A DNA stretch of 46,386 nt from an uncultured SAR86 cluster bacterium (lineage in GTDB: Bacteria; Pseudomonadota; Gammaproteobacteria; Magnimaribacterales; AG-339-G14), in assembly GCA_902561325.1 (NCBI GenBank), contig CACEOL010000008.1, forward strand, positions 1 to 46,386, written 5' to 3'. How positions within the stretch are numbered: the first letter of the stretch is position 1; each line of letters opens with the position of its first letter. Below the pieces are notes generated by a model that made no database searches, was not told the origin of the DNA, and saw nothing but the letters and a program-made list of their open reading frames with translations. A program made the translations under genes and the position numbers. This document shows positions 1-46,386 of the stretch, one piece after another.

Positions 1-156
1 TTTCACTTTGCCTAAAGATCTAAGGTGTGCAATATCATCTGTTTGATGCAAAGCTACACCTGCAGAGTCATAACCCCGATATTCCATCTTGTACAAGCCC
101 TGCACTAAGAGTTTGCCAACGCTTTTTTCAGTAGCTGCTGCAATTATTCCGCACAT
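1..156 (-). CDS. glmS: Glucosamine-fructose-6-phosphate aminotransferase, N-terminal fragment
   Basis: Partial gene running off the left edge; only the first 52 codons are present. Translation begins MCGIIAAATEKSV and continues with a YRGYDSAG motif, the N-terminal class II glutamine amidotransferase domain of GlmS. Cys2, exposed after Met removal, is the expected glutaminase nucleophile. GlmS makes glucosamine-6-phosphate from fructose-6-phosphate and glutamine, the first step to UDP-GlcNAc. The ATG overlaps the glmU stop by one base (TAATG), so the two are probably translationally coupled. The isomerase domains lie outside the window. Confidence 0.93.
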   Translation of the reverse strand, partial: MCGIIAAATEKSVGKLLVQGLYKMEYRGYDSAGVALHQTDDIAHLRSLGKVK

Positions 157-1502
157 TATTTTTTCTTTATATTCCTTTGTCTTGATCTGCCCAAGGCCAG
201 TCTTTCTGCCGGAACATCTCTAGTAACAACAGAGCCAGCACCAATCATGCTGTTTTGTCCGATTTTTATGGGCGCAATCAAAGAGCTGTTGGAACCAATA
301 AAAGCGCCTTTGCCCACTTTGGTTTTGTTTTTATTTTTGCCGTCGTAATTTACAAAAATAGTTCCCGCCCCAACATTAACTTTTTCTGAAACTTGCCCGT
401 CGCCAATATAAGCCAAGTGCTTGGCTTTTGTGCCCTTGCCAATCTTGCTACGTTTAACTTCAACAAAGTTTCCTATCTCGGAACTTTCTGCAAGGTGAGC
501 ATCGGGACCGATATGTGCATAAGGACCGGCAGTGACATTTTTTTCTAAAATTGCATTTTCAATAAAAGTGTAAGGTTCAATTTTTGAACCGTCGCCTATC
601 TTGGAGTTTCTTATGATCGCGCCTGGACCAATCATGACGTTTTTTCCGATTTCAACTTTTCCTTCAAACACACAATTGATATCAATACTGCTGCCTTTTT
701 GAATTTTGATCTCACCTCTGAAATCCACTCTGGCCGGATCAGAGATGCTGACTCCTTTTTTTGAAAACTCCCTTGCTTTCAACATTTGATAGTTTCGCTC
801 AAGCTGATTGAGCTCTTCTAGATTGTTTGCTCCCAAAACTTCCTCCTTGCTATCAAGTTTGACAGCTTTTACTGGTATTTTGTTCTCATTTGCTAGGCTT
901 ACAATATCGGTTAAATAATATTCTTTTGCAGCGTTTTTATTTTTCAAGCCCATAAGAAGCTTTACAAGCTTACTAGCAGCAATTGCCATAATTCCAGAAT
1001 TTACTTCGGTGATTTTCTTTTGCTCTATTGTTGCATCTTTCTCCTCAACAATTCCAAGCACCTTGCCTCTGGGGCTCCTAATGATTCTGCCATAGCCTTT
1101 TGGCATTTGTTGCTCAAATGAAAGCAGGGCGAGACTGCTTTTTCCAGCTGCCTTAACTAAGTTATTCATTGTAGAGCTTTTCACTAGCGGAACATCGCCA
1201 TAAATAATAAGTGCAACCGATCCTGCCCTTAAGTCTTTCACAGCCTGTTTTACCGCGTGTCCTGTACCCAGTTGTTTTGCTTGTTTGGACCATTTGCTGT
1301 TTTTAGGAGCAGAAACAGAAGCTTTTACCAAAGAGCCTTGGTCTCCAACAACAATGTGAGGCTGACAGTTTTTTAATTCAAGTGATGTATCTAAAACATG
1401 CTGCAACAATGCTTTGCCTGCAACCTTTTGTAATACTTTTGGCGAAGCAGATTGCATTCTCTTGCCTTTACCGGCAGCTAAAATAATTACATCGATTTTC
1501 AT
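156..1502 (-). CDS. glmU: Bifunctional UDP-GlcNAc pyrophosphorylase / glucosamine-1-P acetyltransferase
   Basis: 448 aa, close to the usual ~455. The N-terminal nucleotidyltransferase domain shows LAAGKGKRM at residues 8-16, the SPKVL lysine just after, and a YGDVPL metal/nucleotide motif near 100. From about residue 250 onward, hexapeptide repeats form the left-handed beta-helix acetyltransferase, including the KAKHLAYIGD segment that carries the family's catalytic histidine. It converts GlcN-1-P to GlcNAc-1-P and then UDP-GlcNAc in the cytoplasm, for peptidoglycan and LPS. It lies 47 bp downstream of atpC and overlaps glmS by one base, the common gammaproteobacterial atp-glmU-glmS order. 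Confidence 0.96.
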   Translation of the reverse strand: MKIDVIILAAGKGKRMQSASPKVLQKVAGKALLQHVLDTSLELKNCQPHIVVGDQGSLVKASVSAPKNSKWSKQAKQLGTGHAVKQAVKDLRAGSVALIIYGDVPLVKSSTMNNLVKAAGKSSLALLSFEQQMPKGYGRIIRSPRGKVLGIVEEKDATIEQKKITEVNSGIMAIAASKLVKLLMGLKNKNAAKEYYLTDIVSLANENKIPVKAVKLDSKEEVLGANNLEELNQLERNYQMLKAREFSKKGVSISDPARVDFRGEIKIQKGSSIDINCVFEGKVEIGKNVMIGPGAIIRNSKIGDGSKIEPYTFIENAILEKNVTAGPYAHIGPDAHLAESSEIGNFVEVKRSKIGKGTKAKHLAYIGDGQVSEKVNVGAGTIFVNYDGKNKNKTKVGKGAFIGSNSSLIAPIKIGQNSMIGAGSVVTRDVPAERLALGRSRQRNIKKK

Positions 1503-1549
1503 GAACAGCCCAGATTAGAGCGTATTCTAAATTTTTAAGGGGCTTTTGA

Positions 1550-1963
1550 CTATTTCTTTCGCATTTTGCGAAGCGTTTGCAATCTCGCAGCAACTTCAGC
1601 GAGCTCGGCTTTGGCTTTGGAAAAATCTACATCCGAACTGGCATTATCTCTTGCCCTTTCTGCTAACTCTCTGGCTCGCTCAGCCTCTGCCTCATCTATA
1701 TCTTCAGCTCTTTCAGCAACATCGGAAAGCAAGGTTACTGCATCTGGCTGAACTTCAATGAATCCGCCGGATAGAAAAAACACTTTTTCTTCTCCGCCCT
1801 CTAAAATTACCTTCACCGGACCTGCTTTGATACCTGTTAGAAGTTGTGAGTGTCCTGGTGTTATGCCAAGCTCTCCTAAAGTTCCAGTTGCAACTACCAT
1901 TTCGACCTGGCCAGAAAAAATTTCCGACTCAGCGCTTACGATGTTGCAAAGAATTGTCGACAT
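1550..1963 (-). CDS. atpC: ATP synthase F1 epsilon subunit
   Basis: 137 aa, normal length. The N-terminal half is the beta-sandwich (VSAESEIFSG, then LGELGITPGHSQLLTGIKAG). The C-terminal half is a charged, alanine/glutamate-rich helical hairpin that in this family can inhibit ATP hydrolysis. It is part of the F1 central stalk with gamma. It is the last gene of the atp operon, starting 2 bp after the atpD stop. The 47-bp gap to glmU holds only a weak dyad without a clear T-tract, so read-through into glmU-glmS is plausible. Confidence 0.95.
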   Translation of the reverse strand: MSTILCNIVSAESEIFSGQVEMVVATGTLGELGITPGHSQLLTGIKAGPVKVILEGGEEKVFFLSGGFIEVQPDAVTLLSDVAERAEDIDEAEAERARELAERARDNASSDVDFSKAKAELAEVAARLQTLRKMRKK

Positions 1964-1965
1964 GC

Positions 1966-3351
<1,386 letters not shown>

Positions 3352-3361
3352 TCAATAATTT

Positions 3362-4222
3362 TTATAATGCTGCAGCTCCTCCGACAATTTCAGAAAGTTC
3401 CTGAGTAATTGCCGCTTGTCTAGCATTGTTGTAAATAAGTTGTAATTCGTCGATGAGAGTGCCGGCATTTTCGGTAGCATTTTTCATCGCAATCATTTTT
3501 GCCGCTTGCTCGCAGGCTATGTTTTCAATCACGGCTTGGTAGACTAAAGATTCGATATAACGCTGCATCAAACCGTCTAACAATTCTTTCGCATCTGGCT
3601 CATAGATGTAGTCCCATCTGTGTTTCAACTCAGGCGTATCTTCTGCTAAGAGCGGCAAAAGCTGTTTGATTTCTGGCCGCTGCGTCATGGTATTAACAAA
3701 TCTGTTACTAGCTAAATAAACCTTATCAATTTCTCCCGCTTCAAATTTTTCCAACAAGATTTTTATCGAGCCAATCAAATCCTCTAAAGCTGGAACGTCT
3801 CCAAGCTTTTCAGCAGCCGCAACAACGTTACCCCCATAAGAGTTAAAGAATACTTTTGCCTTGGTGCCAACCGAACAAAACTGCTGGCCAATTCCTTGGT
3901 CAGCCTGATCCTTTAAAAAGCCAACCAGGTTTCTAAACAAGTTTATGTTTAAGCCACCACACAAGCCTTTGTCAGAACTTACGACAATGATGCCGATGTT
4001 CTTGGTTTCTCTTTCTGTCATATACAGAGGCTTATATTCAGGATTTGAATTAGCTAAGTGACCAATAACGGAGAGCATGCGACCTGCATAGGGCCTGCCC
4101 ATTTCCATTCTGTCTTGGGTTTTGCGCATCTTACTAGAAGCGACCATTTCCATGGCGCTCGTAATTTTTTGCGTATTTGAAATACTGGAAATTTGTTTTC
4201 TTATTTCTTTTGTATTTGCCAT
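3362..4222 (-). CDS. atpG: ATP synthase F1 gamma subunit
   Basis: 286 aa, normal length for the rotor shaft. The N-terminus ([20 protein letters not shown]) and the C-terminal [20 protein letters not shown] match the two long helices of the gamma coiled coil. The middle has the [11 protein letters not shown] motif. It couples Fo rotation to the catalytic sites. It starts one base after the atpA stop, indicating tight co-translation. Confidence 0.97.
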
Positions 4223-4223
4223 G

Positions 4224-5768
4224 CTACCAAGTTTGCGTTGATTTGAATTTTTCTAGTGCTTCTTTAAAACTGGCTAATACGTCATCGGAATATTCTCCGG
4301 TTTCGTCTAAGTTGGCCATGAGTTCCTTGTATTCAGATGCCATGAAAGACAACAAGGCTGACTCAAAATCAGCCACTTTGTTGAGCTCTACATCTTTCAT
4401 ATAACCCTCGTTAACGGCAAAAAGCATTACAGACATTTCTCCAACTGACATTGGTGAATACTGTTTTTGTTTCATTACTTCGGTTACTTTTTGTCCTTGT
4501 TCCAACTGTTCTCGAGAAGCATCATCTAAGTCTGAAGCAAATTGCGCAAATGCTTCAAGCTCTCTAAATTGGGCCAAAGCTATCCTTACTCCTCCGCCAA
4601 GCTTTCTAATCGATGGCAATTGAGCTGCTCCACCCACCCTGGATACTGAAATTCCTGGGTCCATAGCAGGCAAAATACCTTTGTTGAAATAAGAAGTATC
4701 CAAGAAGATTTGACCGTCAGTAATTGAAATCACATTCGTGGGCACGAAAGCCGATACGTCCCCTGCTTGAGTTTCAATAATAGGAAGCGCAGTCAGGGAA
4801 CCCGTTTTGCCTTTTACTTTTCCACCGGTTTCTAGTTCAACATATTCTTCGTTAACTCGTGAGGCTCTTTCAAGCAGTCTTGAATGAAGATAGAAAATAT
4901 CTCCTGGGTATGCCTCTCTTCCTGGCGGTCTTTTTAACAGCAATGAAATTTGTCTGTAAGCGACCGCTTGTTTAGATAAGTCATCATAAATGATCAAAGC
5001 ATCTTCACCTTTGTCTCTAAAGTATTCCCCCATAGAACAAGCGGAATATGGAGCCAAGAATTGCATAGGCGCTGGATCTGCTGATGCGGCAGCAACAACA
5101 ATGGTATGGTCCATTGCGCCAAATTCTTCCAACTTTCTTACTGTTGCAGCTATTGAGGATTGTTTTTGGCCAACGGCCACGTATATGCAAGTCATGTTCT
5201 TGCCTTTTTGATTAATAATCGCGTCAATGGCAATAGCCGTTTTTCCTGTCTGTCTGTCACCAATAATCAACTCCCTTTGACCTCGTCCAATTGGCACCAT
5301 GCTATCTACTGCTTTTAGGCCGATTTGAACTGGCTGATCTACTGGCTTTCTAAACATTACCCCAGGAGCAACTTTCTCAACTGGCGAAGTTAACTTGGAA
5401 GCAATGTCGCCTTTACCGTCGATTGGATTTCCAAGCGCGTCAACTACTCTGCCAACAAGCTCATCGCCGACTGGGACTTCAAGAATTCTGCCTGTACATT
5501 TTGCAGTATCTCCTTCAGAAAGCAGTTTGTAATCACCAAAAATTACAACTCCCACAGAGTCGCGTTCTAAATTCAACGCCATACCAAATACACCGCCGGT
5601 GAATTCAATTAACTCCCCATACATGGCTTCGCTGAGCCCATGAACCCTGGCAATACCGTCAGCAAGAAACACAATCGTGCCTTCATTCGATTCTTCAGCA
5701 GACACATCCAATTTATTAATTCGGTCTTTTATAATCTTGCTAATTTCTGATGGGTTTAAATCTTCCAT
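4224..5768 (-). CDS. atpA: ATP synthase F1 alpha subunit
   Basis: 514 aa, normal length. The non-catalytic nucleotide site shows Walker A GDRQTGKT at residues 170-177, and the [13 protein letters not shown] stretch near 370 contains the arginine finger that reaches the beta catalytic site. The N-terminal helix, which in the family binds delta, is intact ([14 protein letters not shown]). It lies 10 bp downstream of atpH and one base upstream of atpG. Confidence 0.98.
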
Positions 5769-5778
5769 TTGTAACCTC

Positions 5779-6315
5779 TTATGTTCTAAGTTGAGTTTTC
5801 AACTTTTCTAGTTTGTTTTTTATCGACAAATCAATTACCTGATCGTCATAAGAAATTTTTAGGCCGCCAATGAGACTTTTGTCTATTTCTGTAACAATGC
5901 TTACTTCGGCTTTCATTCTTTTCTTTAAAGCTGCTTCGATTTGCTTTAATTGTTCTTTGTCAATTCTGTAAGAAGAAGCAACAGTAATGTTCTTTAAATT
6001 TTTTTCCTTGGCAACGAGTTCCTTAAAATTTTTGCTAATGTCAGTCAAAAGCCTCAATCTATTTGCGCTTCCCGCGACAGAAAGAAAATTTACAAATTTT
6101 TCTTGAACCTCGTCTCTAAACAAATCACAGAAAATATTTGTTTTTTCGCTTTGTGAGATGCTTGGGGTCTCTACTAGCTGAAATATCTTTTGGTCTTCAA
6201 GAGCAAGTTCTATCAACGAAAAATCTGCTGTCCATGCATCTAGAGCATTATCGGTCAAAGCAACTTCAAAGGCTGCTTCAGCATAAGGTCTAGATTGTGT
6301 TCTTATTTCTGACAT
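5779..6315 (-). CDS. atpH: ATP synthase F1 delta subunit
   Basis: 178 aa, normal length. An N-terminal helical domain ([21 protein letters not shown]) and a C-terminal [20 protein letters not shown] motif identify the OSCP/delta family, which links the top of F1 to the b-subunit stalk. The start codon shares one base with the atpF stop, suggesting coupled translation. Confidence 0.95.
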
Positions 6316-6785
6316 TAAATCTTTTTAATCAGCGAATCGATGATGTCTTTGTTAGCCTTCGCGTTTATCTCTTTGTCCAAGATCTTTTGGGCGCCAGCAA
6401 TAACGAGTGCAGCAACTTCCTCCCTTATGCCATCTTTAGCCTTGTTAGCACTTTGCTCAATATCTGCTTCTGCTGAGAGCTTGATTTTCTTTGCTTCTTC
6501 CACGGCTTGTTCTTTCGCTTCATCGACAATTTGATCTGCTCTGGAGTTTGCTTGATTTATAAGGGAAGAGGCTTCTGCCTTCGCTCCATCTAATATCGTA
6601 GCCGACTCCTTATTTGCATCTTCGAGTTTTCTTTGAGATTGACTGGCGGCCTCGAGACCATCAGAAATTTCTTTTCTTCTGTCCTCGAGAAGATTTTCCA
6701 TGCTGGGCCAAATGTATCTATAAGTTATGAACACAAAGATACAAAAAGCTAGAAGCTCTGCAAAAAAAGTTGCGTTTATATTCAT
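6315..6785 (-). CDS. atpF: ATP synthase Fo b subunit
   Basis: 156 aa, as in E. coli. A single N-terminal membrane segment (about residues 4-26, ATFFAELLAFCIFVFITYRYIW) is followed by a long charged alanine-rich helix that should form the peripheral-stalk coiled coil. Only one b-type gene is present, so the stalk is expected to be a b2 homodimer rather than b/b'. It sits 4 bp after atpE and overlaps atpH by one base. Confidence 0.95.
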   Translation of the reverse strand: MNINATFFAELLAFCIFVFITYRYIWPSMENLLEDRRKEISDGLEAASQSQRKLEDANKESATILDGAKAEASSLINQANSRADQIVDEAKEQAVEEAKKIKLSAEADIEQSANKAKDGIREEVAALVIAGAQKILDKEINAKANKDIIDSLIKKI

Positions 6786-6789
6786 GTTT

Positions 6790-7017
6790 TTATGTGAACA
6801 AGAATAATAGCCCTACTGCCAAAGAAATGATTGGCAATGCATCTGTAAGCCCAAGAGCAATCAGCACTTGCGCGAACAATTGACCTTGAAGCTCAGGCTG
6901 TCTTGCCACAGCTTCAATATATTTTGAAGTTAGACTTCCGATACCTATCCCGGCACCTAAAGCGCCAAGACCAGTAAGCAGTGCTCCTGCTATTAATCTA
7001 CCTACTTCTACTTCCAT
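6790..7017 (-). CDS. atpE: ATP synthase Fo c subunit (proteolipid ring)
   Basis: 75 aa in two hydrophobic helices joined by the ARQPE polar loop. The ion-binding carboxylate is the Asp in GLTDALPII of helix 2, aligned with E. coli Asp61. The residues that mark sodium-binding c subunits (a helix-1 Gln and a Ser after the carboxylate) are replaced by Ile and Ala, so proton coupling is inferred. The N-terminus is slightly shorter than in E. coli. Confidence 0.96.
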   Translation of the reverse strand: MEVEVGRLIAGALLTGLGALGAGIGIGSLTSKYIEAVARQPELQGQLFAQVLIALGLTDALPIISLAVGLLFLFT

Positions 7018-7039
7018 ATTAGTCTCCTAATTTTTTTAG

Positions 7040-7968
<929 letters not shown>

Positions 7969-7992
7969 GGCTTAGATGCAATTTATTTGCCA

Positions 7993-8913
7993 TTATTCCT
8001 TTTTAAACGGCTTTATGATTTGTTCAAGCTGATCGAGATTTTTATAAGAAAAGGAAATTTTTCCGCTGCCGTTTTTTTTATGAGAAATAATTACTTGTGA
8101 ATTAACCGCATCGCTAAGAGAGTTTTCTAGCGCCACAATGTTTGGGTCTTTAGAGGAGCTTCGTGCTCTGCCTGTTTTTTTATTTAAATAAGAGCTTGCT
8201 AATTTTTCTGCCTGCCTGACGGAGAGGCCTGAAGAAATTATTTTTTTTCCTATTTGCTCTTGATGAGCCGGGGGAAGAGGCAACAAGGCTCTGGCATGAC
8301 CCATAGTTAACCTGCCATCAAAAAGCATTTTTTGTATTGGCTTTGAAAGCTGCAAAAGCCTTAATGAGTTTGCAATAGCCGATCTTGACTTGCCTAATGC
8401 CTCTCCCATGGATTGTTGGGTAAGCCCAAATTCTTGTTGCAGCCTCAAAATTCCTTCTGCCTCTTCAAGCGGGTTAAGATCTTCTCTTTGTAAGTTCTCT
8501 ATGAGGCCTACGGTCAAGGCCGATTCTTCAGAGTCTTCTCTTATTAAGATTGGAACAGTCTTCAGGCCCGCGAGTTTTGATGCTCTAAGCCTTCTTTCTC
8601 CTGCAACCAATTCATAGCCCTTAGAAAGCTTTCTAACAATTAAAGGCTGAATTACGCCTTGAGTTTTTATTGAGTCGGATAGTTCTTTAATGCTTTCTGG
8701 AGGAATGTTTTTTCTAGCTTGGAACCTGCTGGGCTTGATGCTGTTTATTTCAGCTTGCGTAACACCGAGAGCAGGCCTATCAGTTGACTCTGCTTTTCGG
8801 ACAGGAGAGGATTCTTCTGAGCCAATAAAGGCTCCCATGCCCCTATTCTTTTTCGTCTCTTGCTCTGGCGACAAAAAAGCTGACAGTCCTCTTTTCTTTT
8901 TTTCAGGCGACAT
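7993..8913 (-). CDS. parB: Chromosome-partitioning protein ParB
   Basis: 306 aa from the chosen ATG at 8913, which has a clear GAGG ribosome site 6 nt upstream. An in-frame TTG at 8925 would add four residues but lacks one. The N-terminal ParB/Srx domain (IQPLIVRKLSKGYELVAGER) holds the GERR box that binds CTP in this family. A helix-turn-helix follows (LTQQSMGEALGKSRSAIANS) and the C-terminus looks like a dimerisation domain. ParB binds parS and spreads. A parS-like site lies in recF about 10 kb away (18978). It is 10 bp from the parA stop. Confidence 0.93.
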   Translation of the reverse strand: MSPEKKKRGLSAFLSPEQETKKNRGMGAFIGSEESSPVRKAESTDRPALGVTQAEINSIKPSRFQARKNIPPESIKELSDSIKTQGVIQPLIVRKLSKGYELVAGERRLRASKLAGLKTVPILIREDSEESALTVGLIENLQREDLNPLEEAEGILRLQQEFGLTQQSMGEALGKSRSAIANSLRLLQLSKPIQKMLFDGRLTMGHARALLPLPPAHQEQIGKKIISSGLSVRQAEKLASSYLNKKTGRARSSSKDPNIVALENSLSDAVNSQVIISHKKNGSGKISFSYKNLDQLEQIIKPFKKE

Positions 8914-9679
8914 TTTTATCCTCAAACTTCATTATTATTTCTCCAGCAAGCGCAAAGTAGGCCAAAGTTCCTTTGGCGTCTGGATCAATGTACATGATTG
9001 GCTTTCCTTCCGAGGGAGCCTCTGCAAGCAGGTCACACCTGGGGATAATGGTGCTGAATACCTCCTGAGAAAGAGATTGTTCGAGCTTTTCAGATATTTC
9101 TCTAGCTCTTTCTTTTTCTTGATCAAACATAGTTCTTAAAATTCCATCAATTTTAAGGTTGCTTCCCGTGGCTTCATTTATTTCAATTATCGTTCTCTGC
9201 ATTGCAGCCAAGCCCTCAATTGAAAAGTGTTCGCATTGCAAGGGTATGATTATTTTATCAGCTGCTCTCAACGCGCTAACAGACAACATGCCAAGTGAAG
9301 GCGGGCTATCAATTAAGCAATAATCATATTTGTGCGCCAATAGTTTTAGTTTTCCTTTCAAAATTGAAGTTGGGTCAGAAACCCTTGCCATTTCTAACTC
9401 TGCAGATATCAAGTCTGGACTACCTGGAATTACGTCAAAATTAAAATCAGCCTTTCTTTGAATTAAACTCTCTAATGAAGCATCGTCAAGCAACACGTCA
9501 GTAATAGTGGTTTCTTCATATGTCTTCTTTCCGCCAAGCCCGGTTGTAAGGTTGGCCTGTGAATCTATGTCCAATAAAAGAATTTTTCTTCCTGCAGCTG
9601 CCAAGCTTGCAGCCAAATTTAAAGTTGTAGTGGTTTTGCCTACGCCCCCCTTTTGGTTTGCTACAACAAGAATTTTCAC
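8903..9679 (-). CDS. parA: Chromosome-partitioning ATPase ParA (Soj family)
   Basis: 258 aa. It has a deviant Walker A KGGVGKTTTTLN at residues 10-21, the LLDIDSQANLT switch-I region near 35-45, and the DYCLIDSPPSLG Walker B. It is a DNA-bound ATPase that moves ParB-parS complexes. The start is GTG (KILVVANQKGG follows at once), preceded by a short AGG. The 3' end is immediately followed by the parB ribosome site. Chromosomal type by length and by the rsmG-parA-parB context. Confidence 0.95.
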   Translation of the reverse strand: MKILVVANQKGGVGKTTTTLNLAASLAAAGRKILLLDIDSQANLTTGLGGKKTYEETTITDVLLDDASLESLIQRKADFNFDVIPGSPDLISAELEMARVSDPTSILKGKLKLLAHKYDYCLIDSPPSLGMLSVSALRAADKIIIPLQCEHFSIEGLAAMQRTIIEINEATGSNLKIDGILRTMFDQEKERAREISEKLEQSLSQEVFSTIIPRCDLLAEAPSEGKPIMYIDPDAKGTLAYFALAGEIIMKFEDKNVA

Positions 9680-9697
9680 AAGCCTACTATAGCAGTT

Positions 9698-10294
9698 TTA
9701 GCACATTTGAATTTCCAAGAAGCCTCTTTTTTTTTCAAGGATTTTAGATGCTTCTGATTCTTTATATTCAATGTCAAAACCAGGGGCAGATAGGTTTTCC
9801 TTTGCGGAAACCATTAAAATAATTTTGTTCTTCTTCGAAATTTTATTTTTTAGGCTTTTTAACAAGCCAGCTGGATCTTTGAATGCTCTACAAACAATAT
9901 TCGTTTCATTTATTTGGCCTATTTCCTCCGCTCTTACGTTTTTTACTGTAACTAAATTAAGCCCGAGCTCGTTCTTTATATGTATTAAAAAAGATGTTTT
10001 TTTTCTATTTGAATCTACCAAAGTTATAGATCTATTAGGGTCTGTTATCCCCAGACAAATTCCTGGAAAACCTGAGCCCGTGCCCAAGTCAATTATTGAT
10101 CCTGGTGAAAGATGTCTTTGCATAACAGCGCAGTCTAAAAAATGTTCCGCCAGATCATTCTTGCTCAAATTCCTAGACACTAAATTTCGTGTTTTGTTCC
10201 ATTTCAAAATTTGGTCTAAATATTTGTCAGCCTTACTGATTTGAGTTTCTGTTAGATTTAAGCTTGATGCTGCTAGTAGCTCTTTAAGGTCCAA
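9698..10294 (-). CDS. rsmG: 16S rRNA (guanine527-N7)-methyltransferase RsmG
   Basis: 198 aa, near the usual ~205. The SAM-binding motif I is [15 protein letters not shown] around residue 70, and the N-terminal [12 protein letters not shown] segment is typical of the family. It methylates G527 of 16S rRNA. The start is a TTG that overlaps the mnmG end by 11 bases. No in-frame ATG fits the family N-terminus better, so coupling to mnmG is likely. Formerly called gidB. Confidence 0.93.
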
Positions 10295-12137
10295 TTTTTT
10301 CAGAAGGCGAGCTTTGTCCTTTTTTGATGTGAACCAGCAATAGGGATATTGCGGCAGGGGTTATTCCTGGAATCCTCTGAGCATGTGCAATGGTTTTGGG
10401 CATAACCTTTTCCAGCTTCTGCTTTACTTCGTTGGACAGTCCGGTTATGTCTGAAAATATAATCTCTTCCGGGATTTTTGCGTTTTCGTATTTCTTTATT
10501 TTTTTAATTTCTTTGTTTTGCCTTTCGATATAACCAGCATATTTTTTTGTTGTCTCAATGTCTAGAAGGACGCCTTTTTCTGGGAGAGACCTTTTTACAA
10601 GCTTGTATATCTCTTCAAGCTTAGCTTCCGGCCTTTTCAGAATAGAAAGAACAGGTTGTTTTGATTTGTTTTTTCCACCAAACAATGAGGGGTCTATTTT
10701 CATTTTTTTGAGCGCTTGCGTTTCTCTATCTATCTGGGTCATTTTGCTTTGAAAAATATCCCACCTTTTGTTGCTTATTATTCCCAACCTATACGCATAA
10801 GGAGTCATTCTTTGGTCGGCATTATCTTCTCTAAGAAGTAACCTGTGCTCTGCTCTGCTTGTAAACATCCTATAAGGCTCTTTTGTGCCAAGAGTAACTA
10901 GGTCATCAATCAATACGCCAATGTAGCTGTTAGACCTTGACTCTATCCAAGGTTCTTTACCATCTAAACTCAATGATGCATTTATTCCAGCTACTAATCC
11001 TTGCGCTGCTGCTTCTTCATAGCCGGTAGTGCCGTTTATTTGTCCAGCAAAGTAAAGGTTTTCGATACCCTTTGTTTCCAATGTGTGAGAAAGGTTTCTT
11101 GGGTCAAAGAAGTCATATTCAACCGCATAGCCAAATTGAGTGATTTTAGCTTTTTCAAAACCCAAAATACTTTTTACCATTTTTTCTTGAATGTCCTTTG
11201 GCATGCTTGTAGATATACCGTTAGGATAAACTTCATCGGAAGTCAGACCTTCAGGCTCTATGAATATCTGGTGAGATTCTTTGTCGGCAAATCTATGAAT
11301 CTTATCCTCTATAGAAGGGCAATATCTTGGCCCAATCCCGTCAATTCTCCCCGAAAACATAGGAGATCTATCAAGTCCAGATCTTATAAAATCATGAGTC
11401 TTCGTGTTTGTTCGTGTTATAAAACAATTCATTTGTTCTGGGTGCATATCAGAGGAACCAATAAAAGACATACACGGCCTTGGCGTGTCTCCTGACTGAA
11501 TCTCAAGGACTGAAAAATCGATTGAAGAAGTGAGTATCCTGGGAGGAGTGCCCGTTTTTAATCTTGCATCTCCAAGGTCTAAAGACCTCAAGCAGTTTGC
11601 AAGTATCTTAGATGATTTTGATTTCTTTCTTCCGCCATCTTCTTCCTCTTCTCCGGTGAATAGCCTTCCGTTTAAAAAAGTACCTGCGGTTAAAATTATT
11701 TTCTTTCCGTAAATAATTTCTCCGTTTTTTAACTTAACTCCAGATGCCCTGCCGTTTTCTATTTCTATATCTACTACCTCTTCAGAAATTGAAGTAAGTA
11801 AGTGCTCACTATCAATTACAGACTTTACTGCTTTGCTATATAGCACTCTATCTGACTGAGACCTGGTTGCTCTAACAGCCGGACCTTTAGAAGCATTCAA
11901 GACTTTAAAATGAATACCCGCTGTGTCTGCACAAACCCCCATTAGGCCGCCCATGGCATCTATTTCCCTAACTAGGTGACTTTTGCCTAAACCCCCGATT
12001 GCAGGATTGCATGACATTTGGCCTATTGTTGAAGTATCGTGGGTGACGAGTAAGACTTTCTTTTTAAACCTCGAAGCAGCGAAGGCAGCCTCACACCCAG
12101 CATGTCCTCCTCCTATTACAATGATATCCACATTCAT
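10284..12137 (-). CDS. mnmG: tRNA uridine-5-carboxymethylaminomethyl modification enzyme MnmG
   Basis: 617 aa, slightly shorter than E. coli (629). The FAD-binding dinucleotide fold is at the N-terminus ([13 protein letters not shown], residues 6-18). Family motifs follow: [32 protein letters not shown] and [10 protein letters not shown]. With MnmE it modifies wobble U34 of several tRNAs using FAD, NADH and methylene-THF. Unlike the E. coli order, mnmE lies just upstream here, separated by a 236-bp gap. The start ATG is preceded by a very AT-rich leader. Confidence 0.97.
11797..11810. repeat. Diverged palindrome-like repeat inside mnmG
   Basis: AGTAAGTGCTCACT matches AGTAAG-N2-CTTACT with one half-site mismatch. 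It lies in mnmG coding sequence. Confidence 0.3.
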
Positions 12138-12373
12138 AAATAAATATTATATAAATTATTTATATTATTTAGTTTATATTGTTATTGTTATAGGGCGCCT
12201 TGAATTCTGTTGATAACCAAATTTTTATCGAGCCTGTCTGAATTAAGACGAATGACATCTTTATAGAAAGCTTGTATATATTATGAGAACAAAACTGTAT
12301 TACTTGTGAGTAAAGAAAAAAAATAAATATTTTTATAAAGCTTTTAACAATTTATACAGTCTTATCAACAAAA
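12138..12373. other. AT-rich mnmG-mnmE intergenic region with DnaA-box-like sites
   Basis: 236 bp without a gene. It holds two copies of TTATCAACA, one mismatch from the TTATNCACA DnaA box: 12208-12216 on the minus strand and 12362-12370 on the plus strand. A weaker TTATACAGT lies at 12352-12360. On the minus strand, TTATCA and TATAAC spaced 18 bp apart near 12190-12216 could be the mnmG promoter, overlapping the first box. E. coli oriC sits beside mnmG, so this could be a DnaA-responsive promoter or an origin remnant. That reading is inference. Confidence 0.4.
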
Positions 12374-13675
12374 TTATTTTCCAATGCAAAATTTATTAAA
12401 TATTTTGCCCAGCATGTCATCTGAAGAAATTGGATCATATATTTCACCCAAAAGCTCATCGCAGTTCCTTAGATTTTCGGCTACAAGTTCTAAATTAGAA
12501 CCAATCAAGTTAGTAGAAATAAGCGTAACTTTTTTGTAAGCCTGTTTTATTAGTTTTAAATGCCTTATATTGATAGATAAGACCTCTTCTTGGTTGAGCT
12601 TCAAAAAACTTTGAGTTAGGGCTGCCTTAAGAAGTTTAAGGTTTTTTTTAGTTTTTGCAGAAATAGCAAACCCTTCTGGAGGGGCCTTCTTATCTACTAG
12701 GTCAATCTTATTTAAAACAAATATATTTTTTTTGCTTTTAAATATGGGCATTTTATCAAAGTCTGATTTTTTCTCAGCTAAATAAAGCACTATATCTGCA
12801 CTCTTTAAGGCTTTTTTTGATAATTTTATGCCCTCTTCTTCGATTTTGTTCGAAGTTTCATGAATTCCAGCTGTATCCTTGAATACAAACCTGATTCCAT
12901 CTATTTCACAAGATGAGGTTACCACATCTCTTGTGGTTCCCCTTTCTTTATTTACAATAGATACTTTTTCGCCGATTATAGCGTTAATTAGTGACGATTT
13001 TCCTGAATTTGGAGGACCAATAACTACAACTTTAACATCGCCAGAAATAGAACTATAAGACTTCATATCTTCATCAAAAGTCTTGAAAAAGCTCTTAAAT
13101 TCAACAATTTTGCTTATAATTTCATCTAAATACACCTCTATATCTTCATCTACAAAGTCTATTAATGTTTCCACAAGCACCCTGATTTCTCTTAGCTTTT
13201 CTTGAACTTTTGATATCTTAACTTTTAGCCCTCCATCTAGGCTATTTTGTGCGGCTTTAAGAGAGGCCTTTGAATTAGCATTAATAATTTCAACAACAGC
13301 CTCAGATTGATCAAGAGTAAGCTTGTTGTTTAAGAACGCCCTTAGAGTAAACTCTCCAGGTTTTGCTATTTTCGCTCCTGAATTAAGGCACTTATTAATT
13401 ACTTTTTCAACAATGAGAGGGTTGCCATGAGTTGAAATTTCCACCACATCTTCTCCTGTATAAGAATTGGGCGATTTGAAGATAGTAAGCACACACTTTT
13501 CATTTAAGCCTTCATCTAAAGGAAAGTTAAGCAGAGATGTTTCCTTTTTAGGCTTATTCTTCGTTATTTTTTGAATAATTGATAGGGCTTTGTCGCCTGA
13601 CAGCCTTATTACAGAAATAGCGCCTCTGCCAGGAGGCGTCGAACAAGCAACTATGGTCTCTTTTCCACTAAGCAC
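12374..13675 (-). CDS. mnmE: tRNA modification GTPase MnmE
   Basis: 433 aa from the chosen GTG at 13675, giving MLSGKETIVACSTPPGRG, which matches the family N-terminus. An upstream ATG at 13714 would add 13 unrelated residues inside yidC. It has an N-terminal THF-binding domain, a central G domain with GPPNSGKSSL, DTAG and NKID motifs, and the conserved C-terminal FCIGK whose Cys is needed for modification. Partner of MnmG. It overlaps the yidC stop by 8 bases. Confidence 0.93.
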   Translation of the reverse strand: MLSGKETIVACSTPPGRGAISVIRLSGDKALSIIQKITKNKPKKETSLLNFPLDEGLNEKCVLTIFKSPNSYTGEDVVEISTHGNPLIVEKVINKCLNSGAKIAKPGEFTLRAFLNNKLTLDQSEAVVEIINANSKASLKAAQNSLDGGLKVKISKVQEKLREIRVLVETLIDFVDEDIEVYLDEIISKIVEFKSFFKTFDEDMKSYSSISGDVKVVVIGPPNSGKSSLINAIIGEKVSIVNKERGTTRDVVTSSCEIDGIRFVFKDTAGIHETSNKIEEEGIKLSKKALKSADIVLYLAEKKSDFDKMPIFKSKKNIFVLNKIDLVDKKAPPEGFAISAKTKKNLKLLKAALTQSFLKLNQEEVLSINIRHLKLIKQAYKKVTLISTNLIGSNLELVAENLRNCDELLGEIYDPISSDDMLGKIFNKFCIGK

Positions 13676-15308
13676 TTCTAGGGGAATGCATAAGCATCTG
13701 TATTGCCGATACAACCGAATTTATAAGCCAATACAAAACAAGGCCCGCAGGGAAGAAAGCGAACATTACTCCAAAAATTAAGGGCATGAATTTAAATATC
13801 CTTGCTTGCATTGGGTCTATTCCAGCAGGCTGCGGTTGGAGCATTTGCATTGCCCACATAGCCCCAATATTGAGAATAGGCAGTATAAATAAAGGGTCTC
13901 TTGAAGATAAATCAGTAATCCATATCAAAAAAGGAGCATATCTTAGCTCAACGGTCTCAATTAAAACCCAATAAAAAGCAAGAAAAAAGGGCATTTGAAG
14001 CAACATTGGCAGACACCCAAGCGCTGGGTTAACATTTTCGTCCTTATAAAGCTTCATCATGGCCTGAGACATAGCCTGACGGTCTCCAGAGTGCCTTTCT
14101 TGAATATCTTTAAGTTGGGGTTGAATTTGTCTCATTTTGCCCATTGATTTGTATGAAACATAAGATAAAGGCCATAAAATTATTTTAATTAGCAAAGTAA
14201 CCAAAACAATAGCCCATCCCCAATTACCAACCATGTCATAAAAGAATTGCATTGCAAGAAACATTGGCTGACCTATCCAATACAAAAAACCATAATCAAC
14301 AGCTAACGGAAGGTCTTTATTAGCCTTGGATAACTCTGACTGAACTTTTGGCCCAAAATACAGTGAATAACTAAAAGATGTTTCTTCATAGGGCTGGATT
14401 TTTATTGGCCTTCCGACAACTCCAACTGAAAACTTTTCATTTGTTTTGTTTTTTTTGCCTACAAATACATTGATATTCTCTTGATCAGGAATTATTGCGG
14501 TTAGAAAGTAGTGTTCTAAAAAAGCTGCCCAACCCTCTATAGAATTTTCTTTAAAGTCGCTTTCTTCTAACTCTCCCAGATTAACTTTTTGATAATTATC
14601 AGACTCTGTAGAAAATACTGGTCCCAGATATGCAAAGTTTGCAGGGTCTCCAAAAAAAGTTCCTTCTGTTCCCGGAGGCTTAAGAGAGTTTCTTTCTATC
14701 TTTGAATAAGAAGAAGAATTTATAACCTCAGAAGACAAACTTCGCAAAATATGTTCAACCCTTACAAAATAATTTTCAGGCTCAAAATGAATAATCTTTA
14801 ATTCTTCAACAGATGAAGATTTTCTTAGAAATGTATAGCTATTTTCATCTGAGCTTCTTTTGATATCTTCAATTTTGAAGGAAGAGAAATTTTGGTCTGC
14901 ATTGTCTCCAAATACAAACCCAGATAGCTGCGAGTATTCGTTTCTTCCACAGGCGTCAAACATTAACTTATTTTTAGTTGAGCCTATTTCATCAGGATAA
15001 TTTTTTAATTCAGCTTTAACTAAAGACCCATCTTTTAAGTCAATTGAAATTTTCCAATTATTGGAATCTATTTCATAGCTTTCAGTTGAGCCACAAGAAG
15101 TTGATACAGAATTTGTAACAATCTCTTTGGGCTCAATTTCTATACTCTCATCAATAAAACCAAATTCTTCATTTTGTGAGTAAGTACTTACTTCGTCCCT
15201 AGCGTCTATATTTGTTTGAGGTTTTGTAGGCGGATCCCATCTTATTATTAGGAAATAGCTCATAATGAACACACAGGCTATAAGAAAGTATCTTTGAAAG
15301 TTTTCCAT
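13668..15308 (-). CDS. yidC: Membrane protein insertase YidC
   Basis: 546 aa, the gammaproteobacterial long form. A first membrane helix at residues ~5-22 is followed by a large periplasmic domain (~30-330) and then the conserved core of membrane helices (FYDMVGNWGWAIVLVTLLIK, PLSYVSYKSMGKM, LPMLLQMPFFLAFYWVL, PLIFGVMFAFFPAGLVLYW). It inserts proteins such as the ATP synthase a and c subunits into the inner membrane. The start overlaps the yidD stop by one base. It contains one copy of a repeated 14-bp palindrome at 15179. Confidence 0.97.
   Translation of the reverse strand: MENFQRYFLIACVFIMSYFLIIRWDPPTKPQTNIDARDEVSTYSQNEEFGFIDESIEIEPKEIVTNSVSTSCGSTESYEIDSNNWKISIDLKDGSLVKAELKNYPDEIGSTKNKLMFDACGRNEYSQLSGFVFGDNADQNFSSFKIEDIKRSSDENSYTFLRKSSSVEELKIIHFEPENYFVRVEHILRSLSSEVINSSSYSKIERNSLKPPGTEGTFFGDPANFAYLGPVFSTESDNYQKVNLGELEESDFKENSIEGWAAFLEHYFLTAIIPDQENINVFVGKKNKTNEKFSVGVVGRPIKIQPYEETSFSYSLYFGPKVQSELSKANKDLPLAVDYGFLYWIGQPMFLAMQFFYDMVGNWGWAIVLVTLLIKIILWPLSYVSYKSMGKMRQIQPQLKDIQERHSGDRQAMSQAMMKLYKDENVNPALGCLPMLLQMPFFLAFYWVLIETVELRYAPFLIWITDLSSRDPLFILPILNIGAMWAMQMLQPQPAGIDPMQARIFKFMPLIFGVMFAFFPAGLVLYWLINSVVSAIQMLMHSPRSA
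15179..15192. repeat. 14-bp palindrome, copy inside yidC
   Basis: An exact second copy of AGTAAGTACTTACT, inside the periplasmic-domain coding region of yidC. Near copies (AGTAAG-N2-CTTACT, at most one half-site mismatch) are at 25817-25830 and 11797-11810. Confidence 0.5.
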
Positions 15309-15529
15309 TATTCTTCTTTTTCTGGGACAGGATCATACCCTTTAGACCCCAAAGGGTGACACTTGGATATTCTTCTTAATCCCAAACTCAATCCTTTTAA
15401 AACACCATGCTGATTTATAGCTTCTATCATGTATTGACTACAAGTTGGTTGAAATCGACAATTTGAACCTAACAAAGGGCTTAATGTAATTTGATAAGCT
15501 TTAATTATAAATATAATTATTTTCTTCAT
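15308..15529 (-). CDS. yidD: Membrane protein insertion efficiency factor YidD
   Basis: 73 aa, normal for this family. The hallmark pattern [20 protein letters not shown] is followed by AI..HG...G...RR and CHP.....DPVP. It is a small membrane-associated helper of YidC-dependent insertion. It overlaps rnpA by 29 bases and yidC by one base, in the conserved rpmH-rnpA-yidD-yidC order. Confidence 0.95.
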
Positions 15530-15857
15530 TTAATTCCTTAGTTAAATTTAATAATAGAGTTTTTATTTCTCTCCTTAATTTATCTTTTTTAAAATCTAAA
15601 ACCCTCTTTTTTGAAACTAAAAGCAATGATACTTTAGATTCTCCAAAGACATCGATAGATAAATTTCTAATCGTTCTTTTTAAATAGTTTCTGTGAACAG
15701 CAAGTTTAATATTTTTTTTTGGAAGAATCATGCCCAACCTAAATTCATTACTATTTTTTAAAATCAAGGCCCTGAAGTGTTCTGAATTTATTTTTGTACT
15801 GGAATTATTAAAGACTTCCTCGAAGTCACGCTTTCCTCTTAAAGGCTTATAAGGCAA
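15501..15857 (-). CDS. rnpA: Ribonuclease P protein component
   Basis: 118 aa. The family RNR-type motif appears as [13 protein letters not shown] near residues 54-66 and the N-terminus [11 protein letters not shown] is typical. It is the protein cofactor of the RNase P ribozyme that trims tRNA 5' leaders. The start is a TTG one base after the rpmH stop region with no ribosome site, so it should depend on translation of rpmH. No ATG is available upstream or near the N-terminus. Confidence 0.92.
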
Positions 15858-15858
15858 T

Positions 15859-15993
15859 TTAAACTGTAAGAGACTTTCTGCCCTTGCTTCTTCTGCTTTT
15901 TAAAACTTGTTTGCCTGAAACGTTAGAATTTCTTGCTCTAAAACCATGAGTTCTTTTTCTTTTTAGTTTGCTTGGCTGATATGTTCTTTTCAT
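15859..15993 (-). CDS. rpmH: 50S ribosomal protein L34
   Basis: 44 codons, found by reading the minus strand upstream of rnpA. The product starts [20 protein letters not shown] and ends GRKSLTV, the very basic L34 sequence with its usual length. It is the first gene of the rpmH-rnpA-yidD-yidC-mnmE run. The stop lies just before the rnpA TTG. A predicted promoter is about 30 bp upstream, beside the likely origin. Confidence 0.97.
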
Positions 15994-16009
15994 TTATTTA
16001 AGGTTTAAT

Positions 16010-16142
16010 TGAGCAAAGGAATAATATAGATAGTAAATATAAAAGCAAGAAAAAATAAAAAAGAAAAAATAATAAATATTAAAAATTAACAGGTTATCCA
16101 CAGAAAATTAATAAGATATCCTGTGGATAACTTTGTGTATAA
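16010..16142. other. Candidate chromosomal replication origin (oriC)
   Basis: About 80 bp of extreme A-richness on the plus strand (16012-16092) abuts three exact TTATNCACA DnaA boxes: 16094-16102 (+, TTATCCACA), 16122-16130 (-, TTATCCACA) and 16134-16142 (-, TTATACACA). It lies between divergent rpmH and dnaA, the Pseudomonas-type oriC position. Transcription points away on both sides, as expected at a bidirectional origin. The boxes may also serve dnaA autoregulation. Only three perfect boxes are seen, a compact set. Confidence 0.7.
16021..16048 (-). promoter_or_regulatory. rpmH: Predicted rpmH promoter
   Basis: On the minus strand TTGCTT (16048-16043) and TATTAT (16026-16021) are 16 bp apart, ending 27 bp before the rpmH ATG. 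The motif match is moderate and the background very AT-rich, so confidence is limited. Confidence 0.4.
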
Positions 16143-16168
16143 GGTATATCATCTTTTAAAACGTCGGC

Positions 16169-17497
16169 ATGATTAAATCTTGGAAAAAATGTAAAAAAGC
16201 TCTTCAAAAGGAAATGTCCTCAGAAGAATTTAATGCCTGGATAAATCCTTTAGAGTTTTCTATAAGTAATTCTCCTTCGGGAAACAAAGACCTCTTTATT
16301 CTTGCTCCTAACGCATTCATCAAGGAACATGTAAGGGAAAATTACGATGAAATTATAAGAAAACACCTTTTAAAAGAAGAAAAGAGCGATATTCCTCTTG
16401 TTTATGAACTAATTTCAGTACGTAAGCCATTGATTAATAAGGAAAATAATAAAAACTTAAGTCTTTTTTTGAATAAAGAAAATACTTTAAATGATGATTA
16501 TACCTTCGAAACATTCGTTGAAGGCAAATCAAACAATATAGCTCTTGCAGCAGCTAAGCAGGTTTCAGAGTCAAAAAATGCTGCTTATAACCCTTTATTT
16601 ATATATGGCGGAGTTGGTTTAGGAAAGACTCATCTAATGCATGCTGTTGGGAACAAGATTAAGGAACATGATAAGTCAAAAAATATTGTATATGTCCATT
16701 CAGAAAGGTTTGTAAGCGATATGGTAAAGTGTCTTCAACTAGGCTCTATAAATGATTTCAAAAATTTTTACAGGTCTGTAGATGCTCTTTTAATCGATGA
16801 TATTCAATTTTTTGCTGGCAAAGAACAGTCTCAGGAAGAACTTTTTCATACCTTCAACACTTTGTTGGAAGGAGGACAACAAATGATTTTAACCTGTGAC
16901 AAATATCCTAAGGAAATTGACGGTTTAGAAGAAAGGCTTAAATCAAGGCTAGGATGGGGGCTTCCAGTAAGTATAGAGCCACCGGAACTAGAAACGAGAG
17001 TTGCAATCCTTTTAACAAAGGCTTCAGAAATGGATCTAAACCTTTCAGAAGACTCGGCTTTCTATATTGCAGAGAAAATAAGGTCAAATGTAAGAGAGCT
17101 TGAAGGAGCTTTAAGAAGAGTAGGAGCAAACGCTAAATTTACAAACAGAGAGATTGATGTAAATTTGATTAAAGAATCATTAAAGGATTTACTTGCCATT
17201 CAACAAAGACAAATTAGTATAGAAAATATACAAAAAACTGTCTCTGACTATTACAACATAAGAGTCTCTGATCTTTTATCAAGCAAAAGAACGCGTTCTT
17301 TGGCAAGGCCTAGGCAAGTTTCTATGTGCTTATCTAAAGAATTAACGAATCACAGTTTGCCTGAAATTGGCGATTCTTTCGGTGGAAGGGACCATACGAC
17401 TGTTTTGCACGCCTGTAGAAGAATTACAGCACTTAGAGAAGAAGATGCTGATATAGCTGAAGATTACACCAAATTAATAAGGACCTTAACAGTATGA
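16169..17497 (+). CDS. dnaA: Chromosomal replication initiator DnaA
   Basis: 442 aa. Domain I is at the N-terminus (EFNAWINPLEF). The AAA+ domain has Walker A GGVGLGKT at 147-154 and a Walker B LLIDDIQFF near 208. The C-terminal domain IV carries the DnaA signature GRDHTTVLHACRRI near 406-419, which binds the DnaA boxes. Three perfect boxes lie just upstream. The stop overlaps the dnaN ATG by four bases (ATGA). No strong ribosome site precedes the ATG. Confidence 0.97.
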   Translation: MIKSWKKCKKALQKEMSSEEFNAWINPLEFSISNSPSGNKDLFILAPNAFIKEHVRENYDEIIRKHLLKEEKSDIPLVYELISVRKPLINKENNKNLSLFLNKENTLNDDYTFETFVEGKSNNIALAAAKQVSESKNAAYNPLFIYGGVGLGKTHLMHAVGNKIKEHDKSKNIVYVHSERFVSDMVKCLQLGSINDFKNFYRSVDALLIDDIQFFAGKEQSQEELFHTFNTLLEGGQQMILTCDKYPKEIDGLEERLKSRLGWGLPVSIEPPELETRVAILLTKASEMDLNLSEDSAFYIAEKIRSNVRELEGALRRVGANAKFTNREIDVNLIKESLKDLLAIQQRQISIENIQKTVSDYYNIRVSDLLSSKRTRSLARPRQVSMCLSKELTNHSLPEIGDSFGGRDHTTVLHACRRITALREEDADIAEDYTKLIRTLTV

Positions 17498-18594
17498 AAT
17501 TTTCAGCAAAAAAAGAGGCTTTAGCAGATAAACTTTCTTTATGTTCTTCTATTGCTGAGAAAAGACAAACAATTCCAATACTTTCTAACGTTTTATTAAA
17601 GACAAACGATGGAAACTTAACAATTGTTGCTACCGACTTAGAGAGACAACTATCACTTATTGTTTCAGATTGCTCTATTTCAGAGGATGGCGAAACAACT
17701 GTATCAGCTAGAAAACTATTTGAGCTAATAAGATCAGTTCCAGACGACACAGAGTTAAATTTCGAAGTTATTGAAAATCAACTTGAGATTTCAGCACTAA
17801 GCTTTCAAGCGGATTTAGCTGTATTGCCTGTCCAGGATTTTCCTTTTGTGGATTTGGAAGACCATAATTTTAATATTTCACTTGATGGAAAGAAATTTGT
17901 GAAAGTTTTAGAAAGTACGAGTTTTGCTATGGCTTCTGCAGATGTTAGATATTATCTTAATGGATTGTTATTCGAGACTGCCCAAAAAAAAATTAATATG
18001 GTTGCTACTGATGGACATAGGCTTGCCTGGGGATCATATTCTTATTCTGAGGAATTGGAAGATAAAAAACTAATTATTCCTAGATCGACAGCACAAGAGT
18101 TACAAAGAATTCTCAATTTATTTCCAGAAGAAATTTCTTTCTCATCAAATAATTCTCAATTAAAAATAGAATCAGATAATTTTACTTTCATAAGTAAGTT
18201 AATTGAAGGAGCCTATCCGGATTATAAAAAAGTTTTTCCTTCAGGAGAGGAACAATCTCTTTCAACATCAAAGTCTCCTATTCTCACAGCGCTCTCAAGA
18301 TCTGCTGTTCTTTCTAATGAAAAATTTAGAGGAGTTAAGTTTGAGCTGAGCAAAGATAAATTAAAAATTCTTGCTAACAATCCAAATAAAGAAAGTGCAG
18401 AAGAAGAGCTAGATGTAGATTACGCCGGTCAAGATTTAGAAATAGGCTTTAATATAAATTATGTTCAAGAATCTTTAAATTATCTTCCGGGCGATGATAT
18501 TGAATTTGTTTTTTTTGGCTCGGAAAATTCTTGCCTTGTAAAAAATTCTTCTAGTGATGACTTGGTACATGTAATCATGCCGATGAGGTTATGA
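17494..18594 (+). CDS. dnaN: DNA polymerase III beta sliding clamp
   Basis: 366 aa, the normal clamp length, with three repeated clamp folds and the family ATDGHRLAW motif near residue 170 plus the C-terminal VHVIMPMRL. It forms the dimeric ring that tethers polymerases to DNA. It starts inside the dnaA stop (ATGA) and ends 4 bp before recF, indicating one dnaA-dnaN-recF-gyrB transcript. Confidence 0.97.
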   Translation: MKFSAKKEALADKLSLCSSIAEKRQTIPILSNVLLKTNDGNLTIVATDLERQLSLIVSDCSISEDGETTVSARKLFELIRSVPDDTELNFEVIENQLEISALSFQADLAVLPVQDFPFVDLEDHNFNISLDGKKFVKVLESTSFAMASADVRYYLNGLLFETAQKKINMVATDGHRLAWGSYSYSEELEDKKLIIPRSTAQELQRILNLFPEEISFSSNNSQLKIESDNFTFISKLIEGAYPDYKKVFPSGEEQSLSTSKSPILTALSRSAVLSNEKFRGVKFELSKDKLKILANNPNKESAEEELDVDYAGQDLEIGFNINYVQESLNYLPGDDIEFVFFGSENSCLVKNSSSDDLVHVIMPMRL

Positions 18595-18598
18595 TGAA

Positions 18599-19612
18599 AT
18601 GCCGTTATCAAAAATAAATTTAAATAATTTCAGATCTTTTAAAAACTCTTCTTTTGATCTGTCTAAAAAGAATTTAATTCTGGGAAAAAATGGGGCAGGG
18701 AAGTCTTCCTTTTTAGAGGCAATTTTTTTCATTCTTTCTAAAAAGTCTTTCAGAACATCTTCTTTAAATGCAATGATTAATTTTGAATCAAACTTTTTTA
18801 AAGTTGATGCGATATTGAATGGAAAAAAATTTTCTTTAACAAAGGATTTTTCATCCTCTGTAAAATCTAAAACAGAATATATTCAAAATGACTTTCTGCC
18901 TTTGGTGCTAAATAATTTTTCTTTGAGTCTTTTGGAAGCGCCAAAAGAGAATAGAAGGTCTTTTATAGATTACCTAATGTTTCACGTGGAACACGATTAC
19001 AAAATAGATCACTTGAAGTTTAAAAAAGCCCTCGCCCAGAGAAATAGAGCGCTGAAAAAAAGCTCTTCTTCTGAGCTTAAATCTTGGACAAAAGTCTTCA
19101 TTGATTTGTCTCAGAAATTAACCAAAAAGAAGCTTCAGTTTATAGACTCTTTCTTAAAAAGCTTTCCGACCTTTATAGATTCCTTGTCTATACCAGAAAA
19201 CCTAAAAGATAAGTTTAAGGAGATTTCAATTACTTATGATAAAGGCTGGAAAGATGATTTGTTAAAGGAGTTAAGGGAGTCTTTTGTTAAGGATCAGGCA
19301 AGGGGATTTACTTCTTTAGGGCCGCAAACATCTGATTTGAGCGTTAAAATAAACAAACAAGATTCTGGAAATATTTTATCAAGAGGCGAACAAAAGTTAT
19401 TGATTTTATTAATTTATTTATTTTTTATCAAGGCTTATAATAATCTTAGACCAAACAAAACCATTTTCTTACTTGACGACTTACCTTCTGAGCTAGATGA
19501 AAAAAATTTGGACTTAGCATTAAATCTTCTTCAAGAAGCAGATTGTCAATTATTTATAACTTCTTTGGAAAACTTAGAAAAATATGAGTTTGATTTTGTA
19601 ATTGATTTATAA
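18599..19612 (+). CDS. recF: DNA replication and repair protein RecF
   Basis: 337 aa, slightly short for the family (~360). The Walker A is GKNGAGKSS near residue 29 and the Walker B is FLLDDLPSELDE near 290, typical of SMC-like RecF. It helps load RecA at gaps. A parS-like ParB site (18978-18993) is embedded in the codons for the segment MFHVEH. Codon use is AT-rich like its neighbours. Confidence 0.92.
   Translation: MPLSKINLNNFRSFKNSSFDLSKKNLILGKNGAGKSSFLEAIFFILSKKSFRTSSLNAMINFESNFFKVDAILNGKKFSLTKDFSSSVKSKTEYIQNDFLPLVLNNFSLSLLEAPKENRRSFIDYLMFHVEHDYKIDHLKFKKALAQRNRALKKSSSSELKSWTKVFIDLSQKLTKKKLQFIDSFLKSFPTFIDSLSIPENLKDKFKEISITYDKGWKDDLLKELRESFVKDQARGFTSLGPQTSDLSVKINKQDSGNILSRGEQKLLILLIYLFFIKAYNNLRPNKTIFLLDDLPSELDEKNLDLALNLLQEADCQLFITSLENLEKYEFDFVIDL
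18978..18993. promoter_or_regulatory. parS: Candidate parS (ParB-binding) site inside recF
   Basis: The 16-mer TGTTTCACGTGGAACA differs at one position from the palindromic consensus TGTTTCACGTGAAACA. Its reverse complement, TGTTCCACGTGAAACA, is a classical chromosomal parS form. It lies about 2.9 kb from the candidate oriC and 10 kb from parAB. Caveat: FHVEH is a conserved RecF peptide, so part of the match is protein-driven. I noticed no other CACGTG-centred site in the window. Confidence 0.65.
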
Positions 19613-22033
<2,421 letters not shown>

Positions 22034-22034
22034 C

Positions 22035-22745
22035 TCAAAAAAGTTCTGAATATTTATTTTCCGTCCAATCTCTAACTATTTTAGTTGTTTCAGGAGAGTT
22101 TTCTTTTGGCTGAATAGGGTCTCCAATAAAAAACACCACTTCACCGGGGGTTATAACAAAATCCCCGCCATACCAAGATTCTCCAGCATTATGGACAATA
22201 GGGATAATTTCACTATCTGTTTGAAAAGCTAATTCTGCACCTGTTTTTTTGTAGATACCAAGGTCTCCCGGTTTTCTTCTAGTGCCTTCTGGGTAATAGA
22301 TTAAAGAAAAACCAGAGTCCAATAATTCCTTGCCCATAGAAAAAATCTTTTTAACAGCTTCCGAGCCTTTGTCTCTATCTATTGGAATGGAACTAAGCAG
22401 TCTCAAAGCCCAACCAATGATTGGCCATGATAACAATACATCTTTCAGAATGGTTGCTGTAGGTACAAATCTTTCATACAAAACCAAAGTTTCTATAAAG
22501 CCTTGGTGGTTAGGAAAGTAGATTTTTTTTCTTGGTGAATTTATGACATCAACATTTCCTTTAAAAACAATCTTTACTCCGCAACAAATTTTTATCCACC
22601 AACGAAAGAAAGCAACCCAGGAAAGTATAATTTTCTGTCTGAATTTTCTATCAATAAAAATACAAGCAGGAAAGGTTAAAGAAATGATGATTAAAGAAAT
22701 TCCCAAAATTACATAAAAAAGAAAAGATCTTACGTATGAAATCAT
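22035..22745 (-). CDS. plsC: 1-acyl-sn-glycerol-3-phosphate acyltransferase family protein
   Basis: 236 aa. An N-terminal membrane helix (~7-28) precedes the catalytic motif NHQGFIET, an HX4E variant of HX4D that is common in this subgroup. YYPEGTRR is the glycerophosphate-binding motif III. It probably makes phosphatidic acid at the inner membrane. The equivalent gene beside gyrB and gmhB in Pseudomonas is a PlsC-family acyltransferase. It overlaps the gmhB stop by four bases. The exact acyl acceptor is inferred. Confidence 0.85.
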   Translation of the reverse strand: MISYVRSFLFYVILGISLIIISLTFPACIFIDRKFRQKIILSWVAFFRWWIKICCGVKIVFKGNVDVINSPRKKIYFPNHQGFIETLVLYERFVPTATILKDVLLSWPIIGWALRLLSSIPIDRDKGSEAVKKIFSMGKELLDSGFSLIYYPEGTRRKPGDLGIYKKTGAELAFQTDSEIIPIVHNAGESWYGGDFVITPGEVVFFIGDPIQPKENSPETTKIVRDWTENKYSELF

Positions 22746-23281
22746 TTGCAGATAAATTTTGTTGCTGACAATAGATTTTCAAAAACTTGAGCTTGAGAAG
22801 TATCATGGTTTTTCAACGTGATTTCTCCATAACCAGTTTTAACTAACAAAGGATTGCATTCATGAGCGAGAGCACACTGAACATCAGAAAATTTATCTCC
22901 AACAAAATAACTACCTTTAAGATCAATGCCCAGTGCTTTTTCTGCTTGGAGCAAAAGACCGGTTTTTGGTTTTCTGCATTCACAATCATCTTCGGGCCTA
23001 TGGGGACAAACTTCTATATGAATAATATCTGATCCGTGTTCTCTAACTTTTTGTTTCATGTGAGAGTTAACTTTATCTATTTGATCTTTAGAAGCTATGC
23101 CGAGGCTAATGCAGGCCTGATTTGTGGCAACAATAATTTTAAAATTATTGTCGGATAATATAGATAATGCATCTAAGCTCCCATCCTCGAACTTAAAATC
23201 TGCCGGCTTTGTAACATAGTCAAAGAGATCAACGTTAATAACGCCATCTCTATCAAGAATAATGTACTTCTGGCCTGACAT
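22742..23281 (-). CDS. gmhB: D-glycero-D-manno-heptose-1,7-bisphosphate 7-phosphatase
   Basis: 179 aa HAD-family phosphatase. The nucleophile motif is ILDRDGVIN at residues ~8-16. The zinc-binding Cys/His cluster CPHRPEDDCECRKP lies near 108-121, and GDKFSDVQCA is the C-terminal acid motif. It dephosphorylates heptose bisphosphate for LPS core synthesis. It lies 2 bp after glyS and overlaps plsC by four bases, as in the gyrB-plsC-gmhB-gly cluster of other gammaproteobacteria. Confidence 0.9.
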   Translation of the reverse strand: MSGQKYIILDRDGVINVDLFDYVTKPADFKFEDGSLDALSILSDNNFKIIVATNQACISLGIASKDQIDKVNSHMKQKVREHGSDIIHIEVCPHRPEDDCECRKPKTGLLLQAEKALGIDLKGSYFVGDKFSDVQCALAHECNPLLVKTGYGEITLKNHDTSQAQVFENLLSATKFICK

Positions 23282-23283
23282 TA

Positions 23284-24645
23284 TTAGCCCTTAAATAACT
23301 TTAGAATGCTTTTCTCTATGTCGCTTAAGTCGATTACTTCTTGCTCCATAGTATCTCTATCTCTAAAAGTAACTTTGTTCTTTTCTATGGTGTCATAGTC
23401 AACTGTTAGACAAATTGGGGTTCCAATTTCATCATGTTTGCGATAACTTTTTCCTATATTTCCAGTATTTTCAACTGCAACTCTTCCAATATTAAGTTTT
23501 AAAAGCCTGTTTTTTATTTCTACTGAAGCGTTTACTATTGCTTCTACGTTCTTTTTAAGGGGAATAACAGCTACTTTTATAGGAGATAGGTGTCTTTTCA
23601 AAGATAATACTACCCTTTTCGTATCATTTTGAAGATTTTCCTCCTTATATGCATCATTTAGAATAGCCAAAAACGCCCTTTCGACCCCAGCACTTGGCTC
23701 AATAACATAGGGAACAAGCCATTTATTTGATATTTTATCCTGGAAAGCAAGTTTCGCTTTTGAAGTCTTATTTTCCTTAGTTTTTGCGTGTATGTTGAAT
23801 TCTTCTTGAGACTTAGTATGAGAGCCTAAATCAAAATCTGTTCTATTTGCAATCCCTTCAAGTTCTTCTGTTCCATGAGGAAATTTATACATAATATCTG
23901 TTGTTGCCTTGGAGTAATGTGATAATTCCTTTTTTGGGACATTGAAGAGTTCTAAATTTTCTTCATTTAAGCCCTGATCTATCCACCATTTCATTCTTTC
24001 TTTAATCCAATATTCGTGAAATTTCTCATCGTCTTTCGGCTCAACAAAATACTCCATTTCCATTTGCTCAAATTCTCTCTTCCTAAAGATAAAATTTCTG
24101 GCTGTTATTTCATTTCTAAATGCTTTACCAATTTGGGCAATTCCAAAAGGTAGCGTTCTAGAAGTGCTGTCTAAAACATTCTTAAAATTAATAAAAATAT
24201 GTTGAGCTGTTTCTGGACGAAGATAGGCAATGGAAGAGCCATCGTCTACTGGCCCAATACTAGTTTTAAACATCAGATTAAAGTCTCTAGGCTCAGTTAA
24301 ATTTGTTGACCCACAATTTGGACACTTCATTTCGTCTAAAGTATCTGCTCTCATTCTGAATTTGCAATCTTTGCAATCAATTAATGGGTCAGTGAAAGTG
24401 TCTTCATGACCTGACTGAGCAAAGATGTTTTGGCTGCCCAAAATTGAAGAATCCAAGCCTTCTATATCATCTCTTTGATAGATCATAGATTCCCACCAAG
24501 CTCGTTTAATATTGTTGGCGAGTTCAACGCCAAGCGGTCCATAATCATAGACGCCCTGCATTCCTCCATATATCTCTGCAGTCTGAAAAATAAAGCCTCT
24601 TCTCTTACAAAGAGAAACAATTTTATCCATTTTATTTTCTGCCAT
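23284..24645 (-). CDS. glyS: Glycyl-tRNA synthetase, dimeric (alpha2) type
   Basis: 453 aa single-chain class II synthetase. Motifs: [14 protein letters not shown] and GVYDYGPLG at the start, a Cys4 zinc-binding insert (CKDC...CPNC, about residues 93-111), [28 protein letters not shown] (motif 2), [30 protein letters not shown] (motif 3) and a C-terminal anticodon domain. This is the type of Firmicutes, Bacteroidetes, archaea and eukaryotes. Most gammaproteobacteria have the unrelated alpha2beta2 GlyQ/GlyS, which sit at this same locus near gmhB. Probable in-place replacement by transfer. Confidence 0.95.
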
Positions 24646-24662
24646 GCTTGTATCTTATTAGA

Positions 24663-24676
24663 AGTAAGTACTTACT
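24663..24676. repeat. 14-bp palindrome, copy overlapping the trkH stop
   Basis: AGTAAGTACTTACT, a perfect palindrome, covers the trkH stop codon and lies 18 bp upstream of the glyS ATG. The same 14-mer occurs exactly at 15179-15192. Function unknown; it could be an operator for glyS or a dispersed motif. Confidence 0.5.
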
Positions 24677-26126
24677 ATTCTTTCCAGAAGAATGCTGTAA
24701 ATAATACCAATAAAGTATAGATTTCTAATCTTCCAAGTATCATTACAAAAGCCAAAAGGACTTTCGTAAACGCATCCATTCCTGCGTAATTATAAGCTAC
24801 TTCACCTAGTCCTGGACCTAAATTATTTAGACACGCCGCTATCGCTGAAAAAGCAGTTTCTGTGTCTATCCCCTGCCCCATTAAGATAAAAGATCCAACC
24901 AAAAAAGTAAGCAGGTAAACTGTTAAAAATCCCCAAACGGAATCAGCAACTTCACTATTGATTTTCTTTTTGCCAATTTTTAAAGGCAAGACAAGATTTG
25001 GGTGTATAAGTTTTTTAAGCTCTCTTCTTGCATGATTCAAAAGTACCAAGCCTCTTATCGCTTTAAATCCTCCTGCAGTTGATCCTGCACAAGCTCCTAT
25101 CATGCCAATAAAAATTAACAGTTGAGGGAGGTAAGTTGGAAATGAAGTATGATCCAAAACGGTAAACCCTGTAGTTGTCGCAAACGAAGTAACAGTGAAT
25201 AAGGAAGATACAATTAGACCCGAGGAAATTTCAGATTTGCTTAACCAGATAGTAATCAAGAACACAACAAAGGCAAGAAAAAGCATTTTCCAATAAAACC
25301 CAAACTCAGGATCTTTTACATAGTTGAATAATTTAAAATTTGAAAAAGAAAGGTAATGCAGAGAAAAACTTATGCCTGAAATGAACATAAAAACAACTGC
25401 CAAAATATAAATTGTGTTGCTATTGAAGAAAGCAAAACTCTCGTTGTAATTAGAAAAACCACCAATTGCAATCGTAGTAAAAGAGTGAACCACTGCGTCG
25501 AAATATTCCATTCCAGCTATGAAGTAGGACAAGCAACAAAGCAAAGTAAGAATTAGATATATGTACACCAAAACCATAGCAGTTTCAGCAATTTTTGGCC
25601 TTAACTTGCTTTGATTTATAGGACCTTGTGTTTCACCCCTATATAGCTGCATTCCACCAACCCCTAAAAGGGGCATCAGGGCAATGGCTAATACGATAAT
25701 ACCAAGACCACCTATCCATTGCAGCAAGCCTCTATAAAACAAAATAGAGTAATATTCTCCGGAAAGATCAGAAAATATCGTTGCACCTGTAGTTGTTAAG
25801 CCTGAAGTAGCTTCAAAGTAAGCACTTACTATAGTTAAATCGGTTTTAGTTCCTAGTATAAGGGGTAAAGTTGCAAAAATAGTAAAGAACAACCAAAGGA
25901 GAACAGTTAACAAAAAACCCTCTTTAACTCTTATCCCATCATATTTCTTTTCAAAATTAACCAAATATAGAAACGAGCCAAATGCAAGGGAAATCAGAAA
26001 AGAATAGGCAAAAGCTGTAATATTATCTTCGTTATAGATAATTGAAACTATAATCGGTGTTAGCTGTAAAAAAGAAAAGGCAATCAAACCTATTCCCAAA
26101 ACTCTAGAAATTAACCGAAATTTCAT
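24675..26126 (-). CDS. trkH: Trk potassium uptake protein TrkH
   Basis: 483 aa, normal length, with about ten membrane helices. Four selectivity-filter loops are recognisable: TSGLTTTGATIF, FTTIAIGGFSNYN, TSFATTTGFTV and CLNNLGPGLGE, each centred on a glycine. It is the K+-translocating subunit of the Trk system, controlled by TrkA, encoded 31 bp upstream. In E. coli trkH is unlinked to trkA; here they are adjacent. The stop overlaps a 14-bp palindrome. Confidence 0.95.
   Translation of the reverse strand: MKFRLISRVLGIGLIAFSFLQLTPIIVSIIYNEDNITAFAYSFLISLAFGSFLYLVNFEKKYDGIRVKEGFLLTVLLWLFFTIFATLPLILGTKTDLTIVSAYFEATSGLTTTGATIFSDLSGEYYSILFYRGLLQWIGGLGIIVLAIALMPLLGVGGMQLYRGETQGPINQSKLRPKIAETAMVLVYIYLILTLLCCLSYFIAGMEYFDAVVHSFTTIAIGGFSNYNESFAFFNSNTIYILAVVFMFISGISFSLHYLSFSNFKLFNYVKDPEFGFYWKMLFLAFVVFLITIWLSKSEISSGLIVSSLFTVTSFATTTGFTVLDHTSFPTYLPQLLIFIGMIGACAGSTAGGFKAIRGLVLLNHARRELKKLIHPNLVLPLKIGKKKINSEVADSVWGFLTVYLLTFLVGSFILMGQGIDTETAFSAIAACLNNLGPGLGEVAYNYAGMDAFTKVLLAFVMILGRLEIYTLLVLFTAFFWKE
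25817..25830. repeat. 14-bp palindrome-like repeat inside trkH
   Basis: AGTAAGCACTTACT keeps both half-sites AGTAAG and CTTACT, with CA in the centre. It lies in trkH coding sequence. Confidence 0.4.
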
Positions 26127-26157
26127 TTAAATATCTTAAAAAGCACCTAATTTCTTC

Positions 26158-27522
26158 TTAACTCATTAAACTTGTTTCTAGAGCTGGAAAAAGTTTTTTA
26201 TCAGACAAGAAGATAATTATATGGTCATCTTCATGAATTTTAACGTCATGATGAGCGATTTTAACCTCTTTTCCACGAATTAAAGCACTTATAGTACAAC
26301 CATTTGGCAGCTTAATGTCATCTATTCCTTGACCAATGATCTTAGGAGTTGTTTCAGGGCTTGCTATCAGCTCTAAAGCCTCAGATTTGCCTTTTTTAAA
26401 GGTGTGAGCCCTTTCAATCTTTGCTTTGGTTATGTTTTTCAGAACTACTCCAATTGTAATTTCATTTGGAATTACAGTAATGTCTACTTCACCTTGATGA
26501 ATCAGATCTAAAAAAGATTGTTTATTCATTAAAGAAAGCACTTTTTTAGCCCCAAGTTTTTTTGCTAATAAGGAAGACATAACATTTGCTTCATCACTAT
26601 CAGTGACTGCACAAAACATATCTACCGATTCTATGCCTTCTTCAATTAATAAATCTTCATCTGTTGAATCGCCATTGAGGACCAAAGCAGAATCTAAATT
26701 TTCAGATAGGTAATCTCCTCTTTTTCTGCTTTTTTCAATAATTTTTACAACGCTAAATTTATCTTCAAGGATTTTAGCTAGTCTTCTGCCAATCTTTCCG
26801 CCACCTGCAATCATTATATTCTTGTATTTAGAATCTCTTGGCCTAATTTCAGACATTACTTTCTTGATATTTCCTTTAGCAGAGATAAAGAAAACTTCAT
26901 CGCCATCTTTTATATAATCCGCTCCACTTGGAATAATAATCTCTTCTTCTCGATAGATAGCCGCAACTCTAGTATCTGCATTAGGAATGTGCTGTCTCAG
27001 TTCTGAAACTTTATGACCAGTAATTGGAGCTCCTTCAACAGCTTTTACACTCACCATTGAAGCTCGTCCATCACCAAAATCTAAAACCTGAAGAGCTCCT
27101 GGAAGCTGTACCAATTTTGAAATGTATTCGGTGATAAGAGTTTCTGGAGATATCAAAACGTCAATCGAATATTCTCCATTTTCAAAAATCTGACTACCTT
27201 TGCCTTTGAGATATTCTCTAGCTCGAATTCGGGCCATTGTTCTAGTTTTCTTATTGAGATGTTTAATCATCTGACAGGCAACCAAATTAATTTCATCATA
27301 TTCGGTCATGGCAATAGCCAACTCTGTATCTTGAATATTTGCGTCTTCGAGAGTTTGTGGATAGCAACAGTTTCCACACACAATTTTTATATCGTGTTGT
27401 TCAGACTCTTTTTCGAGTTTTTCTTCGTTAAGATCGACGAGGGTTATGCTGTGACCATCTTCAGATAGAATTTCGGTTAATTCTGATCCAACTTGGCCGG
27501 CACCTAAAATTAAGATGTTCAA
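26158..27522 (-). CDS. trkA: Trk potassium uptake regulatory protein TrkA
   Basis: 454 aa with two tandem RCK units. The NAD-binding Rossmann motifs are GAGQVG at residues 6-11 and MIAGGGKIGRRLAK near 236-249, and each unit is followed by an RCK-C domain. It is a peripheral gating ring of TrkH. The start is TTG (the product begins NILILGAGQVG), supported by a GGAG ribosome site six bases upstream. It follows fmt by 58 bp with no rsmB between them. Confidence 0.94.
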   Translation of the reverse strand: MNILILGAGQVGSELTEILSEDGHSITLVDLNEEKLEKESEQHDIKIVCGNCCYPQTLEDANIQDTELAIAMTEYDEINLVACQMIKHLNKKTRTMARIRAREYLKGKGSQIFENGEYSIDVLISPETLITEYISKLVQLPGALQVLDFGDGRASMVSVKAVEGAPITGHKVSELRQHIPNADTRVAAIYREEEIIIPSGADYIKDGDEVFFISAKGNIKKVMSEIRPRDSKYKNIMIAGGGKIGRRLAKILEDKFSVVKIIEKSRKRGDYLSENLDSALVLNGDSTDEDLLIEEGIESVDMFCAVTDSDEANVMSSLLAKKLGAKKVLSLMNKQSFLDLIHQGEVDITVIPNEITIGVVLKNITKAKIERAHTFKKGKSEALELIASPETTPKIIGQGIDDIKLPNGCTISALIRGKEVKIAHHDVKIHEDDHIIIFLSDKKLFPALETSLMS

Positions 27523-27580
27523 TTATTACTCCAATGAAAATTATACTCTCAGAAAAATAATATTGTGAATTTGATTATCA

Positions 27581-28513
27581 CTATTTAAAGCTTTCATCGG
27601 AGTTAAAAAAATCTTTTGATCCATTGTAGAAACTTTTGTATCCCATTCTTTTTTTATTCTGCCTGGCAAGCTCTTTAATTTCGACACACAGATCTTTTCC
27701 AGAGACTAAAAATTCGTTTTTATCAGCCTTAATAACTTTTCCGGGGTCTGAAGCGGGCAGGGCATTTATTTTTGCACGGTAAATAATAATTCTTTCATTT
27801 TTATATTCTGAAAATGCACAAGGATTAGGACAAAGACCGTTAATTTTGCCAACTATTTCTTCCGCTGATTTTGTCCAATCTATTCTTGCTTCATCTTTTG
27901 TTACTTTAGGAGCATAAGAAGATTCGTTTTCATTTTGTTCTGTAAGCGAAAATGTATTTTCCTTAATAGAATCAATAGTTTGTAAAATATTTCTAGATGA
28001 AATATCGCTCATGATTTCCTCTAAATCTTCTGTATTAGTCCCTTCCTCAATAGGAAATTTCACGCTGTTTACAATTGGACCCGTATCTAGGCCAGCATCC
28101 ATTTTCATGAATGTAATTCCTGTTTCTCGGTCGCAGTTAATTATGCTCCTTTGAATTGGAGCGGCACCTCTGTACTTGGGCAGCAAAGAAGTGTGAATGT
28201 TAAAGCTTCCATGTTTTGCCACATTCAAAAGATCTTCACTAATGATGTGTCCAAAAGCAAAGACAAGAAGAAGATCAATATCTAGTTTTTCCAAAGTAGG
28301 TCTGAACTTTCTATCTTTGATTTCATCATAAGAAAAAATTTTAATTTTTTTCTCTTCTGCAAAAACTCTGATTGGACTTTTAACAAATTTTAAACCTCTA
28401 CCCGAACGTTTTTCTTCTGCACAAATCACTCCAACCAAATCATGTTTGGATTCATAGATGGTTTCTAGAGTTTTAAGAGCAATCTTCGGCGTAGCAGCAA
28501 ATAAAATATTCAT
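27581..28513 (-). CDS. fmt: Methionyl-tRNA formyltransferase
   Basis: 310 aa. Formyltransferase core with FGHIISEDLLN, the NIHTSLLPKYRGAAPIQ segment bearing the catalytic Asn-His, and TGITFMKMDAGLDTGP, followed by the C-terminal tRNA-binding domain (INGLCPNPCAF). It formylates initiator Met-tRNA with 10-formyl-THF. The ATG overlaps the def stop by one base. Confidence 0.96.
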   Translation of the reverse strand: MNILFAATPKIALKTLETIYESKHDLVGVICAEEKRSGRGLKFVKSPIRVFAEEKKIKIFSYDEIKDRKFRPTLEKLDIDLLLVFAFGHIISEDLLNVAKHGSFNIHTSLLPKYRGAAPIQRSIINCDRETGITFMKMDAGLDTGPIVNSVKFPIEEGTNTEDLEEIMSDISSRNILQTIDSIKENTFSLTEQNENESSYAPKVTKDEARIDWTKSAEEIVGKINGLCPNPCAFSEYKNERIIIYRAKINALPASDPGKVIKADKNEFLVSGKDLCVEIKELARQNKKRMGYKSFYNGSKDFFNSDESFK

Positions 28514-29010
28514 TATTTCTGTTTGACAATTTTATTTCGGATTCTTCTTCTTTTAAGTTCAGAAATATGATCAACGAATAATCGACCGTTGAGATGATCA
28601 AGTTCATGTTGGACAACTTTGGTCAATAGTCCTTCGGGTTTAATTTCATGTTGTTGTCCACTTAGATCTTGATAAGAGAGTTTAATATCTGATGGTCTAG
28701 AAATTTTCTCAAAAAAACCCGGAACACTTAGACACCCCTCGTCGTAATCTTCAGTTTTAGAAAGATCCAAAATTTGAATTTCAGGATTGACGATTACTAA
28801 AGGTTCATTTTTTTCTGGACTTATGTCGATAACAGCTACTTGTTTAGCAACGCCAATTTGAGTTGCAGCCAGGCCAATGCCATTCACCGAGTGCATAGTT
28901 TCGAACATATCATCCGTTAAAGTTTTCAACTCGTCATCAAAAGTTTCAACAGGCTTTGCTTTAATACGCAAATCTTGATTAGGAAATTTTAAAATTTTTC
29001 TAATTGCCAC
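28513..29010 (-). CDS. def: Peptide deformylase
   Basis: 165 aa. All three metal-site motifs are present: GIGLAATQIG, EGCLSVPG (Cys ligand) and QHELDHLNG (two His and the catalytic Glu). It removes the formyl group from nascent proteins, paired with fmt. The start is a GTG (AIRKILKFPNQDLR follows), 61 bp from the divergent purE. It is the first gene of the def-fmt-trkA-trkH-glyS-gmhB-plsC minus-strand run. Confidence 0.96.
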   Translation of the reverse strand: MAIRKILKFPNQDLRIKAKPVETFDDELKTLTDDMFETMHSVNGIGLAATQIGVAKQVAVIDISPEKNEPLVIVNPEIQILDLSKTEDYDEGCLSVPGFFEKISRPSDIKLSYQDLSGQQHEIKPEGLLTKVVQHELDHLNGRLFVDHISELKRRRIRNKIVKQK

Positions 29011-29071
29011 GATTGTTATTCAATTTATTTTTATCATCTGTAAAATAACATTTTAGTTAAGGAGATTAAAA

Positions 29072-29557
29072 ATGAAAGTTTCAATTGTCATGGGTTCAAA
29101 ATCAGATTTAGATTTAGCAAAAGCTGCGGGAGAAATTCTCGATACTCTAGACGTTCCATACACAATAAATATTTTAAGTGCGCACAGAACACCAGAGCTA
29201 TTGCATGCTCATATAGATGAGGCCATAGCAGATGGAGTGAGAGTTTTTATCGGCATTGCAGGTTTGGCTGCCCACTTGGCAGGAAATGTTGCCTCCAAAA
29301 CCACTCTGCCAGTAATTGGTGTGCCTGGAGACGGCGGGCCTTTGAACGGATTTGATGCTCTTTTATCTACAGTGCAAATGCCTAAAGGCGTTCCAGTAGC
29401 AACGGTTGCCATTGGTAAAGCTGGGGCTATCAATGCAGGATATTTAGCTGCTCAAATGTTATCCACAGGCAATGAGGAACTCGCTGAAAAGGTAAAAAAC
29501 CTCAGAGAAGAGCAAAAAGAGGCTCTAAAAAAGGAAAACGAGGAGCTTCAAAGCTAA
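29072..29557 (+). CDS. purE: N5-carboxyaminoimidazole ribonucleotide mutase
   Basis: 161 aa, class I PurE. It shows MGSKSDLD near residue 7, SAHRTPE with the family's catalytic histidine near 42, and AGLAAHLAGNVAS. It rearranges N5-CAIR to CAIR in purine synthesis. It has a clear AAGGAG ribosome site. PurK, its usual neighbour, is not here; tsaC follows by 13 bp. The C-terminal tail is a lysine/glutamate-rich helix. Confidence 0.95.
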   Translation: MKVSIVMGSKSDLDLAKAAGEILDTLDVPYTINILSAHRTPELLHAHIDEAIADGVRVFIGIAGLAAHLAGNVASKTTLPVIGVPGDGGPLNGFDALLSTVQMPKGVPVATVAIGKAGAINAGYLAAQMLSTGNEELAEKVKNLREEQKEALKKENEELQS

Positions 29558-29570
29558 ATTATTAAGGAAA

Positions 29571-30074
29571 ATGATTTACGCATACCCAACTGAGGGAGTT
29601 TGGGGTTTAGGCTGTCTGCCTGATTCAGAAGAAGATGTAAAAAAAATTTGTTTTCTTAAAAAAAGAACATTAGACAAAGGTTTAATTTTAGTTTCGGGCT
29701 ATTTTTCCCATTTCGATGCTTACCTTTCACACTTATCAGAAGATTTGATATATAAAACAAAAAGTAAATGGCCTGGAGCTCATACTTGGTTGGTTCCAGC
29801 AAACGATAATGTTCCGTCTTGGATAAGAGGCGACAGCGACTTTGTGGCTTTGAGGCAAAGTGTTCATCCTTCAATTATTGAACTCTCTGAAAAGTTAAAT
29901 AGTGTTATCACATCTACTTCAGCGAATATTTCATCGGAATCTCCAGCAAAAAATGCTAAAGAAGTTAGAAACTTATTTGGAGATGAGGTATCTATTTTAG
30001 AAGGAGAGCTTGGCGGGGCAGATAAACCTACTCCAATACAAAACTTAATAACTGATGAATGGATAAGAAATTGA
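29571..30074 (+). CDS. tsaC: L-threonylcarbamoyladenylate synthase (YrdC/Sua5 family)
   Basis: 167 aa, shorter than E. coli TsaC (190). It begins MIYAYPTEGVWGLGC, missing the usual N-terminal helix of about 20 residues. Substrate motif FLKKRTLDKGLILVSG and the ATP-site STSANISSESPA are intact. It makes threonylcarbamoyl-AMP for t6A37 in ANN-decoding tRNAs. An AAGGA ribosome site precedes this ATG, so the short start looks real. It overlaps aroE by 16 bases. Confidence 0.9.
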   Translation: MIYAYPTEGVWGLGCLPDSEEDVKKICFLKKRTLDKGLILVSGYFSHFDAYLSHLSEDLIYKTKSKWPGAHTWLVPANDNVPSWIRGDSDFVALRQSVHPSIIELSEKLNSVITSTSANISSESPAKNAKEVRNLFGDEVSILEGELGGADKPTPIQNLITDEWIRN

Positions 30075-30907
30075 AACTCGCCGTAATTGGTAAGCCAATT
30101 AGTCACTCAAAGTCTCCTGAGATTCACCAAGACTTCGCCAATCAGTTTGATACAAAAATTGAATTTAGAAAAGATGAAGTTACACCAGAAACTTTAGAAA
30201 CATGGCTTGCTGACTTTTTTAAGGCTGGCGGTAAAGGCGTTTCCATAACACTCCCGCTTAAAGAAGAAGCTTTAAATAATGCAGATGAAATTTCTGATCG
30301 TGCAAGACTTGCCTCAGCATGCAATGTTATTTATGCAAAAGATGAAAAGTTATTTGCAGACTGTACCGATGGATTTGGTTTAACCAAAGATCTAGAAGAA
30401 AATTTAAAAGTCCGTTTAAAGGATAAGAAGATATTGATTTTGGGAGCTGGAGGAGCTGCTCGTGGAATTATTCCTTCCATCATCGAAAAAAAACCAGCGA
30501 AGCTGAAAGTGGCTAATAGAACTGAAAGCAAAGCTCTTTTATTAAAAGAAGACTTAGAAGGCAAAGTTGATTTGAAGGGAAAAAGCTTAATATTTCAGGC
30601 TGGCGGTCTTGCAGATGATTTTCTGCTAGCTGATTCTTATGATCTGGTTATCAACTCAACTTCAGTTTCAACACAAGCTGGAGAATCCATAGGGCTGCCA
30701 AAAGCCTTATTTTCAGGCACAAAGCTCGCTTACGATCTTTTTTATGCTGCTGAAAAGACAGTCTTTATGCAGGAGGCCTTAGCAGGTGGAGCTGAAAAAG
30801 TATCAGATGGTTGGGGCATGCTGGTTGAGCAGGGTGCAGAGTCTTTTAGATTATGGACTAATCTTATTCCAGATACTTCTAGATTGCTTGAAAAGCCTAT
30901 TGATTAA
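30059..30907 (+). CDS. aroE: Shikimate dehydrogenase (NADP+)
   Basis: 282 aa. Substrate-binding PISHSKSP at residues 13-20, catalytic Lys68 in VSITLPLKEEA, NADP-binding GAGGAARGI near 130 and the C-terminal LVEQGAESFRLW glutamine are all visible. It reduces 3-dehydroshikimate in aromatic amino-acid synthesis. It starts within the end of tsaC; yrdC-aroE linkage is common in gammaproteobacteria. Confidence 0.96.
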   Translation: MDKKLKLAVIGKPISHSKSPEIHQDFANQFDTKIEFRKDEVTPETLETWLADFFKAGGKGVSITLPLKEEALNNADEISDRARLASACNVIYAKDEKLFADCTDGFGLTKDLEENLKVRLKDKKILILGAGGAARGIIPSIIEKKPAKLKVANRTESKALLLKEDLEGKVDLKGKSLIFQAGGLADDFLLADSYDLVINSTSVSTQAGESIGLPKALFSGTKLAYDLFYAAEKTVFMQEALAGGAEKVSDGWGMLVEQGAESFRLWTNLIPDTSRLLEKPID

Positions 30908-30919
30908 GGCTTATTCATA

Positions 30920-30925
30920 TATAAT
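30920..30925 (+). promoter_or_regulatory. Possible -10 element for the cox operon
   Basis: A perfect TATAAT lies in the 52-bp gap between aroE and coxB, 34 bp before the coxB ATG. The best upstream match, TTGATT at 30900-30905, is only 14 bp away, so the -35 is uncertain. Confidence 0.4.
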
Positions 30926-30959
30926 TCTTGCACGTAACGCCCACAAAAAAATTTTTGAG

Positions 30960-32093
30960 ATGTATTTGAAAAAACTTATTCTGTGCCTCACGGCACTGCT
31001 CTTAGCGCCTCTATCTTTTTCGGCCTGGGATGACATCAATATGACCCCTGGCGTTAACGCCATTGCCCAAGAAATTTTTGGCTTACACATGATTATTTTC
31101 TGGATTTGTGTCGTCATTGGCGCATTGGTTTTGGGCTTCATGGTTTTCCTTATTATCAAGTATCGTAAGAAAGAAGGCGTTGAACCTGCTGATTTTGATG
31201 ACAATCCAAAACTAGAACTGACCTGGACAATATTGTTTGCGGTCATTTTGATTGGCATGGCAATTCCAGCTACTACAACCATGATCAAGGCTTACGATGA
31301 TGAAGAGGGCGACATTAATATCCTGATCACTGGGCATCAGTGGAAGTGGCAGTATGAATATATGGAAGATGAGGTGAGTTTTTTCAGCAATCTTCTGACT
31401 TCTCTTGATGCAAGAAATAACATTGCTCCCAAAACCGAAAACTACTTATTAGAGGTTGACGAGCCATTGGTTATCCCAGTCAACAAAAGAGTAAGATTTT
31501 TAATCACTGCTAACGATGTGATCCATTCTTGGTGGGTTCCAGATTTTGCCGTGAAGCAAGATGCCATTCCCGGATTCATAAACACCGCTTGGACTTATGT
31601 TGATGAGCCTGGCGTATATCGAGGGCAATGTACTGAGCTATGTGGGGTTTACCATGGGTACATGCCGATTGTAGTGAAAGCTGTATCGGATTCCGAATAC
31701 AAAGATTTCATTCAAGGAAAAAGAGATTTAAAAGCACAGCAAGCTCTTCTTACAGAAAAACTCTGGGAAACAGATGAGCTATTTACGATTGGTGAGGAAG
31801 TCTACTTAAAAAATTGTGTGGCTTGTCATCAAGTTAATGGCGCAGGTATTCCACCAGTTTTCCCAGCCCTGGCTGGTAGTGAAATTGTCATGAACGACAA
31901 AGGCAGACAAGTAGAGATTTTAATGGAAGGGGTTCAAGGAGCAGCGATGCAATCTTATGCAGAACAACTTACCGAAGTAGAAATTGCAGCAGTGATTACC
32001 TATACCCGAAAGGCTTGGGGCAATGACGCTGGAGGCGACGGCGAAATTGTCGTGCCTAAAGAAATTTTAGATTATAAAAACAATAAACTATAA
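30960..32093 (+). CDS. coxB: Cytochrome c oxidase subunit II with fused cytochrome c domain
   Basis: 377 aa from the ATG at 30960, which gives a clean signal peptide (cleavage near FSA-W, residue ~22). Earlier in-frame starts lie inside aroE. Two membrane helices (~42-66, ~87-108) precede the CuA cupredoxin domain with ligands H189, C224, C228, H232 and M235. A C-terminal cytochrome c domain follows with heme motif CVACH (286-290) and likely axial M330. This is a caa3-like arrangement that takes electrons from periplasmic cytochrome c. Confidence 0.96.
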   Translation: MYLKKLILCLTALLLAPLSFSAWDDINMTPGVNAIAQEIFGLHMIIFWICVVIGALVLGFMVFLIIKYRKKEGVEPADFDDNPKLELTWTILFAVILIGMAIPATTTMIKAYDDEEGDINILITGHQWKWQYEYMEDEVSFFSNLLTSLDARNNIAPKTENYLLEVDEPLVIPVNKRVRFLITANDVIHSWWVPDFAVKQDAIPGFINTAWTYVDEPGVYRGQCTELCGVYHGYMPIVVKAVSDSEYKDFIQGKRDLKAQQALLTEKLWETDELFTIGEEVYLKNCVACHQVNGAGIPPVFPALAGSEIVMNDKGRQVEILMEGVQGAAMQSYAEQLTEVEIAAVITYTRKAWGNDAGGDGEIVVPKEILDYKNNKL

Positions 32094-32109
32094 AAAGGAG
32101 CTTTAAAAA

Positions 32110-33711
32110 ATGAGCGCAGTAATAGAAGGACATCACGACGATCATCATCATGGTCCGGCTAAGGGTATAACCCGTTGGCTGTACACCACTAACCATAAGG
32201 ACATTGGTTCACTGTACTTGTGGTTCAGTTTCATCATGCTTTTCATTGGCGGAGCAATGGCTATGGTTATTAGGGCTGAGCTTTTTGAGCCTGGAAGTCA
32301 GATTGTCTCCCCAGAATTTTATAATCAAATGGTCACCAATCATGGATTGATCATGGTATTCGGTGTAATCATGCCTGCTTTTGTTGGCTTGGCTAATTGG
32401 TTGATTCCAATGCAAATTGGAGCACCGGACATGGCCCTGCCAAGACTGAATAACTTAAGTTTTTGGATTTTACCTGCTGCTTTTGGGGTTTTACTTGCTA
32501 CTTTCTTTATGGAAGGCGGAGCACCAAACTTTGGTTGGACTTTCTATGCACCTTTATCAACAGAATATGCACCACCTACAGTTACTTATTTTATTTTTGC
32601 AGTGCACATTATGGGAGCTTCTTCCATCATGGGTTCAATCAATGTCATAACCACAATTTTGAACATGAGAGCACCAGGCATGACTCTTATGAAAATGCCT
32701 CTTTTTGTATGGTCTTGGCTAATTACTGCCTACTTATTAATAGCAGTGATGCCAGTTCTTGCTGGGGCGGTGACAATGATGTTAATGGATATCCATTTTG
32801 GCACTAGTTTCTTTAAAGCTGGCGGTGGAGGCGATCCAGTTTTATTTCAACACATATTCTGGTTCTTCGGTCACCCTGAGGTTTACATTATGATTTTGCC
32901 AGCCTTTGGAATTGTGTCCCATATTATTGAAACTTTTTCTAGAAAACCTATTTTTGGATACGACTCCATGGTCTATGCGATAGCTTCAATTGCGTTACTA
33001 TCTTTTGTAGTTTGGGCACACCACATGTTTACCGTCGGAATGCCAATAGCCGGAGAATTATTCTTTATGTATTCCACCATGCTAATTGCAATCCCAACTG
33101 GAGTTAAAGTTTTCAATTGGCTTTCTACCATGTTCAAAGGATCACTAACTTTTGAAACACCAATGCTTTTTGCGATCGCATTTGTAGCATTATTTACCAT
33201 TGGCGGCTTGTCAGGTTTGATGTTGGCAATTGCTCCAGCAGATTTTCAATATCACGATACTTATTTCGTTGTCGCTCACTTTCACTATGTATTGGTACCA
33301 GGAGCCTTGTTCTCAATTATTGCCGCAGTATATTACTGGCTACCAAAATGGACAGGTTACATGTATGACGAATTTATGGGCAAAACTCATTTCTGGCTAT
33401 CTTTCGTTTCGGTGAATCTAACTTTCTTCCCAATGCATTTTGTAGGCCTAGCTGGTATGCCAAGAAGAATTCCAGATTATGCTATGCAATTTGCTGACTA
33501 CAACATGATTGTCAGTGTTGGAGCGTTTTTGTTTGGATTGTCACAGCTGCTCTTCTTATACGTAGTTCTAAAAGCAATCTTTTATGGTAAAAAAGCTACT
33601 GGACAAGTTTGGGAAGGCGCACAAGGTCTTGAGTGGACTTTAGAATCTCCGCCCGCTTACCATACCTTTGAAACTCCCCCAAACTTAGAGACGGGAGAAG
33701 CTAAAAGTTAA
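32110..33711 (+). CDS. coxA: Cytochrome c oxidase subunit I
   Basis: 533 aa, twelve membrane helices. Ligands: H78 and H392 for heme a, H390 for heme a3, H255, H304 and H305 for CuB. GHPEVY gives E257 and the cross-linked Y259, and K333 marks the K channel, so it is a type A1 proton-pumping aa3 oxidase. The N-terminus is His-rich (HHDDHHHG). An AAAGGAG ribosome site precedes the ATG. It lies 16 bp after coxB and 1 bp before cox11. Confidence 0.98.
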   Translation: MSAVIEGHHDDHHHGPAKGITRWLYTTNHKDIGSLYLWFSFIMLFIGGAMAMVIRAELFEPGSQIVSPEFYNQMVTNHGLIMVFGVIMPAFVGLANWLIPMQIGAPDMALPRLNNLSFWILPAAFGVLLATFFMEGGAPNFGWTFYAPLSTEYAPPTVTYFIFAVHIMGASSIMGSINVITTILNMRAPGMTLMKMPLFVWSWLITAYLLIAVMPVLAGAVTMMLMDIHFGTSFFKAGGGGDPVLFQHIFWFFGHPEVYIMILPAFGIVSHIIETFSRKPIFGYDSMVYAIASIALLSFVVWAHHMFTVGMPIAGELFFMYSTMLIAIPTGVKVFNWLSTMFKGSLTFETPMLFAIAFVALFTIGGLSGLMLAIAPADFQYHDTYFVVAHFHYVLVPGALFSIIAAVYYWLPKWTGYMYDEFMGKTHFWLSFVSVNLTFFPMHFVGLAGMPRRIPDYAMQFADYNMIVSVGAFLFGLSQLLFLYVVLKAIFYGKKATGQVWEGAQGLEWTLESPPAYHTFETPPNLETGEAKS

Positions 33712-33712
33712 A

Positions 33713-34249
33713 ATGAGTAGTATTAGAAAAAGCGTTTCGAAACTTTTTTTAGCAACGGTCGGAATGTTTTTGTTTGGATTTGCCTTAGTTCCAATTTATG
33801 ACGTGTTCTGTGAAATCACAGGGCTAAATGGAAAAGTCACTGGACCTACTTTTTCTGAGTACGAGGACATTGGCAACCGTGAAATCAAAATCACTTTTAC
33901 CACTACAAACAACAATGGTATGCCGTGGTTTTTCGATTCAGACAGTTCTCAAATGAGGGTGAAGACAGGCGAGCAAAATTTAATGTCTTACGTTTTTACC
34001 AATACCACAGACAAGCCAATGATTGCTCAGGCAATTCCAAGCGTTTCTCCTGGTAAGGGGGCGCAATATTTTCACAAAACAGAATGTTTTTGTTTCGAGC
34101 AACAATACTTAGAGCCCGGCGAGAGCATATCAATTCCCTTGAAATTTGTCATCGATCCTGACTTACCCAAAGATATTTCTTCTTTGGCTTTGGGATATAC
34201 TTTGTTCGATATTACAAAAGATCAAATGAGTAAACAAGCTAGCAACTAA
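33713..34249 (+). CDS. ctaG: Cytochrome c oxidase assembly protein CtaG/Cox11
   Basis: 178 aa. One N-terminal membrane helix (~10-27) anchors a periplasmic domain with the copper-binding CFCF motif (C125, C127), preceded by FHKTE, and C33 near the membrane. In this family it delivers copper to CuB of subunit I. It is packed between coxA and coxC with gaps of one base each. Confidence 0.95.
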   Translation: MSSIRKSVSKLFLATVGMFLFGFALVPIYDVFCEITGLNGKVTGPTFSEYEDIGNREIKITFTTTNNNGMPWFFDSDSSQMRVKTGEQNLMSYVFTNTTDKPMIAQAIPSVSPGKGAQYFHKTECFCFEQQYLEPGESISIPLKFVIDPDLPKDISSLALGYTLFDITKDQMSKQASN

Positions 34250-34250
34250 T

Positions 34251-35153
34251 ATGAGTTCAGATTCTTCTTATTACGTACCCGAAAGTAGCAAGTTACCTAT
34301 TTTCATGGCTTTTGGCTTGCTTCTTTTTGTCTTAGGTGCGGGAAGTACAATTAACGATTTAGGGAAAGAAAGTTCAAATTCTTATCTCCTTTTAATAACA
34401 GCTTTTGCTGTAATTTGGGGAGTTATGTTTGTTTGGTTCAGTAAAGTAATCAATGAAAATAATAAGGGAATGTATAGCGATCAGCTCAACCAATCTTTTG
34501 TTTGGGGCATGGCATGGTTTATTTTTTCTGAAGTCATGTTTTTCTTTGCATTTTTCCTAGCTCTTGGATATGTCAGGATGTTTTCTGTTCCATGGCTTGG
34601 TGGGGAAGGCGAAAAGGCGATAACGAATATTTTATGGCCGGCTTTTGAAGCAACTTGGCCAGTGATGGTAACTCCAGATAATGAAAACTTTCCCGGAGCT
34701 GAACACAATATGAACATGCCCGGGATAACCAAGCTGCATACTTGGTTACCTTTTTGGAACACTCTATGCTTGGTAACTTCTAGCGGAACCATTGCCTTAG
34801 CTGAGGCAGCTCTTAAAAAAGGCAAACGAGCAGCCTTCAAAAGCTGGATGGTGGTAACCATTTCCCTTGGGTTTATTTTTGTCTTCTTACAGGGCTTGGA
34901 ATACTACGAAGCATACGCACACATGGGCTTAACGTTAGGCGCAGGCATTTATGGCACGACTTTCTTCTTGCTTACCGGGTTTCATGGTTTTCATGTTTGC
35001 TTAGGAGCAATCATTCTAACAATTATGACCATAAGAGGCTTTGGCGGGGCTTTTTCTGAACATGATCACTTCGGCTTAGCCGCCGGATCTTGGTACTGGC
35101 ACTTTGTTGATGTCGTTTGGATATTATTGGTACTAGTAGTTTATGTTTTTTAA
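34251..35153 (+). CDS. coxC: Cytochrome c oxidase subunit III
   Basis: 300 aa with seven predicted membrane helices. Family motifs include SEVMFFFAFFLA, TGFHGFHV and the C-terminal GSWYWHFVDVVWILL. It stabilises proton uptake in the oxidase complex. Its last four bases overlap the convergent DUF2909 gene. Confidence 0.96.
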   Translation: MSSDSSYYVPESSKLPIFMAFGLLLFVLGAGSTINDLGKESSNSYLLLITAFAVIWGVMFVWFSKVINENNKGMYSDQLNQSFVWGMAWFIFSEVMFFFAFFLALGYVRMFSVPWLGGEGEKAITNILWPAFEATWPVMVTPDNENFPGAEHNMNMPGITKLHTWLPFWNTLCLVTSSGTIALAEAALKKGKRAAFKSWMVVTISLGFIFVFLQGLEYYEAYAHMGLTLGAGIYGTTFFLLTGFHGFHVCLGAIILTIMTIRGFGGAFSEHDHFGLAAGSWYWHFVDVVWILLVLVVYVF

Positions 35154-35356
35154 CCCCAAGGGGAGTTAAGACCAAGTTGACCTGTGTATAGACCGTATCC
35201 AATAGTCAGTAAAAGCAGCATCGCTATAGTAACTCTTACTCTCAAAGTATAAATTGCCCTAGAAGTATTTCCTTTGTCTTTCAAAAGAAAAAATGCACTA
35301 GAAAAAAGACTGACCAGCATGGCAAGGGCAAGGACTACTATTATAAATTTAAGCAT
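35150..35356 (-). CDS. DUF2909-family twin-transmembrane protein
   Basis: 68 aa with two membrane helices (~3-25 and ~40-60) and the conserved ends LKFIIVVLALAMLVSLFS and GLYTGQLG. I recognise it as the DUF2909 family, which in Pseudomonas sits in the same antisense position between coxC and the SURF1 gene. Role unknown; the context suggests oxidase assembly or function. It overlaps coxC by four bases at the 3' end and starts five bases from the divergent SURF1 ATG. Confidence 0.85.
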   Translation of the reverse strand: MLKFIIVVLALAMLVSLFSSAFFLLKDKGNTSRAIYTLRVRVTIAMLLLLTIGYGLYTGQLGLNSPWG

Positions 35357-35361
35357 TGGTT

Positions 35362-36048
35362 ATGAAAGCTTCTGAATATCTGATTTTATTGATTTTCGTT
35401 ATTGTCTTTTTAGGATCATTATCTCTTGGTATTTGGCAAATAGACAGAGGCTATGACAAAAAGGCATTAGAAAATACTTTTTCTCAAAGGCAGTCTCTGC
35501 CAGTTGAAACAAATCCAGGCGAGCTTAATAAAAATTTATATTATAGGAATATACAAATTTCTGGGATTTTCGGTAAAAAAAATTTTTTTGTGGATAATAA
35601 AACATTTAATGGCAAAGCTGGATATGTGGTTTTTTCTCCATTTATTTTAGCTGATAGTAAAAAAATACTCGTTTCTAGAGGCTGGATAGAATCTGATCAA
35701 AGAGATTCTTTACCAGAACTTTCTTTGCCTCAAACAAAATTAAAATTAGATGGAATGATAAGACCTTTTTCAAAAGACTTTGTATTAGAAGATCAGGCTA
35801 AACAAATAGCAGACAATTTTATTATTCAAGGATTAAATAAAGAATTGATGGAAGATTTAAGCGGATATGACCTTCTGCCATATGTTTTCGAGTTATCTGG
35901 CTTGTCGAATTTAAGTTTGGAGCCGATTTGGCAACCAACCTCATTAAAATCAACTAGGCACTTTGGCTATGCTATCCAGTGGTTTGCCTTAGCTTTGGTT
36001 GTCTTATTTGGCGGCTATTATTTATTCAAAAAAAAGCAATCAACATGA
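35362..36048 (+). CDS. SURF1 family cytochrome oxidase biogenesis protein
   Basis: 228 aa from ATG 35362; a TTG at 35356 is also open but overlaps the divergent gene. It has an N-terminal membrane helix with LGIWQIDRGYDKKAL (family motif), a periplasmic domain containing YYRNIQISGIF, FSPF and VSRGWI, and a C-terminal helix with TRHFGYAIQWFALA. SURF1 proteins help load heme a into subunit I. The stop overlaps the next ATG (ATGA). Confidence 0.92.
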   Translation: MKASEYLILLIFVIVFLGSLSLGIWQIDRGYDKKALENTFSQRQSLPVETNPGELNKNLYYRNIQISGIFGKKNFFVDNKTFNGKAGYVVFSPFILADSKKILVSRGWIESDQRDSLPELSLPQTKLKLDGMIRPFSKDFVLEDQAKQIADNFIIQGLNKELMEDLSGYDLLPYVFELSGLSNLSLEPIWQPTSLKSTRHFGYAIQWFALALVVLFGGYYLFKKKQST

Positions 36049-36626
36049 AAAACAAGGGCTTTCTTATAGCAATGATAATCTTCGGGACACCATTTTTGGT
36101 TATTTCTCTGTCTACTTTTTGGTACTACGCAGGCCTTGGGCCTAAAGCAACTGTTAATTATGGAACCATGATAAATCCTCCAGTTGATCTTGGTAGCTTA
36201 GAACTTGAACTTGACTATCAACCTTTAAATATAGAATCGATGGAAAGAAAGTGGATGATCATCCATTTCATAGAAGATCGATGTAACGAAGCTTGTTTAG
36301 AAGCTATTTATTTTTCCAGACAAATAAATACTGCAATCGGAAGAGAAAAAGATAGGGTGAAGCGTTTTTATGTTGCTTCATCACAAACAAACGAAAAGAT
36401 AAAAAAACTTTTTCAAAATGAAACTAATTTAACTCCTATTTCTGCAAAGAATTTAGAACTATTGAGACAAAAAATGGTTGAAGCTGGTATAAACCCATTC
36501 CTTCAACCTGGCTTTTTCTTGGCAGATCCTCTAGGAAATATCATTTTGTCTTACCAAGGAGATATTGATCCAAAAAAAATCTTATCGGATATTAAAAAAT
36601 TATTGAGAGCATCAAAAATTGGTTAA
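36045..36626 (+). CDS. Membrane-anchored Sco-like thioredoxin-fold protein in cox cluster
   Basis: 193 aa from the ATG overlapping the SURF1 stop. An N-terminal helix (~7-28) is followed by a soluble domain whose IHFIEDRCNEAC segment carries a CxxxC pair (C80, C84) at the place of the Sco copper motif. A C-terminal FFLADPLGNIIL stretch resembles the thioredoxin-fold end. The distal Sco histidine is not evident. The same slot in Pseudomonas holds a protein of unknown function. Copper handling or thiol reduction of CuA is inferred, not shown. Confidence 0.75.
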   Translation: MKNKGFLIAMIIFGTPFLVISLSTFWYYAGLGPKATVNYGTMINPPVDLGSLELELDYQPLNIESMERKWMIIHFIEDRCNEACLEAIYFSRQINTAIGREKDRVKRFYVASSQTNEKIKKLFQNETNLTPISAKNLELLRQKMVEAGINPFLQPGFFLADPLGNIILSYQGDIDPKKILSDIKKLLRASKIG

Positions 36627-37614
36627 TTTAAAACGAATTCAATTAGTTGTTTTAGTTGGAATTTTTCTGGCCTTCACTGTAGTGGGGCTAGGAGCTTGGA
36701 CAAGATTAGTAGACGCAGGCTTGGGTTGCCCTGACTGGCCGGGCTGTTACGGCTTTGCAATTTGGCCCATGTCAGAAACGGAAATTTCTCTAGCCAACGA
36801 ACTCTTTCCAGAAAGAAAATTTGAAATTGAAAAGGCAGTCCCTGAAGTAGTTCATAGATATTTTGCTGGATCATTAGGACTTTTGATTATTGGACTTTTT
36901 CTTTACGCGGTTTTTTCTAAACCTAGAAATTCTTTCATTGTAAAAATAACCTCAACCATGACCGCACTTGTTTTATTTCAATCCTTACTTGGATATTTCA
37001 CAGTAAGCTTAAAATTATGGCCTCAAGTTGTTACTGCGCATTTGCTAGGAGGCTTTGCTACAACTACTTTGCTCTTTTTGACCTATTTAAAATTAAAAGA
37101 AATAAATTTTGGCAATATAAATTATTTTTCTGTATCCAAGAATACCCTTCAGATTTTAAATATAGCCTTTCCAATTTTGATTGTTCAGATAATCTTAGGA
37201 GTTTGGCTTAGTTCAAACTATGCAGCTTTAGCTTGTTCAGATTTTCCTTTATGCAAAGGGCAAATTTTACCTGATGCAGATTATGTAAAAGGTTTAAATT
37301 TTGCTCAACGAATAGGGCCTGATTATTTAGGAGGACAGTTGGATCACCAATCAAGAGTAGCCATTCATTTAGTGCATAGATTTGGCGCTTTAATCGTGAC
37401 TTTCTATCTCTTATTTCTGGCATATTTATTCGCGAGAGAAAAAAATTATTTTGTTTCTGGTCTTATAGGCGGCCTACTTTTTCTTCAACTTGCCTTAGGC
37501 ATCTCAAACATTATTTATAGACTTCCGCTTTATGTTGCGATTGCACATAATCTTGGAGCTCTTTTCCTATTGTTGGGATTGTCGTATGCTAGGTTAAGGT
37601 CTCGTGAATACTGA
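36619..37614 (+). CDS. ctaA: Heme A synthase (COX15/CtaA family)
   Basis: 331 aa with eight membrane helices in two repeats. The first loop has LGCPDWPGCYG (C37, C43) and the second CSDFPLCKG. Histidines expected to ligate hemes lie in VHRYFAG, TAHLLGG, HLVHRFGAL and AIAHNLGAL. It converts heme O to heme A. The start is a TTG overlapping the previous stop by 8 bases; no ATG is available. Confidence 0.94.
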   Translation: MVNLKRIQLVVLVGIFLAFTVVGLGAWTRLVDAGLGCPDWPGCYGFAIWPMSETEISLANELFPERKFEIEKAVPEVVHRYFAGSLGLLIIGLFLYAVFSKPRNSFIVKITSTMTALVLFQSLLGYFTVSLKLWPQVVTAHLLGGFATTTLLFLTYLKLKEINFGNINYFSVSKNTLQILNIAFPILIVQIILGVWLSSNYAALACSDFPLCKGQILPDADYVKGLNFAQRIGPDYLGGQLDHQSRVAIHLVHRFGALIVTFYLLFLAYLFAREKNYFVSGLIGGLLFLQLALGISNIIYRLPLYVAIAHNLGALFLLLGLSYARLRSREY

Positions 37615-38503
37615 AGCAATTTCTCAATCTCAAAAGTTTCCAATATCTGGATACATTAAACTTACAAAACCATCCATAATTTATTTATTGGTTTTAACTG
37701 CAGCAACTGCAATGTTTATAGCAGATGGGTTTGCAGGAGATTTAACCAAAGTCATCTTCGGTCTTTTAGGCATAGCATTGATTGCTTCATCAAGTGCAGT
37801 CATCAACCAAATTCTTGACGTCGAAATTGATAGTAAAATGGCAAGAACCAAAAACAGACCTTTAGTAAAAGGAGAAATTTCAGCCACCAGCGCAAAAGTA
37901 TTTTCTGTCATATTGTTAGCTTCTGGAACGATACTCTTATTAATTTTTAATAATATTTTGACTGTTTCTCTTACTTTGCTAACTTGGGCTTTCTATTCTT
38001 TCTTTTACACAAAAATTCTTAAGTTTGCTGGTACGCAAAATATAGTTATTGGAGGTATTGCAGGCGCTATGCCTCCGCTTCTTGGGTGGACGGCTATTAC
38101 CAATTCTGTAGATGCCCTCCCTTTATTAATGGTCTTAATTATTTTTATTTGGACGCCACCTCACTTTTGGGCTTTATCTATTAATAGAAAAGAAGACTAC
38201 ATTGCGGCAAAGATTCCGATGATGCCAGTTATTAAAGGAACTGAGTACACAAAATTACAAATTGCACTTTACTCGGTTCTATTAGCAGTGATTTCAATAT
38301 TTCCTTTCGCAACTGGTTATCTAGGTGGATTTTATTTTATAAGTGCAATAGTCTTAAATGCGGCCTTCATTGGTCTCACAGTCGCTCTGATTTTTGATAA
38401 AAGTAACAGATTAGCTTTGCCTCTATTTCTTTACTCTATTGTTTTTTTAACAATATTGTTTATTTGTATGGCCCTTGATAAATTAATTCCAATTCAATTA
38501 TGA
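37604..38503 (+). CDS. ctaB: Protoheme IX farnesyltransferase (heme O synthase)
   Basis: 299 aa UbiA-type membrane prenyltransferase. The first Asp motif is NQILDVEID followed by ARTKNRPLVKG, and the second region is WTPPHFWALSINRKEDY. It farnesylates heme b to heme O, feeding CtaA. It starts at GTG, overlapping ctaA by 11 bases, and its stop overlaps sco1 by four. Confidence 0.95.
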   Translation: MNTEAISQSQKFPISGYIKLTKPSIIYLLVLTAATAMFIADGFAGDLTKVIFGLLGIALIASSSAVINQILDVEIDSKMARTKNRPLVKGEISATSAKVFSVILLASGTILLLIFNNILTVSLTLLTWAFYSFFYTKILKFAGTQNIVIGGIAGAMPPLLGWTAITNSVDALPLLMVLIIFIWTPPHFWALSINRKEDYIAAKIPMMPVIKGTEYTKLQIALYSVLLAVISIFPFATGYLGGFYFISAIVLNAAFIGLTVALIFDKSNRLALPLFLYSIVFLTILFICMALDKLIPIQL

Positions 38504-39138
38504 GTAACAATAAATCCATTAGAATAACGGTAGCATCATGCCTTCTTATCGTATCGATGGTTGCAGGTCTTTTCGTATATTCGACAATTTCACCCAAAGA
38601 ACTGACTGTAGACGAGTACAAACAAATTGGTTTTTACAAACTAGTCAGAACAAGGCAGCTAAATAATTTTGAGCTTATCGAAGGTGGCGAAAAATTTTCA
38701 AATAAAAATCTTCAAGGGTCCTGGGATGTTCTATTTTTAGGTTTTGCTTCATGCCCTGACATGTGCCCTATGACTATGAAAAAAATGGCAATGGCAAAAA
38801 GAAACTTATCTTCAGAGGCATCTTCAAAAGTAAATTTCAGAATGATTTCTGTTGACCCCGATCGCGATACGCCAGAAAAGATGCAGCAATATGTAGAAGC
38901 TTTCAATCCTAGCTTCACAGGAATAACCGGAAATATAGAAGTTATTTATAAATTGGCTACAGATTTGACTTTACCTTTTGTTCCAGTGATAGCCTCAGAT
39001 AATATTAACTATGATATGGATCACAGCATGAATCTTGCTGTTATTGATCCTAACGGTAATTATTTTGGCTTCTTTAAGTCGCCTCATACCCCAGAAAAAA
39101 TGGCTCAAGTTTTAGAAAGTATCGTATCTTTTAACTAG
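38500..39138 (+). CDS. SCO1/SenC family copper chaperone
   Basis: 212 aa. An N-terminal membrane helix (~9-29) tethers a thioredoxin-fold domain with the canonical copper site ASCPDMCP (C85, C89) and H175 in YDMDHSMN. It inserts or reduces copper at CuA of subunit II. It is the last gene of the cox cluster; no clear terminator follows before the next gene group. Confidence 0.94.
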   Translation: MSNNKSIRITVASCLLIVSMVAGLFVYSTISPKELTVDEYKQIGFYKLVRTRQLNNFELIEGGEKFSNKNLQGSWDVLFLGFASCPDMCPMTMKKMAMAKRNLSSEASSKVNFRMISVDPDRDTPEKMQQYVEAFNPSFTGITGNIEVIYKLATDLTLPFVPVIASDNINYDMDHSMNLAVIDPNGNYFGFFKSPHTPEKMAQVLESIVSFN

Positions 39139-39175
39139 ATCTAAAAAACAATTCCATAATCCTTTTTTTTTAAGT

Positions 39176-39201
39176 TATAGTATCGAACGAGAATCATTCT
39201 C
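39176..39201 (+). promoter_or_regulatory. Putative promoter -10 and Fur-like operator upstream of paralog array
   Basis: TATAGT at 39176-39181 could be a -10. It is followed by the perfect 13-bp palindrome GAGAATCATTCTC at 39189-39201, which matches the core of the Fur box (GATAATCATTATC) at 11 of 13 positions. In this position a bound repressor would cover the start of transcription. The -35 is weak. Iron control is a hypothesis. Confidence 0.45.
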
Positions 39202-39231
39202 ATGTTTTATTAACTTTTTTGGGAGAAAAAA

Positions 39232-39651
39232 ATGGAACAAGTATCATTAATAAATCAGAGTTTTATTGCGATTTTGCAATTAAATGGGCTGTATTTAATT
39301 GGTAATATCATTCTTTTGTGGATGATGTTTAGAGGCGTTACAAATGCAAACCTCCATGGAGCAAATACTTTTGGCAAAGCGCTTCATTCTGTCATTTCAC
39401 TTTGTGTAGTAGCTTTTATTTCTGGAACTTTTGCGTTTGCAGGTGCAACCGTTAACAACTGGGCTCTTGCTCTTTCAGAGAGTGGAGAAGAACTAAATGG
39501 AAGTTTACAAGCATTCGTAGATGGAATGGGGGCTACTGAGTACACAACAGCTGGCTTATTGCCATCTGATCCTCTCGGCATAGTATTTGTTTTAGCAATA
39601 CTAGTGGGCCTTATTGGAGGAATGTGGACGGCACCAGGTCCTAAGGAATAA
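39232..39651 (+). CDS. Unrecognised small membrane protein, tandem paralog 1
   Basis: 139 aa; I do not recognise the family. Three hydrophobic segments are visible: ~10-34 ending in LLWMMFRGVT, ~50-75 and ~113-133. Motifs shared with paralog 3 are WMMFR, NNWA, FVD.MGAT.Y, GL.PSDP..IVF and a WTAP.PKE C-terminus. There is no signal peptide, Cys pair, His cluster or catalytic motif. It has a GGGAG ribosome site, and a Fur-like palindrome lies 30 bp upstream. It lies 93 bp after sco1, followed by a strong hairpin. Function unknown. Confidence 0.85.
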   Translation: MEQVSLINQSFIAILQLNGLYLIGNIILLWMMFRGVTNANLHGANTFGKALHSVISLCVVAFISGTFAFAGATVNNWALALSESGEELNGSLQAFVDGMGATEYTTAGLLPSDPLGIVFVLAILVGLIGGMWTAPGPKE

Positions 39652-39660
39652 AAAAATATC

Positions 39661-39686
39661 AAGGGAGGCTAGAGCCTCCCTTTTTT
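39661..39686 (+). terminator. Hairpin terminator after paralog 1
   Basis: A 7-bp GC-rich stem GGGAGGC/GCCTCCC (39663-39680, loop TAGA), extendable by two A-T pairs, is followed by six T residues. Classical rho-independent form. As paralog 2 has no room for its own promoter, it may be partial or act as an mRNA-stabilising hairpin. Confidence 0.8.
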
Positions 39687-39716
39687 CATTTCATTAAATT
39701 TTATAAGGAGGAAAAA

Positions 39717-40133
39717 ATGGAAGAAAGACAAATCTGGGAACTTCTATCAAGCAATATGATAGGACTTTCAATATTTTTAGCTGGAAACGCTTTTCTAATA
39801 TGGGTTGCATTTAGAGTTTCTAAATCTGTAAATGAAACCGGTGGGAACATTGTATTCAAATTAGTTGGAACAGTTTTTGGTTTAGGCGTTGTTTATAATG
39901 GTCTTGTTTTGGGAGGCTTCATGAGCAATGCATTTCAAAGCACAGCATATTCTTTAGGACAACTTAAAGAAAGCGGCGGGGAATTATCTGCTTTAGCAGA
40001 GGGCTTTATTGCTTCTAACGGAGCTGACTTACCAGAATTCAGCATAATGCCAGGCGTCATTGGTGGAATTTGGTGGTTATCAGTTTTGGCAATTATTTTA
40101 TTGCCAATTTGGGGACCTAAAGCTTCTGACTAA
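39717..40133 (+). CDS. Unrecognised small membrane protein, tandem paralog 2 (divergent)
   Basis: 138 aa with the same layout as its neighbours: a hydrophobic segment ~14-33 ending FLIWVAFRVSK, a second at ~48-72, and a third at ~112-133 ending LPIWGPKASD. It keeps only traces of the shared motifs (AYSLGQL, a GxWW stretch and a final PK), so it is the most diverged copy. It has an AAGGAGG ribosome site, the strongest in the window. Function unknown. Confidence 0.83.
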   Translation: MEERQIWELLSSNMIGLSIFLAGNAFLIWVAFRVSKSVNETGGNIVFKLVGTVFGLGVVYNGLVLGGFMSNAFQSTAYSLGQLKESGGELSALAEGFIASNGADLPEFSIMPGVIGGIWWLSVLAIILLPIWGPKASD

Positions 40134-40157
40134 GAGATTTATTGATAGGCCTTATTT

Positions 40158-40190
40158 AGAGAGGAGGCTAAGCCTCCTCTCTTTCAATTT
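40158..40190 (+). terminator. Hairpin after paralog 2
   Basis: An 11-bp stem AGAGAGGAGGC/GCCTCCTCTCT with a 3-nt loop TAA (40158-40182), followed by a short interrupted T-run. The core GGAGGCTA...AGCCTCC is shared with the hairpin after paralog 1, so the hairpin seems to have been duplicated with the gene. Confidence 0.7.
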
Positions 40191-40209
40191 ATAAACTAGG
40201 AGAAAAAAA

Positions 40210-40623
40210 ATGGATGAATTTCAAATTAGCAATAACTTCTCAACGGGATTTATAGGGCGGACAGTATTCATGTTTGCCATGTTTTTTTTGTTGTGGATGA
40301 TGTTTAGAGCTAATACTTTAGCTCATGAAAGAGGGTCTAATCTTTTTCAAAAAATACTTGCAACAGCTATTTCTGGACCTGTTTTGATTTTTAATTTAAC
40401 AGCCTGGAATCTCTTTCCAGCATTCTTCAATAATTGGGCTTACAGTTTGTCTCAATTAGACTCTTTAAGCCCTGGCGGACAAAGGTTTGTAGACAATATG
40501 GGAGCTACAGGTTATATCAGCGGTGGTTTAATACCTTCCGATCCAGTAAGCATAGTTTTCTGGCTCGGGATAACTGTTGCTTTATTCTCAGGGATATGGA
40601 CAGCCCCTAAGCCTAAAGAGTAA
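40210..40623 (+). CDS. Unrecognised small membrane protein, tandem paralog 3
   Basis: 137 aa, clearly paralogous to the product at 39232: LLWMMFRANT, FFNNWAYSLSQL, RFVDNMGATGYISGGLIPSDP and a GIWTAPKPKE end. Three hydrophobic segments are at ~14-34, ~48-72 and ~111-130. It has an AGGAG ribosome site 8 bases before the ATG. No known catalytic or metal motif. Being membrane-bound and placed next to the oxidase cluster, a respiratory or iron-linked role is only a guess. Confidence 0.85.
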   Translation: MDEFQISNNFSTGFIGRTVFMFAMFFLLWMMFRANTLAHERGSNLFQKILATAISGPVLIFNLTAWNLFPAFFNNWAYSLSQLDSLSPGGQRFVDNMGATGYISGGLIPSDPVSIVFWLGITVALFSGIWTAPKPKE

Positions 40624-40636
40624 AAAACTCAAAAAA

Positions 40637-40663
40637 AAGGGGGGTTATTGCTCCCCTTTTTAT
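40637..40663. terminator. Hairpin terminator after paralog 3, possibly bidirectional
   Basis: An A-run and GGGG pair with CCCC and a T-run around a TTATTGCT-type loop. The A/T symmetry would let it end transcription from paralog 3 and also from the convergent oxidoreductase gene that stops at 40660. Confidence 0.75.
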
Positions 40664-41631
40664 ATTTCTATTACAACTTTTCCAGTAGCAGTTCTATCTT
40701 CTAAAGATTTTATTGCTTCCACCGCTTGGTCTAGAGAATAACTTTTGGTAATTTCAGGTTTCAACTTGCCTTCACTATGTAAAGCAAACAATTCTTCGAA
40801 GTTTTTTGCGTTCTCTTCAGGCTCTCTTCCAGTAAAGCTTCCCCAGAAAACACCTACTATTGAGCAACCTTTTAAAAGAGCTAGATTAGTTGGAACTTTA
40901 GGAATCCCTGCTGGAAAACCAATAACCAATACTCTACCTTTCCAATTTACACATCTCATACATTGCAAAAAGATATCGCCACCTACGGCATCATAGATTA
41001 CGTCCGCTCCCAAACCATCGGTTAATTCTTTTACTTTTTCCTTAAGCTCGCCATCGCCATAGTTCACTACTTCATCTGCCCCCAATCTTTTAGCGATATC
41101 CAATTTTTCTTGGTTACTTGCAGCAGCTATCACTCTCGCGCCCATCGCTTTACCAATTTCTATGGCAGTTGTACCAACTCCGCCTCCCGCACCGGTTACC
41201 AAGAGCGTCTCACCTTTCTTTAATTCTCCTCTTTGCTTTAAAGCATAATAAGTTGTTCCATAGTTAAGAGGAAAAGCAGCGCCATCTTTGAAATCCATCG
41301 ATTCAGGCAGGGGCATTAAGGTTGTTGCAAAAGCAGATGTCTTTTCTGCTATCCCCCCATTACCTACCATTGCAATCACTCGATCTCCCACTTTCCAATT
41401 ATCAACACCTTCACCTACTTCGGAAATTACTCCTGCAATTTCACCACCTGGAGAGAAGGGAAAGGGCGGTTGAAATTGATATTTTCCTTGCACGATTAAG
41501 ACATCCGGAAAACTCACTCCAGCAGCTTTGACATCAACTACAACCATTCCTGGTTCCGCTCTGGGGTCTTCTATTTCTTCTACCTTGTGTGAATCTACTG
41601 GACCAAATTCTCTACAGACGTATGCTTTCAT
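40660..41631 (-). CDS. Zinc-independent quinone oxidoreductase-like MDR protein
   Basis: 323 aa medium-chain dehydrogenase/reductase. A GroES-like N-terminal half shows AAGVSFPDVLIVQGKY and PGGEIAGVISEVGEGV. The nucleotide-binding GAGGGVGTTAIEIGKAMGA lies near 146-164. No catalytic or structural zinc Cys cluster is present, which points to the NADPH:quinone reductase branch. Substrate unknown. It ends in the hairpin shared with paralog 3 and is 45 bp from gshA. Confidence 0.85.
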   Translation of the reverse strand: MKAYVCREFGPVDSHKVEEIEDPRAEPGMVVVDVKAAGVSFPDVLIVQGKYQFQPPFPFSPGGEIAGVISEVGEGVDNWKVGDRVIAMVGNGGIAEKTSAFATTLMPLPESMDFKDGAAFPLNYGTTYYALKQRGELKKGETLLVTGAGGGVGTTAIEIGKAMGARVIAAASNQEKLDIAKRLGADEVVNYGDGELKEKVKELTDGLGADVIYDAVGGDIFLQCMRCVNWKGRVLVIGFPAGIPKVPTNLALLKGCSIVGVFWGSFTGREPEENAKNFEELFALHSEGKLKPEITKSYSLDQAVEAIKSLEDRTATGKVVIEI

Positions 41632-41676
41632 ATTTCTCCTAGTACCAAATTAATTTTTTTTAAACAGAAACAAACC

Positions 41677-43227
41677 TTATATATCGTTAACGAATTTATC
41701 AAGATAAACCTCAAACTCTTCTTCTTGATGATCTCCTAATTGCTTGAATTTTTCCAAGGAACTTTTAGCTTCTTCCGAAAGATAATTTAAGTCCGTTTCT
41801 AGGCTCTTAAGAGAGTTTGAGTGTTCTTGTGCTAACTCTAAATTTAATTCTTCCCAAGTTTTAGTGTTGTTCTGTAATTGATCAACGATAAGCCCTGAAG
41901 GCGTAAGAGAAGCATCATTCAATTTCTCCTCTTGCTTATCCAAAGATTTCATAACTTTTTCCACATAAAGGCGCATTTCAGAGGGCATCTGATTAAAAAC
42001 ATCTCTTAAAGAATCTACTACTTTCATACCTGAATCTTTAATAGTTATTTTTTCTTTATTTTTGAAAAGTTTCAGATCTGGATTTCTTCCCTCTTTTACG
42101 ACATTTTCCCAATTCACTAGGAGCTCTTTAATTTCATCCTGAGTAGACTTTTTATCTTCACCAAAAAAACAACCAATAAGATATGCTTCTAAAAAATAAC
42201 TAGTATCTTCATCGATACCGCTTGGTAAGAAGGAATTATTATCCAATGCTCGAATCTCTACATAATCTACACCTTCATTTCTTAAAATATTTATAGGTCT
42301 TTCACCTGGCGGAGTAACTCTTTTAGGTCGAATGGAGCTGTAATATTCATTTTCAATTTGAATAATTGAAGTATTTATTTGTATTCTTTTACCGTTTTTT
42401 AATATGCCAACTTCGCCATATCTTTTGTGTTCTTTGGTCAAAGCATTTTTTAAATCTTTCAAATACTCATCAATGTCATTGTAAGCAATGTAAAGATTAT
42501 CTTGTGCCTTAGACATATAGCCCAATTCACTCATTCTAAGGCAGGTCGCATATTTCAAAAACAAATCTTCTTTATTTAAGTCTTCAAGGAAATTTTCTCT
42601 ATCAGTGATAAAAGTTTTTGGCACCACGGGACTTGAGCCAAAGAGATAAAGAATCATCCAGGCATTGCGCCTAAAATTTCTTATTAAACTTAGATAAGAT
42701 TTATTCTTGAAACTCTGAAGGTCTTCTTCGCCTTTTAAGCTCTCGAAGAATGCATCGCTAAAGGAAAAATTATAATGAATGCCAGAGACTGTTTGCATCA
42801 TAGAGCCGTATCGATAGCTCAATCCCGATCTGTATAAAGTTTTTAGAAGACCAGAGTTTGAAGTTCCATAATCAGCGAGCCTTATTGAATCTTCATTCTC
42901 TATTTTGCAAGGGATACTACTAGGCCAAATGGTTTCAGGAGTTTCTTCTACAACAAATTTACAGATTTCCTCTAGGTTTTTAAGAGCATCTTCTACTGAG
43001 GAGTGAGTTGGCGTTATCAGTTCTAGCAAGGCTTCAGAAAAATCCGTAGTGATGTATTTATTTGTAAGAGCCGAACCCAATGAGGAAGGGTGGTCAGTAC
43101 TTGCAATGGTGTTATCTTTAGATACTCTGAGGGACTCCTTTTCAATTCCACGAGAAATTGAATTTTCTAGGTTTATATCACCCTTATCTGCCAGAAGCGA
43201 TAAGGTCTCTCCCAAAGACCTTGTCAT
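41677..43227 (-). CDS. gshA: Glutamate-cysteine ligase (type 1)
   Basis: 516 aa, as in E. coli (518). The N-terminal ISRGIEKESLRV motif, TTDFSEALLELITP, GIHYNFSFSD, FGSSPVV and RNEGVDYVEIRALDNN identify the proteobacterial GshA family. It makes gamma-glutamylcysteine, the rate-limiting step of glutathione synthesis. gshB is not in the window. It follows pckA by 7 bp on the same strand. Confidence 0.96.
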   Translation of the reverse strand: MTRSLGETLSLLADKGDINLENSISRGIEKESLRVSKDNTIASTDHPSSLGSALTNKYITTDFSEALLELITPTHSSVEDALKNLEEICKFVVEETPETIWPSSIPCKIENEDSIRLADYGTSNSGLLKTLYRSGLSYRYGSMMQTVSGIHYNFSFSDAFFESLKGEEDLQSFKNKSYLSLIRNFRRNAWMILYLFGSSPVVPKTFITDRENFLEDLNKEDLFLKYATCLRMSELGYMSKAQDNLYIAYNDIDEYLKDLKNALTKEHKRYGEVGILKNGKRIQINTSIIQIENEYYSSIRPKRVTPPGERPINILRNEGVDYVEIRALDNNSFLPSGIDEDTSYFLEAYLIGCFFGEDKKSTQDEIKELLVNWENVVKEGRNPDLKLFKNKEKITIKDSGMKVVDSLRDVFNQMPSEMRLYVEKVMKSLDKQEEKLNDASLTPSGLIVDQLQNNTKTWEELNLELAQEHSNSLKSLETDLNYLSEEAKSSLEKFKQLGDHQEEEFEVYLDKFVNDI

Positions 43228-43234
43228 AAAATTT

Positions 43235-44788
43235 TTAGATTATTGGCCCAGCCTGTCTTATTTCGTCTGAGATATCGAACTTGTCTATATTTTCTTTAAA
43301 TTTGGCTGCTAATTCTTTAGCAGCATTATCGTAATCATCCTTGCTAGACCATGTTTCAGATGGATTTAAAAGTTTTGTATCAACATCATTAAGGTCCGTA
43401 GGAACTTCCACATTCATGATGTCGAGCTTTTCTGTTTCGGCTTCATTTATTGAACCATCTTGAATAGCTTTTATAACCGCTCTAGTTACTGGTATATCAA
43501 AACGTTTGCCAACTCCATAGGGACCGCCTGTCCAACCAGAGTTAACAATGAAAATTTTACTACCGAATTCTTCTATTCTTTTCATAAGAAGTTCTGCATA
43601 TACTTTCGCAGGCCTTGGGAAAAAAGGCGCTCCGTAACAATTTGAAAAGGTAGAGTCTATTTCAGACGAAGACCCTAATTCTGTAGAACCTACTTTAGCT
43701 GTGTAACCACTTAGAAAATGATAGGCTGCAGCTTCTTTAGATAAAATTGAAACTGGCGGCATAACACCAGTTAAGTCGCAAGTTAGAAATATTATATTTT
43801 GCGGCTCGCCACCATAATTTTTTTCTAAGTGCTGTTCGACATGACTCAAAGGATAAACAGCGCGAGTATTCTCAGTAAGCGTTTGATCTGTGTAATCGAT
43901 TTCTAAAGTAGAAGGATTGAAGATAACGTTTTCAACCACCGAACCATGTTTTATGGCATTCCAAATGACAGGCTCATTTTTTTGCGACAAATCTACAGTC
44001 TTGGCATAGCAGCCACCTTCAATATTGAATACGATACCATTCCCCCAACCATGTTCGTCATCCCCAATTAACCATCTTTCAGGGTCAGCAGAAAGAGTAG
44101 TTTTACCTGTTCCAGACAGACCAAAAAATAAAGAAACGTCACCATCTGCTCCAGCATTCGCTGCACAATGCATTGGCAAAACATCTGCATCTGGCAAAAT
44201 AAAATTCATTACACCAAACATAGATTTCTTCATTTCTCCTGCATAGGCAATTCCTAAAATGAGAACTTTCTTTTCACTGAAGTTGACCATGATTGCGCCT
44301 TCTGAATTTGTGCCATGCACTTCAGGCTTACATTCAAAATTAGGCAAAGACCTCAAAGTCCAAACATCTTTGTTAGAAGGATTAAATGAATTTGGCTTTA
44401 TGAATAAACTCTGACAGAAAACATTATGCCAGGCTAATTCGTTTTCAACGTGAACCGGCTGATAATGTTCTTCACTCGCACCGACATGCATGTCAGCAGT
44501 AAAAATATTTTTTCCTTTAATGTAATCTTCAGATTCTTGCCAAAGTCTTGCAAACTTTTCAGGCTCTATGGGTTGACTGTCTTTATTCCAATTAACAGCG
44601 TCATGGGTAATTACATCATCTACTATGAATTTATCTGCAGGGCTTCTGCCAGTTCTTTTGCCTGTGGTTACAACTAAGGCACCATTGCTTGCTATTACGC
44701 CTTCTTTATTATCAACTGCAATCTTTATGAGTTCATCGATGGGTAAATTGGCGCTCAAAATCTTTCCGGGTTGTAAATTATTTAACAA
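43235..44788 (-). CDS. pckA: Phosphoenolpyruvate carboxykinase (ATP)
   Basis: 517 aa. The kinase-1a loop is GLSGTGKTT at 223-231, the kinase-2/metal region is IGDDEHGW at ~241-248, and [16 protein letters not shown] lies near residue 35-50. It converts oxaloacetate to PEP for gluconeogenesis. The start is TTG; no ATG exists before the upstream in-frame stop. It is divergent from the hydrolase gene, and a predicted promoter lies almost on top of the start, so a very short leader is possible. Confidence 0.95.
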
Positions 44789-44798
44789 AAGGTAGATT

Positions 44799-44840
44799 AT
44801 TATGCCAAACTTCTTTGTTACTTCTCAAGGAAGTTGAGAA
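44799..44840 (-). promoter_or_regulatory. Predicted pckA promoter with overlapping dyad
   Basis: On the minus strand TTGAGA (44828-44823) and CATAAT (44804-44799) are 18 bp apart. An inverted repeat TTCTCAA-N5-TTGAGAA spans 44822-44840 and covers the -35, a possible operator between pckA and the divergent hydrolase gene. Confidence 0.4.
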
Positions 44841-44856
44841 TTGTTCTTATTTTATA

Positions 44857-45795
44857 ATGAATGAAACTATAGAGTTAAAAAGTGGCCAACAGGGTTATAT
44901 AGAATATAAATCTTCTAACCCTTTTGAGTTTTATCATATTTTAAATGAGCTAGATAAGGCTCCAGAAATAGACGCTCAAGGCTGGTTGATATTTCCTGAA
45001 AAAGGAAAAGGACCATTTCCAGTTATATTTTGTGTGCACGGTAGCGATAATTGGGCAGGACATCATCACGAACATATTTTAAATTTTTTAGAAGCAGGAT
45101 TCGCTATTTTCAGAGTTCATAGCTTTGATTCAAGGGGCGTTGCATCAACTGTTGAAGATCAGATGTCTGTGACTGCAGCCATGATGATGGTAGATACTTT
45201 CGAGGCTCTAAAAATTGTGTCCAGACATCCAGATATTGATTCTTCAAGAATTGGTATTACGGGATGGAGCTTAGGCGGTACAGTAAGTTTTTATTCATTT
45301 TGGGAGCCTTTGGCAGAAAAATTAGCTCCTCAAGGAGAAAGATTTAAATGCTGCTTACCATTTTATCCAGCTACTTATATCAAGCCTGAGGAAAACAGGT
45401 GGAATTCAGGACCAATCTTAAATCTCGTTGGCGAAAGTGATAATTACACTCCAGCAGCTTTAGTACATCATATGTCAGACATTGTTAATGCTTCCGGAGG
45501 CAATAGCTCGGTAATTTCATATCCTGGGGGAGAGCATAGTTTTGATTCCATCAATCCTGTTACGCATTGGCCAGATGCTATAGCTGTTTCAGAAAAATTC
45601 TGTACCGTTGCGCAAGATGGAAATATGACCTATGAAACGGACTCTGGAGAAAAGTTAGGCATGAACCAACCTGAAGATAGGTTAAAGATTTTTGAGTCCG
45701 GAGAAATCCATTTCGGTGCCAGCACAGGAGGCGACTGGTCAATCAGACGTCAATGTAAAAAAGACGCTTTAGAATTTTTCAAGAAGTATCTATAA
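44857..45795 (+). CDS. Dienelactone hydrolase family protein
   Basis: 312 aa from the ATG at 44857; a TTG at 44815 would add 14 unlikely residues. Alpha/beta-hydrolase with nucleophile Ser138 in GWSLGG, acid Asp195 in GESDNYTP and His227 in GGEHSF, plus the FCVHGSDNW oxyanion strand and a HHHEH cluster. No signal peptide, so probably cytoplasmic. The family hydrolyses lactones and esters; the substrate is unknown. Confidence 0.85.
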   Translation: MNETIELKSGQQGYIEYKSSNPFEFYHILNELDKAPEIDAQGWLIFPEKGKGPFPVIFCVHGSDNWAGHHHEHILNFLEAGFAIFRVHSFDSRGVASTVEDQMSVTAAMMMVDTFEALKIVSRHPDIDSSRIGITGWSLGGTVSFYSFWEPLAEKLAPQGERFKCCLPFYPATYIKPEENRWNSGPILNLVGESDNYTPAALVHHMSDIVNASGGNSSVISYPGGEHSFDSINPVTHWPDAIAVSEKFCTVAQDGNMTYETDSGEKLGMNQPEDRLKIFESGEIHFGASTGGDWSIRRQCKKDALEFFKKYL

Positions 45796-45803
45796 AGTAA
45801 CTA

Positions 45804-46386
45804 TTAAAATTTATTAAAATAATCGGCTAAAGCTTCAAAGACCTTGTAGTCTTTCAATTTATCCTCATAAACACTATCTCCATAAATCCTTGCTATAGGA
45901 TCTTCAGAAGAAAACTCAGGCCAAGAATCATTAGGGGCTCCAGTCTTAGCAAATTCAGTCCAATCATTAAGCATTATTTCGCTCAATTCATCGTCCCAGC
46001 TATCTCGGGCAACAAAAGGAAAAAAACTTCCAAAAATGTATGCCAGCTCAAGAGCATGAGTTGCTCCGATGGTTTGTTTTTCAGATGGAACTTCTCTTTC
46101 AAAAAAATACAGATAGGTCTTTAAACCATCTTCACTTCTCTTTTGAGCAGAATAATAAGCAGGGCCGCCAAACCAGATATCACCCCATACCTGAGCTGCA
46201 GCATCGTATCTTTTACCTTTCATTGATTTTACATAATCAGTGACAGACTCAGGAACTTTCCCCGAAAAACCATCCAATAAAATTTCCCAAAATTCCTCTA
46301 ACCAATCTTCTTCACTAAATAAATCTTCGAAAACTGGTTCAGGAAATATTAACGGGACCAGCGTTGTACCCTCATTGGCATTAAAG
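45804..46386 (-). CDS. Type B carboxylesterase, C-terminal part
   Basis: Partial; the frame stays open to the right edge, giving about 193 C-terminal residues. The NANEGTTLVPL segment near the edge carries the catalytic Glu of the esterase/lipase triad (family motif DEG), and GATHALELAYIFG carries the catalytic His. The Ser domain lies outside the window. The TTG at 46277 is internal, not the start. Secreted or periplasmic in most relatives, but the N-terminus is not visible. It is convergent with the dienelactone hydrolase gene. Confidence 0.88.
   Translation of the reverse strand, partial: FNANEGTTLVPLIFPEPVFEDLFSEEDWLEEFWEILLDGFSGKVPESVTDYVKSMKGKRYDAAAQVWGDIWFGGPAYYSAQKRSEDGLKTYLYFFEREVPSEKQTIGATHALELAYIFGSFFPFVARDSWDDELSEIMLNDWTEFAKTGAPNDSWPEFSSEDPIARIYGDSVYEDKLKDYKVFEALADYFNKF

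Follow-up and report, generated by a model that had tools for sequence, protein, structure and literature searches.

An array of small, exchangeable membrane-protein genes behind a predicted Fur-type operator in the SAR86 cluster

In the window, the whole 46,386-nucleotide stretch of DNA from an uncultured SAR86 cluster bacterium that was analyzed, three adjacent paralogous genes for small membrane proteins follow a Fur-type operator and differ in content from the arrays that close relatives carry at the same site. That Fur-type regulation and cassette turnover jointly characterize this array is, in our judgment, very probable from the comparison of sequences. The array would constitute a Fur-type operon with novel, exchangeable content, and the family of its proteins appears to be new.

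The three genes, all on the forward strand, encode proteins of 139 (copy 1; 39232-39651), 138 (copy 2; 39717-40133), and 137 amino acids (copy 3; 40210-40623), which open reading frames, alignment, and clustering assign to subfamilies A, E, and F, respectively. An earlier note, made from the sequence of the window alone, had given the same three genes and lengths and had regarded them as paralogs. Membership in one family is borne out by the alignment (protein identity of 43% between copies 1 and 3 and of 24% between copies 1 and 2, with 19 invariant columns across all three) and by the full-length relatives that a three-copy profile retrieves across the order. The motifs WMMFR, NNWA, FVD.MGAT, PSDP, and WTAP.PKE are indeed present in copies 1 and 3. 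The strong ribosome sites, said to set the three genes apart from most of the window, hold for copies 2 and 3, with AGGAGG runs of 6 and 5 bases, while the site of copy 1, with a run of 4, is only moderate; among the 42 other window ORFs of at least 100 amino acids, scored generously with up to six starts each, a run of at least 5 bases occurs in 5 and of at least 4 in 14.

Each protein shows three hydrophobic peaks, in keeping with the three-segment layout described earlier. AlphaFold2 models, built for copies 3 and 2 from input alignments of 22 sequences, agree with this layout (mean pLDDT 90.6 and 88.2, respectively). The modeled helices span residues 3-41 and 45-81 (45-85 in copy 2), followed by a short loop helix and a last helix near 112-132, so that the inner-membrane layout proposed in the earlier note stands in the form of predicted three-helix proteins. 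Because R33 and K48 lie between helices 1 and 2 and the loop between helices 2 and 3 is acidic, the placement of charges suggests that the array proteins reside in the inner membrane with the N-terminus outside and the C-terminus inside. ExbB has three membrane helices in an N-out, C-in topology. The array proteins thus resemble the ExbB/TolQ/MotA proton-channel family in helix number and in the orientation suggested by their charges, but they have no large cytoplasmic domain. Membership in this family (PF01618) was rejected by profile, given a weak match in one of 23 array-family members (best E 0.13).

No convincing relative of the array family was found in Pfam, NCBIfam, PADLOC, PHROGs, or the sequences of the PDB, which agrees with the statement of the earlier note that no family could be recognized. 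The best Pfam match was to DUF6541 (E 0.00046, in one of the 23 members), and Colicin_V gave weak matches in 4 of 23, the best with an E value of 0.001. The best values elsewhere were 0.006 in PHROGs (one of 23 members), 0.043 in NCBIfam (copy 1, in a scan of the three window copies), and 0.47 in the PDB. CvpA/Colicin_V (PF02674) membership was rejected, as no window copy exceeds the Pfam gathering cut-off: copy 2 reaches 17.7 bits where 29.3 are required, and copies 1 and 3 have no match. For the copy 3 model, Foldseek returned best E values of 1.4 in the PDB and 0.70 among viral models, and the best VIA-align match was a designed coiled-coil protein (Z 8.0, rmsd 4.3, 117 aligned); for this model such matches are no better than common helical bundles give, and they do not prove the fold to be new. 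Among the fold matches listed, neither ExbB nor immunity proteins appear. A mobile or phage origin was also considered; searches made with copies 1 and 2 against viral contigs, with copy 1 against phages, and with copy 3 against plasmids found no relative. At gathering score, no Rfam element lies in 38900-40900. The literature on SAR86 and iron or Fur, on small Fur-regulated membrane-protein arrays, and on SAR86 variable loci, with subscription journals largely outside its scope, gave no listed title or opening of an abstract in which the locus is described.

The window belongs to an assembly (G000) of 1.17 Mb that is 86.7% complete. Below, f1 denotes the family of the window, probably GTDB AG-339-G14, which passages of PMC11582366 name RedeBAC7D11; f2, f3, and f4 are other families and g1 to g4 are genera. 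A profile of 23 members matches 144 of 199 genomes of the SAR86 order, 35 of 40 among the good ones, and it finds at least one member in each of the 40 f1 genomes. Absence from close relatives, which the earlier note had named, together with lack of expression, as speaking against its reading, was not observed. In a class-wide sample, 5 of 370 genomes match, all five SAR86, and among the genomes searched the array family appears confined to the SAR86 order. Named relatives of copy 1 in genome contigs are assigned to the SAR86 cluster in seven of eight cases and to Gammaproteobacteria MED-G81 in the eighth.

The Fur-type operator, CGAGAATCATTCTCA, at 39188-39202 on the forward strand in the promoter region, differs by one mismatch from the 7-1-7 palindrome TGAGAATNATTCTCA. 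It is located between a -10-like hexamer just upstream, TATAGT (39176-39181, forward strand; read from the sequence), and array gene 1, and it was missed in the earlier note, as were the hairpins and the cassette variation described below. Signs of regulated expression were thus seen, in line with the expression signals of the earlier note. TATAGT or a near form precedes the operator in many of 29 aligned relatives, with no column reaching 80% consensus; a promoter scan gave 7 sites against 6.9 by chance and did not list TATAGT at 39176. In the window, CGAGAATCATTCTCA is the sole full match to the 13-base core. Sites with up to two mismatches are as common there as by chance (5 against 4.4), and the case for the operator therefore rests on the relatives. 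For these, the best match within 120 nt before the first array gene was scored at the main locus in 37 of the 40 f1 genomes (G030, G032, and G039 were left out, and four rows were dropped, three for copies at a second locus and one for a gene called twice in G033). Outside genus g3, the operator is present with at most two mismatches in 29 of 30 arrays, all but that of G007, which has none, and with at most one in 27. In g3, it precedes the array in none of seven cases, and the array is kept. The control regions before non-family genes of the same loci contain a site with at most two mismatches in 8 of 325 cases; four of these eight are accounted for by pckA and the hydrolase gene in two g3 loci, where the two genes have a common site of their own, one shares the array operator in locus L059, and the remaining three come from two f2 loci. 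None of the 56 internal array genes of f1 has a Fur-type site. Among first genes of the other families, a site occurs in 6 of 10 in f2 (four of seven genomes), in none of 15 in f3, and not in the single one of f4.

The same operator also precedes genes resembling those of iron uptake. The perfect 15-mer is found in 25 of 61 relatives' genomes and its backwards control in none of the 61. In 37 f1 genomes, the perfect 15-mer occurs at 12 places in 11 genomes; 11 of these are at the array, and the remaining one separates a TonB-receptor-like gene from an EfeU-like gene. At all 14 loci listed outside f1, which are not every site of those genomes, the gene that follows the site is TonB-receptor-like in 7 cases, EfeU/FTR1-like in 6, and that of an ABC binding protein in 1. 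These names were assigned mostly by eye, with three checked by profile and some proteins cut by the end of the locus; the tested TonB receptor and EfeU genes gave NCBIfam matches below the curated cut-offs, and FTR1 gave Pfam matches above the cut-off. In the window's own genome, sites with one or two mismatches occur at G000:C1:128921-129950 (L049), three of them upstream of a gene resembling that of a TonB siderophore receptor and one upstream of an EfeU-like gene, and L049 is the probable iron-uptake locus of this genome. With up to two mismatches, the genome holds 21 sites against 8 for the control, some of them in or at non-iron genes.

A Fur-family gene is present in 56 of the 61 relatives and in all 29 good genomes, and the one protein tested scores above the Fur equivalog cut-off. 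No Fur gene was found in the window's own, 86.7% complete assembly, which is probably an assembly gap. The array resembles the Fur-regulated iron-starvation operons for a TonB siderophore receptor and for EfeU/FTR1 in the same genome in that an operator of the 7-1-7 kind lies shortly before the first gene, but its products are unlike known iron-uptake proteins and its content differs between close relatives. Collectively, the sequence data argue strongly for predicted Fur binding, and hence Fur control, at the array. In two f2 loci, L062 (G100) and L065 (G052), two divergent family genes share one Fur-type operator; a quinone-oxidoreductase-like gene and a gene like the GST of L059 lie nearby.

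Within the array, a terminator scan places an intrinsic-terminator-like hairpin on the forward strand after gene 1 (39661-39682), gene 2 (40158-40182; 11 pairs), and gene 3 (40634-40661). In 38400-41000, terminator-like sites number 9, against 2.2 expected in shuffles. Because a hairpin follows each gene and no promoter is evident before the next, graded read-through along the array is suggested. The spacing in relatives varies. In 19 of 20 pairs that begin with a member of subfamily C or I, 8-25 nt separate this gene from its partner and a hairpin was undetected, and many other array neighbors are approximately 50-110 nt apart, often with a hairpin.

The other half of the main finding concerns the content of the array. 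Clustering of 115 distinct members (of 143 in the fetched loci) gave 20 groups, the largest 14 of which are lettered A to N. The window's composition is A-E-F, and the 15 genomes of its genus show 12 compositions (A-E-F, A-B-D, B-D-F, I-A, F-D, I-A-E-B, I-A-D, A, A-E, F-E, C-F-E, and E), a count in which incomplete assemblies may hide some copies. Single-copy arrays occur in G002 (70% complete) and G003 (89% complete). Since array content differs among members of one genus, the simple amplification suggested earlier does not account for the array, and a fixed three-part hetero-oligomer is unlikely.

Comparison with G009, the nearest relative compared, locates the change. Ahead of sco1, the left neighbor of the array, DNA identity is 89-95%; it is 80-82% within sco1 and 59-75% over the array, where copy 3 is absent, and it returns to 87-99% (90% in the boundary window) in the oxidoreductase-like gene on the right and beyond. 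Fourfold sites fall in the same manner, from 73-93% in the flanks to 51% in sco1 and to 41% and 62% in two array genes; replacement, and not only rapid protein change, is therefore suggested. In two of three relatives compared, sco1 is 78-82% identical, below the genes to its left. Against the more distant genus members G003, G004, and G010, the fourfold contrast is weaker. In G015, copy 1 is 86-91% identical, as conserved as the flanks (76-92%), and the sequence after its hairpin differs (45-56%). Copy 3 is 89% identical to its counterpart in G027, which belongs to another genus, compared with 46-75% for flanking genes, the oxidoreductase (94%) excepted. Over 45 fourfold sites, copy 3 reaches 62%, compared with 27-58% for the flanks, and transfer of copy 3 between genera is suggested.

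Variation is also unevenly distributed within the proteins. Across the alignment of 115 members, W130 never varies, and K48 is present in 113, W29 and R33 in 109 each, and N44 in 94; these five residues are at the predicted cytoplasmic ends. The periplasm-facing helix halves are more variable than the cytoplasm-facing ones, with mean entropies of 2.57 and 1.91 and none of 10000 permutations as large. The gap recurs in subfamily A (0 of 10000) and in subfamily C (p 0.0034) and is weak in B (p 0.089); all these p values are optimistic, as the halves were split by the analyst's choice and neighboring columns are not independent. No His or Cys, and no Asp/Glu within a membrane helix, is conserved across the 115 members. 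A metal transporter of the FTR1, FecCD, or FeoB kind was rejected on this ground, and because no metal ligand is conserved, direct iron transport by the array proteins is unlikely.

The array could also be an exclusion or immunity repertoire, a reading that we consider doubtful. Its premise is that iron starvation raises TonB receptors, which are doors for bacteriocins and phages; co-induced array proteins in the inner membrane would block pore formation or DNA entry, and each variant would act against one kind of attacker, hence the turnover. The differences in array content between close relatives at one and the same site, the conservation of copy 3 across genera relative to its flanks, and the more variable periplasm-facing half all fit. 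Immunity proteins of pore-forming colicins are small, have membrane helices, and are highly variable. Inner-membrane immunity proteins of microcins and colicins resemble the array proteins in these respects and are partly tied to iron: in passages of PMC9746304, microcin immunity proteins are given as 51-216 amino acids long, mostly located in the inner membrane, and with little or no sequence similarity, and in passages of PMC6071977, siderophore-microcin systems are tied to Fur. However, PMC6071977 also describes the microcin E492 immunity-toxin unit itself as lacking a direct Fur response. The array proteins differ in forming one conserved family with a fixed signature, and unlike an optional immunity gene they are carried, with at least one member, by all 40 f1 genomes. 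No sequence match to immunity proteins was found; inspection by eye of the neighbors of arrays in the fetched loci recognized no toxin-like gene. None of 23 members matches PADLOC (anti-phage defense) at E up to 0.1, and the viral contigs, phages, and plasmids searched with single copies hold no relative. The transfer of copy 3 is itself not clear-cut, considering its fourfold identity relative to that of the flanks.

The position of the array suggests two other readings. It starts 93 nt downstream of sco1 (38500-39138, forward strand; Pfam SCO1-SenC), as expected from the earlier description of an array directly after a cytochrome oxidase cluster, and it is followed by a zinc-type quinone-oxidoreductase-like gene (40660-41631, reverse strand; Pfam ADH_zinc_N and ADH_N). 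The sco1 and quinone-oxidoreductase-like flanks are kept in all 15 f1 main loci, the number fetched as larger stretches; four loci of genus g3 have extra genes between sco1 and the array. A small three-helix membrane protein directly after sco1 could be an ordinary subunit or assembly factor of the cytochrome c oxidase encoded before the array. We regard this as very improbable: no oxidase-subunit family appears among Pfam or NCBIfam matches of the window copies at E up to 10 or among Pfam matches of the 23 members at E up to 1, the array has its own operator and its own terminator-like hairpins, and both copy number and content vary. In addition, the window's oxidase-cluster genes are near family genes in none of the 25 loci fetched from f2, f3, f4, and second sites, which leaves the oxidase link of the array unsupported.

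Neighborhood also bears on the idea of a general membrane adaptation to iron starvation, in which the array proteins would be iron-sparing respiratory, lipid, or redox accessories. The array adjoins the oxidase cluster in f1, the quinone-oxidoreductase-like gene is near in the 15 f1 main loci and a homolog in 6 of 7 f2 loci fetched, and the proteins have no conserved ligand-binding residue, yet they keep a W/R/K/W cluster at the predicted cytoplasmic face. A core accessory, however, should not vary so much while its neighbors stay 87-99% identical, and the oxidase-cluster genes do not accompany the family outside the f1 main site. We therefore consider this reading unlikely. The quinone-oxidoreductase-like protein is 86-94% identical between g1, g2, and g4, compared with 44-75% for other flanking proteins. 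At fourfold sites its gene, at 36-44% between genera, is as diverged as the other flanking genes, and for this reason its conservation looks like strong constraint. A recent transfer of the right flank was rejected, since the oxidoreductase and its G027 counterpart share 94% identity as proteins and 44% at fourfold sites, like other flanks.

Many SAR86 genomes were found without FecCD and about half without FTR1, which provides a context for the inner-membrane step of iron uptake: of the 61 genomes searched, 5 contain FecCD permeases and 31 contain FTR1. The FecCD match in G005 adjoins a binding protein, an ATPase, and a nitroreductase-like gene; these surroundings presumably resemble a vitamin-B12 cluster, so that it may not be a siderophore permease. 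FeoB_N domain matches exceed the cut-off in all 61 genomes. Those listed lie in frames of at most 480 amino acids, with E values no better than 1.6e-21, and judged by frame length, against what we take to be the size of FeoB, they are probably other GTPases. The rarity of FecCD had prompted the reading of the array proteins as an iron importer, which was lowered since no metal ligand is conserved. Among 7 array subfamilies in 28 genomes outside g3, none is associated with FTR1 presence (smallest p 0.116).

The explanation that we tentatively prefer, as the best of those weighed, is that the Fur-repressed array makes inner-membrane proteins that serve the use of siderophore-bound iron under iron starvation. 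In this scenario, the operon would be repressed by Fur, switched on by iron starvation, and would yield small three-helix inner-membrane proteins with the N-terminus outside and the C-terminus inside. The conserved cytoplasm-facing ends (W29, R33, N44, K48, and W130) would assemble the protein or bind a shared partner, while the variable periplasm-facing halves would deal with ligands that differ between strains. These ligands would most likely be siderophore-bound iron carried into the periplasm by Fur-controlled TonB receptors, and cassettes would differ with the ligands to which they are suited. That every one of the 40 f1 genomes carries at least one member favors a needed function, and the turnover of the array favors conflict or shifting ligands. 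Counted against the siderophore-iron explanation are the missing conserved metal ligand, the arrays of g3, G007, f3, and f4 that have no operator, the missing association with FTR1, and the neighbors of the arrays, among which no ATPase or binding protein was recognized by eye.

A bolder synthesis, which we rate as rather improbable, would see an iron-responsive swap locus of SAR86, in which a fixed Fur-controlled promoter drives recombined cassettes for a strain-specific inner-membrane gate or shield that is raised when starvation opens the TonB doors. Passages of PMC11069385 place SAR86 TonB receptors among the genes raised under low iron in the field and describe, for one low-iron experiment, responding genes that are mostly of unknown function. 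An iron-switched, lineage-specific, and strain-variable membrane family could be a sign of a novel inner-membrane step in the use of siderophore iron, or of an arms race at that step, and the array offers a concrete gene target for iron-stress transcriptomes and for a cultured isolate.

Two further sites were noted. A fourth, distant family member lies in the window's own genome at G000:C16:7209-7610 (L012), alone and adjoining a metallo-hydrolase-like gene; it has no Fur-type site, and the arrangement is the same in G009. Within the window, a Fur-type palindrome with two mismatches, TGAGAATTGTTCTTA, is located at 44835-44849, between pckA and a dienelactone-hydrolase-like gene, and the gap between these two genes holds a one-mismatch Fur-type site in three g3 loci.
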